Below are positions 1-64,000 of a stretch of 64,000 nt of DNA, piece by piece. The notes beneath the pieces were generated by a model that did not search any database, was not told where the DNA came from, and worked only from the letters and a program-made list of their open reading frames with translations. The position numbers and the translations under genes were made by a program. Numbering within the stretch: position 1 is the first letter of the stretch; every line of letters starts with the position of its first letter. Source of the DNA: Brachybacterium phenoliresistens (lineage in GTDB: Bacteria > Actinomycetota > Actinomycetes > Actinomycetales > Dermabacteraceae); NCBI RefSeq assembly GCF_000576425.1, contig NZ_KK069989.1, positions 1 to 64,000 of the forward strand, written 5' to 3'.

Positions 1-135
1 CCGCGAAAGCGGCTTGAATTTGCTACGCCAAGAGAGGTATTCTCCGAGTACCTGTTGCGCTGACCGTTAGAACTCGCCGCGCTTTCCGGGAACAGAACGG
101 TGCAATCTCTCGAACGCGCCCGCAGCCTCCTTCGT

Positions 136-208
136 GCGACCGCTCCCTCGCGAACCCGCTCGCTCCGTCTCGATCGAGGGCGACCGCTTCCTCGCGAACC
201 CGCTCGCT
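136..208. repeat. Imperfect 29-bp direct repeat, two copies
   Basis: Copies at 136-164 and 180-208 agree at 28 of 29 positions, giving a 44-base period. They lie in a stretch rich in CTCG/CGAG words upstream of the polyol operon promoter. The function is unknown; it may be a slippage product or an upstream regulatory array. Confidence 0.8.
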
Positions 209-305
209 CTCTCGCTCGCTCTCTCTCGAGCGCGGCCGTTCCCTCTCGAGCGAGCGCGCCCGCTCTCGCGGGCCGTGACCGGACGGATCGGCGCGCGACC
301 TGCGA

Positions 306-349
306 CGGAACATTTGTGCTTGACGGATGTTCCGCGACGGGCCTAGCCT
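306..349 (+). promoter_or_regulatory. Promoter with inverted-repeat operator for the polyol operon
   Basis: A -35 box TTGACG (320-325) and a -10 box TAGCCT (344-349) are separated by 18 bases. A perfect 8-bp inverted repeat, CGGAACAT (306-313) and ATGTTCCG (327-334), straddles the -35 box, so a bound repressor would occlude RNA polymerase. The regulator is not in the window and probably lies upstream. Operator function is inferred from symmetry and position. Confidence 0.6.
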
Positions 350-399
350 CGACCCTGCCCGACCCCACGGGATGGACCCCATCGAAGGAGATGACCGCG

Positions 400-1539
400 A
401 TGAGCGAGACCCAGACGATCCCCGCGACCGACCCCACCGCCGCGACCCCGGCCCGCGAGATTCCCGCCACCATGAAGGCCGTCGTGATGCATGCCCCCGA
501 GGACTACCGCCTCGAGGAGCTGCAGGTCCCGACGCCCGCCGCCGACGAGCTGCTGATCCGCGTCGAGGCCGTCGGCGTCTGCGCGAGCGACCTGAAGTGC
601 TACCACGGCGCCACGAAGTTCTGGGGCGACGAGAACCGCGACCGCTGGGTCCAGCCCGGCGTCACCCCCGGCCACGAGCTCGTCGGCGAGGTCGTCGCAG
701 GATCCGACGAGGCGCTGGCCCACCACGGCGTCTCCCTCGGCGACCGCATCGCCTGCGAGCAGATCGTCCCCTGCGGCGAGTGCCTGTACTGCACCCGCGG
801 CTGGTACTGGATGTGCGGCCCCCACGACATGTTCGGCTTCAAGCACTACGACGGGGCCATGGCCGAGTACATGATCGTGCCGAGCCTCGCCCGCGCCCAC
901 AGGGTCTCCGGCGACATCCCCGCCCACCACGCCGCCTTCTCCGAGCCGCTGTCCTGCTCCCTGCACGCCGTCGAGCGCGCGCAGATCACCTTCGACGACG
1001 TCGTCGTGGTCGCCGGCTGCGGCCCCATCGGCCTCGGCGCGGTGATCGGCGCGAGCCACAAGACCCCCAAGCAGGTCATCGCCCTCGACTTCGACGACGA
1101 CAAGCTCGCCCTGGCGAAGAAGTGCGGCGCCGACCTCACCCTGAACCCCGGGAAGGTCGACGTGGTCGAGGAGATCCGCGCCCTGACCGGCGGCTACGGC
1201 GCCGACGTCTACATAGAGTGCACCGGCCACCCCAGCGCCGTGAAGCAGGGGCTGACCCTGCTGCGCAAGCTGGGCCGCTTCGTGGAGTACTCCGTGTTCA
1301 AGGACGACGTCACCGTCGACTGGTCGATCATCTCCGACGACAAGGAGCTCGACGTCCTCGGCGCGCACCTGGGGCCGAACTGCTGGCCGGCCGCCATCAA
1401 GATCATCGAGTCCGGGGTTCTGCCCATGGAGGAGATCTGCACCCACCAGTTCGGCCTGGAGGACTTCCAGACCGCGCTGGACACCGTCGGCGACTCCTCC
1501 GGCGCCTCCGTCAAGGTCTCCATCGTCCCCGGCTCCTGA
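400..1539 (+). CDS. eltD: Zinc-dependent polyol dehydrogenase, erythritol/L-threitol dehydrogenase (EltD) type
   Basis: A 379-residue medium-chain zinc alcohol dehydrogenase. It probably oxidises a tetritol to a ketose with NAD+ in the cytoplasm. Visible features are the catalytic Cys in GVCASDLKC (about residue 61), GHE near residue 91, structural-zinc cysteines in CGECLYC and the following C (about 125-139), and the nucleotide fold AGCGPIGLG near 206. The regions AKFWGDEN and DDKELDVLGAHLGP recall mycobacterial EltD; this comes from memory, not a search. The start at 400 is preferred over the in-frame ATG at 391 because GAAGGAG ends at 390, giving 9-base spacing. It heads an operon with a polyol permease and an SDR dehydrogenase. 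The exact polyol is inferred. Confidence 0.8.
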   Translation: MSETQTIPATDPTAATPAREIPATMKAVVMHAPEDYRLEELQVPTPAADELLIRVEAVGVCASDLKCYHGATKFWGDENRDRWVQPGVTPGHELVGEVVAGSDEALAHHGVSLGDRIACEQIVPCGECLYCTRGWYWMCGPHDMFGFKHYDGAMAEYMIVPSLARAHRVSGDIPAHHAAFSEPLSCSLHAVERAQITFDDVVVVAGCGPIGLGAVIGASHKTPKQVIALDFDDDKLALAKKCGADLTLNPGKVDVVEEIRALTGGYGADVYIECTGHPSAVKQGLTLLRKLGRFVEYSVFKDDVTVDWSIISDDKELDVLGAHLGPNCWPAAIKIIESGVLPMEEICTHQFGLEDFQTALDTVGDSSGASVKVSIVPGS

Positions 1540-1576
1540 GCCGTCGCCGTCCCTCCCCGCACGAAGGAGTGCCCCC

Positions 1577-2935
1577 ATGAGCTCGACCTCCACCTCCTCG
1601 CCGGCATCGGCCGCCCCGATCCCCGGCACCGACCAGGAGTCCTTCCTGGACCGGCTCGGCATCCCCCACGCCCTGCGCTGGGGCTTCCTGGGCGTGCTCG
1701 TCTTCATGACGGGCAACGGCGTGGAGACGAACTTCGTCTCCCCGCACATCGCGAACGTCCTCGGCGGCGGCGACGACAAGATCAACCTCGCCGCCACCAT
1801 CATCACCGTCTACAGCCTGTCGGCCCTGATCGGCTCCTACCTCGCCGGGGCGCTGTCGGACCTGTGGGGCCCGCGGCGCGTCATGCTGCTGGGCGTCACG
1901 GTGTGGGTCGTCTTCCAGGCCGCCTTCGTCGGCGCGCTGGCCACCGGCTCCGTGCCGCTGATCTTCCTCACCTACGCGGTGCGCGGCTTCGGCTTCCCGC
2001 TGTTCGCCTTCGCGTTCCTGGTGTGGATCAACACCGTGGTGAACAAGGAGCGCAACGGCGCGGCGGTCGGCTGGTTCTACGTCATGTTCACCGGCGGCAT
2101 GCCGACCATCGGCTCCCTGGTCGCGATCGTGCTGATCCCGGGTCTGGGCGGCGGGCTCGGCGGGGAGCGCTGGACGATGATCGCCTCGACCGCGATCGTC
2201 ATCGCCGGATTCCTCATCGCCCGCCTCGGCGTCCGCGAGGAGCACGGCGACAAGCGCCTGGCCCCCGCGGGGGAGAGCGCCGCCCGGGTGATCCTGTCCG
2301 GCGTCACCCTCGCCGCCACCAACCGCCGCGTGATGATGGGCTTCCTGACCCGCCTGATCAACACCGCCCCGCAGTTCGGCATGTTCATCATCCTGCCCAC
2401 CGTCATCGCCGACACCCTGGGCTGGGGCCAGTCCCGCTGGCTGCTCATGACCTCGGTGATCTTCGCCGGCAACATCCTGTTCAACGCCGCCTTCGGGGCG
2501 CTCGGCGACAGGATCGGCTGGACCACCACGGTGCGCTGGTTCGGCATCGTCGGCTCCGCCATCGGCCTGCTGGCCTGGTGGTACGTGCCGCACTGGGTGC
2601 CGGCCGGCTCGGACTGGGGCTTCGTCGTCGCGGTCGCGGCGGGCACCGTCTTCGGCATCCTGCTGGCCGGCTTCGTGCCGCTCGGCGCGATCATGCCGGC
2701 GCTGGCCCCGCAGCACAAGGGTGCGGCGATGGCCATGTACACCACCGCCGCCGGCGGTGCGACCTTCCTCGGCTCCGCCGTGGTCGCCCTGGTCCGCCCC
2801 TGGGGCGGGGACGTCGGGGTGGTCTGGGCCTTCGTCGCCCTCTACGGCTGCGCCTTCGTGATGACCTTCTTCCTCAAGGTCCATCAGCCCCGGCTGCACG
2901 GCCCGGTCCCGGAGGCCGATGCCGTCCGCGCCTGA
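1577..2935 (+). CDS. MFS polyol permease (RbtT/DalT-like)
   Basis: A 452-residue major facilitator protein with about twelve hydrophobic segments and an MFS loop motif around GALSDLWGPRR between helices 2 and 3. The second half has a matching GALGDRIGWTTTVRW loop. It resembles the polyol permease group that includes ribitol and arabitol transporters. An AAGGAG site lies just upstream of the ATG. It starts 37 bases after the dehydrogenase gene and precedes an SDR gene, so it probably imports the polyol oxidised by its neighbours. A paralogue of similar sequence lies at 60181-61500. Substrate is inferred from context. Confidence 0.85.
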   Translation: MSSTSTSSPASAAPIPGTDQESFLDRLGIPHALRWGFLGVLVFMTGNGVETNFVSPHIANVLGGGDDKINLAATIITVYSLSALIGSYLAGALSDLWGPRRVMLLGVTVWVVFQAAFVGALATGSVPLIFLTYAVRGFGFPLFAFAFLVWINTVVNKERNGAAVGWFYVMFTGGMPTIGSLVAIVLIPGLGGGLGGERWTMIASTAIVIAGFLIARLGVREEHGDKRLAPAGESAARVILSGVTLAATNRRVMMGFLTRLINTAPQFGMFIILPTVIADTLGWGQSRWLLMTSVIFAGNILFNAAFGALGDRIGWTTTVRWFGIVGSAIGLLAWWYVPHWVPAGSDWGFVVAVAAGTVFGILLAGFVPLGAIMPALAPQHKGAAMAMYTTAAGGATFLGSAVVALVRPWGGDVGVVWAFVALYGCAFVMTFFLKVHQPRLHGPVPEADAVRA

Positions 2936-3039
2936 GGGCACCGTCCCGGTCCCTCCGCCCCGGGCGGCCCGCCCCGCCCCCGTCCCCGCCTCCCACCGCC
3001 GCACTCCCGCACACCTCGCCTTCCACGAACGGAGCCACC

Positions 3040-3825
3040 ATGCCCACCCCGATCTCCCCCCTGTTCGACCTGACCGGCCGTACCGCCCTCGTCACCGGCG
3101 GCGCCAAGGGCCTCGGCCTGGCGATGGCCCGGGCCCTCGCCGAGCACGGCGCCGACATCGTGCTGGCGGACATCGACGACGCCGTCGGCGAGAAGGCGGC
3201 CGCCGAGCTGGCCGAGTCCGCCGGCGTGCGCACCGGCTACCGCCACGTCGACGTCACCTCTCCCGATGCCGTCGACGCGGTCGTGGCCGATGTCGTCGCC
3301 GAGTTCGGCGGGATCCACATCCTGCTCAACAACGCCGGCATGGTCATCCACCAGAACCTCGAGGACGTGACCGCCGAGAACTGGCGCAAGGTCATGGCAC
3401 TGAACCTCGACGGCGTCTTCCACGTGCTGCAGGCCGTGGGCCGCCACATGCTCGAGCGCGGCAGCGGCAGCATCATCAACACCGGCTCGATGAGCGGCAT
3501 CATCGCCAACGTCCCCCAGGCCCAGGCGTCCTACAACGCCTCCAAGGCCGCCGTCCACAACCTCACCCGCAGCGCGGCCCTCGAATGGGCGGGCCGCGGG
3601 GTGCGGGTCAACGCGATCGCCCCCGGGTACATGAAGACCGAGCTCACCCGCGAGTTCTTCGAGGCCGGCGGCCCGCAGATCGACCAGTGGATGCTGATGA
3701 CGCCGATGTCCCGCCCGGGCGAGCCCCACGAGCTCGGCGGCGCGGCCGTCTACCTGGCCTCGGATGCGAGCAGCTTCGTGACCGGCTCGGTCCTCTCGAT
3801 CGACGGCGGCTACACCGCGGCCTGA
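3040..3825 (+). CDS. SDR-family (sugar-alcohol) dehydrogenase
   Basis: A 261-residue classical short-chain dehydrogenase. It has the cofactor motif TGGAKGLG (about residues 19-26), NNAG near 98, catalytic Ser in NTGSMSG near 150, and YNASK with Tyr165 and Lys169. The acidic residue after the second strand (VLADIDD) suggests NAD(H) rather than NADP(H). The ATG at 3040 follows an ACGGAG ribosome site and starts the family's conserved N-terminus. It is the third gene of the polyol operon and likely performs a second oxidation or reduction of the same substrate. The precise substrate cannot be read from sequence. Confidence 0.85.
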   Translation: MPTPISPLFDLTGRTALVTGGAKGLGLAMARALAEHGADIVLADIDDAVGEKAAAELAESAGVRTGYRHVDVTSPDAVDAVVADVVAEFGGIHILLNNAGMVIHQNLEDVTAENWRKVMALNLDGVFHVLQAVGRHMLERGSGSIINTGSMSGIIANVPQAQASYNASKAAVHNLTRSAALEWAGRGVRVNAIAPGYMKTELTREFFEAGGPQIDQWMLMTPMSRPGEPHELGGAAVYLASDASSFVTGSVLSIDGGYTAA

Positions 3826-3844
3826 GCGCGATCACGCGTCCGAT

Positions 3845-3882
3845 GGGCTGCGCCGCTCCGTCTGCGATGGGCGGCGCAGCCC
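3845..3882. terminator. Candidate hairpin terminator after the polyol operon
   Basis: Perfect 12-bp arms GGGCTGCGCCGC (3845-3856) and GCGGCGCAGCCC (3871-3882) flank a 14-base loop, 20 bases after the SDR stop codon. There is no T-tract, as is common in high-GC actinobacteria, so termination is inferred from position and stem strength only. Confidence 0.5.
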
Positions 3883-3904
3883 TCTGCGGCGGGGAGGCTG
3901 CCGT

Positions 3905-3939
3905 CGGGGCGTCCGGGACCTCGAAGGGCGGCTGCGCCC
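3905..3939. repeat. 35-bp copy of an FAD-oxidoreductase gene segment
   Basis: This stretch matches 5766-5800, which lies inside the FAD oxidoreductase gene, at 34 of 35 positions; the only difference is 3917 G versus 5778 C. Read on the minus strand it encodes the same peptide core, AQPPFEVPDAP. Homology stops sharply at both ends. It lies just upstream of the metallopeptidase gene and looks like a recombination or duplication scar. Confidence 0.85.
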
Positions 3940-3952
3940 TGCGGCGGCTCCG

Positions 3953-3958
3953 TATAGT
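3953..3958 (+). promoter_or_regulatory. -10 box for leaderless transcription of the metallopeptidase gene
   Basis: TATAGT ends 7 bases before the ATG at 3966, the spacing expected when transcription starts at or next to the A of the start codon. No ribosome binding site is seen. No good -35 box is visible. Confidence 0.55.
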
Positions 3959-3965
3959 GGCCCGC

Positions 3966-5126
3966 ATGGTGGCACAGGGGGATCGGGAACGGTACATCGC
4001 CGGGGACCCCAGGACTTCCCCTCAGGAACTGGCGGATCTGGCCGGCCGCCGCTGGGATCTTCACGCCGTCATCGCGGCGAACCCGCGCACCCATCCGGCC
4101 CTGCGCCGCTGGATCGCCTCGGTGAACCCGCACGGCATGGCTCGCCCGCCCGCGGCGCCTGCTGCTCCGAGGCGGCATGGCCGCCCGCCCGCCGGCTTTC
4201 CGCCGCCCGGCCGCCCGCCCTTCGCTCCTCGGACGCCGCCGCGACGTGGTGGGATCGGAGGGTGTCTCGCAGGGTGCGGATGCTCCACGCTGGTGCTCGT
4301 GCTGGTGGCGATGGTGCTCCTCGGTGCCGGCGCGCTGCTCTCGCCCGACGGATCCGATCGCCCCGTTGCCGGTGGCGGTCACCCCTCGCCCTCGGGCGGT
4401 TCCGGTGACCCCGCGGTCGACGAGCAGCTGGCGATCTTCGACGCGGAACGGGAGCGATACTACGAGCTCGTGGCGGAGCTGGAGGGCAATCCCGCTGCTC
4501 CGCTGGTGACCCTTCCCGGCCAGTACGCACGGCTGGAGGACCGCGCGGCATCGGTGGGCACCAACGAGTTCTCGGCGCAGTCCGTGGCGCAGGAGGCGCA
4601 GCGGCGTCGCGAGGACCTGGAGCAGCACGTCGACGCCGCGGCGGATCGCGCCGCCAACAGCTCGGGTTCCCTCAGCGAGGGTCTCGTCGACGAGGCCGGG
4701 GACGGACTCATCGATATCCGCTGGGACGCAGATGCCGTGTGCGCGCAGAGCGAGAGGGAAGGCTGGACCACGTCCGGCTGCGTCCTCGGGGCGGACGCGC
4801 TCACTGTCCATCTCCAGCCCGAAGACTCGTTCACCGGGGAATGGGACATACAGATGACCGTTCAGCATGAACTGGCACACGTCTACCAGCGAGCGGATCG
4901 CGCCAGATTCGACGATGGGTCCAGCGAATACGACGAGCTGCTCGAGCAGGGTCTGTTCCAGGGCAGCGAAGAGCTGATGGCAGACTGCTACGCCCTCACC
5001 TACTACGACGAATGGACGCTGGAGACCGACTCCGTGGAGGTCGGCTACGGATACGTCTGCGACGAGAGCGAGCGCGATGCGATCCGCGCGTGGTCCGCGA
5101 GCATCGATGCGCCCATGCCTGGCTGA
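3966..5126 (+). CDS. Membrane-anchored putative zinc metallopeptidase with LRV-like N-terminal domain
   Basis: A 386-residue protein. Residues 1-50 (GDPRTSPQELADLAGRR... VIAANPRTHPALRRWI) look like the leucine-rich-repeat variant module of many actinobacterial proteins. A Pro/Arg-rich linker follows, then one membrane segment at about 100-125 (LVLVLVAMVLLGAGALL), then an extracytoplasmic part. That part has HELAH at 301-305 and a downstream EELMADCYA near 335, resembling an HExxH...E(x)nAD zinc site. A peptidase acting outside the membrane is plausible but unproven. Leaderless start: a -10 box lies 7 bases upstream. The gene may have been inserted here, because it is bordered by a gene fragment and a 35-bp repeat. 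Confidence 0.7.
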   Translation: MVAQGDRERYIAGDPRTSPQELADLAGRRWDLHAVIAANPRTHPALRRWIASVNPHGMARPPAAPAAPRRHGRPPAGFPPPGRPPFAPRTPPRRGGIGGCLAGCGCSTLVLVLVAMVLLGAGALLSPDGSDRPVAGGGHPSPSGGSGDPAVDEQLAIFDAERERYYELVAELEGNPAAPLVTLPGQYARLEDRAASVGTNEFSAQSVAQEAQRRREDLEQHVDAAADRAANSSGSLSEGLVDEAGDGLIDIRWDADAVCAQSEREGWTTSGCVLGADALTVHLQPEDSFTGEWDIQMTVQHELAHVYQRADRARFDDGSSEYDELLEQGLFQGSEELMADCYALTYYDEWTLETDSVEVGYGYVCDESERDAIRAWSASIDAPMPG

Positions 5127-5173
5127 GCCTCGCCACCCGGCGTGAGGCGGAGGGCTCCGCCCTGGGCGGGGGC

Positions 5174-5389
5174 ATGTTCGACACCGCCGCGGACACGGTG
5201 CGCGGCGGCAAGATGTGGGCCTTCGCCTACTCCGGCCACCCCGAGGTGATCACCGCGCAGCTGCAGCAGGGCCTCGCCGCCCAGGGCGTCCCGCACGCCG
5301 AGGCGCTGCAGGGCGTCGCCCTGCCCGAGCGCAGCGTCGGCGCCTCCCCGCAGGGGGCCCGGGCCCGGATCAACGGCCTGGCGCGCTGA
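5174..5389 (+). pseudogene. Orphan C-terminal fragment of an unrecognised protein
   Basis: A 71-residue frame starting MFDTAADTVRGGKMWAFAYSGH and ending GARARINGLAR. It reads like the carboxyl end of a larger cytoplasmic protein: amphipathic helices, no signal peptide, and no complete fold. I do not recognise the family. The frame continues upstream without a stop to 5012, but that part overlaps the metallopeptidase C-terminus in another frame and is not credible. Its last 20 bases overlap the convergent FAD oxidoreductase gene. A truncation by the event that placed the metallopeptidase gene here is my inference. Confidence 0.45.
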
Positions 5390-6920
5390 CCGGCGGGCCG
5401 ACGGGAGCGCGCAGCTCGCGCGGAAGCTCCTCGAGCAGCCGCAGCCACAGCTCGGAGGCCGTCGGGTAGGACGCCACGGCGTGGCGCAGCACGGCGACCG
5501 GCACCCGCCCGGTGATCGCGACGGTCGCGGCGTGGACGAGCTCAGCGGCCTCCGGGCCGACGAAGGCCGCCCCGAGCAGCAGCCCCGTGGCGCGGTCCAC
5601 GACGATCTGCGCCCGGCCGGGCACCGCGTCCCGCAGCAGCGCCGTCCCGGCCGCGGCCCCGAAGGGCACCTGCGCGGTGACGACCTCGGCGCCCCGCTCC
5701 CGGGCCTGCGCCTCCGTCTCGCCGACGCTCGCGACCTGCGGATCGGTGAACACGACCTGCGGCACCGGGGCGTCCGGCACCTCGAAGGGCGGCTGCGCCC
5801 CGGTCGCGGCGGCCGCGATCCGCGCCCCGACCACCCGGGCGCGGTGCTTGCCCCAGTGGGTCAGCGGCGCCTCGCCGCTCGCATCGCCGACGGCATGCAG
5901 CCAGGCCGGGAGGCGGCCGGCGAGCACCTCGTCCGCGCCGAGGCCGATGCTCTCCAGGCCCACGTCCCCCAGCCGGGGCCGGCGGCCCGTGGCCACGAGC
6001 ACCTCGTCGGCCTCGTGCTCGGTGCCGTCCTCGCAGCGCACGGTCACCGTCCCGCCGTGGACCCGCCCCAGCCCGGTCGGCTGCGCCTGCGGCCGATGGG
6101 CCTGCGCGACACGCGCCTCGCGCACGATCCGGACCCCGGCGCCCTCGAGCGACTCCGCGACGGCCTCGCCGGCGAAGGGCTCCGCCGAGGACAGCAGCGC
6201 GTCCCCGCGCACCAGCATCGTCACCGCTGAGCCGAGCGCCCGCATCCAGGTCGCCGCCTCGCAGGCCACCACCCCGCCGCCGATGGTCACCAGACGCTCC
6301 GGCACCTCCACCACGCCCGTCGCATCGCGCGAGGTCCACGGCTCGATCCCCTGCAGCGGGCCGGGGATCGCGGCCTCGCTGCCGGTGGCGAGGACCACCG
6401 CGTGGCGGGCCGCGAGCACGCGCCGCGTGCCGTCGGCCGCGAGGACCTCGACGCGGCGCTCGCCGACCAGCCGTCCGTGGCCCCGCTCGAGGGCCAGCCC
6501 CGCTCCCTCGGCCCAGCGCGCCTGGCCGGCATCGTCGTAGTGGGAGACCCAGTCGTCGCGCCGCGCGAGCAGCGCCTCGGGCTCGAGGGCCGCGGTCGCC
6601 ACGCCCGGCAGCGTCTCGGTGGTGCGGGCGACGTCGATCGGGCGCAGCAGCGCCTTCGAGGGCATGCACGCGTAGTACGAGCATTCCCCGCCCAGCAGGG
6701 CCTCCTCGACGATCGCGGCGGTGAGGTCGGTGCCCTCGATCGCGTACTGGGCGGCGTTCTCGCCGACGGGCCCGCCGCCGAGGACGATCACGTCGTAGGT
6801 GGCATCGGGCGCGGACGGGGACGCAGCCCCGGAGGCGGAGTCGTCCGGGGCGGAGTCGGCGGTGTCGCGGACGGCGGTGTCGGGGACGGCGGGGGCGGCG
6901 GACTGCTGCGGTGCGCTCAT
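5370..6920 (-). CDS. Pyridine nucleotide-disulfide oxidoreductase (FAD-dependent)
   Basis: A 516-residue flavoprotein of the dihydrolipoamide dehydrogenase/mercuric reductase class. After a 40-residue Asp/Ala/Ser-rich extension come the FAD motif VLGGGPVGE (about 46-54) and the redox-active CSYYAC, Cys80 and Cys85 in the usual CX4C spacing followed by MPSKALLRP. Next are the NAD(P) motif TIGGGVVACE, a second FAD-contact segment LHAVGDASG, and a C-terminal dimer domain. The usual dimer-interface His-x4-Glu is not evident; the end reads YPTASELWLRLLEE. The physiological substrate is unknown. The ATG at 6920 is chosen because it begins the reading frame closest to the fold; upstream codons lack support. 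Confidence 0.85.
   Translation of the reverse strand: MSAPQQSAAPAVPDTAVRDTADSAPDDSASGAASPSAPDATYDVIVLGGGPVGENAAQYAIEGTDLTAAIVEEALLGGECSYYACMPSKALLRPIDVARTTETLPGVATAALEPEALLARRDDWVSHYDDAGQARWAEGAGLALERGHGRLVGERRVEVLAADGTRRVLAARHAVVLATGSEAAIPGPLQGIEPWTSRDATGVVEVPERLVTIGGGVVACEAATWMRALGSAVTMLVRGDALLSSAEPFAGEAVAESLEGAGVRIVREARVAQAHRPQAQPTGLGRVHGGTVTVRCEDGTEHEADEVLVATGRRPRLGDVGLESIGLGADEVLAGRLPAWLHAVGDASGEAPLTHWGKHRARVVGARIAAAATGAQPPFEVPDAPVPQVVFTDPQVASVGETEAQARERGAEVVTAQVPFGAAAGTALLRDAVPGRAQIVVDRATGLLLGAAFVGPEAAELVHAATVAITGRVPVAVLRHAVASYPTASELWLRLLEELPRELRAPVGPPVSAPGR
5766..5800. repeat. Parent copy of the 35-bp repeat
   Basis: This segment inside the FAD oxidoreductase coding sequence matches 3905-3939 with one mismatch. 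Because it sits in a conserved reading frame, it is the likely source of the upstream copy. Confidence 0.85.
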
Positions 6921-7011
6921 GGGGCCATGCTCCCACCCGGGCGCCCGCGACGGAGGTCCGCAGCTCCTGACGATCCGCGAGAGCCGATGGTGCCGACCGC
7001 GCGGGGCGGGG

Positions 7012-7075
7012 CAGACTGTCCGGCATGACCCTCCGTCCTCCTGCACCGCCGTTCCGCGGCGCGAAGCGGCGATGA
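7012..7075 (+). promoter_or_regulatory. -10 box and 16-codon leaderless upstream ORF
   Basis: CAGACT (7012-7017) ends 7 bases before an ATG at 7025, the leaderless arrangement. That ATG opens a 16-codon frame (MTLRPPAPPFRGAKRR) whose TGA stop (7073-7075) overlaps the ATG of the next gene (7072) as ATGA. The next gene has no good ribosome site, so its translation may depend on re-initiation after this short frame. Confidence 0.45.
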
Positions 7076-7698
7076 CCGCGGCGCGAGAGGCCCAGGCAGC
7101 GCTGCTCCCCCTGATCGCGGAGGCGAGCAGCCGGCCCTGCCGCGCGGGGGCGAGAGCGCTGACATGGGCGGGGGACGACGGTTTCGCCCTGCGCCTGACC
7201 CTTCAGCTGCCCTCGCGGCCGACCGGCACCCGCTCCGTCCCCGCGATCGTGCACGTGCAGGTCACCGCGCAGCGGCTGGGGCGGTGGCGCCGGGAGCACG
7301 ATCTGCCGGCGGAGCAGGGGAGCGTCCTGTCGGTGCCGCTGGGGCTGCTGACCTCCCGCGCGCAGGGGCGGCGCTGGGAGATCGGGGACCCGCAGCGCGA
7401 CCGGACAGCGCAGGAGATCGCCGATGCCGTCGAGGAGCACGCCCTGCCCCTGCTCGCGCTGCTGCAGGAGCCGGAAGCGGCCTGCCCTCTGCTCGCCCGG
7501 CACCTCTGGGGCATCTCCGCCCGGCTGCCGGAGGACGTCGCCCCGCCGCCCGTGGACTATCTCCTGTGCTGGGGCCGCGACGACCTGGTGGGGGAGATGG
7601 TGGTGCAGGCACGCACGGTGGCACGGTTCCGCCAGGACCTGGCGGGCCCGCACCCCTGCGACTGGGTGGAGCTGGCCCGATCCGTCGGCGCGGTCTGA
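7072..7698 (+). CDS. DUF4304-like protein of unknown function
   Basis: A 208-residue soluble protein without membrane segments. The middle (VHVQVTAQRLGRWRRE ... LSVPLGLL ... RWEIGDPQRDRTAQEIADAVEEHALPLLALL) follows the strand, Trp and helix order I associate with DUF4304 proteins. I cannot confirm this without a profile search. Function is unknown. It starts with an ATGA overlap on a 16-codon upstream frame, is divergent from the FAD oxidoreductase gene, and precedes a NUDIX gene by 37 bases on the same strand. Confidence 0.65.
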   Translation: MTAAREAQAALLPLIAEASSRPCRAGARALTWAGDDGFALRLTLQLPSRPTGTRSVPAIVHVQVTAQRLGRWRREHDLPAEQGSVLSVPLGLLTSRAQGRRWEIGDPQRDRTAQEIADAVEEHALPLLALLQEPEAACPLLARHLWGISARLPEDVAPPPVDYLLCWGRDDLVGEMVVQARTVARFRQDLAGPHPCDWVELARSVGAV

Positions 7699-7735
7699 GA
7701 TCCGTCGCGCCAGCCTGCTGTGCGAGCATGACGCC

Positions 7736-8224
7736 ATGGCCGAGCTGCTTCCCGATCCCGTCTTCTTCGCCTCCCTCCCCAAGGTGTACTCCTCCGGGTC
7801 GGTGATCCTGCGCGATGAGCGGGACCGGGTGCTCATCGAGAAGCCCAGCTACCGCGACCACTGGCTGCTGCCCGGCGGGCACGTCGACCCGGACGAGGAC
7901 GTCCGCATGACCGCGCGCCGGGAGGTGCGCGAGGAGCTGGGCCTGGACATCGAGGTCGGGCGGCTGCTGACCGTGAACTGGCTGCCGGCTCTCGTGGAGT
8001 CCGGGCGGCCGATGGGCGTCCATTTCGTCTTCGACGGCGGCGTCATCCCGTCCGACGTCCTCGAGCGCGAGGTCGTGCTGCAGGAGTCCGAGCTCGAGGA
8101 ATGGCGCCTGGTCGAGGAGTCGCAGCTGCACATGCTCAGCACCTGGGGCTCCCGCCGGGCCCTGACCGCGATGCGCGTCCTGCGCGGCGAGGAGCCGGCC
8201 GACCTCATCGGCTTCGGCGGCTGA
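7736..8224 (+). CDS. NUDIX hydrolase
   Basis: A 162-residue protein with a complete Nudix box: GHVDPDE, seven residues, then REVREELGL (about residues 44-66). This fits the metal-binding consensus GX5EX7REUXEEXGU. It probably hydrolyses a nucleoside diphosphate linked to another group, but substrate specificity cannot be read from the sequence. The short N-terminus before the first strand, SSGSVILRDERDRVL, matches the family. The ATG at 7736 is in frame; the nearby ATG at 7728 is not. It is cytoplasmic, 37 bases after the DUF4304-like gene, and likely co-transcribed with it. Confidence 0.9.
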   Translation: MAELLPDPVFFASLPKVYSSGSVILRDERDRVLIEKPSYRDHWLLPGGHVDPDEDVRMTARREVREELGLDIEVGRLLTVNWLPALVESGRPMGVHFVFDGGVIPSDVLEREVVLQESELEEWRLVEESQLHMLSTWGSRRALTAMRVLRGEEPADLIGFGG

Positions 8225-8320
8225 CCCCGACCCTCGTCCTGCGCCTGACCTTGCCGCGGCTCGCGGGGGCCGATGGGCTCGGTCTCCGTACCCGCCATCA
8301 CGCGCGAACAGGCGCCGGAG

Positions 8321-8908
8321 CTACCGGCCGAACAGCTCGTCCGCTGTTGCCGATTCGGGGATGCTGTCCCCGCTCTCGCCGATCGAGTGGAAAGATTCTT
8401 CGCTCGTCCCGGCTGTTGCGGTGTCCTGCATGTAGATGCCGGCGTCGGCTCCGGTGATGAAGAACTTGTCCGAATCCGGGCCCTCCCGTCGCGTGCGGTT
8501 GAGGAAGAGAATGTATGTCTTCCCGAGCTCCAGGATCGGCGCTGGCGTTTCCTGCATGTCAGGCGTGCCGTGCTGTATGACCGTGAGCTCGGGGAACGAC
8601 GTCGGGAGGAGCTCGTCGTCACCGTCCTGAGGTGCAGGTGACGAATGATCGTGAACCGTCGTCCGAATCTCTGTCGTCGAGAGCGTGCCCCCGTCTGGTG
8701 ATGAATGCTCGCTCTCCCCGTACGAGTCGACGACCACTTGCGCGATCAGGTCGCAGTCCGCGCGCATCGAGTCGAGCGAGTCGTAGATCGTTGCGCGGGA
8801 ACCGGACATTCCGGCGCCTGTCTCCTCTCGGGGGCCGCACGAGGACATGACGCCGGTGAGCATGACCGGGCCGGCGATCAGGAGCGTACGGCGGGTGCAT
8901 CTGTTCAT
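8321..8908 (-). CDS. Predicted lipoprotein of unknown function
   Basis: A 195-residue protein. The N-terminus MNRCTRRTLLIAGPVMLTGVMSSC is a typical lipoprotein signal with an acceptable lipobox ending at Cys24. The mature part is acidic, with strand-forming segments (DLIAQVVVDSYGES, YILFLNRTRREG), and resembles small actinobacterial surface lipoproteins without a named domain. An upstream in-frame ATG at 8935 exists, but the AGAGGAA site fits the ATG at 8908. It lies 37 bases downstream of the pxpBC gene on the same strand, possibly by read-through, and is convergent with the NUDIX gene. Base composition is slightly less GC-rich than its neighbours. Confidence 0.7.
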   Translation of the reverse strand: MNRCTRRTLLIAGPVMLTGVMSSCGPREETGAGMSGSRATIYDSLDSMRADCDLIAQVVVDSYGESEHSSPDGGTLSTTEIRTTVHDHSSPAPQDGDDELLPTSFPELTVIQHGTPDMQETPAPILELGKTYILFLNRTRREGPDSDKFFITGADAGIYMQDTATAGTSEESFHSIGESGDSIPESATADELFGR

Positions 8909-8945
8909 GGCTTCCTCTCGGGAGATGGTGTTCATGCCTGCTCCG

Positions 8946-10781
8946 TCAAGCCTCCGGAAGGGCGCGGAAGCGCACCGCCGTCCCCGGCGGGGCCTGGGCC
9001 AGCAGGTCGAGGCCGGACTCGGCGACGACGCCCACCACCGGGTACCCGCCCGTGGCCGGGTGGTCGCGGCCGAACACCACCGGCAGCCCGGACGGCGGGA
9101 CCTGCACGGAGCCGGGAACGATGGCCTCGCTGGGAAGCGTGCCCGCCCCCGAGGGGACCGGCAGCGGCATGCCGTCCAGCCGCACCCCCACGCGGTCCGA
9201 GTCCGGTCGTACATGCCAGGTCCGTCCGGTCAGCGCGGCGACAGCCTCGGCGCCGAGCAGCTCCGCCCGCGGGCCGAGAGCCACGGGGAGCACGATCGCA
9301 TCGGCATCGGCATCGGCATCGGCATCGGCATGGTCATCGGGGCCGGCGTCGGCTCCGGGGCCGATGCTCTGCGGATCGGCCTCGGCGTCGTCTTCCGCCT
9401 CGGCGTCGAGAGGCGGCGCGGGAACGGCGTCCAGGCCGATGGTGGGGCCTGCCCCGATCCGGTCGCCGGCCGCGAGCGGTGCCGGGCCGAGCCCGGAGAG
9501 CGTGTCGCGCGCCCAGGACCCGAGCACGGGGCCCTCGCCCGCCTCCACCCCGCCGCGCACGGCGATCACCACGCGCAGCCCGCGGCGGACGGCGCCGATG
9601 TCCAGCCGGTCCCCGGCGTCCAGGGCGACGGCACGGCCCCTCGGCACCCGCAGAGCCGGGACCTGGCCGTCCGCATCGGCGCCGGCCTCCGAGCCTGCCC
9701 GGTGCACGGTCAGCTCGGCCGGGGCGCCGGCGACGCTCAGCACCACCGCCCGCTGCGCGACGAAGGACGCGGGACCCAGCAGCAGCTCGAGCGCGCTCGC
9801 CGAGGGCGGGTTCCCCACCGCGACGTTCGCCCGGACCAGGGCGCCGTGATCGGCCGCCCCGGACCGGCCCACCCCCAGGTCCGCATAGCCGGGCCGCCCG
9901 GCATCCTCCACCAGCAGCAGCGGGCCCGGGGACAGCACCCCCAGGACATCGGCCGCCGGACGCCCGGAGGACGAGGCGCGGGCGCCGGTCCGGGGATCGC
10001 TGCGGGAGGCGGCGGGGCGCCCTGCCTCCCCGGCCGCGCGGCGCGCGGAGAGCCGCGCCCCGGCACGCACCGCGCGGAAGCGCACGGAGGTGCCGGGGGA
10101 GAGCAGCGCGGGGGAGTCCTCCCGCTCGGGTGCCCACAGCCGGGCCTCCGTGCGGCCGATCAGCTGCCAGCCGCCGGGGGAGGAGCGCGGATACACGCCG
10201 CTGTAGCGCGCGGCCAGCGCCACCGATCCGGCGGGGACGCGGGGGCGGGGCTCGGCGCGCCGGGGCACCTCGCCGAGCCCCTCGCCCTCCGGAAGGAGGT
10301 ACGCGAAGCCCGGGGCGAAGCCGCCGAAGGCCGCCGTCCAGGTCTCGGCCCCGTGCGCCGCCACCAGCGCCTCGGAGGTCATGCCGAGCTGCGCCGCGAG
10401 ATCGGCGAGGTCCTCCCCGTCGTAGACGACGGGGATCTCGACCTCGGCGGCGGGAGCCGCCTGCGCATCGGGCGCAGGGCGCAGGGACTCGAGGCGGCGG
10501 CGCAGCCCCGGCATGTCCAGCGGGTCGGCGGCGGACAGCAGCAGGGTCCGCTCGGCGGGGACCAGATCGACCATCCCGCGGGGCGGAGCCTTCCGCAGGG
10601 CGCGCGCCGCGGCGAGCACGTCGGGCGTGCCGGCGTACTCGGCGAGCCAGGCGCGGGCGCCGGCGCGATGCACGGCCCGCGGGCGCAGGCTCTCCGGGCC
10701 GTCCCCCGCTGCGGCCGACGGGCCGAGCCGGGACGGATCCGGCGGCTGCGCCGATCGGTCCGGAGCGCGGCGCGGGGTCAC
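8946..10781 (-). CDS. pxpBC: 5-oxoprolinase subunits B and C fused (PxpB-PxpC)
   Basis: A 611-residue fusion of the two small-kinase-inhibitor-like halves, KipI and KipA, of ATP-dependent 5-oxoprolinase. With PxpA they cleave 5-oxo-L-proline to glutamate. The first half carries the PxpB signature FGGFAPGFAYL and VPAGSVALAARYSGVYP with SPGGWQLIGRT. After a Ser/Arg-rich linker the PxpC half begins at VLSPGPLLLVEDAGRPGYADLGVGRSGAADHGAL and ends with ATGGYPVVGVV. An Asp-Ala repeat, encoded by GCATCG units, interrupts the PxpC half. The start is a GTG at 10781 overlapping the pxpA stop as GTGA, so translation is coupled. Confidence 0.88.
   Translation of the reverse strand: MTPRRAPDRSAQPPDPSRLGPSAAAGDGPESLRPRAVHRAGARAWLAEYAGTPDVLAAARALRKAPPRGMVDLVPAERTLLLSAADPLDMPGLRRRLESLRPAPDAQAAPAAEVEIPVVYDGEDLADLAAQLGMTSEALVAAHGAETWTAAFGGFAPGFAYLLPEGEGLGEVPRRAEPRPRVPAGSVALAARYSGVYPRSSPGGWQLIGRTEARLWAPEREDSPALLSPGTSVRFRAVRAGARLSARRAAGEAGRPAASRSDPRTGARASSSGRPAADVLGVLSPGPLLLVEDAGRPGYADLGVGRSGAADHGALVRANVAVGNPPSASALELLLGPASFVAQRAVVLSVAGAPAELTVHRAGSEAGADADGQVPALRVPRGRAVALDAGDRLDIGAVRRGLRVVIAVRGGVEAGEGPVLGSWARDTLSGLGPAPLAAGDRIGAGPTIGLDAVPAPPLDAEAEDDAEADPQSIGPGADAGPDDHADADADADADAIVLPVALGPRAELLGAEAVAALTGRTWHVRPDSDRVGVRLDGMPLPVPSGAGTLPSEAIVPGSVQVPPSGLPVVFGRDHPATGGYPVVGVVAESGLDLLAQAPPGTAVRFRALPEA
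9298..9327. repeat. GCATCG hexamer tandem repeat in pxpBC
   Basis: Five exact tandem GCATCG units encode alternating Asp-Ala in an acidic low-complexity insertion of the PxpC half. The repeat is in frame, so length changes would alter only a flexible loop. Confidence 0.9.
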
Positions 10782-11557
10782 GGGATCGCCGGGCCGAGGG
10801 GGATGCCCGCCTCCTCCAGGCCGGAGCGCACCGCCCGGGCGAGCTCCACCGCCCCCGGCGTGTCCCCGTGCAGGCACACGCTGCGCGCCCCGAGCCGCAC
10901 CCAGCTGCCGTCCACCGCCCGCACCCCGTGCTCGCGCGCGATCCCGAGCACGCGCTCGAGGACCTGTGAAGTGTCGGTCAGCAGAGCTCCCGGTTCGCCG
11001 CGCGGCACCAGCGTCCCGTCCGATCGGTAGCCTCGGTCGGCGAAGGCCTCCAGGACCACCGGGATGCCCTCCTCCTGCGCGCGGCGCGCGGCCACCGAGC
11101 CGGGGGCGGCGACCAGCGCCAGCTGCCCGCCCAGATCCGCGAGCGCGGCCACCACCGCGCCCGCCTGCGCCTCGTGATGGGCCAGGGCGTTGTAGAGCGC
11201 GCCGTGCGGTTTCACGCCCCGCACCCGCGTGCCCTCCGCCCGGGTGATCGCCTGCAGTGCACCGACCTGGACGAGGACCAGATTCCGCAGGTCATCGGCA
11301 GAAATGTCGAGAAATCGTCTCCCGAATCCCGCCAGATCCGGATAGGAGACATGCGCGGTGATCGCGACATCGGCCGCCGCAGCCATCGCCGCGCAGCGGC
11401 GCATCGTGCCCGGATCCCCGGCGTGCCCGCCGCAGGCGACGTTCGCCGTGGTGACGAACTGCAGCATCGCCTGGTCGTCGCCCATGGACCAGGCGCCGAG
11501 GCCCTCGCCGAGGTCCGCGTTGAGGTCGATCGGGGCAGCGGTCGTCGCGGTGCTCAT
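10778..11557 (-). CDS. pxpA: 5-oxoprolinase subunit A (LamB/YcsF family)
   Basis: A 259-residue cytoplasmic protein, the usual size of the family. It starts with the signature IDLNADLGEGLGAW and continues with TTANVACGGHAGDP, AHVSYPDLAGFGRR and GVKPHGALYN, the conserved motifs of LamB/YcsF proteins. It supplies the 5-oxoproline-binding part of the PxpABC enzyme. It is the first gene of the pxp operon, with pxpBC overlapping its stop codon. It is divergent from the symporter gene across 100 bases holding a palindrome. A second in-frame ATG 18 bases upstream is possible. Confidence 0.93.
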   Translation of the reverse strand: MSTATTAAPIDLNADLGEGLGAWSMGDDQAMLQFVTTANVACGGHAGDPGTMRRCAAMAAAADVAITAHVSYPDLAGFGRRFLDISADDLRNLVLVQVGALQAITRAEGTRVRGVKPHGALYNALAHHEAQAGAVVAALADLGGQLALVAAPGSVAARRAQEEGIPVVLEAFADRGYRSDGTLVPRGEPGALLTDTSQVLERVLGIAREHGVRAVDGSWVRLGARSVCLHGDTPGAVELARAVRSGLEEAGIPLGPAIP

Positions 11558-11595
11558 GTCACGATCCTGCCTCATTATCCCGGGGCCCGGGTTTC

Positions 11596-11628
11596 GTCGC
11601 GTCGCTCGATGCGTTAGCGTGACGCGAC
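11596..11628. promoter_or_regulatory. Inverted repeat in the pxpA-putP divergent promoter region
   Basis: GTCGCGTC (11596-11603) and GACGCGAC (11621-11628) are perfect 8-bp arms around 17 bases. Between them lies TAGCGT (11615-11620), a possible -10 box for the symporter gene; no clear -35 box is seen. The location between two divergent nutrient genes suggests a shared operator. No dedicated regulator gene is adjacent. Confidence 0.45.
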
Positions 11629-11657
11629 CCCGTGCTCCCAGAGATTTCGGAGAAATA

Positions 11658-13202
11658 ATGGATTTGACGTACAAGATCATCGCCGTGGGCGTCTACTTCG
11701 CGGTGATGCTCGCGATCGGCCTGTACGCCTACCGCAAGACGACCGACGGCGACGACTACATGCTGGGCGGGCGCGGACTGCACCCGTTCACGGCGGCGCT
11801 GTCCGCCGGCGCCTCGGACATGTCCGGGTGGCTCCTCATGGGCCTGCCCGGCGCCCTCTACATCACCGGCATGGTCGAGGCGTGGATCGCCATCGGCCTG
11901 ACCGTCGGTGCGGCCCTGAACTGGATCTTCGTGGCCCCGCGGCTGCGCAAGTACACGCAGGTCGCCAAGAACTCGATCACCCTGCCGAGCTTCTTCGAGA
12001 ACCGCCTGCAGGACCGCAGCCGCGTGCTGCGCGTCGCGGCCGGCGTGGTGGTCCTGGTGTTCTTCACCTTCTACGTGTCCTCCGGCATGGTCGCCGGCGG
12101 CATCTTCTTCCAGTCCACCTTCGGCGGCTCGTACGTCGTGGGCATGCTGGTGGTCGCCGGCATCACCGTCCTCTACACCCTGTTCGGCGGCTTCCTCGGC
12201 GCGACCTACACCGACATGGTGCAGGGCTCGATCATGCTGCTGGCGCTCATCGCCGTGCCGATCACCGCGGTCATCGTGGTCGGCGGCCCGGCCGAGATGA
12301 TGACCTCCGTGCACGAGGCGAACCCGCAGTTCGGCTCCATGATCGCCGGCGTCAGCGTGATCGCCGTGATCTCGAACCTGGCCTGGGGCCTGGGCTACTT
12401 CGGCCAGCCCCACATCATCGTCCGCTTCATGGCCCTGCGCACCTCGCGGGACGCGAAGTACGGTGCGACCTTCGGCATCGGCTGGATGATCCTGTGCGTG
12501 ATCGGCGCGATCCTCACCGCCATGTCCGGCCTGGCGTACTTCCAGCAGAACCCCGGCGCCGTCCTCACCGACGCCGAGAACGGCGAGTCCGTGTTCCTGG
12601 ACCTCTCGCAGTTCCTGTTCCACCCGCTGATCGCCGGGTTCCTGCTGGCCGCGGTGCTCGCCGCGATCATGTCGACCATCTCCAGCCAGCTCATCGTCAC
12701 CAGCTCCGCGCTGGTGGAGGATCTGCTGGGCATCTTCGGCAAGCGCTCCTCGGCGAAGGCCGAGCTGTGGTTCGGCCGCATCGGCGTGCTGGTCGTCTCC
12801 CTGGTCGCGGGCATCCTCGCGATCCAGCGGAACAACACCATCCTGGACCTGGTCGGCTTCGCCTGGGCGGGCTTCGGCTCCGCCTTCGGGCCGCTCGTGA
12901 TCCTGTCGCTGTTCTGGCGCCGCCTCACGGCGCCCGGCGCGATCGTGGGCATGATCTCCGGTGCCGTGGTCGCCTTCGTCTGGGGCAAGACAGAGCTGGG
13001 CACCCTGTTCGGCCTGCTGGACTCGGCGCTGTACGAGATCATCCCCGGCTTCCTGGTCTCGCTCGTGCTGACCATCGTGGTCAGCCTGGCCACCCGGCCG
13101 CCCTCGGCCGAGGTCCTCGCGGACTTCGAGACCGCCCACGGCGAGATCGACGAGTCCCACGAGGCGCAGAAGGCGGCCAAGGCCGGGACCGCCACCGCCT
13201 GA
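11658..13202 (+). CDS. putP: Sodium/proline-type symporter (SSS family, PutP-like)
   Basis: A 514-residue membrane protein with about 13 hydrophobic segments. It carries the SSS-family signature region GRGLHPFTAALSAGASDMSGWLLMGLPGALY and the GQPHIIVRFMA motif typical of PutP-type proline symporters. The ATG follows a GGAGA site. It faces the pxp operon, so the cargo may be proline, pyroglutamate or a related compound; the pyroglutamate option is my inference from location. The C-terminus is a hydrophilic acidic/Lys tail. A palindrome in the shared upstream region may link its expression to pxpA. Confidence 0.88.
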   Translation: MDLTYKIIAVGVYFAVMLAIGLYAYRKTTDGDDYMLGGRGLHPFTAALSAGASDMSGWLLMGLPGALYITGMVEAWIAIGLTVGAALNWIFVAPRLRKYTQVAKNSITLPSFFENRLQDRSRVLRVAAGVVVLVFFTFYVSSGMVAGGIFFQSTFGGSYVVGMLVVAGITVLYTLFGGFLGATYTDMVQGSIMLLALIAVPITAVIVVGGPAEMMTSVHEANPQFGSMIAGVSVIAVISNLAWGLGYFGQPHIIVRFMALRTSRDAKYGATFGIGWMILCVIGAILTAMSGLAYFQQNPGAVLTDAENGESVFLDLSQFLFHPLIAGFLLAAVLAAIMSTISSQLIVTSSALVEDLLGIFGKRSSAKAELWFGRIGVLVVSLVAGILAIQRNNTILDLVGFAWAGFGSAFGPLVILSLFWRRLTAPGAIVGMISGAVVAFVWGKTELGTLFGLLDSALYEIIPGFLVSLVLTIVVSLATRPPSAEVLADFETAHGEIDESHEAQKAAKAGTATA

Positions 13203-13272
13203 TCGGCTGCGGGCCGGCCGCGGGGCTGCTCACCCGGCAGCTCCCCGCGTGAACCGGCTCTCGAGCTCACGG

Positions 13273-13325
13273 ACAGTCACCTGGCGAACCCTTCGCGCCC
13301 CGCGGATGGATCGCCCGGTGACTGT
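13273..13325. terminator. Candidate bidirectional terminator between putP and the Sir2 gene
   Basis: Arms ACAGTCACC (13273-13281) and GGTGACTGT (13317-13325) pair over 9 bp, enclosing a smaller GCGAA-CCC-TTCGC hairpin (13284-13296). It lies between two convergent genes. The 35-base loop makes the outer stem uncertain. Confidence 0.4.
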
Positions 13326-13400
13326 TCGTGTTCGGGGGTGGATCGGCCGGGAGGCGCGGCACGCGGCGGGCTCGCCCTGGCCGGCCGCGGCGGGCTCGCC

Positions 13401-14354
13401 CTAGCCGGCCGGGGCGAGGCGGGACTCCCAGCGGGCCAGGACCGACTCGATGCGGCCGTGCAGGCGCAGGCGCGCGTGGACGTCGCCGCGGGTGGGGCCG
13501 TCGTTGAGGATCACCACCGGGGTCCCGGCCCGCTCGGCGGCACGCACGAAGCGCAGTCCCGACCAGGCGGTGAGGCTCGAGCCGAGCACCAGTAGCGCGC
13601 CGGACTCCTCGAGGATCGCCATCGCGCGGCGCACCGTCTCCGGGCGGGCCGATTCGCCGAAGAAGACGACATCGGGCTTCAGCACGCCGCCGCAGAGCCC
13701 GCAGGGCGGGTAGCGGAAGGCGTCGGTGCGGTCGACCTCGGCATCGCCGTCGGGCGCGCTCGCGGCATCGGCCGCCAGCTGCGGCAGCCGGGCGGCGACC
13801 TCCGGGTTCATCGCCAGCAGCCGCTCGTGCAGGACTGCGCGCGAGGTGAGGGCGTCGCAGCCCAGGCACCGCACGGCGTCCAGCCGGCCGTGCAGGTCCA
13901 CGACGGGGGACGAGCCGGCGCGGCGGTGCAGGTCATCGACGTTCTGGGTGATGATGCCGTGCACCGGCAGCAGCGGGCCGAGCCGGGCCAGGGCGTCGTG
14001 CCCGGGGTTGGGGCGGGCGGCGGCGAAGCGCGTCCACCCCACCGTCGAGCGCGCCCAGTAGCGCCGCCGGGCCAGATCGGAGCCGGTGAACTCCTGGTAG
14101 GTCATGGGGCTGCGCGGCACCGCGTCGCGGCCGCGGTAGTCCGGCAGGCCGGAGGCGGTGGACATGCCCGCACCGCTCAGCACGCAGGTCCGGGCGCCGG
14201 ACAGGATCTCGAGGGCCGCGTCGAGCTCGGCGGGCGGGCTCTGCCGCCCGTAGAGCTCGCTGGGCAGCGGGCCCCAGGCCCTCCCGCGCAGGCCGCGGGC
14301 GGTGGCGAGCGGGCTCGCGGTGGAGAACCAGCGGCCGACGTCCGCGGGCTCCAT
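13401..14354 (-). CDS. Sir2-family NAD-dependent protein deacylase
   Basis: A 317-residue sirtuin. It shows the NAD motif GAGMSTASGLPDYRG (about 61-75), TQNVDDLHRRAG (136-147), catalytic His155 in VVDLHG, and the zinc cysteines CLGC (163, 166) with CGLCGG further on. FFGESARP and VLGSSLTAWSG complete the Rossmann part. It is likely a cytoplasmic lysine deacylase or ADP-ribosyltransferase; targets are unknown. The N-terminal 50 residues before the fold are longer than in minimal sirtuins. Its ATG overlaps the stop codon of the SMP-30 gene (TGATG), indicating coupled translation. Confidence 0.92.
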   Translation of the reverse strand: MEPADVGRWFSTASPLATARGLRGRAWGPLPSELYGRQSPPAELDAALEILSGARTCVLSGAGMSTASGLPDYRGRDAVPRSPMTYQEFTGSDLARRRYWARSTVGWTRFAAARPNPGHDALARLGPLLPVHGIITQNVDDLHRRAGSSPVVDLHGRLDAVRCLGCDALTSRAVLHERLLAMNPEVAARLPQLAADAASAPDGDAEVDRTDAFRYPPCGLCGGVLKPDVVFFGESARPETVRRAMAILEESGALLVLGSSLTAWSGLRFVRAAERAGTPVVILNDGPTRGDVHARLRLHGRIESVLARWESRLAPAG

Positions 14355-15211
14355 CAGCCGGCGAAGGCGCGCTCGTCCGTCGCGCCCTGGACGCCCGGGA
14401 CCGCCGCGAACAGGGAGCCGGCCTGCGGGTCGTCGTCCGCATCGAGACCCTCGCGGCTGGTGGTGATGAACAGGGTGCGCAGGTCCTCGCCGCCGAAGGC
14501 GCAGGCGGTGACCTGGCGGGCGCCCACCTCGATGCGCTCGGCGAGACGGCCCTCGCCGTCCAGCCCGATGACGGCGCTGCCGGAGTGCAGGGCCACCCAG
14601 ACGTGGCCGGCGGCGTCCAGGGTGAGGCCGTCCGGGTGGCCGTCCACGCCCAGCGATGCCACATCGGCGAAGGGGCGGCGGTCGACCAGGCCCGCGGCGT
14701 CGTCCCAGTCCATGACGTCCACGCGGCCGGTGGGGGTGTCCACGTAGTAGGCGCGGGAGCCGTCGGCGGTGAACGCCAGCCCGTTGGAGATGGTGAGGTC
14801 CTCCAGCAGCGGCTCGGTGCGGCCGTCGGGGTGCAGGCGCCACAGGGCGGCGGCGCCGGGGGTCGCGCCGTAGGCCATCGACCCGCACAGGAAGGAGCCG
14901 TCCGGGGCGATGGCGCCCTCGTTCATGCGGATCGCCGCGTCCCACAGCGGCGGCAGCACGGTGACCGCGCCCTCCGGGTCCTCGAGGGCGAAGCCCTTCT
15001 CGACCGCGAGCACGGCGCCGCCGCCGGCGCGGGGCCGCACGCACGCGACCACGGGCGAGCCCGTCGCGCGGCGCTCGGCGGAGCCGTCCTCGCGCAGGGA
15101 CATCACGTCGCCCGCGAGCAGGTCCACCCAGCGCAGCCCGCCCCAGGTCGAGGACCAGAACGGCCCTTCGGCGTGGTAGCAGATGGAATCGGTCAGGCGC
15201 TCTGCGCGCAT
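14354..15211 (-). CDS. SMP-30/gluconolactonase/LRE-family lactonase
   Basis: A 285-residue six-bladed propeller protein. Conserved spots are the metal-binding Glu in CYHAEGPFW near residue 15, RMNEGAIAPDGSFLCGSM, LTISNGLAFTADGSRAYYVDT and GHPDGLTLDAAGHVWVAL, which match the metal-binding loops of the family. It probably hydrolyses a sugar lactone in the cytoplasm, since there is no signal peptide. It is transcribed towards the Sir2 gene with a 1-base stop/start overlap. It lies close to sugar-transport genes, consistent with lactone processing after a sugar dehydrogenase. The substrate is not determinable here. Confidence 0.85.
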   Translation of the reverse strand: MRAERLTDSICYHAEGPFWSSTWGGLRWVDLLAGDVMSLREDGSAERRATGSPVVACVRPRAGGGAVLAVEKGFALEDPEGAVTVLPPLWDAAIRMNEGAIAPDGSFLCGSMAYGATPGAAALWRLHPDGRTEPLLEDLTISNGLAFTADGSRAYYVDTPTGRVDVMDWDDAAGLVDRRPFADVASLGVDGHPDGLTLDAAGHVWVALHSGSAVIGLDGEGRLAERIEVGARQVTACAFGGEDLRTLFITTSREGLDADDDPQAGSLFAAVPGVQGATDERAFAG

Positions 15212-15328
15212 GCGGGTCCTCCAGGGGTGCGGGCGGCCGATGGTCGGGCCGGGCCGTCGGGTCGGGGCGGGGAGTCGGGTCGGGGCGGCGGGGCCGGGTC
15301 GAGGCGGCGGGGCGCGCCGCGGGCACGG

Positions 15329-15955
15329 TCAGCCTGCGGCGTCCCTGCTCACGCTACGCCGTGCGCGCAGCCGGCGGCGCGCGAACACGGCGATCCCCAG
15401 CAGCCCGACCACCGCCAGGACCAGCGAGTAGGTGCGCACGAAGGACTCCAGGGCCTCGCCGCCCGCGATCCCGAAGAGATAGCCGGCCAGGACGAAGGCG
15501 GCGTTCCAGATCCCCGAGCCCAGCCCGGTCGCCGCGACGAAGCTGATCACGCGCATGCGCTCGATGCCGGCGGGGACGGAGATGAAGGTGCGCACCATCG
15601 GCACGAACCGGGCCAGCATCACCGCGGGGAAGCCGAAGCGGTCGAAGAAGCGCACGGCGGTGTCGACGTCGGCCGCGTCCAGCAGGGGGATCCGCGCGAC
15701 CAGCGCCCGGGTGCGGCGCAGGCCCAGCGCCCGGCCGGCGCCGTACACGAGCAGCCCGCCGAGGACCGAGCCGAGCGTCGTCCAGAAGATCGGCACCAGC
15801 ACGTTCTGCCCGGTCGCGGCCGCCGTCACCCCGGTGAAGGGCAGCAGGAACTCCCCGGGCACCGGGGGGAAGAGCGCTTCGGCGGCGATCACCAGGGCGA
15901 TGCCCGGCCCGCCGAGGGCCTCCATCAACGAGATGGCGAGGTCGGCCAGGGACAT
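15329..15955 (-). CDS. DedA-family membrane protein
   Basis: A 208-residue integral membrane protein with the DedA/VTT pattern: an N-terminal half-helix and AEALFPPVPGEFLLPFTG, then the charged loop FFDRFGFPAVMLARFVPMVRTFISVPAGIERM, followed by membrane helices. DedA proteins are linked to lipid scrambling and membrane homeostasis, and substrate assignment varies by member. The C-terminus ends in an Arg-rich cytoplasmic tail. It lies between the SMP-30 gene and the solute-binding gene on the same strand with gaps of 97 to 117 bases; no specific functional link is evident. Confidence 0.9.
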   Translation of the reverse strand: MSLADLAISLMEALGGPGIALVIAAEALFPPVPGEFLLPFTGVTAAATGQNVLVPIFWTTLGSVLGGLLVYGAGRALGLRRTRALVARIPLLDAADVDTAVRFFDRFGFPAVMLARFVPMVRTFISVPAGIERMRVISFVAATGLGSGIWNAAFVLAGYLFGIAGGEALESFVRTYSLVLAVVGLLGIAVFARRRLRARRSVSRDAAG

Positions 15956-16052
15956 GGCCGCACGCTATCGGCCGCGGGTGGCGCCGCGGTGAACGGGGCG
16001 TGGCCGCCTCCTGCCGGGGCGGCCGGTCGCCGCCCCGCCCGCCCGGGCGCGG

Positions 16053-17357
16053 TCAGCCGGAGACGGCGGCGGTGGCCTCGTCGAACCAGCCCTGCGCGGC
16101 ATCGGCCGGGGACATGCGGCCGAAGAGCACCTCGGACTGGTAGCGCGGGGTGATCTCCTCGATCGCCGTCGAGCCCGCCGGCCCCACCCAGGTGGGCTGG
16201 AGGTCCAGGGTGGAGAGGTCGTCGATGTAGGCGACCTCCCGCTGGGCGGTCTCCGACAGCTCGGGGAGGATCGCCTCGCGGACGGCGGCGACGGCCGGGA
16301 CGCCGCGGTCGGTGAGGATCAGCCGTCCGGCGTCGGGGTCGTTGACCAGGAAGTCCACGAAGGCGGCGGCGTTCTCGGGGGAGGCGGTGCGCGCGGAGAT
16401 CGTGTACAGCTGCGAGGACTGCAGCCAGACCCCCGGCCGGGCGGACTCCCCGGGGATCCGCACCAGCTGCAGGTCCGCTCCCGAGGCGGTGGCCAGCGCG
16501 GTCAGCGAGCTCGACCAGGTCAGCATGAAGGCGGCCCGTCCTCGGCCGATGAGGGTCTGCTCGGGGCCGACGTCGGTGAGCTCGACCAGGACGTCCGCCG
16601 CGGGCCCGGCGCCGGTGTCCACGAGGGACTTCGAGAACTCGAGGAAGGACTGCACGGTGGGGACCGTCAGGCCCAGGGCGCCGTCCTCGGTGTAGAGGAT
16701 CTCCCCGTGCTGGCGCGCCCACAGGTCCAGGGAGTCGTGGCTGAGGGTGGTGCCGGTGCCGAAGGTGCCGTCCTCGGTGGCCTCGGTGATGGCCTGGCAC
16801 AGCGCCACGAACTCGTCCCACGTCCAGGCGGTGTCGTCGGGGGCCTCGAGCCCGGCCGCCTCGATCACGGCGGGGTCCATCACCATCGCCAGGGCGTTGA
16901 TGCCGGTGGTGACGCCGAACGGGGTGCCGCCCACCTGGCCGTTGCGGCGGGCGGCCTCGTCCATGGTGGACAGGTCGAGCGTGTCCGAGACGGTGGACAG
17001 GTCCAGCAGGACGTCGCGGGCGGCGTACTCGGCGGGGTAGGCGCCGCCCATGGTGATGACGTCCGGCTCGTCCCCGGCCGCGGCGGTGGTGGCCAGCCGG
17101 TCGAAGTAGCCGGCGATGTCCCCGGGCTCCGGGGAGATGGTGATCCCGGGGTGGCGCTGCTCGAAGAGATCGATGACCTCCTGCGTGGTGGCGGCGCGCT
17201 CGGGGTTGCCCCACCAGGAGAAGCGCAGCGGAGCCTCGGCGTCCCGGCCCGCCGAGCGGTTCGGGTTGCAGGCGGCGAGGGTCGCCAGGGCCGGGGCCGC
17301 CGCGCCCAGGGCGAGGGCGCTGCGGCGCGGGAGCGGGACAGGGCGGCGACGGGACAC
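16053..17357 (-). CDS. Carbohydrate ABC solute-binding lipoprotein (CUT1 type), orphan
   Basis: A 434-residue extracellular binding protein (SBP_bac_1-like). It has an Arg-rich N-terminus, hydrophobic helix and lipobox LAAC at Cys30. The mature start LRFSWWGNPERAATTQEVIDLFEQRHPGI and later EPDVITMGGAYPAEYAARDVLLDL are typical of CUT1 sugar-binding proteins. It has no permease genes of its own. It follows a second binding-protein gene by 61 bases on the same strand. It belongs to the same subfamily as the proteins at 17419, 19068 and 46742 and may feed the permeases at 20449-22270. The ligand is unknown. Confidence 0.85.
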   Translation of the reverse strand: MSRRRPVPLPRRSALALGAAAPALATLAACNPNRSAGRDAEAPLRFSWWGNPERAATTQEVIDLFEQRHPGITISPEPGDIAGYFDRLATTAAAGDEPDVITMGGAYPAEYAARDVLLDLSTVSDTLDLSTMDEAARRNGQVGGTPFGVTTGINALAMVMDPAVIEAAGLEAPDDTAWTWDEFVALCQAITEATEDGTFGTGTTLSHDSLDLWARQHGEILYTEDGALGLTVPTVQSFLEFSKSLVDTGAGPAADVLVELTDVGPEQTLIGRGRAAFMLTWSSSLTALATASGADLQLVRIPGESARPGVWLQSSQLYTISARTASPENAAAFVDFLVNDPDAGRLILTDRGVPAVAAVREAILPELSETAQREVAYIDDLSTLDLQPTWVGPAGSTAIEEITPRYQSEVLFGRMSPADAAQGWFDEATAAVSG

Positions 17358-17418
17358 GGGGGCTCCTGAGGTGCGGGCGCGCGGTCGGGGGAGGGCCGGT
17401 CGGGGGAGGGAGGGACGC

Positions 17419-18726
17419 TCAGGCCTTCGGCTGCATGCCCTCCAGGCTGGCGACGATCTCCTCGGCGACCTCCGCCGCGGGGCGCGTGCCGAAGAGCGCC
17501 TCCTCGGCCATGCGGGTGAACTCGTCGCCGAAGGACACGCCCGAGGCGGGGGTGACCATCGGCGGGGGGACCACCTCGGCCTGCATGTCGCGGGCGAAGT
17601 CCAGGACGATCATCTCGCTCTCGTCGAGCACGGACTCGAGGGAGTCCTGGACCTCCGGGAACGAGGTCACGCCGCGCTCGAGGCGGAGGATCTTCGCGCA
17701 CTCGAGATCGCGCAGGAGGAAGTCCATCAGGGTCGCGGCATTCTCGGGGCTCGCGGACTTCGCGCTGATCGACCAGTACATGGAGGCCTTGTTGACCATC
17801 TGGTGGTCGCCGCTGGTGCGCGCGGGAAGGCGCAGCAGCGTCATCGGCGAGCCGGAGGAGGCCATGAAGGTCTGCACCTGGGAGTGGAACTGGAGATGGA
17901 AGGCGGCGCGGTTGTTGCCGAAGCGGCCCTGCTCGACGCCGGCGGCCCCGTCCTCGACCTGCTCGGAGACCGCAGGCACGGCGCCGACCTCGACGAGCTT
18001 CGCGGAGTACTCGAGGAACTCGGTGACGGTCTGCGCGGTCAGCGGCGACTCGCCCTCGCGGGGGAACAGCTGCTCCCCGCTCTGGCGGGCCCAGGCGCCC
18101 AGCTCGGCGGCGCCGCGGCCGAAGAAGTCGAAGCCGTAGACGTCCTCGCCGGCGCCCTTGGCCCAGTCGGTGACCTGCTGGGACAGGGCGAGGAACTCGT
18201 CCCAGGTCCAGGTCGTGTCATCGGGCAGGGGGATCCCGGCCTTCTCGAGGATCGCGGTGTTCGCGCCGACGGCGAAGATGCCGATGCCCAGCGGGGCGCC
18301 CACCAGGGTGCCGTCGGCCAGACGACCGGTGTCCAGCACCGCGGCGTCCATCGCGCTGAGGTCGAGCTGGTCGGAGACCGTCTCGAGGTCCAGCAGCGTG
18401 GAGCGGGTGCCGTAGGAGTCGATGTACGACTCGTCCATCTGCAGCAGGTCGGGCATGGCACCGCCGGCGGTCTGGGTGGCGAGCTTGTCCCAGTAGCCGG
18501 TCCATTCGGAGTACTCGGGGGAGACCGGGATGTCCGCGTGGGACTGGGAGAACAGGTCCAGCGCCTCGTTCGTCATCGAGTTGCGCAGATCGCCGCCCCA
18601 CCAGTAGATGCGCACGGCGCCGCCGCCGCCGTCCCCGCCCGAGCCGGCGTTGGGCCCGCAGGCGGCGAGGGCGGGAAGGGCGCCTGCGGCGGCGAGCAGG
18701 GCGAGAGCAGTGCGTCGAGTGGTCAT
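17419..18726 (-). CDS. Carbohydrate ABC solute-binding lipoprotein (CUT1 type), orphan
   Basis: A 435-residue lipoprotein with lipobox LAAC at Cys23 and the segments VRIYWWGGDLRNSMTNEALDLF and GYWDKLATQTAGGAMPDLLQMDESYIDSYGTRSTLLDLETV. These are close to the same segments of the protein at 19068. A start at 18726 is preferred to 18729, because the GGAGG site leaves a 6-base spacer to it. It is the first gene of a minus-strand pair of binding-protein genes and is divergent from the ABC operon at 19068. A promoter with a LacI-like palindrome precedes it. The ligand is unknown; it is likely a sugar or small oligosaccharide. Confidence 0.87.
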   Translation of the reverse strand: MTTRRTALALLAAAGALPALAACGPNAGSGGDGGGGAVRIYWWGGDLRNSMTNEALDLFSQSHADIPVSPEYSEWTGYWDKLATQTAGGAMPDLLQMDESYIDSYGTRSTLLDLETVSDQLDLSAMDAAVLDTGRLADGTLVGAPLGIGIFAVGANTAILEKAGIPLPDDTTWTWDEFLALSQQVTDWAKGAGEDVYGFDFFGRGAAELGAWARQSGEQLFPREGESPLTAQTVTEFLEYSAKLVEVGAVPAVSEQVEDGAAGVEQGRFGNNRAAFHLQFHSQVQTFMASSGSPMTLLRLPARTSGDHQMVNKASMYWSISAKSASPENAATLMDFLLRDLECAKILRLERGVTSFPEVQDSLESVLDESEMIVLDFARDMQAEVVPPPMVTPASGVSFGDEFTRMAEEALFGTRPAAEVAEEIVASLEGMQPKA

Positions 18727-18777
18727 CATCGGCCTCCGTCGGGTCCGGGGCAGCGGCGGCCCGGAGTGGGTGAGTCC

Positions 18778-18815
18778 AGTGTGGAGGTTGACAAGCGACC
18801 CGTCAAGCGCTTTCC
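18778..18815 (-). promoter_or_regulatory. Promoter with LacI-like palindrome for the minus-strand binding-protein genes
   Basis: On the minus strand TTGACG (18806-18801) and CACACT (18783-18778) are 17 bases apart. The -35 box overlaps the palindrome core AAGCGCTT (18805-18812) within GTCAAGCGCTTTCC, which has the central CG of LacI-family operators. Repression by occlusion is inferred. Confidence 0.5.
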
Positions 18816-18891
18816 TGGTCCCTCGGAGCACTGCTCCGCCCCGTCTCCCCCGGCGGGGACGCGGCGACCGGCCCGGCGTCGGACGCCCGAT

Positions 18892-18905
18892 ATGAAACCT
18901 TTCAT
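18892..18905. promoter_or_regulatory. LacI-type operator candidate upstream of the ABC operon
   Basis: Perfect 6-bp arms ATGAAA and TTTCAT flank a CC centre, 163 bases before the binding-protein ATG. It shares the TGAAAC half-site with the operators in the rhamnose region but lacks their central CG, so a different LacI regulator is likely. Confidence 0.4.
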
Positions 18906-19067
18906 CACGATCCGATCACCATGCGGGAGTTTCCTCCCCACATGTGGTTCCGTTCCGTCAGGTAGCCGGATGCGCCGAAGTCGTCGCCCGGCACCGCGCG
19001 GGACCCCCGCCGTCCGACACCACGAGCTCGTGCTTCCGGGCCGAGCCGGCAGATCAGAGGAGATCTC

Positions 19068-20369
19068 ATGTTCACCAGGCGCCAGACCATCGCCCTCGGG
19101 GCCGCAGCCCCCGCCCTCGTCGCCCTCGCCGCCTGCGGGCCCAACTCGGGCTCCGGCGGCAGCGGCGGATCCGACGGCGGCTCGGGCACGCTCCGCTTCG
19201 CCTGGTGGGGCAACCCGACGCGCAACGAGAACACCGCCAACGTCATCGAGGCGTACAAGAGCGTGGACGACTCCGTGACGATCTCGGCCGAGCCGGGGGA
19301 GTGGAGCGGCTACTGGGACAAGCTCGCCACCCAGACCGCCGGCGGCGACATGCCCGACATCATCCAGATGGACGAGAAGTACCTCTCCGAGTACGGGCAG
19401 CGCGGCGCCCTGCTGGACCTCGCCGAGGCCGGCCTGGACACCAGCAAGTTCGCCCCGGGCACCGTCGAGGTGGGCGAGGTCCCCGACAAGGGGCTGATGG
19501 CCATCAACGCGGGGCTGAACGCCGTGTCCATCATCGTGAACCCCGCCGTCTTCGAGGAGGCGGGCGTCGAGCTGCCCGACGACTCCACGTGGACCTGGGA
19601 GTCGATGGCGCAGCTGGCCGCGCAGATCACCGAGGCCACCCCCGACGGCACCTACGGCATGTCCCAGATGGGCGGCGTGCAGGGCGTCTTCCAGCTCTAC
19701 GTGCGCCAGCTGGGCCAGGACCAGTACAACGCCGAGGGCGTCGGCTTCGACGCCGCGGCCGCCACCCAGTTCCTGGAGTGGGGCAAGTCGCTCCAGGACA
19801 CCAAGGCCTGCCCCGACGCCTCCGTCTCCGTGGAGGACGCCTCCAAGTCCATGGACCAGTCCCTGTTCGCCACCGGCAAGATCGGCATCACGATGGTCTG
19901 GTCCAACCAGGTCGTCGCCCATGACGCGCTGGTCCCCGGCGGGGTGAAGGTGCTGCGCCCGCCGTCGATGACCGGCAGCTCCAAGGACGTCCAGCTCTGG
20001 TACAAGGCCTCGATGTACTGGTCGGTCTCGGCGAAGACCGCCGATCCCGAGGCCGCGGTGAAGTTCGTGGACTTCCTCGTGAACTCGCCCGACGCCGGCA
20101 AGATCCTCTCCGTCGAGCGCGGCGTGCCCGGCAACCTCGACGTGCGCGAGGCGATCACGCCGGAGCTCGACGCGGCCAACGTCATGGCCGTGGAGTACCT
20201 CGACTCCGTCGAGTCCGAGCTGGGCGAGCCGCCGGCCATCACCCCGCAGGGCGGCGGCGAGTTCGAGGCGATCCTCACCCGCGTCAGCGAGGACCTGCTG
20301 TTCGGGACCATCGATGCCGCCGCCGGCGGCCAGCGGCTGGTCGACGAGCTGAACGCGGCGCTGGCCTGA
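19068..20369 (+). CDS. Carbohydrate ABC solute-binding lipoprotein (CUT1 type)
   Basis: A 433-residue lipoprotein with a signal ending LVALAAC (Cys23) and a Gly/Ser linker, then LRFAWWGNPTRNENTANVIEAYK and GYWDKLATQTAGGDMPDIIQMDEKYLSEYGQRGALLDL. It captures a sugar outside the cell and delivers it to the two permeases encoded directly downstream. The ATG at 19068 follows AGAGGAGA. It is strongly similar along its length to the orphan binding protein at 46742; for example both have DDSTWTWE/D and PSMTGS...QLWYKASMY. The ligand is not known. The ATPase is not encoded nearby. Confidence 0.9.
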   Translation: MFTRRQTIALGAAAPALVALAACGPNSGSGGSGGSDGGSGTLRFAWWGNPTRNENTANVIEAYKSVDDSVTISAEPGEWSGYWDKLATQTAGGDMPDIIQMDEKYLSEYGQRGALLDLAEAGLDTSKFAPGTVEVGEVPDKGLMAINAGLNAVSIIVNPAVFEEAGVELPDDSTWTWESMAQLAAQITEATPDGTYGMSQMGGVQGVFQLYVRQLGQDQYNAEGVGFDAAAATQFLEWGKSLQDTKACPDASVSVEDASKSMDQSLFATGKIGITMVWSNQVVAHDALVPGGVKVLRPPSMTGSSKDVQLWYKASMYWSVSAKTADPEAAVKFVDFLVNSPDAGKILSVERGVPGNLDVREAITPELDAANVMAVEYLDSVESELGEPPAITPQGGGEFEAILTRVSEDLLFGTIDAAAGGQRLVDELNAALA

Positions 20370-20410
20370 GCGGCCGGCATCGCGCAGACCCCCATCGACC
20401 GAGGAGCATC

Positions 20411-20452
20411 ATGACCATCATCAGCACCCCGCCCCCGGGAGGGATCGCATGA
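20411..20452 (+). promoter_or_regulatory. 13-codon leader ORF coupled to the first permease gene
   Basis: GAGGAG (20401-20406) precedes an ATG at 20411 that opens a 13-codon frame, MTIISTPPPGGIA. Its TGA (20450-20452) overlaps the permease ATG (20449) as ATGA. The PPPG run is a known type of slow, EF-P-dependent sequence, so the frame could tune permease translation. Function is inferred. Confidence 0.5.
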
Positions 20453-21387
20453 GCGCCGTGGGCGAGCTCGCCTCCCTGGCCAAGCGCCGCTCCGCGGGCG
20501 GTCCGAAGGAGAAGCACCCGGACAACCGGGCCGGCCTGGCGTTCATGGCGCCGTGGCTGATCGGCCTGCTGGTCATCACCATCCTGCCGATGATCGCCTC
20601 GTTCGTGCTCTCCTTCACCGACTACAGCCTGATCGCCCCGCCGGAGTTCACCGGGCTGGACAACTACAAGGAGATGATCGGCGACACCCGGCTGCACAAG
20701 TCCCTCGCGGTCACGTTCATCTACGTGCTCGTGGGGACGCCGCTGCAGCTCATCGTGGCGCTGCTGCTGGCGGTGCTGCTGAACCAGGGCATGAAGGGCC
20801 TGTCCTTCTACCGCTCGGTGTTCTACCTGCCCTCGCTGCTGGGCGGATCGGTCGCCATCTCGATCCTGTGGCGGCAGATGTTCGGCGCCGGCGGCCTGGT
20901 CAACCAGCTGCTGGAGGCGATCGGCTTCACGAACCTGCCCGGCTGGGTCTCCAACCCGGACACGGCGCTGGGCACGATCATCCTGCTGCACGTGTGGACG
21001 TTCGGCTCGCCGATGATCATCTTCCTGGCGGGGCTGCGGCAGATCCCGCAGATGTACTACGAGGCGGCCGGGGTGGACGGCGCCTCGAAGCTCCACCAGT
21101 TCTTCCACATCACGATCCCGCTGCTGACCCCGATCATCTTCTTCAACGTGGTGCTCCAGGTCATCAACGCGTTCCAGTCGTTCACCCAGGCGTTCGTGGT
21201 CTCGGGCGGGACGGGCGGGCCCTCGGACTCCACGCTCTTCTACACCCTGTACCTGTACCAGAAGGGCTTCACCCAGTTCGACATGGGCTACGCCTCGGCG
21301 ATGGCGTGGCTGCTGCTGGCCATCGTCGCGATCTTCACCGCGATCAACTTCTTCGTCTCCAAGTTCTGGGTGTTCTACGATGACTGA
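20449..21387 (+). CDS. ABC sugar permease, MalF type (CUT1)
   Basis: A 312-residue inner-membrane permease with six main helices. It carries the MalF-type N-terminal segment LAFMAPWLIGLLVITILPMIASFVLSFTDY and an EAA loop YYEAAGVDGASKLHQFFHITIPLLTP that contacts the ATPase. It pairs with the next gene, which overlaps its end by 8 bases. It is translated after a 13-codon leader frame and also has its own GGGAGGGA site. No ATPase gene is present in the window, so a shared MsiK-like ATPase encoded elsewhere is likely, as known for actinobacterial CUT1 systems. Confidence 0.93.
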   Translation: MSAVGELASLAKRRSAGGPKEKHPDNRAGLAFMAPWLIGLLVITILPMIASFVLSFTDYSLIAPPEFTGLDNYKEMIGDTRLHKSLAVTFIYVLVGTPLQLIVALLLAVLLNQGMKGLSFYRSVFYLPSLLGGSVAISILWRQMFGAGGLVNQLLEAIGFTNLPGWVSNPDTALGTIILLHVWTFGSPMIIFLAGLRQIPQMYYEAAGVDGASKLHQFFHITIPLLTPIIFFNVVLQVINAFQSFTQAFVVSGGTGGPSDSTLFYTLYLYQKGFTQFDMGYASAMAWLLLAIVAIFTAINFFVSKFWVFYDD

Positions 21388-22270
21388 TTCCACCGCCACC
21401 GCCCCCGCCCCGGCCGCCGCTCCCGCCCTGCGGGTGCGCCGCACGAATCCGACGCGCTCGGTGATCAAGCACATCGTGATGATCGCGGTCAGCCTGGTCA
21501 TGATCTATCCGCTGCTGTGGATGATCGTCTCCTCCCTGCGGCCCAACGACGAGATCTTCCGCAATCCCTCGCTGCTCCCGCTGAGCTTCGACGTCTCCAA
21601 CTACGTCGACGGCTGGAACGCGCTGGCGCAGCCCTTCTCGCACTACCTCATCAACTCGACGCTGCTGGTGCTGGGCTGCGTGATCGGCAACCTGGTGGCC
21701 TGCTCGCTGACCGCCTACGCCTTCGCGCGGCTGCGGTTCTGGGGCCGGAACATCGCGTTCGCCATCATGCTCATGACGCTCATGCTGCCGATCCACGTCG
21801 TGATCGTGCCGCAGTACATCATGTTCTCCCAGACCGGCTGGGTGAACACCCTGGTCCCGCTGGTCCTGCCGAAGTTCCTCGCGACCGACGCGTTCTTCGT
21901 GTTCCTCATGGTGCAGTTCATCCGCGGCATCCCCCGCGAGCTCGATGAGGCGGCGCGCATCGACGGCTGCGGCCATTTCCGGATCTTCTTCCAGGTGATC
22001 CTGCCGCTCATGCTCCCGGCGCTCGCGACGACGACGATCTTCACCTTCATGTGGATGTGGAACGACTTCTTCGGCTCCCTCATCTACCTGACCACGCCCG
22101 AGAACTTCACGGTGCCGCTGGCGCTGCAGTCGTTCCTGGACTCGCAGGGCACCTCGAACTGGGGCGCGATGTTCGCGATGTCGATCCTCTCGCTGGTCCC
22201 GCTGTTCCTCGTGTTCCTGGTGGGCCAGAGGTTCCTCGTCAAGGGCTTCGCCACCACCGGCATCAAGTGA
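21380..22270 (+). CDS. ABC sugar permease, MalG type (CUT1)
   Basis: A 296-residue permease with six membrane segments and the MalG-type EAA loop ELDEAARIDGCGHFRIFFQVILPLMLP. The N-terminal 25 residues are Ala/Pro-rich and cytoplasmic. It partners with the MalF-type permease upstream, whose coding end it overlaps by 8 bases, indicating coupled expression in equal amounts. The following genes encode oxidoreductases, which suggests the imported sugar or its breakdown product is oxidised or epimerised soon after uptake. Confidence 0.93.
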   Translation: MTDSTATAPAPAAAPALRVRRTNPTRSVIKHIVMIAVSLVMIYPLLWMIVSSLRPNDEIFRNPSLLPLSFDVSNYVDGWNALAQPFSHYLINSTLLVLGCVIGNLVACSLTAYAFARLRFWGRNIAFAIMLMTLMLPIHVVIVPQYIMFSQTGWVNTLVPLVLPKFLATDAFFVFLMVQFIRGIPRELDEAARIDGCGHFRIFFQVILPLMLPALATTTIFTFMWMWNDFFGSLIYLTTPENFTVPLALQSFLDSQGTSNWGAMFAMSILSLVPLFLVFLVGQRFLVKGFATTGIK

Positions 22271-22308
22271 CCCCGTCCCGACCTCGGATCCCCGGAAGGA
22301 TTCCCCTC

Positions 22309-23721
22309 ATGACCACCCGCTATGCCGTGATCGGCACCGGACACCGCGCCCAGATGTACATGAACGCCATCGCCGGCGACCACGCCGAGGTCGCCGACCT
22401 GGTGGCTCTCATCGACATCAACCCCGGGCGCGCCGCCTGGCACCGTGACCAGCACGCGGCGTTCCAGGACGCGGTCCTCGCCGCCCCCGAGGATCTCGAG
22501 GACGTGATCCGCGAGCAGCGGGTGGACCGGGTGATCGTGACCTCGATCGACCGCTGCCACGCCGAGCACGTGGTGCGGGCCCTCGAGGCCGGGGCCGACG
22601 TCGTGGTCGAGAAGCCGCTGACCATCGACGCCCCGAGCGCCCGCGCCATCGAGGAGGCGGCGCGGCGCACGGGGCGCGAGGTCGTGGTGACCTTCAACTA
22701 CCGCTACAGCCCGCGCAACAGCGCGCTGCGCGAGGTGATCGCCTCGGGGCGGATCGGCACCCCCGTCTCCATGGTCTTCGAGTGGGTGCTGGACACCTCC
22801 CACGGGGCGGACTACTTCCGCCGCTGGCACCGGGACAAGACCAACAGCGGCGGCCTGTTCATCCACAAGGCCAGCCATCATTTCGACCTCGCCTCCTGGT
22901 GGCTGGACGCCGTCCCCTCCCGCGTGTACGCCCGGGGCGGCCTGCGCTTCTACGGCGAGGACAACGCCCGCGAGCGCGGCCAGGAGCTCGGGGCCGAACG
23001 CGGCACCCACGACGGCGAGCACACCCCCTTCGAGCTGGACCTGCGCGGGGACGAGCGCCTGCGGGCGCTGTACCTCGAGCAGGAGCAGCACGACGGCTAC
23101 CGCCGCGACCAGTCCGTGTTCGGCGCGGGGATCACCACCGAGGACAACCTCACCGCGATCGTCGACTTCGACAGCCGTGCGGTGCTCACCTACGCGCTGA
23201 ACGCCCACAGCCCCTGGGAGGGCTACCGCGTCCACGTCAACGGCACCGAGGGCCGCGCCGAGCTCGAGGTCGTCGAGCGCGCCGAGGTGATCCCCACCGA
23301 CGACGGCAGCAAGGTCGTCGACCCCAGCGCCGTGCGCGTGGAGACCGGTGCGCAGGTGCGCGCCGAGGGCGAGCGGCTCATCGTCCAGCGCCACTTCGAG
23401 GCCGCCGAGGAGGTCGAGATCGTCCAGGGCGAGGGCAGCCACGGCGGCGGCGACGCGCTCATGCTGGCCGAGGTCTTCCGCGGCCGGCAGCACGACCCGC
23501 TGGGCCGCGCCGCCGACTGGACCGACGGGCTGCGCGCCATCTCCGTCGGCATCTGCGGGAACGAGTCCCTGGCCACGGGCGGGCCGGTGGAGGTCACCGA
23601 CTTCCTCGGCATCGACCTGCGTGCGGCCGCCGCCGCGGCCGCGGAGCGCTCGGCGGGCGCGACGGCCGCGCCGGAGGGAGCCTCGCGGCAGGCCCTCGAG
23701 TCCGACGGCGCCCGCGCATGA
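22309..23721 (+). CDS. Gfo/Idh/MocA-family oxidoreductase
   Basis: A 470-residue NAD(P)-dependent sugar oxidoreductase. The N-terminal Rossmann motif is YAVIGTGHRAQMY. The family's EKP motif is present in VVVEKPLTIDAPSA (about residue 102), and the metal/substrate loop includes GGLFIHKASHHFDLASWWLD. This larger subgroup is often found with glycoside utilisation genes. The ATG at 22309 follows GGAAGGA. It is 38 bases after the permease gene and overlaps the next gene as ATGA. The substrate is unknown; it is likely a sugar or inositol derivative imported by the preceding ABC system. Confidence 0.9.
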   Translation: MTTRYAVIGTGHRAQMYMNAIAGDHAEVADLVALIDINPGRAAWHRDQHAAFQDAVLAAPEDLEDVIREQRVDRVIVTSIDRCHAEHVVRALEAGADVVVEKPLTIDAPSARAIEEAARRTGREVVVTFNYRYSPRNSALREVIASGRIGTPVSMVFEWVLDTSHGADYFRRWHRDKTNSGGLFIHKASHHFDLASWWLDAVPSRVYARGGLRFYGEDNARERGQELGAERGTHDGEHTPFELDLRGDERLRALYLEQEQHDGYRRDQSVFGAGITTEDNLTAIVDFDSRAVLTYALNAHSPWEGYRVHVNGTEGRAELEVVERAEVIPTDDGSKVVDPSAVRVETGAQVRAEGERLIVQRHFEAAEEVEIVQGEGSHGGGDALMLAEVFRGRQHDPLGRAADWTDGLRAISVGICGNESLATGGPVEVTDFLGIDLRAAAAAAAERSAGATAAPEGASRQALESDGARA

Positions 23722-25826
23722 GCGCCGTGCGCGTCGCGCTGGTCGGCACCCGCGGCTTCGGGCGCGTCCACTTCCAGGGCCTGCAGAAGCAGATCTCCGA
23801 GGGGCTGGCCGAGCTGGTCGGCGTCGTGGACGTCGCCGAGCCGGAGGCCGATGTCACCGCCCCGTGGTTCCTCACCCTCGGCGAGCTGCTCGAGCAGCTG
23901 CCCGGCGAGCGGGCCCCCGAGGTCGTCATCATCGCCACCCCGATCACCACCCACATGGCGATGGCCCTCGAGGCGCTCGCGGCCGGCTGCCACGTGCTGC
24001 TGGAGAAGCCGCCGGTGCGCTCCCTGGCCGAGCACTGGCAGCTGCTGCGCGCCGCCCGCGAGGCCGGGCGCTCCGTGCAGGTCGGCTTCCAGGCCCGCGG
24101 GGGCGGCGGCATCGACCGCCTGCGCCGCATCGTGCGCGGCGGCGAGCTGGGGCGGGTGCTGCGGGTGACCGCCTACGGCGCCTGGCAGCGCGACCGCGCC
24201 TACTACTCCCGCAGCCGCTGGGCCGGCCTGCGGCGCCTGGGCGGGGAGCGGGTGGCCGACGGCGTGGCCACGAACCCGCTGGCCCACGGCGTCCACGCCG
24301 CGCTCACCGTCGCGGGGATCGATCGCGCCGACCAGATCGCCGAGGTCACCACCGAGCTGCGCCGCGCCCACGACATCGAGGCGGACGACACCACCTACCT
24401 GGGCATCCTGCCGGCGCAGGCGGACCTGCCGCCCGTGCACTGCGCTCTGGTGACCACCGCCCCCGACCAGTCCGACCCGTGGGTCGAGGTCGTCGCCGAG
24501 CGCGGCCGCGCCCGCCTGTACTACACCGCCGACCGCGCCGAGATCGGCCCCGCGCAGGTCGTGCCCTCGCAGATCGTGCCCGCCGGGGTCGCGGCCGCGG
24601 ACATCGGCGCCGCCGCCCGCCGCGAGGACTACGAGCGGATCTCCCTGGTCGAGAACCTTCTGCGCCACGTGCGGGACGCCTCCGTCCCGCTGCTGTGCCC
24701 GCTGGAGTCCACCAGCGCGTTCACCGCGGTGCTCGATGCGACCCAGTCCGTCCCGGATCCCACGCCCATCGGCCCCGAGCACGTGACCTGGGTGGGGGAG
24801 GGGCCGGCGGCCCATCCGGTGGTCGAGGACGTCGAGGCGTGGATGACCGCGGCTCTCGACTCCGGTGCTCCGTTCGCGGAGGTCGGCGCCCCCTGGGGCG
24901 ACGCCTCGGCCGTGCACCGCTGGTCCCCGCGCCGGGTGCTGCGCACCCAGGAGATCGCCGGGTCCGAGATCGCCGTGCTCGTGGACGGCAGCGACATCAT
25001 CCCGCGGTCGAGCCCGCGCCCCTACCTGCACCCGCTGCGCACCCTCGGCGGGACCGTGATCACGGACGCCCACCCGGCCGACCACGACTGGCACAACGGC
25101 CTGGGCGTGGTGATCCAGGACGTCGCGGACGTCAACTTCTGGGGCGGGCGCACCTACGTCGAGGGCGCCGGGTACATCTGGCGCGAGGACCACGGCACCA
25201 TCGCCCATGAGGCCTTCGAGGAGACCTCGGCCGACGGCACCGCCTGGACGCAGCGCCTGCGCTGGCGGGGCCCGGAGCCCGCGGCCGATGCCTCCGCTGC
25301 CGATGTCTCTGCGGCCGATGCCTCCGGCGGCTCCGCTCCCTCGGACGGGCCCGGACCACGCGTGGAGCTCGAGGAGACCCGCACCCACGTCTTCGCGCCC
25401 GTCGAGGGCGGCTGGAGCGTGGAGCTGACCTCGCAGCTGCGCCCCGTGAGCGCGGAGGCCATGGAGCTGGGCAGCCCCGGCAGCCACGGCCGCGAGGGCG
25501 GCGGATACGGCGGCCTGTTCCTGCGCCTGGCCCCGCTGGCCGAGGCGACCGTCGCCGTCCCCGGCCCCGACGGCGGCCGTCTCACCGGGGAGGACGCCGT
25601 CCACGGCGCCCGTGCCCCGTGGGTGGAGCTGTGCGGCACGGCCGCCACCGGCGGACGCTTCGCGGTGCGGATCGAGCACCTCGACGAGCACGACGACCCG
25701 TGGTTCGTGCGCGTGGCCGGGTACCCCGGCCTGGGATCGGCGATCGCCTGGGACAGCCCGGTCACCACCACCGCCGAGCAGCCGCTGACCCGTGCCTTCC
25801 GCATCACCGTCCGCGACCTTCCCTGA
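23718..25826 (+). CDS. Fusion protein: Gfo/Idh/MocA oxidoreductase plus PmoA (DUF6807) domain
   Basis: A 702-residue two-domain protein. Residues 1-380 form an oxidoreductase: VALVGTRGFGRVHF at the start, LLEKPPVR near 97, and NPLAHGVHAALTVAG in the second domain. From about 394 the sequence becomes a PmoA/DUF6807-type beta domain with RPYLHPLRTLGGTVITDAHPADHDWHNGLGVV and the later GGYGGLFLRL. PmoA here is a database family name, not the copper methane monooxygenase subunit. An Ala/Ser/Asp-rich insertion lies near 520-545. The DHDWHNG histidines look like an active or metal site. Function is unknown. It is coupled to the upstream oxidoreductase by ATGA. Confidence 0.82.
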   Translation: MSAVRVALVGTRGFGRVHFQGLQKQISEGLAELVGVVDVAEPEADVTAPWFLTLGELLEQLPGERAPEVVIIATPITTHMAMALEALAAGCHVLLEKPPVRSLAEHWQLLRAAREAGRSVQVGFQARGGGGIDRLRRIVRGGELGRVLRVTAYGAWQRDRAYYSRSRWAGLRRLGGERVADGVATNPLAHGVHAALTVAGIDRADQIAEVTTELRRAHDIEADDTTYLGILPAQADLPPVHCALVTTAPDQSDPWVEVVAERGRARLYYTADRAEIGPAQVVPSQIVPAGVAAADIGAAARREDYERISLVENLLRHVRDASVPLLCPLESTSAFTAVLDATQSVPDPTPIGPEHVTWVGEGPAAHPVVEDVEAWMTAALDSGAPFAEVGAPWGDASAVHRWSPRRVLRTQEIAGSEIAVLVDGSDIIPRSSPRPYLHPLRTLGGTVITDAHPADHDWHNGLGVVIQDVADVNFWGGRTYVEGAGYIWREDHGTIAHEAFEETSADGTAWTQRLRWRGPEPAADASAADVSAADASGGSAPSDGPGPRVELEETRTHVFAPVEGGWSVELTSQLRPVSAEAMELGSPGSHGREGGGYGGLFLRLAPLAEATVAVPGPDGGRLTGEDAVHGARAPWVELCGTAATGGRFAVRIEHLDEHDDPWFVRVAGYPGLGSAIAWDSPVTTTAEQPLTRAFRITVRDLP

Positions 25827-25854
25827 CCGACCTTCCTGCCCGACCTTCCCCGGT

Positions 25855-25883
25855 CCGGCCGCGACTCTCCCTGACGCGGCCGG
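25855..25883. terminator. Candidate hairpin between the fusion gene and the hydrolase gene
   Basis: CCGGCCGCG (25855-25863) and CGCGGCCGG (25875-25883) form a 9-bp stem with an 11-base loop, 28 bases after the stop codon. It could attenuate transcription into the hydrolase gene. No T-tract is present. Confidence 0.45.
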
Positions 25884-25927
25884 GCCCGTCCTGACCTGAC
25901 CGCCCCCTCGACCCCGGGAGCCCTCTC

Positions 25928-26950
25928 ATGTCCCCTGCCGCCGACGCCGCCTGGGCGCCGCAGCTCGCCGCCCGCGCCCACCTGCTCGAGGTCCTCGGCC
26001 CCGAGGACTCCCTGTCGCCCGAGGCCGAGGCCGCCTGGCGCGCGCCCTTCGGCGCGCCGGAGAGCTGGGACCTCGACATCGTCGACCGCGACCTGCCCGG
26101 ACCGCACGGCCGGGTGCCGGTGCGGATCTACGCCCCGCGCCCCTCCGGGGGCGCGGTCGAGGCGGCCGACGCCGGATCCGCCCCGGCCCGCCCGGCGCTG
26201 GTGTGGATCCACGGCGGCGGCTTCCAGCACGGAGACCTCGACATGCCCGAGGCCCACGAGGTCTCCCGGGGCGTGGCCGGGCGCGCCGACGCCGTGGTCG
26301 TCTCCGTGTTCTACCGCCTGTGCGACGAGCCCTCGGGCAGGCCCGCCCCGAACCTCGACGGGGAGACGGGCATCCACGCGCCGATCCCGCTGGACGACGT
26401 GCACGCCGCCTTCACCTGGGTGCGCGAGCACGCCGCGGAGCTGGGGGCGGACCCGGCACGGATCGCCGTGGGCGGGGCGAGCGCCGGCGGCGACCTCGCC
26501 GCCTGCCTCAGCCTGCGCCTGGCCGCCGAGGGCGCGCCGCCGTGGCAGTCCTTCCTCATGTACCCCGTCGCGCACATCGAGATGCCGGCCCCGGATGCGG
26601 AGGAGGCCGCGGCGCTGGCGGCCTGCGCCCCGCTGGGCGGGTTCCCCGCCGAGTCCGTCGCGGTGATGGGGGAGACCTACACCGGCCGTCCCCGCAGCGA
26701 GGCGACCGGCTACGAGTTCCCGGCCCTCGCGGCGCGGCACGACCATCTGCCGCCGACGCTGATCGACGTCGCCGAGTTCGACGGGCTGCGCCCCAGCGGT
26801 CGCGCCTATGCCCAGCAGCTCGAGGCCGCCGGGGTCGAGGTCGAGCTCGCGCTCAGCCGCGGCGTCCCGCACGGGCATCTCAACAAGGTGGGGCTGGCCG
26901 AGGCCCACGCCAGCATGGACCGCATGGCCCGCCGCCTGCGGGAGCGCTGA
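25928..26950 (+). CDS. Alpha/beta hydrolase (HSL-type esterase)
   Basis: A 340-residue hydrolase of the hormone-sensitive-lipase group. It shows the oxyanion motif HGGGF near residue 95, the nucleophile in GASAGGD near 184, a likely acid in EFDGLRPSG near 284, and the catalytic His in [10 protein letters not shown] near 315. There is no signal peptide, so it is cytoplasmic. It is the last gene on this strand before the thiamine genes and follows the oxidoreductase fusion by 101 bases including a hairpin. In this setting it may remove acyl groups from imported sugars; that is inference. Confidence 0.85.
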
Positions 26951-26965
26951 GCCCCGCAGTCCGGG

Positions 26966-27808
26966 TCAGGCCCCGGTGACGGCCGCGCGCAGCGCCCGGG
27001 CCGCGGCCTCCGGATCCTCGGCCTCGGTGACGGCGCGGACCACCACGATGCGGTCGGCGCCGGTGGAGAGCACCTCGGGCACCCGGTCCAGGTCCACGCC
27101 GCCGATCGCGAAGAACGGCGTCGGATGCGCGGCGGCGTCGCGGTGCTCGGCCGCGGCGCGCGGCAGCGCCAGGCCCACCGCGGCGCGGCCCGGCTTGGTG
27201 GGCGTCTCCCAGACGGGCCCCGTGCAGAAGTAGTCGATCCCCGGGTCGTCGTGCGCCTGCCGCATCTGCTCCTCGGTGCGCGTGGAGCGGCCGATGAGCA
27301 CGTCGGGACCCACGAGGGATCGGGCATCGGCCGTGGTCAGGTCGCCCTGCCCGAGGTGGAGCACGTCGACGCCCGCGAGCACCGCGACATCGGCCCGGTC
27401 GTTGGCCGCCAGCAGCGCCCCGAAACGGTCCGCGATCGGGCGCAGGGCCCGCAGGGCCTCCACCTCGGCGCGCGCCTCCGCGGACTTGTCGCGCACCTGC
27501 AGGATGTCCACACCGCCGCGGAAGGCGGCCTCGGCGAAGGCGAGCAGCTCCTCGAGGCCGCGCGAGAGGTCCACGCACACGTACAGCCGGGCGCGGGTCA
27601 GCCGGCCGCGACGCCGGGCGCCCTCCGGCGAGACCGCCCGTCGCCGGGCCGCCGCCGTCGCCGCCGCGCCGGACTGCGCCGTGATCGCGCCGGGCTCCTC
27701 CGTCCCCGCGCCGGACTGCGCCGTGCTCGGGGCGGGCTCCTCCGTGCCCGGGGCCGGGACCCCCGGCATGTCCTGGGGCTCCGCGCCCGTCAGCTGGTCA
27801 GCACTCAT
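26966..27808 (-). CDS. thiE: Thiamine-phosphate synthase
   Basis: A 280-residue protein. The C-terminal 210 residues are Thi[60 protein letters not shown] and [10 protein letters not shown]. It joins HMP pyrophosphate and the thiazole phosphate to give thiamine phosphate. The first 70 residues are an unusual extension containing a 14-residue tandem repeat (GTEEP...TAQSGA). An alternative in-frame ATG lies at 27814. The gene is divergent from the thiO operon; no riboswitch is seen in its own short leader. Confidence 0.9.
27666..27749. repeat. 42-bp tandem repeat in the 5' part of thiE
   Basis: Two adjacent units (27666-27707 and 27708-27749) are nearly identical and encode two 14-residue copies in the N-terminal extension of ThiE. 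The reading frame is preserved, consistent with in-frame slippage or duplication. Confidence 0.8.
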
Positions 27809-27827
27809 GGTCATAGCGTCCCACAGG

Positions 27828-27929
27828 TACACTCGCGGACGTTCCGTGGGAGCCCGGAGGAACGGGCTGAGAGGGCGTCAGGCGCCGACCACTACGACTG
27901 GATGCGGGTCATGCCGCCGTCAGGAGGAA
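27828..27929 (+). ncRNA. TPP riboswitch leading the thiO-thiS-thiG-thiF operon
   Basis: The leader shows the thi-box elements in order. AGCCCG/CGGGCT form a helix around a GAGGAA loop (27851-27868), followed directly by the invariant CTGAGA (27867-27872). A GGCG/CGCC helix comes next, then GCGG-GTCATG-CCGC (27904-27917), the pyrophosphate-sensing arm. It ends at the ribosome site AGGAGGAA (27922-27929). The segment ACTGGAT differs slightly from the usual ACCTGAT. A -10 box TACACT lies at 27828-27833. Because the last helix adjoins the ribosome site, control of translation initiation by thiamine pyrophosphate is likely. Confidence 0.88.
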
Positions 27930-27937
27930 TCGCACAC

Positions 27938-31369
<3,432 letters not shown>

Positions 31370-31389
31370 GGCGCGCGGCTGCTCTGCCG

Positions 31390-31411
31390 GGGAACGTTCC
31401 CGCGGGAACGT
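31390..31411. terminator. Overlapping palindromes between thiF and the nucleotidyltransferase gene
   Basis: GGGAACGTTCCC (31390-31401) and the perfect 18-bp palindrome ACGTTCCCGCGGGAACGT (31394-31411) overlap, so two alternative hairpins can form. They lie 20 bases after thiF and between convergent genes, which suits a bidirectional terminator. A protein-binding site is an alternative. Confidence 0.45.
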
Positions 31412-31459
31412 CTCCGACGCGGCGGCCGACGGACGCGCAGAGGTGGAGTGCGGCTGGTA

Positions 31460-32248
31460 CTAGAAGTACTCCGCCGGCAGCGTCCCGCGCAGCCAGGCGA
31501 GCTCGTTGTCGCGGATGAACACCGACAGCGACTCGTCGACGCCCATCCCGCCCTCGGGGCCGAGCCACTCGTCGAGGATCTCGACCAGGCGGCCGGCGGT
31601 CCCGATGGACGGGCCGGCCAGGAGCCGGTCCCAGGCCTCGACGAACCCGTCGGGGCTCGGGACCTCCCGGACGAGGCGGTGGATGTACTTCGCCCCGGGC
31701 ATCAGGCGGCGGTCCGCGGCGAGAGCGGCGCGCGCTGCGGCGAGGGCCAGGTGCGTGCCCGCATGCTGCAGCAGGAACGGGTCCCCGCGCTGCTCGGCCT
31801 GGCGCAGGAAGTAGCCGCCGTGCAGGTGGGCCTGTGCCAGATGCGAGCGCACCCGGCCGGCCCAGGCGTCCTCGGACAGGCGGGGGATCGCGGCGACCAG
31901 TGCGGGGAGCTCCTCGCGGCGCGAGAAGGCGACCCGGGCGCCCAGGAACGAGGCGCGCGTGGGATCGTCCCCGGACGCCGCCGCCGTGCGCAGGTAGTCC
32001 GGGCTCGCCGCCTTCACGTCGACGTAGGAGCCCGGATAGTCCTCTCCCACCCGGTCGGTCCATGCCCAGCGGTCCTCGCGGCCCAGCTGCGCGAACCGCG
32101 CCGCGTCGACGATCAGGTAGACGTCGACATCGGAGTCCTCGCGCTCGGTGCCGCGGGCCAGCGAGCCGACGAGCACGACGCCGAGGGTCGCCGGATCCTC
32201 GGCGACCTGCTCGACATAGGCCGCGAGGGCTCTCTCCTGGTGCTCCAT
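31460..32248 (-). CDS. Nucleotidyltransferase-domain protein (aminoglycoside adenylyltransferase-like)
   Basis: A 262-residue protein with the nucleotidyltransferase signature GSLARGTEREDSDVDVYL (about residues 28-45), which supplies the two metal-binding Asp residues. A helical C-terminal part follows (FLLQHAGTHLALAAARAALAADRRLMPGAKYIHRLV). This layout resembles aadA-like or kanamycin nucleotidyltransferase-like proteins, but the substrate may not be an antibiotic. The ATG at 32248 starts the fold directly. It is convergent with thiF and lies 49 bases upstream of the uxaA stop on the same strand. I would not call resistance from this sequence alone. Confidence 0.75.
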   Translation of the reverse strand: MEHQERALAAYVEQVAEDPATLGVVLVGSLARGTEREDSDVDVYLIVDAARFAQLGREDRWAWTDRVGEDYPGSYVDVKAASPDYLRTAAASGDDPTRASFLGARVAFSRREELPALVAAIPRLSEDAWAGRVRSHLAQAHLHGGYFLRQAEQRGDPFLLQHAGTHLALAAARAALAADRRLMPGAKYIHRLVREVPSPDGFVEAWDRLLAGPSIGTAGRLVEILDEWLGPEGGMGVDESLSVFIRDNELAWLRGTLPAEYF

Positions 32249-32297
32249 GGATGCTGCTCCCGTCCTCGGGGCCCTGCGGCCCGCTGCGGAGGCACCG

Positions 32298-33851
32298 TCA
32301 CATGACGGCGCCGATGTGCCAGGGGATGAACTCCTCGAGCCCGTAGCCCAGCTCCTCGCTCGCGGACTGCGTCCCGGAGGCGAGGTCGAGCAGGGCGTGG
32401 TAGATCTCCAGGCCCTTCTCCTCGATCGAGACGTCGTGCTCGACCATCTCGCCGGCGTCGATGTCCATGTCGTCGCCCATCCGGCGGTACAGGTCCGAGT
32501 TCGTGGCGACCTTGAGGGTCGGCGCCGGACGGCTGCCCAGCGCGGAGCCGCGGCCCGTGGTGAAGCAGACGAGGTTCGCGCCCCCGGCGACCAGGCCCGT
32601 CACGGACACCGGGTCGTAGCCCGGGGTGTCCATGAAGCCGAACCCGCGGGTGTCGATCTTCTCCGCGTAGCGGTACACCGCGGCCAGCGGTGCGTGACCG
32701 CCCTTGGCGACCGCGCCGAGGGACTTCTCGAGGATGGTCGTGATGCCGCCCTCCTTGTTGCCGGGGGAGGGGTTGTTGTCCATGCTCGCGCCGGTGGACT
32801 CGGTGTACTTCTCCCACCAGGCGATCACGTCCAGCAGATCCTGGGCCACCCGGGGGTCCGTGGCGCGCTCGACGAGGAGGTCCTCGGCGCCGTAGATCTC
32901 CGGGGTCTCCGCCAGGACGCTCGTGCCGCCCTGGGCGACGATGAGATCCGAGGCGTGGCCCAGCGCGGGGTTCGCGGTGATCCCCGACCAGCCGTCGCTG
33001 CCGCCGCAGTTCAGGCCCAGCACCAGCTCGGAGACGGGGACCTCCTCGCGCCGCACATCGGCGACCCGGGGGAGCATGGCCTCGATGGCCTCGATGCCCT
33101 TGGCGATGGTGGCGCGGGTGCCGCCGGAGTCCTGGATGGTCATCCGCACCAGGGGCAGGTCGCGCGCGGGCCGATGCGGCCCGGTCTCGAACTCCGCGAA
33201 CAGCTGCTCCATCTGGTTGACCTCGCAGCCCAGGCCGATCGCGAGCACGCCGCCCACGTTGGGGTGGTCCGCGTAGCCGAGGATCGTGCGGCGCAGGATG
33301 TCCATGCCCTCGCCGCTGGGGGCCATCCCGCAGCCGAGGTCGTGGGCCAGCGGCAGCACGCCGTCGACCGTGTCCGGCAGGATGCCGGCCCGCTCGATGC
33401 GGTCGGCGATCGCCTTGACGACGGTCGCCGAGCAGTTCACGGAGGCGACGATCGCGATGTGGTTGCGGGTGGCCACGCGGCCGTCCTCCCGCCGGATCCC
33501 GAGGAACGTGCGGCGCTCGGGCAGCTCCGGCGGGGTCCAGGAGCCGGTGGAGCCGGCCTGGGCGGCGCTCGTGGCGGCATGCGCGGAGAAGGTGAGGTTG
33601 TGGGAGTGCACGTGGTCGCCCGGGGCGATGGGCGCCGTCGCCGTGCCGATCACGTGGCCGTACTTCTCCACGGGCTCGCCGCTCGCGCGCGCGAGGACGG
33701 CGACCTTGTGCCCGCGCGGGACGTCGGTCGCGACCGTGAGGTCCTGGCCGTCCACGGCGAGCTGCTCGCCCGCAGCGATGTCGCGCAGGGCGATCGCGAC
33801 GTGGTCCCCGGCGTGCAGCAGCCGCAGCGCGGCGGCCGGCGTGCCGGTCAT
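32298..33851 (-). CDS. uxaA: Altronate dehydratase
   Basis: A 517-residue UxaA-family dehydratase with an N-terminal SAF-like domain (LLHAGDHVAIALRDIAAGEQL) and a large catalytic domain. Conserved parts are RVATRNHIAIVASVNCSATV, PLAHDLGCGM, GCEVNQMEQL, VLGLNCGGSDGWSGITANPALG and DNNPSPGNKEGGITTILEKSLGA. It removes water from altronate to give 2-keto-3-deoxygluconate in the galacturonate pathway. Full-length single-chain form. Its ATG overlaps the uxaC stop as ATGA, so the two are translated together. Confidence 0.93.
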   Translation of the reverse strand: MTGTPAAALRLLHAGDHVAIALRDIAAGEQLAVDGQDLTVATDVPRGHKVAVLARASGEPVEKYGHVIGTATAPIAPGDHVHSHNLTFSAHAATSAAQAGSTGSWTPPELPERRTFLGIRREDGRVATRNHIAIVASVNCSATVVKAIADRIERAGILPDTVDGVLPLAHDLGCGMAPSGEGMDILRRTILGYADHPNVGGVLAIGLGCEVNQMEQLFAEFETGPHRPARDLPLVRMTIQDSGGTRATIAKGIEAIEAMLPRVADVRREEVPVSELVLGLNCGGSDGWSGITANPALGHASDLIVAQGGTSVLAETPEIYGAEDLLVERATDPRVAQDLLDVIAWWEKYTESTGASMDNNPSPGNKEGGITTILEKSLGAVAKGGHAPLAAVYRYAEKIDTRGFGFMDTPGYDPVSVTGLVAGGANLVCFTTGRGSALGSRPAPTLKVATNSDLYRRMGDDMDIDAGEMVEHDVSIEEKGLEIYHALLDLASGTQSASEELGYGLEEFIPWHIGAVM

Positions 33852-35296
33852 GCCGGCACCGGCTTCGGGTAGGACAGCCGGGGCAGGCGGTAGGCCAGGT
33901 CGACGGCGGTCTCGATCGCCTCGTCCTCCTCGAGGCGGTGCTCGGCGACCAGCCGCGCCAGGTAGCCGGCGTCGACGCGGCGCGCGAGGTCGTGGCGGGC
34001 CGGGATCGAGGCGTAGGCGCGGGTGTCGTCGACGAAGCCGGACATGTTCGCGAAGCCCGCGGTCTCGGTGACCAGCTCGCGGAAGCGGCGCATGCCGTCC
34101 GGGGAGTCGAGGAACCACCACGGCGCGCCGAGGCGCACCGAGGGGTAGGCCCCGGCCAGCGGCGCCAGCTCGCGCGAGTAGACGGTCTCGTCGATGGTGA
34201 AGAGGATGACGCGGAAGCGCGGGTCCAGCCCGTGGCGCTCGAGCATCGGCCGCACGGCGCGGGCGTACTCCGCGCCGATCGGGATGTCGTAGCCCTTGTC
34301 CTGGCCGTGCCGCTCGAACACCTGCGTCGAGTGGTCGCGCAGCACCCCCGGGTGGATCTGCATGACCAGGCCGTCCTCGCAGGACATCCCCGCCATCTCC
34401 AGGAGCATGTGGGCGGAGAAGGCCCGGGCCTCCGCGGCGGTCGGCGTCTCGCCGCCCAGCACGCGGGAGTACAGGGAGGCGGCATCGGCCGGATCCATCG
34501 GATGCGTGTCGGCGTAGAGGTGGCCGTGGTCGGTCGCGCGGGCGCCCGCCGCGACGAAGGCGGCACGGCGCTCCCGCAGCGCGTCGAGGTAGCCGGCGTA
34601 GCTGCTCGTGTCGATGCCGGAGACCTCCGCCAGCGTCGCGATCTCCTCGCGCCACGTCGGGCGCTCCAGCTGCAGGACCCCGTCGGGGCGGAAGGTCGGC
34701 ACGACGCGCTCGCCGAGGCCGTCCTCGGCGATCCGGCCGTGGACGGAGAGGTCCGAGGAGGCCGGGTCGGTGGTGGAGATGATCTCGATGTTGAAGCGGT
34801 CCAGCAGGGCGCGCGGCCGGAAGGACGGATCGGCCACGCACTCGGAGATGCGGTCGTAGAGGCGATCGGCGCTCTCGGCGCTGGGCCGCTCCGTGACGCC
34901 GAAGACCTCGACCAGCTCGTGCTCGAGCCAGTAGCGCGAGGGCGTGCCGCGGTACAGGTGCCAGTTCTCGCAGAAGGTGCGGAAGATCTTCCGGGAGTCG
35001 GTCTCCACCGGGCCGCCGTCCCGGCGCGGGACGCCCAGGGATTCGAGGGGGATGCCCTGCGAGGCCATCATGCGGGTGACGTAGTGGTCGGGGACGATGA
35101 GCAGCTGGGCCGGGTCGGCGAAGGGCTCGTCGTCGGCGAAGACGGAGGCCTCGACGTGCCCGTGCATGCACACCAGCGGGAGGGAGGCGGTCTGCTCGTA
35201 GATCCGCACGGCGATGTCGCGCAGGCCCGGCTCGGCGGGCAGGGCGCGATGGGGGTGGAGGGTCCAGTCCGCGGTCGCGGGGCGGGACGAGGTCAT
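33848..35296 (-). CDS. uxaC: Glucuronate/galacturonate isomerase
   Basis: A 482-residue UxaC-type uronate isomerase, a metal-dependent TIM-barrel enzyme. The N-terminal metal site is CMHGHVEA near residue 45, followed by LLIVPDHYVTRMMASQGI. Later conserved parts are KIFRTFCENWHLYRGTPSRYWLEHEL, DTHPMDP, MQIHPGVLRDHS and WWFLDSPDGMRRF, and FVDDTRAYASIPARHD near the end. It converts glucuronate or galacturonate to the 2-keto uronates. AAGGAG lies 6-7 bases before the ATG. It is first in the uxaC-uxaA operon and divergent from a LacI regulator gene. Confidence 0.92.
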   Translation of the reverse strand: MTSSRPATADWTLHPHRALPAEPGLRDIAVRIYEQTASLPLVCMHGHVEASVFADDEPFADPAQLLIVPDHYVTRMMASQGIPLESLGVPRRDGGPVETDSRKIFRTFCENWHLYRGTPSRYWLEHELVEVFGVTERPSAESADRLYDRISECVADPSFRPRALLDRFNIEIISTTDPASSDLSVHGRIAEDGLGERVVPTFRPDGVLQLERPTWREEIATLAEVSGIDTSSYAGYLDALRERRAAFVAAGARATDHGHLYADTHPMDPADAASLYSRVLGGETPTAAEARAFSAHMLLEMAGMSCEDGLVMQIHPGVLRDHSTQVFERHGQDKGYDIPIGAEYARAVRPMLERHGLDPRFRVILFTIDETVYSRELAPLAGAYPSVRLGAPWWFLDSPDGMRRFRELVTETAGFANMSGFVDDTRAYASIPARHDLARRVDAGYLARLVAEHRLEEDEAIETAVDLAYRLPRLSYPKPVPA

Positions 35297-35352
35297 GCCA
35301 TCTCCTTCGACGGGGCGGTGTCCGTGCCGGAGCGGACGCCGGCACGAGACGG

Positions 35353-35413
35353 TGCGTAAACGGTTGCACATTCCCGGCCCGTCGCGCAAGATGGAGGCGG
35401 TGCAAACGTTTGC
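35353..35413. promoter_or_regulatory. Divergent promoter with two LacI-type operators (uronate control)
   Basis: Two sites lie between uxaC and the LacI gene: TGCGTAAACGGTTGCA (35353-35368) and the perfect palindrome GCAAACGTTTGC (35402-35413), both with a central CG. A plus-strand promoter TTGCAC (35364-35369), 17 bases, CAAGAT (35387-35392) sits between them: the first site overlaps its -35 and the second lies about 10 bases after its -10. This suits autorepression plus control of uxaC. Confidence 0.65.
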
Positions 35414-35482
35414 GGATCCCGTCCGGGACCCGACGATGCACCGGATGACGCATCCGCGCGAGCGAGCCGACGAGGAGGCCCC

Positions 35483-36574
35483 ATGGCGACGACGCTGCGA
35501 GACGTGGCCGCCCGCGCCGGGGTGTCGGTCGCGACCGCCTCGCGGGCCCTGCAGGGGTCCGAGCGCATCGGCGAGGCCACCCGGGAACGGGTCCGGGCGG
35601 CCGCGGCGGCGCTGGCCTACACCCCCAACCGCACCGCCCGGGCGCTGAGCACGGGGCGCACGGCGACCCTGGGCCTCATCGTCCCGGACCTGCTGAACCC
35701 GTTCTTCCCGGCCGTGGTCAAGGGCGCTCAGGCCCGCGCCCGCGAGCTCGGTCTGCAGCTGCTGCTGGCCGACACCGACGAGTCCCCCGCCGAGGAGCTC
35801 CCGCTGGTGCGCACCCTCGCCCCGCAGGTCGACGGGGTGATCCTCTGCTCGAGCCGGATGGACGAGGACGAGCTCGGCCAGGCCGCCTCGCTCACCCGCA
35901 CGGTGCTGGTCAACCGCGAGCACGGGCAGCTGCCGTCGGTCGTGCTCGACCCGGGGCCCGGCGTCGAGGCCGCCCTGCGGCATCTCCACGCCCTCGGCCA
36001 CACCCGGATCGGGTACGTGGGCGGCCCGGCGACCTCCAGCTCCGACGACCGGCGCCGCCGCAGCCTCGCGGAGCTGGCCCCGCGGATCGGCCTCGAGGTC
36101 GTCCCGCTGGGTGCGCGGAAGCCCGATGCCGCCGGCGGCGCCGCGGCCGCCGAGGAGCTGCTGGCCCTCCGGCTCGGCGCCGCGATCGTCTACAACGACC
36201 TGATGGCGCTAGGGCTGATGGACCGCCTGCGCACCTTCGGGCTGGACGTCCCGAGGGACGTCAGCGTCATCGGGTGGGACGACATCGAGTTCTCCGCGAT
36301 GGCCCGGCCCGCCCTGTCCACGGTGCGCATGCCCCGCCGCGAGGCCGGGCGCACGGCGGTGGACCTGCTGGGCGAGATCATCGCCGGCGGCACCGGCGGG
36401 GCGATCCGCCTGGGGACCGAGCTGGTCCTGCGCGCCAGCACCTCCCGTGCCCCCCTCCGCATCGACGAGGCCCGCCCCGACGGCGAGCTGCGCATCTCCC
36501 TTCCCGATCCCGAGCGAGGGACCTCCTCGCCCGCGAGCCCCCTCCCCGAGCTCCAGGAGCACACGAGCCCATGA
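35483..36574 (+). CDS. LacI-family transcriptional regulator, likely of uronate genes
   Basis: A 363-residue regulator. The N-terminal helix-turn-helix and hinge read TLRDVAARAGVSVATASRALQG ... YTPNRTARAL, followed by a periplasmic-binding-like sensor domain (LGLIVPDLLNPFFPAVVKGAQ ... VIGWDDIEFSAMARPALSTVR). It is probably a repressor released by a uronate intermediate. Two LacI-type operators lie in its promoter region. The C-terminal 35 residues after the usual end are an extra acidic/Ser-Pro tail. Its stop overlaps the next gene as ATGA, so it is co-translated with the reductase. Confidence 0.9.
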   Translation: MATTLRDVAARAGVSVATASRALQGSERIGEATRERVRAAAAALAYTPNRTARALSTGRTATLGLIVPDLLNPFFPAVVKGAQARARELGLQLLLADTDESPAEELPLVRTLAPQVDGVILCSSRMDEDELGQAASLTRTVLVNREHGQLPSVVLDPGPGVEAALRHLHALGHTRIGYVGGPATSSSDDRRRRSLAELAPRIGLEVVPLGARKPDAAGGAAAAEELLALRLGAAIVYNDLMALGLMDRLRTFGLDVPRDVSVIGWDDIEFSAMARPALSTVRMPRREAGRTAVDLLGEIIAGGTGGAIRLGTELVLRASTSRAPLRIDEARPDGELRISLPDPERGTSSPASPLPELQEHTSP

Positions 36575-38019
36575 CCCGACTGGACCGCACCTCCCTGCCG
36601 ACCCTCACCCCGCGGGAGGACCTCGTCCTGCCCTCGCACCTGCCGGCCGACGGCGCGCCCTCCGGGATCGTCCACTTCGGCATCGGCGCCTTCCACCGCG
36701 CCCACCAGGCGGTCATCACGCAGGCGGCGATGGAGGCCACCGGCGACGATTCGTGGTGGATCACCGGCGTCACGCAGCGCTCGGACTCCGTGCGCCGCCA
36801 GCTCGCCCCCCAGGACGGCCTCTACACGGTCCTGGAGAAGTCGCCCGCCGGGGCGAAGGCCCAGGTCATCAGCGCCGTCCGGGAGGTGATCTTCCCCGCC
36901 GAGCAGCAGGACCGGCTGGATGCGCTGCTGGCGGACCCGGCCCTGCGGATCATCACCCTCACCGTCACCGAGAAGGGCTACCGGCGCCGCGCCGACGGCC
37001 GCCTGGACCTGTCCGACCCGCTGGTGGCCGCCGACATCGCCGGGGGAGCAGGGGCCGCACCGGCCTCCGCCGTCGGGCGGCTGGCCCGCGGCCTGCAGGG
37101 CCGCGCCCGCGCCGGCGGCGCCCCGATCACCGTCGTGTGCTGCGACAACCTCACCGCCAACGGCGAGGTCCTGGAGCGTCTGGTGCGGGACTTCGCCGAG
37201 GCCCTCCCCGCCGCCGAGGCCGAGGAGCTCACCGCCTTCCTGGACGCCCACGTCCGCTTCCCGTCCACGATGGTCGACCGGATCGTCCCCGCCACCACCG
37301 ACGCCGACCGCACCGAGGGCCGCGCCATCCTGGGCCTGGAGGACGCCGGCCTGGTGGTCGCCGAACCCTTCCTGCAGTGGGTCGTCGAGGACTCCTTCGC
37401 CGGGGAGCGGCCCGCCTGGGAGCAGGGCGGCGCCCAGCTCACCGCGGACGTCGCGCCCTTCGAGCTGATGAAGCTGCGCACCCTCAACGGAGCCCACTCG
37501 ACCCTCGCCTATCTCGGCGCGCTGCGCGGCCACGAGACCATCGCCGAGTCCGTCGCGGACCCGCAGGTGCTGCAGGCCGCCCGCGACCTCATCGCGCAGG
37601 ACGTCATCCCCACGCTCACCGCCCCCGACGGCACCGACCTCGTCGCCTACGGGGAGACCGTGCTCGAGCGCTTCGCGAACCCGGCGCTCGCGCACCGCAC
37701 CGTGCAGATCGCCATGGACGGCTCCCAGAAGCTGCCGCTGCGGCTGCTCGGCACGATCCGCGACCGTCGCACCGCGGGCGCCGAGCCGCTGGCCGCCGCC
37801 CGCGGCGTCGCCGCCTGGATGGCCTACGTGGCCTCCGACCTCCCCCTGGACGACCCGATCGCGGACCGTCTCGCGCAACTGGCCCGAGGCCGCACCGACG
37901 CCGGGGCGATCGTCGAGAACCTCCTCGGGGTCCGCGAGGTGTTCGGCGAGGACCTCCCCGCGGACGCCTGGCTGCGCGGGGTGCTGCGGGACGAGGTGGC
38001 ATGCCTGCTCGCGCGGTGA
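36571..38019 (+). CDS. uxuB: Mannitol-dehydrogenase-family reductase (fructuronate/tagaturonate reductase type)
   Basis: A 482-residue long-chain polyol dehydrogenase. The N-terminal nucleotide segment is IVHFGIGAFHRAHQAV, followed by TLTVTEKGYRR, CCDNLTANGEVLERLV and VDRIVPATTD. The catalytic motif ELMKLRTLNGAHSTLAYLG has the conserved Lys near residue 301. In context it would reduce tagaturonate or fructuronate, from the isomerase, to altronate or mannonate. Altronate dehydratase in the facing operon favours tagaturonate; mannonate dehydratase is absent. The symbol follows the usual family name. Overlaps lacI by 4 bases and the next gene by 19. Confidence 0.85.
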   Translation: MTRLDRTSLPTLTPREDLVLPSHLPADGAPSGIVHFGIGAFHRAHQAVITQAAMEATGDDSWWITGVTQRSDSVRRQLAPQDGLYTVLEKSPAGAKAQVISAVREVIFPAEQQDRLDALLADPALRIITLTVTEKGYRRRADGRLDLSDPLVAADIAGGAGAAPASAVGRLARGLQGRARAGGAPITVVCCDNLTANGEVLERLVRDFAEALPAAEAEELTAFLDAHVRFPSTMVDRIVPATTDADRTEGRAILGLEDAGLVVAEPFLQWVVEDSFAGERPAWEQGGAQLTADVAPFELMKLRTLNGAHSTLAYLGALRGHETIAESVADPQVLQAARDLIAQDVIPTLTAPDGTDLVAYGETVLERFANPALAHRTVQIAMDGSQKLPLRLLGTIRDRRTAGAEPLAAARGVAAWMAYVASDLPLDDPIADRLAQLARGRTDAGAIVENLLGVREVFGEDLPADAWLRGVLRDEVACLLAR

Positions 38020-40562
38020 CCCTCGCCCAGGCCCGGGCCGGCCTCGCGGACCCGGACCCCTCCGCGCGGCCGATGATGCGCTGGTGGTGGTTCGGGCCCG
38101 AGGTCGAGCACGCCGAGATCGACCGCGAGCTGCGGGCCATGGCCGCGGCCGGGATCGGCGGCGCCGAGGTCGCCTTCGTCTACCCGCTGCGGGAGACGAC
38201 CACCCCCTTCCTCTCGCCGGCCCATCGCGAGGCCCTCGCCCATGCGGCCCGCACCGCCCGGGAGCTGGGGCTGCGTTTCGACGTGACACTCGGCAGCGGC
38301 TGGTCCTACGGCGGCGGGCACATCGGCCCCGAGCATGCCGCGCGCCGGCTGCACTGGGAGCGCCGGGACATCGGCCTCGAGAGCCTCGCCGTGCCGCTGG
38401 ACGGGGGCTGGCCCGGGGACGAGCTGGTGGCCGCCTACCTCGGGGAGGGCGCCGACGCCGCCGACTGGCAGCTGCTGCCCCGCACCGGCGGCACGCTCAC
38501 CATCCCGCCGGGCCGCGGGCCGCGCCGCGTCCTGCTGGCCTGGTCGCGCCCCACGGGCCAGCAGGTCAAGCGGGCCGCCGCGGGAGCCGAGGGGCCCGTG
38601 CTGGACCACTTCAGCGCCGCGGCGACCCGCCGTCACCTCGACGTCGTCGGGACGGCGCTGCTGGACGCCGTCCCCGCAGAGCTCATCGGATCCGTGTTCA
38701 GCGACAGCCTCGAGGTCTACGGCGCCGACTGGACGCCGCGCCTGCCCGAGGAGTTCCGGCGGCGCCGCGGCTACGACCTCCTCCCGGTGCTGCCGCTGGT
38801 CCTGGACGGCGCACGGATCACCGGCGAGGGCGCGGACGTCGACCCGGCCCGCCTGCGCATCGACCTCGGCCGCACGCGCAGCGAGCTCGTCGAGGACGGC
38901 TTCGTGGCCACCTGCCAGGAATGGGCCCGCGAGCACGGGGTCCGCTTCCGCCTGCAGGGCTACGGCGAGCCGCCCATCGAGCTGAGCACCAACCGGCTCG
39001 TCGACCTCATCGAGGGCGAGGGGGTGGGCTGGAAGGGCCTCCCGCAGACCCGATGGGCCACCTCCGCCGCCCACCTCGACGGGCGGGACGACGTCTCCAC
39101 CGAGATCTGGACCTGGGTGCACTCGCCGTCCTTCCGGGCGACTCCGCTGGACCTCAAGGGCGAGGCGCACGAGCACCTGCTGCTCGGCTCGACCCACTTC
39201 GTCGGCCACGGCTGGCCGTACTCGCCGCCCGACGCCCCCGGCCTCGGCTGGGTGTTCTACGCCGCCGGCGCCCTGGACGACCGCAACCCCTGGTGGCCGG
39301 CGATGCCGGAGCTGACCCGGTACCTCACGGGCCTGTGCTGGCTGCTGCGCCAGGGCCGCGGCGTCGCCGACGTGAAGATCTACGTCCCGGCCGACGACGT
39401 GCGCGTCGAGAACCCGGGGCCGCTGGACCTGTGGCGCGCCGTCGCCGCCCGCATCGGACCGGACATCCCCGCCGCGATCCGCGAGAACGGCTACGACCTC
39501 GACCTCGTCGACGACCGCGCCCTGGAGACCCTCGACCCCGCCGAGGTCCCGATCCTCGTCCTTCCCGGCACCCGCCGCCTTCCGGCGGACACCGCGCACC
39601 GGATCGCGGCGATACGCGCCGCCGGCGGCGCCGTCCTGGCGGTCGCGGCCTCCGGCACGACACCGCCGGCCGGCCCCGCCGAGGGCCCGCAGCCGATGGC
39701 AGAGCTCGCGACCGCACACGTCCCGGAGGGCGGCCTCGCCGCCGCCCTGCACGCGGCGCTCGCCCCGGACCTCGCCCTCGACGGCGACGGAGGGGAGATC
39801 GGCGTCGTCCACCGCCGCCTGGAGGACGGCGACGTCTACTTCGTCGCCAACACCGGCCCCCGCACGCGCACCCTTTCGCTGCGGCCGCGCGACGAGCACG
39901 CCGCCTACGAGGCCTGGGACCCGGCCACCGGGCACCGGCGCCCCGTCGACCTGAGCGCCGTGGAGCTGCACCCCTACGCAGCGATCGTGCTGGCCGGCGC
40001 CGATGCCGTGGAGAACGCCGCGGCGAGGGCCGAGACCCTCGCCCCGGCCCGCCCGGACACCGGCGACACGGCGCCCGTCGCGCACCGGAGAGAGCGGGTC
40101 GGCCTGCGCCTCACCGAGGTCGCCGAGCACGTCCACGAGGCAGCTCTCGAGATCGACCCGGCCTGGCTGCGGCCCGGGGCGGGCGTCGTCCTGGACCTGG
40201 GCCCCTGCACGCCCGCGCCCGCCCCCGCGGATGCCCACGGCTACCGCGCCGAGGTCCACGGGCCCGTGCGCGAGATCGCCGTCGTCCGCCTGGACGGGGT
40301 CCAGGTCGGGGTGCTGTGGGATGCTCCCTTCCGCCTCGATCTCACCGAGCATCTGCGCGCGGGCACCAGCACCCTGCGTCTGGAGGTCCACGGGACGGCG
40401 GCCGCGGCGCTCGCCGCCGACCCGCACCTCGACGAGACGGTCGCCGGCGCGCGGCGCGCCTCCGGGGACCGCTTCACGCTGCAGGACCTCGACCGCGCCC
40501 TCGACGAGCACGCGGTGGGTCTGCGGGAGTCCCCGGTGCTGGAGGTGCGCCTCCCGGTCTGA
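38001..40562 (+). CDS. GH106-type alpha-L-rhamnosidase, cytoplasmic
   Basis: An 853-residue glycoside hydrolase. The N-terminus ARPMMRWWWFGPEVEHAEIDRELRAMAAAGIGGAEVAF and GLRFDVTLGSGWSYGG are hallmarks of the GH106/GH101-like group. DSLEVYGADWTPRLPEEFRRRRGYD and the segment around FRLQGYGEPPIELSTN probably line the active site. A galactose-binding-like beta domain ends the protein. No signal peptide. It would release L-rhamnose from imported rhamnosyl-uronides. Two starts are possible: ATG 38001 with a GAGG site, or GTG 38016 overlapping the upstream stop as GTGA. Last gene of the lacI-uxuB operon. Confidence 0.8.
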   Translation: MPARAVTLAQARAGLADPDPSARPMMRWWWFGPEVEHAEIDRELRAMAAAGIGGAEVAFVYPLRETTTPFLSPAHREALAHAARTARELGLRFDVTLGSGWSYGGGHIGPEHAARRLHWERRDIGLESLAVPLDGGWPGDELVAAYLGEGADAADWQLLPRTGGTLTIPPGRGPRRVLLAWSRPTGQQVKRAAAGAEGPVLDHFSAAATRRHLDVVGTALLDAVPAELIGSVFSDSLEVYGADWTPRLPEEFRRRRGYDLLPVLPLVLDGARITGEGADVDPARLRIDLGRTRSELVEDGFVATCQEWAREHGVRFRLQGYGEPPIELSTNRLVDLIEGEGVGWKGLPQTRWATSAAHLDGRDDVSTEIWTWVHSPSFRATPLDLKGEAHEHLLLGSTHFVGHGWPYSPPDAPGLGWVFYAAGALDDRNPWWPAMPELTRYLTGLCWLLRQGRGVADVKIYVPADDVRVENPGPLDLWRAVAARIGPDIPAAIRENGYDLDLVDDRALETLDPAEVPILVLPGTRRLPADTAHRIAAIRAAGGAVLAVAASGTTPPAGPAEGPQPMAELATAHVPEGGLAAALHAALAPDLALDGDGGEIGVVHRRLEDGDVYFVANTGPRTRTLSLRPRDEHAAYEAWDPATGHRRPVDLSAVELHPYAAIVLAGADAVENAAARAETLAPARPDTGDTAPVAHRRERVGLRLTEVAEHVHEAALEIDPAWLRPGAGVVLDLGPCTPAPAPADAHGYRAEVHGPVREIAVVRLDGVQVGVLWDAPFRLDLTEHLRAGTSTLRLEVHGTAAAALAADPHLDETVAGARRASGDRFTLQDLDRALDEHAVGLRESPVLEVRLPV

Positions 40563-40680
40563 CCCGGCATGCCGCCCCTGCCGCGGGCATCGGGATCACC
40601 GCGGCCGCCGGACTCACTGCGGCCGCCGAGATCGGCCGACGCCGGCGTCCCGGGCACACCCGCCGCCGCCGGACATGCCG

Positions 40681-40716
40681 CGGGCCCCGCCCCTCGGGAT
40701 CGAGGAGCAGGGCCCG
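40681..40716. terminator. Two-part hairpin terminator between GH106 and GH78 genes
   Basis: CGGGCCC (40681-40687) pairs with GGGCCCG (40710-40716). Inside, CCTCG (40692-40696) pairs with CGAGG (40701-40705) around GGAT. It lies just past the stop codon of the minus-strand GH78 gene and between convergent genes. Confidence 0.6.
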
Positions 40717-40726
40717 TGGCGGCCGA

Positions 40727-43012
40727 TCAGAACTCGTGCGTCCCCGCGCCGACCTCGTGCGTGGTGCCGTCGGGCAGGACGACCGTCGCGCTCGCGCCCT
40801 CGGGGATGGCCACCTCGAGCTGGAACGGGCCGTCGACGGTGCGCCAGGCCACCTCGATGCGCCCGACGGCCGACTCGTAGGCGCCGCGCGCCCAGTCGAG
40901 GCCCGGCCCCGGGGTGGGCTGGACGAGGATCTGCGAGTAGCCCGGGGCGGCGGGGCGGATCCCGAGGACCACCTGGTAGATCCAGTCGGCCACCGCGCCG
41001 AGGGCGTAGTGGTTGAAGCTCGTCATCTCGCCGGGGTTGATGGATCCGTCCTCGAGCATGGAGTCCCAGCGCTCCCAGATCGTCGTCGCCCCCATGGAGA
41101 CGGGGTAGAGCCAGGACGGGTTCCCCTCCTCCAGCAGCAGGCGGTACGCATCCTCGACATGCCCCGTCTCCGATAGCGCCCAGGTGACGAAGGGCGTGCC
41201 CGCGAAACCGGTGGAGACCCGGTAGCCGGCCGCGCGCACGACCTCGCTGAGCCGTGCCGCGGACTTCTCGCGCAGCTCCTCGGGGAGGATGTCGAAGGCG
41301 ATGGCCAGGGAGTACACCGTCGCGCAGTCGGACAGGACGGTGCCGTCCTCGGAGACGTACGCGGACAGGAACGCCTCGCGGGTGCGGTCGGCCAGCTGCT
41401 GCCAGCGCTGAGCATCGGCCGGCTCGCCGATGAGCTCCGCGGTGCGGGCCGCGAAGCGGGCGGAGCGGATCAGGCAGGCGGTGGCGACCACGCCCTTGTC
41501 GGCCTTCGCATCGGCCGGCGCATGCGGGGACGCATCGGGGTCCAGCCAGTCGCCGAACTGGAACCCGGTGTCCCACAGCCCCGTGGGGGAGAGGGCCTTC
41601 TCGACCGACTCCAGGTGCAGCACCATGCCGGGGTACTGCTCGCGCAGCTGGTCGAGGTCGCCGTACGCGGTCCACAGCGCCTCGGCCACCCAGACGGCGG
41701 CATCGCCCCAGACGGCGGTCGCTCCCTTCCACGCCTCCGCCGCCTCGACATCCGAGCCGGGATCGAAGGCGGCGTACTTGAGGATGTCGGGGATGACGAA
41801 GGGGACGTAGCCCTCGGGGTTCAGGCGGGTCTCGGCCGCCAGGTCGATCAGCCAGGTGTGCAGGAACGACTTCACGTCGAACTGGAAGGCGGAGGTCGCG
41901 GCGTAGGCGGCGATGTCCCCGGTCCAGCCCAGGCGCTCGTCGCGCTGCGGGCAGTCGGTGGGCACCGCCAGGAAGTTGCCGCGCTGGGACCACACGGAGT
42001 TGGAGACCAGCTGGTTCACGCCGGCGTGGGAGGACTCGAACCATCCGGTGCGGGGGATGTCGGAGTGCACGACCACGGCCTCGATCGCGCCGGGGTCCAG
42101 CTCCCCGGGCCAGCCGGTGATCTCGGCGTAGCGGAAGCCGTGGAAGGTGAAGGTCGGCTCGAAGGTCTCCCCGTCGGCCTCGCCGGCCAGCACGATCGTG
42201 TCGGTGGCGGCGGCTCCGCGCAGCGGGCGCGTGCCCAGCTCCTCGTGCTCGAGCACCTCGGCGTGGCGCAGCGTGATCTCGGTGCCGGCGGGCCCGGTGA
42301 CCGTCAGCCGCAGCCACCCCACCAGGTTCTGGCCGAAGTCGACCAGGGTCCTGCCCGAGGGGGAGGTCCAGATCTTCTCGGGGGCGCGGGCCTCGTGGCG
42401 CAGGATCAGCGGGGAGGACTGCTCGATGAGCGTGCCGCGGTCGATGTCGCCGACGGCGGCGGGCACCGGCGCCGGGGCCTCGCGGCGGCGGTCCTCGCGC
42501 TGGCCGCCGTAGATGCTCGCGGACTCGATCGCGGTGGTGGTCGCTCCCCAGGTCTCGTCGGTCGTCACGGTCTGCCTGCTGCCGTCGCGATAGGTGATGA
42601 CCAGGGCGCCGAGGAAGGCGGTGGAGTCCCCGTAGTTGGCCTGGGCGCCGGCGAAGCCGAAGTCGCCGCGCCACCAGCCTCCGGCGAGGACGACGCGCAC
42701 CTCCAGCCGGTCGCCCGCGGCGCGCACCAGCGCGGTCACGTCGAAGCGCTGGACCTGCAGCCGCGTCTCGTAGACGGTCCACCCCGGGCTCAGGACGGCC
42801 TCGCTCACGGGCGTCCCGTCGATGCTCGCCTCGTAGACGCCGTGCGCGGTCGCGAGCAGCTCGGCGCTCTCGACCTGGTCGGCCGGGGAGTCCAGGTCGA
42901 CGGTGCGCAGGAAGGCATGCACGTCGGTGACGGCGCGGGGGAGGGACTCCGGCGCGCAGATGGCGGTCGCGGAGTCCAGGACGGAGAGAGCGGGGGCGGG
43001 GGTCGTGGTCAT
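40727..43012 (-). CDS. GH78 alpha-L-rhamnosidase, cytoplasmic
   Basis: A 761-residue GH78 enzyme. N-terminal beta domains include YEASIDGTPVSEAVLSPGWTVYETRL, a typical Bac_rhamnosid_N segment. The conserved acidic motif VPTDCPQRDERLGWTGDIAAYA begins the catalytic (alpha/alpha)6 barrel, followed by GLWDTGFQFGDWLDP and EMTSFNHYALGAVADWIY. A C-terminal beta domain ends it. No signal peptide, so it cuts rhamnosyl groups inside the cell. The ATG at 43012 fits an AGAGG site; a GTG at 43021 is less likely. An operator of the TTGAAACG type lies directly downstream of its -10 box. Confidence 0.92.
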   Translation of the reverse strand: MTTTPAPALSVLDSATAICAPESLPRAVTDVHAFLRTVDLDSPADQVESAELLATAHGVYEASIDGTPVSEAVLSPGWTVYETRLQVQRFDVTALVRAAGDRLEVRVVLAGGWWRGDFGFAGAQANYGDSTAFLGALVITYRDGSRQTVTTDETWGATTTAIESASIYGGQREDRRREAPAPVPAAVGDIDRGTLIEQSSPLILRHEARAPEKIWTSPSGRTLVDFGQNLVGWLRLTVTGPAGTEITLRHAEVLEHEELGTRPLRGAAATDTIVLAGEADGETFEPTFTFHGFRYAEITGWPGELDPGAIEAVVVHSDIPRTGWFESSHAGVNQLVSNSVWSQRGNFLAVPTDCPQRDERLGWTGDIAAYAATSAFQFDVKSFLHTWLIDLAAETRLNPEGYVPFVIPDILKYAAFDPGSDVEAAEAWKGATAVWGDAAVWVAEALWTAYGDLDQLREQYPGMVLHLESVEKALSPTGLWDTGFQFGDWLDPDASPHAPADAKADKGVVATACLIRSARFAARTAELIGEPADAQRWQQLADRTREAFLSAYVSEDGTVLSDCATVYSLAIAFDILPEELREKSAARLSEVVRAAGYRVSTGFAGTPFVTWALSETGHVEDAYRLLLEEGNPSWLYPVSMGATTIWERWDSMLEDGSINPGEMTSFNHYALGAVADWIYQVVLGIRPAAPGYSQILVQPTPGPGLDWARGAYESAVGRIEVAWRTVDGPFQLEVAIPEGASATVVLPDGTTHEVGAGTHEF

Positions 43013-43164
43013 GGAGAGCACCTCTGGTTCGGTGATGGTCGAGGGATGGTGCGGGAGCCGCGACGGCGGCGTCGCGGCGGAATGCGTCGGTGGGAGCCGG
43101 GCACGGATGCGCCGGCGGGGCGGTCCCGGGTGCGGCGGCGGATCGAGCCACCGGGTGCCAGGGC

Positions 43165-43188
43165 GTGAAACGAATCAACCGGAAGCTA
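43165..43188 (-). promoter_or_regulatory. GH78 promoter -10 box with LacI-type operator
   Basis: On the minus strand TGC-TAGCTT (-10 at 43188-43183) is followed 4 bases later by the operator GTGAAACGAATCAA (43165-43178, plus-strand reading). The same layout, including CTAGCACGC, recurs at the rhaI promoter. A repressor here would block initiation. Confidence 0.65.
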
Positions 43189-43375
43189 GCACGCCGCTGC
43201 GGAGGGCGACAAGCATGCCGGTGAAGGCCTCGGGGCCTCGCCCGGGCCCTGGCGGGCGCCCGGCCCGGGGTCGGTCATCCCGGGCCGCGCCCGCGGCACC
43301 CCCGGCTGGCCTGCCGGTAAGCGTTTCCCCAGGCTGTCCCGGGATTTCGGGAGGTCACGAAGCGGTGTCGCGTCG

Positions 43376-43426
43376 TTGACAGCCGCCGCACCCGGGCCTA
43401 CTCTCGTCATGCTTGGAGCGTTTCAA
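43376..43426 (+). promoter_or_regulatory. Strong promoter and LacI-type operator for the second ABC operon
   Basis: A consensus -35 TTGACA (43376-43381) and -10 TACTCT (43399-43404) are 17 bases apart. The operator TTGGAGCGTTTCAA (43413-43426) starts 9 bases after the -10, over the likely transcription start. Its reverse complement TTGAAACGCTCCAA matches the other sites of the family. Confidence 0.75.
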
Positions 43427-43496
43427 CGACGTTCCTCCCTCAGTCCCTCCGACCCGGACGGGACGCGACCCGACAACGAAGTGGGGACGACCGACC

Positions 43497-44792
43497 ATGT
43501 TCATGAACCGACGCTCTTTCCTCGGCGCGAGCGCCGCGGCAGCCTCCGTCATCGCGATCACCGGCTGCAGCCGCGGCGGTGGCGGCGGCGGAGGGGTCAC
43601 CTTCCTGATCGACAACGATCCCAGCGCCGTGGCCGGGGCGGAGGCGCTCACCGAGGCGTTCAACTCCTCGCAGGAGGAGTACACCTTCTCCGTCGACACG
43701 CGACCCGGCGGCACCGAGGGCGACAACCTCGTCAAGACCCGCCTGTCCACGCAGGACATGCCGGACGTCTTCGTCTACAACTCGGGCTCCCTGTTCCAGG
43801 CCATCCGCCCCACCCAGAACCTCACGGACCTCTCCGACCAGCCGTGGGTCTCCCGTCTGCAGGAGAGCTTCGTGCCGGCCGTCTCCGCGGAGGACAAGGT
43901 GTACGGCGCGCCCTACGGCGGCGCCTCCGCCGGCGGCATCATGTACCACCGCCCCACCTACGAGAAGCTGGGCCTGGAGATCCCGCGGACCTGGGACGAC
44001 TTCATCGCCAACTGCCAGGCCGCCCACGCCGAGGGCGTCACCGGCATCATCCAGAGCTTCGGCGACACCTGGACCTCGCAGCTGCTGGTGCTCGGCGACT
44101 TCCACAACGTCGCGGCCAACAACCCCGACTTCGCCGAGCAGTACACGGCCCACCAGATCGGCTTCGCGACCGATCCCAACGCCCTGCGCGGCTTCGAGCA
44201 CACCGCCGAGGTGTGCAGCTCCGACTTCATCAACGAGGACTACGTCTCGGCCACGTACCAGCAGGCCATCGGGTACGTCGCCGCCGGCGAGGGCGCCCAC
44301 TACCCGATCCTCTCCAGCGCCGTCGCGGAGATCGCCGCGAGCACCCCCGACCTCGTCGAGGACCTCGGGTTCTTCGCCATCCCGGGCGAGGACGCCGCGA
44401 AGAACGGCCTGACCATCTGGCTGCCCAGCGGGATGTACGTCCCCGCCTTCGCGGAGAACCCCGACGCCGCCCTGGCCTTCATCGAATTCGTGACCTCCCA
44501 GGAGGGCCTGGACATCCTCGCCGCGGAGGCCCCGCCGACCGGCCCCTACATGGTCACCGACGTCGACCTGCCCGCCGAGGTCCCCACCGCGACCAAGGAC
44601 CTGCAGGTCTACTTCGACACCGAGGGCGCCACCACCCCCGCGCTCGAGTTCCTCTCCCCGATCAAGGGGCCGAACCTCGAGAACATCCTCATCGAGCTGG
44701 GCACCGGCTCCATCGATGCGAAGACCGCCGCCCAGAACTACGACAAGGACGTCGAGAAGCAGGCCCAGCAGCTGGGCCTGGAGGGCTGGTGA
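43497..44792 (+). CDS. Carbohydrate ABC solute-binding lipoprotein (CUT1 type), rhamnoside locus
   Basis: A 431-residue lipoprotein. It has a twin-Arg-like RRSFLG start, a hydrophobic helix and the lipobox AITGC (Cys24), then a poly-Gly spacer. The mature protein has DNDPSAVAGAEALTEAFN, TRLSTQDMPDVFVYNSGSLFQAIRP and YGAPYGGASAGGIMYHRPTYEKLGLEIPRTWDDF, typical of oligosaccharide-binding proteins. It is a different subfamily from the four other binding proteins in the window. It starts an operon with two permeases behind a strong repressible promoter. Likely ligand: rhamnose-containing oligosaccharides, inferred from neighbours. Confidence 0.9.
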   Translation: MFMNRRSFLGASAAAASVIAITGCSRGGGGGGGVTFLIDNDPSAVAGAEALTEAFNSSQEEYTFSVDTRPGGTEGDNLVKTRLSTQDMPDVFVYNSGSLFQAIRPTQNLTDLSDQPWVSRLQESFVPAVSAEDKVYGAPYGGASAGGIMYHRPTYEKLGLEIPRTWDDFIANCQAAHAEGVTGIIQSFGDTWTSQLLVLGDFHNVAANNPDFAEQYTAHQIGFATDPNALRGFEHTAEVCSSDFINEDYVSATYQQAIGYVAAGEGAHYPILSSAVAEIAASTPDLVEDLGFFAIPGEDAAKNGLTIWLPSGMYVPAFAENPDAALAFIEFVTSQEGLDILAAEAPPTGPYMVTDVDLPAEVPTATKDLQVYFDTEGATTPALEFLSPIKGPNLENILIELGTGSIDAKTAAQNYDKDVEKQAQQLGLEGW

Positions 44793-44796
44793 TCCG

Positions 44797-45720
44797 ATGG
44801 CGACGACAGCCGCCCCGGCCGCGCTCACGGCCGCATCGCCGCCGCGGCGCCGGGCCCGCAGCTACCTGCACCGCAGCTACCCGCTGTGGTACTACCTGCC
44901 CGCCGCGGTGCTCTTCCTCGTGTTCTTCGTGGTGCCGACCTTCGCGTCGTTCTTCTTCAGCCTGACGCGCTGGTCGCTGTTCGACTGGGAGTTCATCGGC
45001 CTGAAGAACTACGCGCAGTTCCTCAGCGAGCCGCAGATGATCGGCTCCCTGCGCAACACGGTCGTGTACGCCTTCCTCACCAGCGGGGCGAAGGTCGTGC
45101 TCGGCATGGCGCTGGGCCTGCTGCTGACCTCGCAGATACGGGCCCGCGGCCTGCTGCGCTCGATGGTGTTCTTCCCCGTGCTGGTCTCGACCATCGGCGT
45201 CGGCATCATGTTCACGACGATGATGCATCCGACCGAGGGGCTCATCAACAGCGCCCTGTCGATCGTGGGGATCGAGGGCCCGAAGTGGCTCGCGAACCCC
45301 CAGCTCGCGCTGATCTCGGTGGCGCTGGTGGACATCTGGAAGGGCGTGGGCCTGGCCACGGTCATCTACATGGCCGGCATCACCGCGATCCCGGTCGAGT
45401 ACTACGAGGCCGCGAAGGTCGACGGCTCCAGCGCCGCCAGCTCCTTCTGGCACATCACCCTGCCGCTGGCGCGGCCGGCGACGTTCACGGTGATCACGCT
45501 GTCGCTGATCGGCGGCCTGCGGTCCTTTGACCTCATCTGGGCGATGACCAAGGGCGGCCCGGGATTCGCCTCCGACGTCCTCGCGTCCGTCGTCTACAAG
45601 CAGTACCAGGCCGGGTTCTACGGGCTCTCCACCGCCGGGAACGTGGTCATGTTCATCGTGGTCATGGCGATCGTGCTGCCGCTGAACTACTTCATGCGCA
45701 AGGCGGAGGTCGAGCAATGA
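44797..45720 (+). CDS. ABC sugar permease, MalF type (CUT1)
   Basis: A 307-residue permease with six helices. It begins with a cytoplasmic Ala/Arg-rich segment, then LWYYLPAAVLFLVFFVVPTFASFFFSLTRWSLFDWEFIGLKNY. The EAA loop is YYEAAKVDGSSAASSFWHITLPLARP. It lies 4 bases after the binding-protein gene and overlaps the next permease as ATGA. It forms the channel with that partner. No ATPase gene is adjacent, so a shared ATPase is expected. The substrate is probably the same oligosaccharide bound by the upstream lipoprotein. Confidence 0.93.
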   Translation: MATTAAPAALTAASPPRRRARSYLHRSYPLWYYLPAAVLFLVFFVVPTFASFFFSLTRWSLFDWEFIGLKNYAQFLSEPQMIGSLRNTVVYAFLTSGAKVVLGMALGLLLTSQIRARGLLRSMVFFPVLVSTIGVGIMFTTMMHPTEGLINSALSIVGIEGPKWLANPQLALISVALVDIWKGVGLATVIYMAGITAIPVEYYEAAKVDGSSAASSFWHITLPLARPATFTVITLSLIGGLRSFDLIWAMTKGGPGFASDVLASVVYKQYQAGFYGLSTAGNVVMFIVVMAIVLPLNYFMRKAEVEQ

Positions 45721-46547
45721 GGCATCAGGTCCGTGTCAACGTCGTCAGCGCGCTGACGTTCCTCGTCTTCTTCGTGGTCTTCGTCGTGCCGTTCGCGCTG
45801 GTGATCAACAATGCGGTGAAGGACCGGCAGGAATCGGCGAAGCTCGACCTGTCGATGCCCACCTCCTTCCATCTGCTGGAGAACCTGCAGGAGGTGTTCG
45901 CGGCCCGGGACTACATGCTCGTCACCGCGATGATCAACTCGACGATCCTCACCGTGACCTCGGTGGCGGCGATGGTCGTGGTCGCCGCGATGGTCGGGTT
46001 CGTCCTCCAGCGCCGCAGCAGCCGGGTGAACGGGCTGGTCAACGCGATGGTGCTGATGGGGCTGATCGTGCCGCCGGCCGTGGTGCCGACGATCTGGGTG
46101 CTGCAGAGCCTGGGGCTGTTCAAGACCCTCCCCGGCCTGATCCTCATCGAGATCACCTACGGGCTCGCGTTCTGCGTCCTGCTGTTCCGCGCGTTCGTGA
46201 GCACCGTCCCGCGGGAGCTGGACGAGGCCGCGATCATCGACGGCTGCGGGCCGCTGCGTCTGTTCTTCCAGGTGATCCTGCCGCTGCTGAAGCCGACCGT
46301 GGTGACCGTGATCGTGGTGCAGTCGGTGGCCGTGTTCAACGACTTCGTCCACCCGCTGTACTTCCTGCCCGGCGACGAGAACGCGACCGTGCAGCTGACG
46401 CTGTACAACTTCCTGAGCCAGTACTCCACGCAGTGGAACCTGCTGTTCATGGACATCCTGCTCATCACCATCCCGCCGCTGCTGGTCTTCCTGTTCTTCA
46501 ACCGCCAGATCGTCGCCGGCATGACCTCGGGAGCGGTCAAGGGCTGA
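45717..46547 (+). CDS. ABC sugar permease, MalG type (CUT1)
   Basis: A 276-residue permease with six membrane segments and the EAA loop ELDEAAIIDGCGPLRLFFQVILPLLKP. It is the partner of the preceding MalF-type permease, with which it shares an ATGA overlap. The C-terminal FFNRQIVAGMTSGAVKG is the usual MalG-like end. Its stop codon lies inside the first copy of a 43-bp direct repeat. Confidence 0.93.
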   Translation: MRHQVRVNVVSALTFLVFFVVFVVPFALVINNAVKDRQESAKLDLSMPTSFHLLENLQEVFAARDYMLVTAMINSTILTVTSVAAMVVVAAMVGFVLQRRSSRVNGLVNAMVLMGLIVPPAVVPTIWVLQSLGLFKTLPGLILIEITYGLAFCVLLFRAFVSTVPRELDEAAIIDGCGPLRLFFQVILPLLKPTVVTVIVVQSVAVFNDFVHPLYFLPGDENATVQLTLYNFLSQYSTQWNLLFMDILLITIPPLLVFLFFNRQIVAGMTSGAVKG

Positions 46548-46584
46548 TCGACGACGGCTCCGCCCGGAGGCGGCGCGAGGGACG
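46542..46584. repeat. 43-bp perfect direct repeat, copy 1
   Basis: Identical to 46631-46673, offset by 89 bases. This copy begins in the last codons of the permease gene and contains its TGA stop. No matching gene or transposon lies between the copies, so a local tandem duplication of the operon end is likely. Confidence 0.9.
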
Positions 46585-46630
46585 AGCGTCGCCGCAGGGC
46601 GGTGCCGAGGAGATCGGCCGGAGGAGAAGA

Positions 46631-46673
46631 GGCTGATCGACGACGGCTCCGCCCGGAGGCGGCGCGAGGGACG
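46631..46673. repeat. 43-bp perfect direct repeat, copy 2
   Basis: Second copy of the repeat at 46542-46584. It ends 4 bases before the -35/operator region of the next binding-protein gene, so the duplication moved that promoter away from the upstream operon end. Confidence 0.9.
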
Positions 46674-46677
46674 GCTC

Positions 46678-46707
46678 TTGCACGTTTCAAAACGCTGTGA
46701 CTAGGCT
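46678..46707 (+). promoter_or_regulatory. Promoter and LacI-type operator for the orphan binding-protein gene
   Basis: -35 TTGCAC (46678-46683) and -10 TAGGCT (46702-46707) are 18 bases apart. The -35 box is part of TTGCACGTTTCAA (46678-46690), a one-base-shorter variant of the TTGAAACG-type operator. Repressor binding would cover the -35 box. Confidence 0.6.
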
Positions 46708-46741
46708 CGAAGCGCCGCACCCGCCGTTCGAAGGAGAACAG

Positions 46742-48061
46742 ATGCCGGCCCATCCCCGCCCCCTGCCCACCTCCCGACTCCCGCGCCGCGCCGCCCTCGC
46801 GGTCCCGCCCGCCCTGCTCGCCCTCTCCGCCTGCGGGCCGAACCGGTCCGGAGGCGGCGACGGCGAGGGCGGCGACGGCTCCCTCCGCTTCGCGTGGTGG
46901 GGCAACGAGAAGCGCGATGCGCTCACGAACCAGGCCCTCGAGCTGTACCTCGAGCAGCACGACGGCGTGAGCGTCTCGGCCGAGCCCACCGACTGGGGCG
47001 GCTACTGGGACCGGCTCGCCACCCAGATCGCCGGCGGCGACATCCCCGACATCATCCAGATGGACGAGGGGTACCTGGCCGAGTACGCCAGCCGCGACGT
47101 GCTGCTGGACCTCTCGGGGACCGACCTCGAGACCTCGGCCTTCGACCCGGCGGCGCTGGATGCCGGCACGGTCGACGGCGGGCTGTTCGCGATCAACGCG
47201 GGGATCAACGCCCCCGTGCTGCTGGCGAACCCGGCCGTGTTCGAGGCGGCCGGCGTGGAGATGCCCGACGACTCCACCTGGACGTGGGACGAGCTCGTCG
47301 ACCTCGCCTCCCGCATCACGGAGGGCACCGAGGACGGCACCTACGGCGTGCAGCAGCTCGGCATCCAGGGCGATCCGCCGCTGAGCGTCTTCCTGCGCCA
47401 GCTCGGCGCGCAGAGGTTCTCCGACGAGGGGATCGGCTTCACCGCCGAGCACCTCCAGCAGTGGATGGAGCTCGCCCTGCGCCTGCAGGACACCGGCGCC
47501 GCCCCGCCGGCGGACGTCGCCGTCGAGGAGTCCGGGCAGACGGTCGACCAGTCCCTGTTCGCGGTCGGCCGGTGCGCGCTGCAGTCGCAGTGGTCCAACC
47601 AGATCGTCACCCTCGACGGGCCGCTGGACGGGACCGTCGTCCCCCTGCGGATGCCGTCGATGACCGGCTCGGCGGCTGATGCCCAGCTCTGGTACAAGGC
47701 CTCGATGTACTTCTCCGTCTCGGCGAGCTCCTCGAACCAGGATGCCGCCGTGGCCCTCGTGGACTGGCTGGTCAACTCTCCCGATGCCGGGAGGATCCTG
47801 CTGGCCGAGCGCGGCGTGCCCGCCAACCTCGACGTGCGGGAGGCGATCGCGGGGGAGCTCGGGGCCTCCGATGCGAAGGCGGCGGACTTCATCGCGGCCA
47901 TCGCCGAGGAGCTGGGCGACCCGCCGCACATCACCCCGCCGGGCGGCAGCGCCGTCGGCGATGCGGTGCAGCGCGCGATGGAGGACGTCGTCTTCGGCCG
48001 CGCGGACCCGGCGACCGCGAGCGCGGCCGCGGTCGCCGAGGCCGAGGCGGCCCTGGGCTGA
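46742..48061 (+). CDS. Carbohydrate ABC solute-binding lipoprotein (CUT1 type), orphan
   Basis: A 439-residue lipoprotein with lipobox LSAC at Cys31. The mature part LRFAWWGNEKRDALTNQALELYLEQ, GYWDRLATQIAGGDIPDIIQMDEGYLAEYASRDVLLDL, DDSTWTWDELVDL and PSMTGSAADAQLWYKASMYFSVSA is closely related to the binding protein at 19068. No permease follows; the next gene is a LacI regulator. It may supply the permeases of either ABC system. AAGGAGA lies before the ATG. It shares the operator type of the rhamnose regulon, which suggests induction together with rhamnoside genes. Confidence 0.9.
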   Translation: MPAHPRPLPTSRLPRRAALAVPPALLALSACGPNRSGGGDGEGGDGSLRFAWWGNEKRDALTNQALELYLEQHDGVSVSAEPTDWGGYWDRLATQIAGGDIPDIIQMDEGYLAEYASRDVLLDLSGTDLETSAFDPAALDAGTVDGGLFAINAGINAPVLLANPAVFEAAGVEMPDDSTWTWDELVDLASRITEGTEDGTYGVQQLGIQGDPPLSVFLRQLGAQRFSDEGIGFTAEHLQQWMELALRLQDTGAAPPADVAVEESGQTVDQSLFAVGRCALQSQWSNQIVTLDGPLDGTVVPLRMPSMTGSAADAQLWYKASMYFSVSASSSNQDAAVALVDWLVNSPDAGRILLAERGVPANLDVREAIAGELGASDAKAADFIAAIAEELGDPPHITPPGGSAVGDAVQRAMEDVVFGRADPATASAAAVAEAEAALG

Positions 48062-48135
48062 GCGGAGCCGCCGCGGAGCGCCGCCCGGGCCGATAGGCTC
48101 CAGGCAACCCTGACCAGCGAAGGAGCATGCCCGAC

Positions 48136-49173
48136 ATGGCAAGCATCAAGGACGTGGCCCGCGCCGCCGGCGTGTCCATCGGCACGGTCTCCAACGTCCT
48201 GAACCGGCCCGACATCGTCTCCCCGGCCCGGCGCTCGGCCGTGGAGGCGGCGATCGCGGAGCTCGGCTACGTGCGCAACGACGCGGCCCGGCAGCTGAAG
48301 GCGGGCCGCTCCCAGACCGTCGGGTGCATCGTCCTGGACATCTCCAACCCGTTCTACGCCCAGCTCGCCGCCGGCGCGGAGATGGCGGCGGAATCCTCCG
48401 GCATCGGCGTGCTCACCGGGAACTCGGGCCATCGCGTCGAGCGGGAGCGCCTGCAGCTGTCGCTGTTCGAGGAGCAGCGGGTGCGGGGCATCCTGCTGGC
48501 CTCCCGCGGCGGGACCGAGGACCTGGTGCGCGCCATCCATGACCGCGGCACCCCGATCATCCTCATGGAGACCGATGAGCACGAGGACTCCTTCTGCTCC
48601 GTCTCCACCGACGACCGCGCGGGGGGCCGCATGGCCGTCGCGCACCTGCTGCAGACGGGCCGGCGGCGCATCGCCGTGGTCGCCGCGAAGCTCGAGCTGC
48701 GCCAGGTCGAGGCCCGCATCGCCGGGGCCCGGGCCGCGGTGGACGCCGTCGAGGGCGCGAGCCTGGAGATCATCGAGGCCGATGACCTCACCGTCCTCGC
48801 CGGCCGGGCGGCCGGCTCCGCGATCGCCGCCCGCCCAGCGCGGAAGCGGCCCGACGGCGTGTTCTGCGTCAACGACCTCGTCGCCGCCGGCGTGATGCAG
48901 GCCTTCGCCTTCGAGGACCGCATCCGCATGCCCGAGGATGTCGCGCTGATCGGCTACGACGACATCGCCTTCTCGCGCAGCACCATCGTCCCGCTCAGCT
49001 CCGTCGCCCAGGCCGCCGAGATGATGGGCCGCACCGCCTACGCCCTGCTCGAGGAGGAGGTCGCCTACGGCGACGAGCACGTGCACCGCCACGTGACCTT
49101 CCGCCCCGAGCTCGTGGTGCGCCGCTCCACCGACCCGGAGGCGAAGGACCCGATGGAGACCGACGGGCGCTGA
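48136..49173 (+). CDS. LacI-family regulator, candidate rhamnose/rhamnoside repressor
   Basis: A 345-residue regulator with HTH and hinge ASIKDVARAAGVSIGTVSNVLNRPDIVSPARRSAVEAAIAELGYVRN and a sensor domain (VGCIVLDISNPFYAQLAAGAE ... LIGYDDIAFSRSTIVPLSSV). The ATG at 48136 is preferred to 48127, because GGAG leaves only one base to the latter. It lies between the orphan binding-protein gene and a GH78-like gene. It is the most economical candidate for binding the TTGAAACG-type sites found at five promoters. A possible -10 TAGGCT lies in the short upstream gap. The effector is unknown. Confidence 0.88.
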   Translation: MASIKDVARAAGVSIGTVSNVLNRPDIVSPARRSAVEAAIAELGYVRNDAARQLKAGRSQTVGCIVLDISNPFYAQLAAGAEMAAESSGIGVLTGNSGHRVERERLQLSLFEEQRVRGILLASRGGTEDLVRAIHDRGTPIILMETDEHEDSFCSVSTDDRAGGRMAVAHLLQTGRRRIAVVAAKLELRQVEARIAGARAAVDAVEGASLEIIEADDLTVLAGRAAGSAIAARPARKRPDGVFCVNDLVAAGVMQAFAFEDRIRMPEDVALIGYDDIAFSRSTIVPLSSVAQAAEMMGRTAYALLEEEVAYGDEHVHRHVTFRPELVVRRSTDPEAKDPMETDGR

Positions 49174-49266
49174 CCCCACCGCACGCCGCGCCGGCCGCCC
49201 GACGGCCGAGCCGCGGCCCGCACCCCACCGGACCAGCCCGAACCCCACCGGACCAGGAGGTCCCCC

Positions 49267-52020
49267 ATGCCCGTCGCCGCCGACGCCGGCCCGTCCGCCG
49301 ATCCCTCCCTCGGGCATCTCGCCGAGGCCGCCGCGATCTGGGCCCCCGCGGCTCCGGTCCCCTGGAGGGACGTGGTGCTCGAGGCGACCGTGCGCCGCGA
49401 CGCGATCCGCCAGGACGGCGCGCGGCCCGTGGTCGGAGCCGGCATGGACACCGACGGCGCCCGCCGGTTCCAGCTGCTGGTGCGCGCGGCCGATGCCGGC
49501 ACCGCGTACGTCGCGACCGTCGACCCCGAGGCCGGCCGGGCGAGCCTCGTCCTGCTGCAGGCCGGCGTCGAGACGCCGCTGGCCACGGGGGAGTGGCCGC
49601 TCGAGGACCGCGCCGAGGAGACCGTCCGCCTCGCCGCCCGCGGCGACCGCCTCACCCTCGAGGTCGGCGGGACGGTGATCCTCGAGGCGCGCGACGGGAC
49701 GCTCGCGCACGGGGCCGTGGGCATCGGCTGCCCGGGCCGCGCCCGCGCCCAGATCCTGCGGTTCTGCGCCCGCGACGGCGAGGGCGCCCTGCTGGCCGGG
49801 GACGGCACCCCCTGGGACCGCCCTGCCAGCGGGGAGCGCGACGAGGACGGGGTGCTCCACCTCGCCGAGCGCTCCCGCGGCCTGCTGCCGCCGCAGGCCC
49901 AGTGGGCCTTCCTGCGCCGCGGGTTCGACCTCCCCGCCGATCAGGCGGTCCGCTCGGCGACGGTGCGCCTGGCCGCCGCATCGGCCGAGCCGGCCCGGCA
50001 GTTCGTGGCGCGGGTGCGCCTGAACGGCCAGGAGCTGGGCCTCGGTCCCGTGCGCGCCATCGCGCAGGAGCATCGGGTCGAGGTGCTCGATGCCGCCGCG
50101 GCCGTGCGCCCGGGGGCCAACGCCCTCGGCATCATCGCCTGCACCAGCGCCGACCAGCGCGTCCAGCTCGAGCTGGAGGTCGTCCTCTCGGGCGGCGCGG
50201 TGCACCGGATCCTCACCGACGGCAGCTGGCGCGCCCTCGCCGGGGACGCCGCCTACCCGCCGGCCGGCAGCATCGGCACCGGCTACTTCTCGGCCCCGCG
50301 CGAGCATCTGCGGGCGCCCGCGTACCCGCACGGCTTCGACCTGCCCGGCTTCGACGACTCCGCCTGGGACGCCCCCGTCCTGCGGCCCTCCCTGGCCCCG
50401 CTGGCGGTGAACCCGGCCCGTCCCGTGCGCGCCGTGATGCATCGGCCCATCTCCTCGCGGCGGCTCGCCGACGGCACGCTCGCCCTGGACCTGGGCGGGA
50501 CGGTCGTCGGCGGCCTCGCCCTCGAGGGCGTGCCGGAGGCCTGCGACCTCACCCTGCGCTTCGGGGAGATGCTCGACGCCGACGGCCGGGTGCGCTCGCG
50601 CCTGTCCACCGGCAACCACTACGAGGACCGCTGGGAGCTCACCGGGCGGCAGGGCCCCGTCGCCACCTGGGGATGGAGGGTGTTCCGCTATGCCGAGATC
50701 AGCGGGCTGCCCGAGGGCTTCGACGCCTCCGGGATCCGCGCCCTCGGCCACGAGCTGCCCCTGGGGGAGCTGAGCACCTACACCGCGAGCGACCCGGCGC
50801 TGCAGCGGATCCTCGACCTGTGCACCCGGACCATGGTGCAGAACAACGGGAACCTGCTGGTGGACTCGTGGAGCCGCGAGCGCGAGCCCTACGAGGCCGA
50901 CGCCTACCTCCAGGCCCGCGCGAACGCCGCCCTGAGCACGGACGAGCCCTTCGCCGGCTACGCGCTGGACTACCTGCTGCGCCGCCGCACCTGGCCCACC
51001 GAATGGCCGTTCTACCTGGTGCTCCTGGCCTGGCACCACTACCTGCGCTTCGGGGACCGCGAGGCGCTCGCGCGCCGCCGCGACCAGCTGGCGCAGCTGC
51101 TGCCCCTGGCATGGATCGACCCCGCGACCGGGCTGGTGCGGAAGCGGCACGGCAGCGACGGCTCGAGCAGCCGGATCGACCACGACATCGTCGACTGGCC
51201 CCCGTCCGAGCGGGACGGCTACCTCTTCGGTCCGGTGAACACCGTGGTCAACGCCGTCGCCCTCGGGGCGATCGACGCGATGGCGCGGATCGACGCCGCG
51301 CTGGAGCACCCCGGGGCCCGGCGCCACGCCGAGACCGCCGATGCCCTCCGCGCCGCCATCGGCGCGCACCTGTGGGACGAGGCGCAGGGCACCTACCACG
51401 ACGGCCTCGACGCCGACGGCGCGCCCCTTCCCCATGCCGGCTCCCACGCCGGGGCCTTCGCCGTGTCCATGGGCGCGGCCGACGCCGAGCGCACCCGCCG
51501 CACGGCCGACTTCCTGGCCCGGCGCGGCATGCGGGTGAGCGTGTACGCGGCGCCCTACCTGCTGGACGCCCTGATCCTGGGCGGCCGGGCCGATGCGGCG
51601 CACGCCCTCCTCGTCGGGACGGGAGAGCGATCCTGGACGGCGATGCTCGAGGCGGGCGCCGGCGCGACCATGGAGGCCTGGAGCGAGCGGCTCAAGCCCA
51701 ACGTCAGCTGCGCCCACCCCTGGGCGGCCTCCCCGCTGTTCCTCGTGGCCGAGTCCTTCCTCGGCCTGACGGCCCTGGTCCCCGGCTGCTCCGAGGTCGC
51801 CCTCGTCCCGCAGCTGCCCGCCGCGATGGGGGAGATCCGCGCCCGCATGATGCTGCCGCCGGGCTGCCTGGAGGTCCTCGCCCGCACCGACGCGGAGGGT
51901 CTCACGCAGCTCGCCGTGACGGTCCCGGAGGGCATGACCTGCCGGGTCGGCGAGGGGGCCGGCGCCCCCGTGCTCGGCCCCGGCCGGCACACGGCCTCCG
52001 TGCCCGGCCCGCCGCAATGA
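49267..52020 (+). CDS. GH78-like alpha-L-rhamnosidase (divergent active-site motif)
   Basis: A 917-residue enzyme. N-terminal beta domains resemble a laminin-G-like segment followed by a rhamnosidase N-domain (ARVRLNGQELGLGPVRAIAQEHRVEVLDA). The barrel starts near QRILDLCTRTMVQNNGNLLVDSWSREREPYEADAYLQARAN, where the standard GH78 DCPQRDERxGWTGD is replaced by SREREPYEADAY. The pattern continues with ATMEAWSERLKPNVSCAHPWAASPLFLVAE, as in GH78. No signal peptide. It probably cuts a different rhamnosyl linkage from the other GH78 enzyme. An AGGAGG site precedes the ATG; the gene follows the LacI gene by 93 bases. Confidence 0.75.
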   Translation: MPVAADAGPSADPSLGHLAEAAAIWAPAAPVPWRDVVLEATVRRDAIRQDGARPVVGAGMDTDGARRFQLLVRAADAGTAYVATVDPEAGRASLVLLQAGVETPLATGEWPLEDRAEETVRLAARGDRLTLEVGGTVILEARDGTLAHGAVGIGCPGRARAQILRFCARDGEGALLAGDGTPWDRPASGERDEDGVLHLAERSRGLLPPQAQWAFLRRGFDLPADQAVRSATVRLAAASAEPARQFVARVRLNGQELGLGPVRAIAQEHRVEVLDAAAAVRPGANALGIIACTSADQRVQLELEVVLSGGAVHRILTDGSWRALAGDAAYPPAGSIGTGYFSAPREHLRAPAYPHGFDLPGFDDSAWDAPVLRPSLAPLAVNPARPVRAVMHRPISSRRLADGTLALDLGGTVVGGLALEGVPEACDLTLRFGEMLDADGRVRSRLSTGNHYEDRWELTGRQGPVATWGWRVFRYAEISGLPEGFDASGIRALGHELPLGELSTYTASDPALQRILDLCTRTMVQNNGNLLVDSWSREREPYEADAYLQARANAALSTDEPFAGYALDYLLRRRTWPTEWPFYLVLLAWHHYLRFGDREALARRRDQLAQLLPLAWIDPATGLVRKRHGSDGSSSRIDHDIVDWPPSERDGYLFGPVNTVVNAVALGAIDAMARIDAALEHPGARRHAETADALRAAIGAHLWDEAQGTYHDGLDADGAPLPHAGSHAGAFAVSMGAADAERTRRTADFLARRGMRVSVYAAPYLLDALILGGRADAAHALLVGTGERSWTAMLEAGAGATMEAWSERLKPNVSCAHPWAASPLFLVAESFLGLTALVPGCSEVALVPQLPAAMGEIRARMMLPPGCLEVLARTDAEGLTQLAVTVPEGMTCRVGEGAGAPVLGPGRHTASVPGPPQ

Positions 52021-52147
52021 TCCCGCCCGGCTCCCGGCGGTGATCCCGTCCGGCCCGCCGCAGGGACCGCACCTGGCGGCGCGGTGACCCCGTCCCGTCC
52101 ACGGCGGGCGTTGCCGGGGCGGGCGGACACGGAAGGCGCTCTGAGGT

Positions 52148-52177
52148 CCTCGAGCCAGGCAATCGCCTGGCTCGAGG
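52148..52177. terminator. Strong bidirectional hairpin terminator
   Basis: CCTCGAGCCAGGC (52148-52160) and GCCTGGCTCGAGG (52165-52177) form a perfect 13-bp stem with the loop AATC. It lies between the convergent GH78-like and rhaB genes and has the layout of an intrinsic terminator without a T-tract. Confidence 0.8.
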
Positions 52178-52233
52178 CTCTGGGGCGGCCGTTCGTGTTC
52201 GCGGCCGTGCGGTGATCGGCGGCCGCGCCGCGA

Positions 52234-53910
52234 TCAGGCGCTCGGCGTGAAGACCTCCAGGTCGACGCTCGCGCGCACGGCCTCGCGCATCGCACCCGGC
52301 GCAGAGCCGATGGCCCCGAGGGCGCGGGCCTGGACCGCGACGTTGCCCAGCGCGGTCGCCTCCATCGGGCCGGCCACCACCTCGATGCCGAGGGCATCGG
52401 CCGTGAGCTGGTTCAGCAGGGCGTTGCGGCTGCCGCCGCCGACGACGTGCAGGCGCTCCGGCAGCGGCTGACGGGCCAGACGGCAGGCGGTGTGCAGCTC
52501 GGTGCGGTACGTCTCGGCCAGGGACTCGAGGATGCAGCGCACCAGCTGCGCGGGAGAGCGCGGGAACTCGTCCTCGCCGCCGATCACCTCGGCGGCCGCG
52601 GTGACGCGGTCGGCCATGCGCCCGGGGGCGAGGAACTGCGGATCGGTCGGGTCGATGCGGAACCGCCCGCCGGGGACCGCGGCCGCGGCGGCCAGCAGCC
52701 CGTCCAGCTCGACGGAGGCGCCGTCCTCCTCCCACTGCCGGATCGACTCGCTGACCAGCCACATCCCGGCGACGTTCTTGAGGAACCGGAAGGTCCCGTC
52801 CACGCCGCGCTCGTTGGTGAAGCCGGCCTCGCGGGCGGCCTCGGTCGTGATCGGCGCGGACAGCTCGAGGCCGATCAGCGACCACGTCCCCGAGGAGATG
52901 TAGGCGACGGGGCCGTCCGCCGCGGCCGGCACCGCGAGCACCGCCGAGGCGGTGTCGTGCGAGGCCGCGGCGATCACCGGCACCTCGCCGATGCCCAGCT
53001 CCGTCGCGAGCTCCGGCAGGACGGTGCCGACCCGCTCGCCGGGCTCGACGAGCGGGGCCAGCAGGCCGGCGTCGAGCCCGGCCGAGCCGGCCGCTCCGGC
53101 CGGACCGTCCGCCCCGGCTGTACCGCCCGCTCCGGCCGCATCCGCTGCGTCCCGGCCGCCGGCCGCGGCGGCGAGCAGCTCGGTGGCCCAGGCGGGGGAG
53201 GCGGCCTCCAGCATGCCGGTGCTCGAGGCGTTGGTGATCTCCGTGCGCCGCTGCCCGGTGAGCAGGAAGGCGACGAGATCGGGGACCATCAGCAGCTGCG
53301 AGCCCTCCGGCAGCCGGCCCAGGCGGTCATCGGCCGCGAGCTGGTAGAGCGTGTTGAAGGGCTGCTGGGCGATGCCGGTCAGCGCGAACTGCCGCTCGCG
53401 GGAGACGATCCGCGCCACCTGGTCGGCGACCCCGTCGGTGCGGGAGTCGCGGTAGGCGATCACCTCGCCGCGGCGCGCGCCGTCCGGCCCGACGAGGGCG
53501 TAGTCCACGGCCCAGGAGTCGATGCCGATCGAGGAGATCCCCTCCAGCCCCCTCTCGCGGGCGAGGGCGCCGGCGGCGCGGAGACCCTCCCGGATCTGCT
53601 CCCACAGCGCGTCGATGTCCCAGCTCAGGTGCCCGTCGCGCTCGGCGAGGACGTTGGGGAAGCGCCGCGCCTCGTGCAGCTCGAGGCGGGCGGTCTCGCC
53701 CGGGCGGACGAGGCCGAGCATGACCCTGCCCGAGGTCGCCCCGAGGTCCACGGCCGCGACGGCGAGGGAGGGGTCGGCCGCCGCCCCATCGGCCGCAGCC
53801 GATGGGGCCGCCTCGGCGGATGCGACTGCCGCGGCCGATGCCGCTGCCTCGGTCGATGCGGGTGCCGCAGCGGATGCGGCTGCCGGCCCGGCGGCGTCCG
53901 CGCCGCTCAT
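52234..53910 (-). CDS. rhaB: Rhamnulokinase
   Basis: A 558-residue FGGY kinase that phosphorylates L-rhamnulose at C1. The ATP/phosphate motif is AVDLGATSGRVMLG (DLGATSGR at 55-62). Later come ISSIGIDSWAVDYALVG, GIAQQPFNTLYQL, AAASHDTASAVLAVP, ISSGTWSLIGLE and HVVGGGSRNALLNQLTADAL, all close to RhaB. Two low-complexity insertions are unusual: an Ala/Ser-rich N-terminal extension of 48 residues and an Ala/Gly/Asp stretch before GLDAGLLAPLVEPGE. The ATG overlaps the rhaEW stop as ATGA, so they are one translation unit. Confidence 0.93.
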   Translation of the reverse strand: MSGADAAGPAAASAAAPASTEAAASAAAVASAEAAPSAAADGAAADPSLAVAAVDLGATSGRVMLGLVRPGETARLELHEARRFPNVLAERDGHLSWDIDALWEQIREGLRAAGALARERGLEGISSIGIDSWAVDYALVGPDGARRGEVIAYRDSRTDGVADQVARIVSRERQFALTGIAQQPFNTLYQLAADDRLGRLPEGSQLLMVPDLVAFLLTGQRRTEITNASSTGMLEAASPAWATELLAAAAGGRDAADAAGAGGTAGADGPAGAAGSAGLDAGLLAPLVEPGERVGTVLPELATELGIGEVPVIAAASHDTASAVLAVPAAADGPVAYISSGTWSLIGLELSAPITTEAAREAGFTNERGVDGTFRFLKNVAGMWLVSESIRQWEEDGASVELDGLLAAAAAVPGGRFRIDPTDPQFLAPGRMADRVTAAAEVIGGEDEFPRSPAQLVRCILESLAETYRTELHTACRLARQPLPERLHVVGGGSRNALLNQLTADALGIEVVAGPMEATALGNVAVQARALGAIGSAPGAMREAVRASVDLEVFTPSA

Positions 53911-55949
53911 CGCAGGAAGGCGGCCGCGACGCCCGCGTCCACCGGGATGTGCAGGCCGGTCGTGTGCGAGAGGTCCCCGGCCGTCAGCGCGAAGACGGCG
54001 TTGGCGACGTTCTCCGGCAGCACCTCGCGCTTGAGCAGGGTGCGCTGCGCGTAGAACTCGCCGAGGTTCTCCTCCTCGACGCCGTACACCTTGGCGCGGG
54101 AGGCGCCCCAGCCGCCGGCGAAGATCCCGGAGCCGCGCACCACCCCGTCGGGGTTGATGCCGTTGACGCGGATCTGGTGCCCGCCGAGCTCGGCGGCGAG
54201 CAGGCGCACCTGGTGGGCCTGGTCGGCCTTGGTCGCCGAGTAGGCGATGTTGTTGGGGCCGGCGAACACGGAGTTCTTCGAGGAGATGTAGATGATGTCC
54301 CCGCCCATGTCCTGGTCGAGCATGACGCGGGCCGTCTCGCGGGAGACGAGGAAGGAGCCGCGGGCCATGACGTCGTGCTGGAGGTCCCAGTCCTTGGCGG
54401 TGGTCTCCAGCAGCGGCTTGGACAGCGACAGGCCGGCGTTGTTGACGATGAGGTCCAGCCCGCCGAAGAACAGCACCGCCTCGTGGACGGCGTCGATCAC
54501 GGCCTGCTCGTCGGAGACGTCGGCGCGGATCGCGGCGGCCCTGTCCGGGCCGCCGAGCTCCTCGGCGACCTTCTGCGCGTTCTCGAGGTTGAGGTCGGCG
54601 ATGACGACGTGGGCGCCCTCGGCGACCAGGCGCTCCGCGGTCGCCTTCCCGATCCCGGAGCCGCCGCCGGTGACGAAGGCGACGCGGCGGGCCAGCGGCT
54701 TCTCGGCGGGCATGCGCTGCAGCTTCGCCTCCTCCAGCGCCCAGTACTCGATGCGGAACTTCTCCGCCTCGTCGATGGGGGCGTAAGTCGACACGGACTC
54801 CGCCCCGCGCATCACGTGGATGGCGTTGACGTAGAACTCGCCGGCCACGCGCGCGGTCTGCTTGTCCTTGCCGAAGGAGAACATGCCCACGCCCGGGACC
54901 AGGACGATCGCCGGGTCCGCGCCGCGGATCGCGGGGGAGTCGGCCTCGGCGTGGCGCTCGTAGTAGGCGGTGTAGTCCGCGCGGTAGGCCTCGTGCAGCT
55001 CCTTCAGGCGGGCCACGGAGTCCTCGATCGAGGCATCGGCGGGCAGGTCCAGGACCAGCGGCTTGACCTTGGTGCGCAGGAAGTGGTCGGGGCAGGAGGT
55101 GCCCAGCTCCGCGAGCGCGGCGAGCTTCTCGGAGGCGAGGAACTCGTGGACGTCCGCGGAGTCGGTCCAGTGGCCCACCATCGGCGCATCGGTCGAGGCG
55201 AGGCCGCGGATCACGGGGAACAGGGCGGAGGCCTTCGCCCGGCGCTCGGCCTCGGGCAGGGCGGCGCGGGCCGCGTCGTGGGCGCCGAAGGGCTCGGCGG
55301 CGCCGTGCGCATCCAGGTAGGCCTGCGCCTCGCGGATGATCCGCAGGGAGTTCTCCTGCGCCTGCTGCGAGGTCTCGCCCCAGGCGGTGATCCCGTGCCC
55401 GCCCAGGATGCAGCCGATGGCCTGGGGGTTCTCCTCCTTGATCGCGGCGATGTCCAGGCCCAGCTGGAAGCCGGGGCGGCGCCACGGCACCCACACGACG
55501 GCGTCGCCGAAGACCTCGCGGGTCAGGCGCTCGCCGTCGGCTGCGGTGGCCAGGGCGATGCCGGCATCGGGGTGGAGGTGGTCCACGTGCGCGGCGTCGA
55601 CCAGGGCGTGCATGGCGGTGTCGATCGAGGGGGCGGCGCCGCCCTTGCCGAACAGGCAGTGGTCGAAGGCGGCGACCATCTCGTCCTCGCGCTCGAGGCC
55701 GGGGTACACCTCCCGCAGGGCACGCACGCGGTCCAGGCGCAGCACCGCGAGGCCCTTCTCCTGCAGCGTCCCGAGGTCGCCGCCGGAGCCCTTGACCCAC
55801 AGCAGCTCGACGTCCTCGCCGGTGACGGGGTCGCGGTCGGTGCCCTTGGCGGAGGTGTTGCCGCCGGCGTAGTTGGTGTTCGCCGGGTCCGAGCCCAGGG
55901 CGTTGGAGCGCTGGAGGAGGTCGGCGATGGTGCGAGCGGCGTCGCTCAT
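53907..55949 (-). CDS. rhaEW: Bifunctional rhamnulose-1-phosphate aldolase / lactaldehyde dehydrogenase
   Basis: A 680-residue fusion. Residues 1-400 are a class II aldolase domain (NTNYAGGNTSAKGTDRD, ELLWVKGSGGDLGTL, VDHLHPDAGIA with zinc-type histidines near 125, GCILGGHGITAWG). Residues 418-680 are a short-chain dehydrogenase (FVTGGGSGIGKATAERL, LIVNNAGLSLS, YISSKNSVFAG, YSATKADQ). The aldolase yields DHAP and L-lactaldehyde; the second half would oxidise the aldehyde to lactate. AAGGAG precedes the ATG at 55949. It leads the rhaEW-rhaB operon and follows a DeoR gene on the same strand. Confidence 0.93.
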   Translation of the reverse strand: MSDAARTIADLLQRSNALGSDPANTNYAGGNTSAKGTDRDPVTGEDVELLWVKGSGGDLGTLQEKGLAVLRLDRVRALREVYPGLEREDEMVAAFDHCLFGKGGAAPSIDTAMHALVDAAHVDHLHPDAGIALATAADGERLTREVFGDAVVWVPWRRPGFQLGLDIAAIKEENPQAIGCILGGHGITAWGETSQQAQENSLRIIREAQAYLDAHGAAEPFGAHDAARAALPEAERRAKASALFPVIRGLASTDAPMVGHWTDSADVHEFLASEKLAALAELGTSCPDHFLRTKVKPLVLDLPADASIEDSVARLKELHEAYRADYTAYYERHAEADSPAIRGADPAIVLVPGVGMFSFGKDKQTARVAGEFYVNAIHVMRGAESVSTYAPIDEAEKFRIEYWALEEAKLQRMPAEKPLARRVAFVTGGGSGIGKATAERLVAEGAHVVIADLNLENAQKVAEELGGPDRAAAIRADVSDEQAVIDAVHEAVLFFGGLDLIVNNAGLSLSKPLLETTAKDWDLQHDVMARGSFLVSRETARVMLDQDMGGDIIYISSKNSVFAGPNNIAYSATKADQAHQVRLLAAELGGHQIRVNGINPDGVVRGSGIFAGGWGASRAKVYGVEEENLGEFYAQRTLLKREVLPENVANAVFALTAGDLSHTTGLHIPVDAGVAAAFLR

Positions 55950-55984
55950 GGGGACTCCTTGACTGCGGTCGGGGACGCGCACGG

Positions 55985-56034
55985 TCGATTGTTCGATCGT
56001 GTGAGAGTTTACAACTTAGAACATCGGGAGGGAA
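55985..56034 (-). promoter_or_regulatory. Putative promoter region of the rhaEW-rhaB operon
   Basis: A possible minus-strand -10 TAAACT (56011-56006) has a weak -35 TTCCCT (56034-56029) 17 bases upstream. The region is unusually A/T-rich for the window and carries the words TGTGAGAG and AGAACAT, both of which recur in the MFS promoter at 61552-61575. Repeated CGAT motifs (55986-55998) lie towards the gene. Regulator unknown; a DeoR protein is likely. Confidence 0.4.
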
Positions 56035-56079
56035 GGGGTCGGGAGGATCCGATCGGCCCGGTCGAGACGCGGGCCCGCG

Positions 56080-56841
56080 TCAGAGGATCTCGACCAGGTC
56101 CCGGTAGGGGTCCAGGGCCGCATCGGCCGGATCCAGGTCGGTGACCAGGACCTCCACCTCCTCGAGGTCGAGGGAGCGGGCCAGGGCCGCGACGCCCAGC
56201 TTGCCCGCGTCCACGCACAGCACGGTGCGGCGGGCCCGGGCGGCGAGGACGCGCTTGACCTCGGCCTCCTCGAGGGAGGCCTCGCTCGCCCCGGCCCGGG
56301 GATCCACGCCGCCGCTCGAGGTCACGAACAGCTCGGTGAACAGCTCGCCGGCGCTGCGGCAGGCGAGCGGGCCCACCAGGCTGCCGGTGCGGGGGTCCGG
56401 CTGCCCGCCCAGCAGCAGCGGGGTCACCCCGGGAACGGCGACCAGGGCGGACAGGGTCTGGATCGCATTGGTGAGGACGGTGAGGTCCTCCCGCGGTCCC
56501 AGCATCCCCGCGAGCGTGGCGACCGTGGTCGAGGCGTCGAAGGCGATGGTGCCCGCGGCCGGGACCAGGTCCCGCGTCTTCTGGGCGATGCGGGTCTTCG
56601 CCGCGCGGCCGCTCTCGCGGCGCTCGTCGAAGGGCCGCGGGCCGCTGGCGCGGACGGCGCCCCCGCGCACCCGGCGCATCTCGCCCGCCGCCTCGAGCGC
56701 CGCGAGGTCGCGGCGGATCGTCATCTCCGAGACGCCCAGCTCCCGGGCGGCCTCCTCGATGCGGACGTCGCCGTGCGCATCCACCCGGGCGGTCAGCTCG
56801 CTGCGGCGCTGCTCGGCGCTGAGGGTTCCGGTGATCGGCAT
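56080..56841 (-). CDS. DeoR-family transcriptional regulator
   Basis: A 253-residue regulator. The N-terminal winged helix is RRSELTARVDAHGDVRIEEAARELGVSEMTIRRDLAALEAAGEMRRVRGGAV, followed by the DeoR sensor domain with GTIAFDASTTVATLAGML, LTVLTNAIQTL and EEAEVKRVLAARARR. Such proteins usually respond to a sugar phosphate. It lies 9 bases downstream of the FGGY kinase gene in the same operon and directly upstream of the rhaEW promoter, so it could regulate either. The sensor glycine/serine positions look intact. Confidence 0.9.
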   Translation of the reverse strand: MPITGTLSAEQRRSELTARVDAHGDVRIEEAARELGVSEMTIRRDLAALEAAGEMRRVRGGAVRASGPRPFDERRESGRAAKTRIAQKTRDLVPAAGTIAFDASTTVATLAGMLGPREDLTVLTNAIQTLSALVAVPGVTPLLLGGQPDPRTGSLVGPLACRSAGELFTELFVTSSGGVDPRAGASEASLEEAEVKRVLAARARRTVLCVDAGKLGVAALARSLDLEEVEVLVTDLDPADAALDPYRDLVEIL

Positions 56842-56850
56842 GCCGCGATC

Positions 56851-58302
56851 CTAAGCCGAGGCGTCCTCGCGGTCCCGGGCCAGCTCCAGCAGGCGGGCGA
56901 AGCGCCGGCGGCGCCGAGCGTAGTCCTGCGTGAGCGCGGCGTCCGGGGTGAAGGTGCGGGTGATCTCCGCGGTGCGCTCGCGCAGCTGCGCGGGCTCGAG
57001 CAGCCCCAGGCCGATGCCGGCGAGGAAGGCCGCGCCGTGCGCGGCGCCGTGGCCGGTGCGGGGACGGGAGACGGGGATCCCCAGGACGTCGGCCTTGATC
57101 TGCATCCACACGTCCGAGGCGGAGCCGCCGCCGGTGGCGCGCATCTCCGGGACGGGGAAGCCGTGCGCGGCCAGCTGCTCGAGGTCGGCGGCGAGGGCGA
57201 GGGCGTTGCCCTCCATGGCGGCGAGCATGAGGTCCACGCCGTCGGTGTCCAGCCCGATCCCGTCGATCATCCCGCGGGTGCGGGGGTTCCAGCTGGGCGT
57301 GCGCTCCCCGGCCAGCGCGGGGACCACCATGAGCGGGGAGGGGCGCCGCCGCGCCCGCAGCGGCCCGGTCTCGCGCAGGTCCTGCGGGCCTCCGGCGAGG
57401 CCGTTGACCCAGTCGACGGTCGCCCCGGCGGTGACCTGGGCGGTGATCAGCAGATCGACCCCCGGCAGGCAGTGGCGGGTATGGATGAACCCCGGCACGT
57501 GCACGCCGGCGGGGACGGGCAGGATCGTCACGCTCGAGAAGCCGTTCATCTCCACCAGCGGATCGCCCACCGCGAGGGCCCCGGCCTCGAGCGCGGAGCC
57601 GACGGAGTCGATGGCCCCGGCCAGCACCGGGGTGCCCGCGGGGATGCCGGTGGCGGCCTCTGCCGCCGCGGTGACGGCGCCGACCACGGCCGTGGTCGGC
57701 ACGATCTCGCCGAGCAGCTCCGCGGGCACCCCGGCCTCGGCGAGGCGCGCATCGAGGGCGCCGGTGGTCTCGTCGAAGGCCTGCAGCAGCGCGGCGGTGC
57801 TGTCGTCCAGGGCGGCGCGGCCGGTGAGGCGGCGGACGACGAAGCCGTTGGCGGAGACCACCGTGCGGGTGCGGGCGAGGACCTCGGGCCGCTCCCGGCG
57901 CAGCCACAGCAGCTTCGCGGTGCCGAAGAAGGGATCGGCCCCGTGCCGGTGCCCGGGGGCGACGGCCGCGATCTCGTGGGCCTCGGCCTCGGCCCGGCGG
58001 TCGAGCCAGGTCAGCGCGGGACCGGCGGGCTCGCCCTCGGCGTCCAGCGGGACGAGCGTCGGGGCCTGGCTCGTCACCGCGACCCCGGCGATCGGCTCGG
58101 GGCCGAGGAGGGAGCGGGTGAGCTCCGTGAGCGCCGACCACCATGCCCCGGGGTCCTGCTCGGCGCCGCCGCGGGCGTCCACCGAGGTGGGGTAGCGGCG
58201 GGCGCCGTCGCGCACCAGGGCGCCGTCGCGATCGGAGAGGACCACCTTCACCCCGCTGGTGCCGACGTCGATGCCCAGCAGCAGTCCGGTCGCGGCGGTC
58301 AT
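56851..58302 (-). CDS. FGGY-family carbohydrate kinase, substrate unknown
   Basis: A 483-residue kinase with GLLLGIDVGTSGVKVVL at the start, GVAVTSQAPTLVPLDAEG, VLAGAIDSVGSALEAGAL, FIHTRHCLPGVDLLI and MRATGGGSASDVWMQIKADVLGIPVSRP. The overall pattern is xylulokinase/gluconokinase-like. Its neighbours are a 2-hydroxyacid dehydrogenase, DeoR regulators and a polyol-type permease. A polyol- or aldonate-derived substrate is therefore likelier than rhamnulose, for which rhaB is present. The ATG overlaps the dehydrogenase stop as ATGA. Confidence 0.88.
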   Translation of the reverse strand: MTAATGLLLGIDVGTSGVKVVLSDRDGALVRDGARRYPTSVDARGGAEQDPGAWWSALTELTRSLLGPEPIAGVAVTSQAPTLVPLDAEGEPAGPALTWLDRRAEAEAHEIAAVAPGHRHGADPFFGTAKLLWLRRERPEVLARTRTVVSANGFVVRRLTGRAALDDSTAALLQAFDETTGALDARLAEAGVPAELLGEIVPTTAVVGAVTAAAEAATGIPAGTPVLAGAIDSVGSALEAGALAVGDPLVEMNGFSSVTILPVPAGVHVPGFIHTRHCLPGVDLLITAQVTAGATVDWVNGLAGGPQDLRETGPLRARRRPSPLMVVPALAGERTPSWNPRTRGMIDGIGLDTDGVDLMLAAMEGNALALAADLEQLAAHGFPVPEMRATGGGSASDVWMQIKADVLGIPVSRPRTGHGAAHGAAFLAGIGLGLLEPAQLRERTAEITRTFTPDAALTQDYARRRRRFARLLELARDREDASA

Positions 58303-59351
58303 CGGGGCACCTCGGTGAGGGGGTGCAGCGGCGCCTCGCCGTCCAGGAAGCGCCGCAGCTCCTCGGCGACGCCCTCGGCGGCGCGGGCGGCGGTCTCGCG
58401 GCTGGCCCCGGCGATGTGCGGGGTGAGCACCACGTCGTATCCCTCTCGGGCGAGCGTCAGCACGCCCTCGTCCATGTCCACGGGCTCGTCGGGGTAGACG
58501 TCGAAGGCGGCCGCGCCCAGCTGTCCGGAGCGGATCGCGTCCGCCACGGCCGCGTAGTCGACCAGGCCGCCGCGGGCGGCGTTGACGAGGATCCCGCCGG
58601 GCCGCATGGCGGCCAGGCGCTCGGCGCTGACGATCCCGGCGGTGTCCTCGCTCAGCCGGGCGTGCACGGAGACGGCGTCGCTGCGGCGGAACAGCTCCTC
58701 GACCTCGGCGACCTGCTCGGCGATCCCGTCCAGCGCCCCGGGGGCGAGGTAGGGGTCGAAGACGAGCACCTCGGCGCCCAGGGCGGCGAGCACGCGGGCC
58801 ACGTGCGCCCCCACGGCCCCGGCGCCGATCAGGCCGATGGTCGCGCCGTGGACCTCCCGGCCCACCTGGTCGTACCGGTACAGGTCGCCGCGCCACCGCC
58901 GCTCCAGCAGGGAGCCGTGCGCGGTGGGGATGCGGCGGAACGCCGCCAGCAGCAGGCCCAGGGTCATCTCCGCGGTGGCGATGCCGTTGCGGCCGGGCAC
59001 GTTGACCACGAGGATCCCGAGCTCCTGCGCGGTGCGCAGGTCCACATTGGTGGGGCCGCCGCGGGAGACGCCGATGAAGCGCAGGTCGGGGCTCTCGCGC
59101 AGCACCCGCTCGGACAGCGGGGCGAGCTGGGTGAGGATCGCCGCGCGGCCCTGCAGGGCCTCGAGGAGCTCCTCCTCCGTGCCGGAGGCCTCGTGGATGC
59201 CGCCGACGCTGTGGAAGGGGACGTCGGGCCATTCGAGCTGCAGGGTGGAGATGTCCGCGTGCTCGCCAAGGCGCCGGGCGGCGGCCTCGGCGAACAGCTC
59301 CGGGAGGATGAAGCGGTCGCCGGCGGCGAGGATCGGAGGGGGCGTCGACAT
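58299..59351 (-). CDS. D-isomer-specific 2-hydroxyacid dehydrogenase
   Basis: A 350-residue NAD-dependent dehydrogenase. It has the nucleotide motif GLIGAGAVGAHVARVLAALGAEVLVFDPY, the catalytic Arg region VNAARGGLVDYAAV, a Glu in DVYPDEPV, and the catalytic His in LTPHIAGASRETA. The N-terminal substrate part contains FIGVSRGGPTNVDL, as in the PGDH-like subgroup. The ATG at 59351 is preferred to 59366 because a GGA site fits it. It is first in an operon with the FGGY kinase and a DeoR gene, and divergent from a second DeoR gene 53 bases away. The substrate is unknown. Confidence 0.9.
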   Translation of the reverse strand: MSTPPPILAAGDRFILPELFAEAAARRLGEHADISTLQLEWPDVPFHSVGGIHEASGTEEELLEALQGRAAILTQLAPLSERVLRESPDLRFIGVSRGGPTNVDLRTAQELGILVVNVPGRNGIATAEMTLGLLLAAFRRIPTAHGSLLERRWRGDLYRYDQVGREVHGATIGLIGAGAVGAHVARVLAALGAEVLVFDPYLAPGALDGIAEQVAEVEELFRRSDAVSVHARLSEDTAGIVSAERLAAMRPGGILVNAARGGLVDYAAVADAIRSGQLGAAAFDVYPDEPVDMDEGVLTLAREGYDVVLTPHIAGASRETAARAAEGVAEELRRFLDGEAPLHPLTEVPR

Positions 59352-59392
59352 GCGGTGTCCTTTCATGCCCCGGGGTGGGGCGCGGGCTGCTC

Positions 59393-59398
59393 TATGCT
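59393..59398 (+). promoter_or_regulatory. -10 box for leaderless transcription of a DeoR gene
   Basis: TATGCT ends 6 bases before the GTG at 59405, consistent with transcription starting at the start codon. No ribosome site is seen upstream of that GTG, which supports a leaderless mRNA. Confidence 0.55.
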
Positions 59399-59404
59399 GG
59401 TCAG

Positions 59405-60154
59405 GTGGTATCTCTCGCGGCCCAGGAGCGTCAGGACCGGCTGCTCGCCGAGCTGCGTGCGACCCAGTCCGTGGCCCTGTCCGATGCCGCGATGCAGCTG
59501 GGCGTGAGCGAGATGACCGTGCGGCGCGACCTCGATCGGCTCGAGGAGCGGGGGCTGGCGCGCCGCGTGCGCGGGGGCGCGGTCTATGCGGGGCCGGTGA
59601 GCTTCGGCGGGCGCTCGCGCTCCCACAGCGAGGAGAAGCGGGAGATCGCCCGCAAGCTGCTGCCGCTGGTCCCGGAGGAGGGCGTGATCGCCCTGGACTC
59701 GTCGACCACCATGCACCATCTGGCCGGGGCGATCGAGGGCGGCGGGGACCTCACGGTGGTCACCAACGGCCTGCTCACCTTCGAGGCGCTGCGCGGCCGG
59801 CCCGGCATCGTCGCGATCCTCACCGGCGGCAGGCAGGACGCCCGCAGCGACTCGCTGATCGGCCCGGTCGCCACCGCGACGCTCGACGCGATGCGCTTCA
59901 CCGCGTTCTTCGCCTCCGCCGCGGCGATCGATCCGCAGTTCTGCTTCGAGGACACCTTCGAGGAGGCCGAGGTGAAGAAGGCCTTCGCCCGCGCCGCGGG
60001 CCAGGTGGTGCTCGGCGCGCACTCCGACAAGCTGGGCGCCGTGGCGACGGCGGCGGCGGTGCCGCTCGAGCGCGTGGGCGTGCTCGCGACCGAGCTGCCC
60101 GCCGCCGCGCCCGAGCTCCAGGAGTACCGCGGGCGCGTGCCCCGCGTGCTCTGA
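59405..60154 (+). CDS. DeoR-family transcriptional regulator
   Basis: A 249-residue regulator. HTH: QERQDRLLAELRATQSVALSDAAMQLGVSEMTVRRDLDRLEERGLARRVRGGAV. Sensor domain: EEGVIALDSSTTMHHLAGAIEGGGDLTVVTNGLLTFEAL and EEAEVKKAFARAAGQVVLGAHSDKLG, which keeps the residues that contact sugar phosphates. The start is taken as GTG 59405 because it follows a -10 box by 6 bases (leaderless); a longer frame upstream has no support. It is divergent from the dehydrogenase-kinase operon and convergent with the MFS permease gene, so it probably controls both. Confidence 0.88.
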   Translation: MVSLAAQERQDRLLAELRATQSVALSDAAMQLGVSEMTVRRDLDRLEERGLARRVRGGAVYAGPVSFGGRSRSHSEEKREIARKLLPLVPEEGVIALDSSTTMHHLAGAIEGGGDLTVVTNGLLTFEALRGRPGIVAILTGGRQDARSDSLIGPVATATLDAMRFTAFFASAAAIDPQFCFEDTFEEAEVKKAFARAAGQVVLGAHSDKLGAVATAAAVPLERVGVLATELPAAAPELQEYRGRVPRVL

Positions 60155-60180
60155 GCCGCGGCCCGCGCGGTGCCGGGGTC

Positions 60181-61500
60181 TCATCGGCCCGCGGCCTCGC
60201 CGGCCGTCGCGGCGGCGGGGGAGGCGGCCGGCGCCCCGGCGTCCTGGGCGAGGGCGCGCTGGTCGACCTTCTGCAGGAAGCTCAGGCCGAAGGAGACGAG
60301 GTAGGTCGCGGCGAGGGCGATCACCGTGCCGGTGGTGCCGATGCGGTCCCACAGCAGCGTGACCATGAGCGATCCGATGAACTGGGAGAGCCCGGCGGCG
60401 AGGTTCAGCAGGGCCACGGCGCTGCCGCGACGATGCGGCTCGAGGGCCGGCATGAGCGCGGAAAGCGGCACGTAGGCGGCAAGGGCGAAGCCGAAGACGA
60501 CGACCGCCGCCGCGGTCAGCCACGGGTTCGGGCCGAAGATCACGGGCACGAAGTACAGCAGCAGCGTCGCCGCGCACATGCCGATCGCGCCGAACCAGCG
60601 CACGGTGCGCACCCAGCCGATCCGGTCGCCGAGCACGCCCCACAGGAGGTTGGTGAACACGGTGACCAGGTAGACGAGGCTCCACAGCTTCAGCCAGGTG
60701 CCCTGCGCGAAGCCGAGGTCGCGCACGAAGACGATCGGCAGCATGACGATGAAGCCGTACAGGGAGATCTGGTTGATGATCCGCTGGATCATGCCGTAGG
60801 CGAGCTGCACGTTGCGCACGGGCATCACGAGCGTCTCGGTGAGCACGCCCAGCAGTCCGGCGAGGGTGCGCGGGCCGTGCTGCTCGGGCCCCCGGCCGCG
60901 GACGAGGAGGCCGGCGAGCAGGCCGCCGACGGCGATGAAGGCGATCGAGGCCCACAGGGTCGCGATCTCGCCGATCCACGGGATGGTCAGGCTGGGCAGG
61001 TAGGAGCCGAAGACGCCGACGCCGATGGAGTAGAAGCACCAGAACCAGCCCATCGCCGAGGACAGGCGGTCCCCCGGCGCGGCGTAGGAGATCCAGACGA
61101 CGAAGCTGTACACGAACATCGGGTAGGCGGCGGCGCGGATCGCGTACATGACCAGGGTCATGGCGAAGTCGCCCTGCATGACGCCGAAGTACAGGAAGCC
61201 GACGTGGAAGACGATCCACATGATCGTCGCGAGGATCATGACGCGGCGGGGCCCGAAGTACTCCGCGAGCACGCCGGAGGCGAAGGCGCCGAGGGCGACG
61301 ATCAGCCCGTAGACGGTGAAGATGCTGCCGGTCTGGGCGGTGGTGAAGCCGGCGTGGGTGACGAGGTAGTCGGAGAGGAAGGCCTGCTCGAGGCCGTCGC
61401 CGGTCATGAAGAAGGCGATCGCGACGTAGCCCCACAGCAGGGCGGGGGAGAGCCCGAGGAAGCTCCGGCCGGTCGTCGGCGACGTCGTTGTCGGGGACAT
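60181..61500 (-). CDS. MFS polyol permease (RbtT-like)
   Basis: A 439-residue transporter with twelve hydrophobic segments. The start of the fold, WGYVAIAFFMTGDGLEQAFLSDYLV, and the loops ASGVLAEYFGPRRVMIL and WGVLGDRIGWVRTVRWFGAIGM are paralogous to the permease at 1577-2935, placing it in the polyol permease group. The C-terminus ends in an Ala-rich tail. It is convergent with a DeoR gene 26 bases away. It likely imports the polyol or aldose processed by the kinase and 2-hydroxyacid dehydrogenase nearby. A possible -10 TAACAT (61562-61557) lies 57 bases upstream. Confidence 0.87.
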   Translation of the reverse strand: MSPTTTSPTTGRSFLGLSPALLWGYVAIAFFMTGDGLEQAFLSDYLVTHAGFTTAQTGSIFTVYGLIVALGAFASGVLAEYFGPRRVMILATIMWIVFHVGFLYFGVMQGDFAMTLVMYAIRAAAYPMFVYSFVVWISYAAPGDRLSSAMGWFWCFYSIGVGVFGSYLPSLTIPWIGEIATLWASIAFIAVGGLLAGLLVRGRGPEQHGPRTLAGLLGVLTETLVMPVRNVQLAYGMIQRIINQISLYGFIVMLPIVFVRDLGFAQGTWLKLWSLVYLVTVFTNLLWGVLGDRIGWVRTVRWFGAIGMCAATLLLYFVPVIFGPNPWLTAAAVVVFGFALAAYVPLSALMPALEPHRRGSAVALLNLAAGLSQFIGSLMVTLLWDRIGTTGTVIALAATYLVSFGLSFLQKVDQRALAQDAGAPAASPAAATAGEAAGR

Positions 61501-61621
61501 GCAATGACTCCTGTGTCGGGGGCGGGCGCGGACGACCCGCCGAGGTCTGTCAGAACATGTTAGATGATGTGAGAGCGTGTGAAAAGAGGGGTAGGCGCGG
61601 CGGGGTCGCGGCGGGATGCGG

Positions 61622-61673
61622 CCTGCGCGCGCGCAGGAGCCCCCGCCTGCTCGTCCGCGCAGGCGGGGGCTCC
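61622..61673 (-). terminator. Strong hairpin terminator of rhaI with adjacent palindrome
   Basis: GGAGCCCCCGCCTGC (61636-61650) and GCAGGCGGGGGCTCC (61659-61673) form a perfect 15-bp stem around 8 bases, just past the rhaI stop. Next to it is the 16-bp palindrome CCTGCGCGCGCGCAGG (61622-61637). It insulates the MFS gene from rhaI transcription. Confidence 0.85.
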
Positions 61674-61702
61674 GTGGGGGCGCGCGATGCGGGGCGCGGG
61701 CG

Positions 61703-62881
61703 TCAGGCCCCCCATCCCATCTGGTTCCCGCCGACCCGCTCGGCGGCGACCTTCTCCTCGTAGCCGGAGGCGCGGAAGGCCTCGAACGGATCCGCCGGGA
61801 GGCCCTGCTCCTCGCGGAAGGCCGCCAGGGCGGGGCGCACGTCGGTCCAGAAGGCATCCATGAGGATGCCGTTCGCCTCGAGCACGTCGTTGCGCTCCTG
61901 GGCGTCGGCCAGCGCCTCCCGGTCCACCAGCAGCGCCTTGGCGAGGGTCTCCTGGACGTTGAGCACCGAGCGGATCTGGCCCTGGATCTTCGACTCCACG
62001 TTGTGGCACTGGTCGAGCATGAAGTTCACGCCGGAGGCCGGGCGGTGCGCATCCTGCTGGACGATCTCGAAGAGGATCCGGAACAGCTGGAACGGATCGG
62101 CCAGGCCCACGATGAGATCGTCGTCGGCGTAGTTGCGCGAGTTGAAGTCGAAGGCCCCCAGGCGGTTCTGGCGCAGCAGCTGGGCGACGATGAACTCGAT
62201 GTTCGTGCCCGGGGCATGGTGCCCGGTGTCCAGCACGACCAGCGCCTTCTCGCCGAGGGCCAGGCAGTGCAGCAGGCTCGTGCCCCAGTCCGGGACGTCG
62301 GTGTGGTAGAACGCCGGCTCGAAGAACTTGTACTCCAGTACGATCCGCTCGTCCTCGCCCAGGCCCTGGTAGACCTCCGCGAGGGACTCCGCCAGACGGT
62401 CCTGGCGGGCGCGGATCGAATCCTGGCCGGCGTAGTTGGTGCCGTCGGCCAGCCAGATCTTCAGCTCCTTCGACCCGGCGGCGCGCATGACCTCCAGGCA
62501 CTCGAGGTGGTGGCCGATCGCGCGGCGGCGCACGGTCATATCCCCCGCGGTGAGCGAGCCCCACTTGTACTCGTCGTCCTGGAAGGTGTTGGAGTTGATC
62601 ATCCCGATGCTCACGCCGAGGTCCTCGGCGTGGGAGCGCAGCGCCGCGACGTCCTCGACCCGGTCCCAGGGGTAGTGCAGGGACACGCGCGGGGCCAGGC
62701 CCGTGTGCCGGTGCGTCTGGGCGGCGTCGGCGATCTTCTCGAACGGGTCGCGGGGGGTGCCCGGGGTGCCGAACACCTTGAACCGGGTGCCGGAGTTGCC
62801 GTAGGCCCAGCTGGGGACCTCGATGGAGAACTCCCGCAGGTCCCGGGCGACCTGATCGGGAAGGACGGAGGGGGTGGGCAT
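61703..62881 (-). CDS. rhaI: L-rhamnose isomerase
   Basis: A 392-residue TIM-barrel isomerase of the RhaI type, as in Pseudomonas stutzeri rather than E. coli RhaA. It contains ADAAQTHRHTGLAPRVSLHYPWD, SIGMINSNTFQDDEYKWGSL, ELKIWLADGTNYAGQDS, LEYKFFEPAFYHTDVPDWG, VVLDTGHHAPGTNIEFIVAQLL and LGAFDFNSRNYADDDL. These carry the metal-binding Glu, Asp and His residues. It converts L-rhamnose to L-rhamnulose. AAGGAG lies 7 bases before the ATG. It is separated from the rest of the rha genes but shares the TTGAAACG-type operator with the divergent MFS gene. Confidence 0.93.
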   Translation of the reverse strand: MPTPSVLPDQVARDLREFSIEVPSWAYGNSGTRFKVFGTPGTPRDPFEKIADAAQTHRHTGLAPRVSLHYPWDRVEDVAALRSHAEDLGVSIGMINSNTFQDDEYKWGSLTAGDMTVRRRAIGHHLECLEVMRAAGSKELKIWLADGTNYAGQDSIRARQDRLAESLAEVYQGLGEDERIVLEYKFFEPAFYHTDVPDWGTSLLHCLALGEKALVVLDTGHHAPGTNIEFIVAQLLRQNRLGAFDFNSRNYADDDLIVGLADPFQLFRILFEIVQQDAHRPASGVNFMLDQCHNVESKIQGQIRSVLNVQETLAKALLVDREALADAQERNDVLEANGILMDAFWTDVRPALAAFREEQGLPADPFEAFRASGYEEKVAAERVGGNQMGWGA

Positions 62882-62908
62882 GGGGTGCTCCTTCGGGATC
62901 CGACGTCT

Positions 62909-62931
62909 TTGAAACGACTCAACGCACACTA
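62909..62931 (-). promoter_or_regulatory. rhaI promoter -10 box with LacI-type operator
   Basis: Minus-strand TGC-TAGTGT (-10 at 62931-62926) is followed 3 bases later by TTGAAACGACTCAA (62909-62922), a near-perfect palindrome with TTGA/TCAA arms and a central CG. The layout matches the GH78 promoter at 43165-43188. Confidence 0.75.
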
Positions 62932-62991
62932 GCACGCGCGAGCATCCGGCGAGAAGGTTTCGGCGGGCGCCGGGGGTCCGGCGACGACGTG

Positions 62992-63020
62992 TTGAAACGA
63001 CTCACCACGGTCGCTAGCAT
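62992..63020 (+). promoter_or_regulatory. MFS gene promoter -10 box with LacI-type operator
   Basis: TTGAAACGACTCAC (62992-63005) lies 9 bases upstream of TAGCAT (63015-63020), so it covers the -35/spacer region. With the rhaI site 83 bases away it forms a pair between divergent genes and could allow repressor looping. Confidence 0.7.
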
Positions 63021-63059
63021 CGGCCCCCGCATCCCGCCCCGCGCCGAAGGAGACACGCC

Positions 63060-64000
63060 ATGACCCCGCAGCAGGCCGCCGGAACGGTCCAGGACGCCGC
63101 CCCCGGCGGGCGGATCCGCGGCTGGAAGGCGACCATCGCCGTCGCGATGTCCAACTACATCGAGGCCGGATCGATCATCGCCCTCGCCACCTCGCTGACC
63201 TTCTGGCAGGAGTTCTTCGGCTTCTCCACCTGGATGGTCGGGTTCGTGGCCGCGATCTCCGCCAACGCCTTCGGCGCGGCCATCGGCGCCATGATCGGCG
63301 GCCCGCTGGGGGACCGCTACGGGCGCAAGTTCATCTACACCTACGACCTCGTGCTCTACATGGCCGGCACCCTGCTGGTCGTCTTCGCGGCGCAGGCGTG
63401 GATGCTCGTGCTCGGCGTCGTGCTCACCGGCATCGCGGTGGGCGCCGGCGTCCCCGTCGCCTGGACCTACATCGCCGAGCAGGCGCCGCACGACCGCCGC
63501 GCCCGCCATGTCGGCACCGCCCAGCTGGCCTGGTCGCTGGGCCCGGCCATCGTCTTCGCGATCGCCACCGCGCTGGTGCCGCTGGGGCTGCTGGGCTCGC
63601 GGCTCATCTTCGCCCACCTCTTCGTGGTCGCCCTGATCACCTGGTGGGTGCGGCGGGGCCTGGCCGAATCCGACATCTGGACCGCGCAGAAGGCCGAGCG
63701 CGAGGCCGCGGCCGCCCAGGGCGCGGCCGTGCACCATCGCGGGCTGAAGGAGCTGCTCTCCCATCCGCGCAACGTGAGCGCCCTGCTGTTCCTCATCGGC
63801 GTCTACTCGCTGTGGAACCTCGTCGCCGGGCAGATGGGCATCTTCATGCCGCGCGTCTACCAGAGCGCGGGCGTGGAATCGGCGGCCAGCCAGAACCTCC
63901 TCCAGGTGCTCGTGTGGACGCTCACCGTCATCGCCACCTACCTCGGCTTCATGCTCCTGGGCGACCGCATGGACCGGCGCCTGCTGTACGGGATCGGCGC
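63060..64000 (+). CDS. MFS sugar transporter, likely L-rhamnose permease (partial)
   Basis: The first 313 codons of a major facilitator gene that runs off the window end. Eight or more membrane helices are visible. The conserved loop GGPLGDRYGRKFIYTYD lies between helices 2 and 3, with a further RxGxR-like loop (GDRMDRRLLYG) at the end of the visible part. N-terminal MSNYIEAGSIIALATSLTFWQEFFGFSTWMVG. AAGGAG precedes the ATG at 63060. It is divergent from rhaI and shares its operator type, so L-rhamnose uptake is the likely role. The missing C-terminus prevents a firmer assignment. Confidence 0.85.
   Translation, partial: MTPQQAAGTVQDAAPGGRIRGWKATIAVAMSNYIEAGSIIALATSLTFWQEFFGFSTWMVGFVAAISANAFGAAIGAMIGGPLGDRYGRKFIYTYDLVLYMAGTLLVVFAAQAWMLVLGVVLTGIAVGAGVPVAWTYIAEQAPHDRRARHVGTAQLAWSLGPAIVFAIATALVPLGLLGSRLIFAHLFVVALITWWVRRGLAESDIWTAQKAEREAAAAQGAAVHHRGLKELLSHPRNVSALLFLIGVYSLWNLVAGQMGIFMPRVYQSAGVESAASQNLLQVLVWTLTVIATYLGFMLLGDRMDRRLLYGIG

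Follow-up and report, generated by a model that had tools for sequence, protein, structure and literature searches.

The 64,000 nt of Brachybacterium phenoliresistens DNA analyzed here (the window) contain, directly before a sugar-transporter permease gene, a 13-codon reading frame with its own ribosome-binding site and three consecutive proline codons. This raises the question whether the short frame (mini-ORF) acts on the permease gene, through its peptide or through the passage of ribosomes, or whether it is a product of chance.

Composition of the locus

The mini-ORF lies within an ABC sugar-transporter operon (19068-22270) encoding a binding protein, a MalF-like permease and a second permease. 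The features are as follows:

19068..20369, + strand: extracellular solute-binding protein gene (SBP_bac_1; Pfam PF01547, 4e-22)
20401..20406, + strand: Shine-Dalgarno (SD) sequence GAGGAG of the mini-ORF (from the sequence; duplex energy -7.9 kcal/mol), with a 4-nt spacer to the ATG
20411..20452, + strand: putative 13-codon ORF MTIISTPPPGGIA, ATG at 20411, stop TGA at 20450-20452 (from the sequence; shuffle null 0.3-1% per gap)
20429..20443, + strand: PPPGG codons CCG CCC CCG GGA GGG (from the sequence); most of the permease SD is made up of the two Gly codons
20437..20443, + strand: permease SD GGGAGGG inside the mini-ORF (from the sequence; -12.1 kcal/mol), overlapping the Pro9-Gly-Gly codons
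20449..20452, + strand: ATGA overlap of the permease ATG (20449) with the mini-ORF TGA (from the sequence)
20449..21387, + strand: MalF-like permease gene downstream of the mini-ORF (PF00528; phmmer matches to MalF and SugA chains)
21380..22270, + strand: second permease gene (PF00528), overlapping the first by 8 nt (ATGACTGA)

The first permease scores 54.1 bits against PF00528 (curated cut-off 26.4), which identifies it as a MalF-type ABC permease (BPD_transp_1), and matches the MalF chain 2r6g_F with 1e-18 in phmmer. Two Gfo/Idh genes follow downstream of the transporter operon, the second of them fused to DUF6807. The fusion partner of this domain differs between genomes: in the window it is the Gfo/Idh oxidoreductase (23718-25826), in Isoptericola a LacI-type regulator (L102:781-2793) beside the same transporter. 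A second binding-protein gene (17419-18831, - strand), about 38% identical to the first, is divergently placed.

A preliminary description of the locus had reported an SD, an ATG and a 13-codon frame whose stop overlaps the permease start, and all of these elements are present in the sequence, as is the PPPG run (CCG CCC CCG GGA). The frame does lie between the binding-protein gene and the permease, in a gap of 79 nt, and calling its ribosome site good is fair in view of the duplex energy of -7.9 kcal/mol. The layout is that of a coupling leader: an SD and a start codon open a short frame, and its stop overlaps the next start. The permease SD is strong, with -12.1 kcal/mol compared to -7.9 kcal/mol for the mini-ORF (both calculated with an assumed anti-SD tail). 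Because this SD spans both Gly codons, it accounts for the glycines that follow the proline run.

To judge how easily such a frame arises, we generated 5000 dinucleotide-preserving shuffles of the gap. An SD-led overlapping ORF appeared in 0.3-0.4% of them when the last 14 nt were kept and in 1% when nothing was kept, while 3% of shuffled gaps contained a PPP, in the frame of the mini-ORF, somewhere in the last 12 codons ahead of the permease start. A rough gene call of the window (which, for example, started the second permease too late) lists 35 gene starts that follow a gap of 30 nt or more; the mini-ORF is the only SD-led overlapping case among them. The TGA overlap alone is no evidence, because it is supplied by the permease Met-Ser codons ATG-AGC.

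The gap in same-genus orthologues

We compared the locus with the best 80 of 108 relatives, all at least 61% identical. An orthologue of the permease with at least 79% identity occurs in 22 of the 37 other Brachybacterium genomes; one further locus (L032) with 63-64% identity and a different neighbourhood was left out of this count. The binding-protein gene, at 58-71% identity, precedes the permease in all 22 orthologues. None of them showed an SD-led overlapping ORF when the 100 nt preceding the permease were scanned (0.79 expected); instead, each carries a bare SD directly before the permease start. A looser scan, allowing TTG and extending over 200 nt, returned a single GTG frame that starts inside the binding-protein gene (L019, with its duplicate L040) and was not counted. 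By this comparison, the mini-ORF is private to this genome among the 22 same-genus orthologues. Since the orthologous genes make do with a bare SD, the mini-ORF is dispensable for the permease gene. The preliminary description would have taken a disrupted frame in close relatives as a refutation; what the relatives show is a missing frame, not a broken one, and even the nearest of those compared shares only 88% identity in the permease. The start itself reads ATGAGT or ATGAGC in all 22 orthologues, each without a mini-ORF, and on these sequences the ATGA overlap is inherited. Furthermore, GGGA is found at -12 to -9 in 16 of the 22, and the permease SD of the window lies in the same register.

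What most orthologues of the window's own clade carry in the gap is a GC-rich hairpin. Among the 17 other members of this clade (L010-L026) the gap folds with z <= -3.4 in 13, while the remaining four have z-scores from -1.0 to -2.2; the gaps of the five more distant orthologues are short and contain no hairpin. The gap of the window is without the hairpin as well: its z-score is +2.1, folding no better than any of 200 shuffles, and a longer stretch around it gives +1.0. For these z-scores, the limits of some gaps were placed manually according to where tblastn matches ended. Single-sequence folds were used because the sequence alignment failed to line up the stems; a covariation attempt on the relatives' hairpin thus met misaligned stems and returned seven pairs, three of them with double changes. 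When the permeases are placed on a tree (91 rows), the window forms a lone, unresolved branch within its clade. The earlier statement that expression normally drops at this point of the operon agrees with the hairpin of the relatives, which is missing from the window.

Short leaders before the permease in other genera

For the relatives, permease starts were assigned by a motif rule. Outside the genus, 32 of 67 loci carry an SD-led short ORF (SD of at least 5 nt) at this start, compared to 2.5 expected from shuffles; as the loci include related species, these are not 32 independent events. Thirty-one of the leaders overlap the permease start and one ends 13 nt before it. The excess is robust to the SD cut-off, with 38/67 loci at 4 nt or more (8.7 expected) and 18/67 at 6 nt or more (0.63 expected). 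As a control we used the starts of the binding-protein genes in the same first set, where 0 of 63 showed an SD-led short ORF; here the start was chosen by the best SD, a rule other than that used for the permease. A second set of 60 loci from the same order was selected blind to the upstream DNA: of the 100 genomes of other genera that gave a match, 60 placed high in the list contributed one locus each (G202 and G314 were missed). After removal of nine duplicates and seven loci without a clear start, 44 were kept, and 20 of these carry an SD-led short ORF (1.57 expected). Three of the 20 (L162, L163 and L177) are apparent 3' ends of binding-protein genes, leaving 17 short leaders proper. The leader-bearing genera (L052-L118 and L154-L213) include Sinomonas, Arthrobacter, Isoptericola, Demequina, Cellulosimicrobium and Microbacterium. 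Within the genome of the window itself, a scan of 29 of the 50 paralogous matches revealed no convincing leader; its three hits were two apparent binding-protein gene ends and one case that depended on the chosen start.

The surroundings of these leaders differ from those of the mini-ORF. In 22 of the 32 leader loci of the first set the binding-protein gene is located downstream of the permease, in eight it is encoded on the opposite strand and in two it was not seen. None of the 32 has it immediately upstream in the same orientation, as found in the window; among the 35 loci without a leader, 4 have it directly in front. Judged from these gene orders, the leaders of this set belong to units in which the permease stands ahead of, or apart from, the binding-protein gene. 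Therefore, the parallel to the window concerns the layout before the permease and not the position in the operon.

Leaders do not plainly compensate for weak permease SDs, because in the first set the SD strength is similar whether or not a leader is present: 5 of 32 loci with a leader and 6 of 35 without one lack an SD of 4 nt or more, and a 7-8 nt SD is present in 12 of 32 and 12 of 35, respectively, without a clear difference. In the second set, strong permease SDs (7-8 nt) are rarer with a leader (2/20 vs 8/24). Where the leader stop is at +4 (n = 11), the permease has no SD in five cases, one of 4 nt in three and one of 5 nt in three. Permeases that lack an SD of 4 nt or more occur, for instance, in Sinomonas and Microbacterium (L057, L090, L070). 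The leader peptides vary between genera. A third-position excess of changes was absent in seven of eight overlapping groupings, which mostly hold 1-3 pairs each, and one Sinomonas pair spares position 2 (0.48, 0.19, 0.55). Mapped on the permease tree, leader presence requires 11 label changes, at least nine of which are forced by well-supported branches.

Candidate function and competing explanations

The reading we favor, to which we would give about even chances, is that the mini-ORF is a lineage-specific, independently acquired coupling leader with an incidental peptide, a natural form of bicistronic design. Ribosomes would load at GAGGAG and translate the 13 codons across the internal permease SD GGGAGGG. 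After terminating at the TGA of the ATGA, they would re-initiate at the overlapping ATG or, alternatively, would have opened the permease site so that new ribosomes can bind. The peptide itself would have no function, and PPPG would mainly be a by-product of C-rich sequence and the SD. The mini-ORF would thereby occupy the place where orthologues have a hairpin and a bare SD between the binding-protein and permease genes. We infer translation of the mini-ORF, its coupling to the permease and the absence of a peptide function. The most likely function, according to our analysis, would be the delivery of ribosomes to, and the unfolding of, the permease start. Its effect on the permease may be small, because the permease SD is strong (-12.1 vs -7.9 kcal/mol); with the mini-ORF held open, the predicted access to this SD rises only from 0.25 to 0.39. 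That the leader is coupled to the permease, as first proposed, is plausible: the ATGA with its -4 spacing matches a known architecture of translational coupling, as set out in a review (PMC12548453), and leaders occur before this permease elsewhere. The absence of the frame in all 22 orthologues speaks on the other side.

A wider version of this idea, which we consider improbable, holds that throughout the order the permeases of this family are controlled by purpose-built, fast-evolving coupling leaders whose sole conserved trait is translation into the permease start. The window would then show a new leader placed in an operon, where it replaced the hairpin as setter of the ratio of binding protein to permease, and the overlap of PPPG with the SD would let a paused ribosome close the permease site.

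The main and close rival to the coupling leader is chance, which we hold to be the less probable of the two while giving it real weight. The mini-ORF would here be a by-product of neutral drift in a GC-rich gap after loss of the hairpin, little translated or without effect on a permease that uses its own SD. This would agree with its restriction to one genome, with an overlap that comes free with ATG-AGC, with the strength of the permease SD and with the finding that none of the 32 other-genus leaders follows a binding-protein gene as in the window; at 0.3-1% per gap, the many gaps of a genome scan would also yield some such ORFs by luck. On the other hand, the combination of SD, ATG and open frame is rare in shuffles and unique among the 35 gene starts of the window, and its position is the start of a permease which elsewhere is frequently preceded by such leaders. 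In a further explanation, the mini-ORF would belong to the permease as its N-terminus: a single-base error or recent indel in the C/G run (CCCCGCCCCCGGGAGGG) would have separated the two frames, or -1 frameshifting would join them. Upstream of its start, the permease frame does stay open for 32 codons, across the entire gap, the run is homopolymer-like, and the start of the mini-ORF resembles another protein of the window, MSTPPP (gene 58299-59351, minus strand). However, the 22 orthologous permeases all begin with MSA, carry no N-terminal extension and have an SD immediately ahead of the start, and the window SD keeps the register seen in most of them, which makes this explanation very improbable.

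The preliminary description had instead seen the mini-ORF as a valve, in which a pause at PPPG that depends on EF-P or on charged tRNA-Pro would set the permease level. Judged from the codon positions, the permease SD and start would lie under a ribosome paused on PPP/G, and the pause should thus lower permease synthesis. PPP is rare in the proteins of the window (three in 15,473 residues from 34 genes), and EF-P-responsive leaders with three consecutive Pro codons exist, such as mgtP (PMC6460261). Nevertheless, the dependence on EF-P or proline supply gained no support, and we regard it as unlikely: the frame is absent in 22/22 orthologues, PPP occurs in 0/32 and 0/20 of the leaders found elsewhere (PP in 2/32 of the first set), and the Gly-Gly is dictated by the SD. 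With no conservation, the valve rests on one peptide. In E. coli, a Thr before PPP, as here, lessens stalling, but a later pause at PPP/Z (here PPP/Gly) is possible (PMC4176338). CCG, which provides two of the three Pro codons, is reported as the fastest Pro codon, and CCC followed by C, present here as CCC-CCG, as a frameshift-prone sequon (PMC8129111). Alternative RNA structures of the attenuator kind were not seen, as the gap folds worse than the shuffle mean (z of +1.0 and +2.1), and the + strand between 18700 and 21000 has no terminator-like site. An RNA switch was rejected, with no Rfam family at gathering score and a fold no better than shuffles. The idea that the mini-ORF start sits at the ancestral permease start, based on a 10-nt match (CCCCATCGAC) to L010, was dropped since 21 of 200 shuffles did equally well.

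Several known systems resemble the locus in part. Coupling uORFs and bicistronic designs share with the window an SD-led, short, dispensable ORF with an internal SD and a stop that overlaps or adjoins the next start (PMC12548453; PMC13255528). The review suggests that short uORFs may bring ribosomes to the gene that follows (PMC12548453), and in E. coli an engineered short out-of-frame ORF (nfORF) with an internal RBS and a stop beside the target AUG gave higher expression, a boost mostly lost without the start or stop codon and partly kept with a second reporter (PMC13255528). However, the nfORFs are engineered and the natural role in the review is a proposal, while the window ORF is natural, putative and placed between binding-protein and permease genes. 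In Salmonella, the gap between mgtC and mgtB likewise holds a very short ORF of a transporter operon, mgtQ, which acts on the translation of the next gene, but its mechanism involves acidic codons and alternative stem-loops, and several bacteria have it (PMC8092293), whereas the gap of the window is less structured than shuffles and its ORF is private. The EF-P-responsive leaders mgtP and mgtL are also short ORFs with Pro codons before a transporter gene; they control transcription elongation from long 5' leaders (PMC6460261), in contrast to the window, where no attenuator was seen, Thr precedes PPP and conservation is missing. Finally, mycobacterial MIRU insertions with -4 coupling join an ORF as NTGA at a gene start, as in the window (PMC12548453). 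Unlike for MIRU, no repeat family was found for the gap in the 38 genomes of the genus: a genus-wide DNA search for the origin of the mini-ORF returned the gap's own place and short matches, the best of these, in one of the 37 other genomes, with E = 2e-4 (76% over 54 nt).

Coupling leaders as a kind are already known. What may be new is their frequency before the same permease family in other genera, which rests on the counts of the two sets, the binding-protein control, the SD cut-off test and the placement data; the single case of the window is by itself of little weight. Titles and starts of abstracts, with subscription journals thinly covered, yielded no description of this leader, and a search for stem-loops between binding-protein and permease genes found nothing relevant. 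If the coupling reading is true, the mini-ORF would be a natural counterpart of an engineered expression device. Such leaders are gained and lost repeatedly before one gene family, as the label changes on the tree show. One may then ask why ribosomes reach a membrane permease via a throw-away ORF and not via a plain SD. In six loci (L055, L058, L059, L162, L163 and L177) the end of the binding-protein gene itself reaches or overlaps the permease start, which may be a second route to coupling. The Demequina leaders (L079, L088 and L105) contain a small hairpin, GACGCC-loop-GGCGT(C), whose codons give RR..GV; the fold was computed for L079 and L105.
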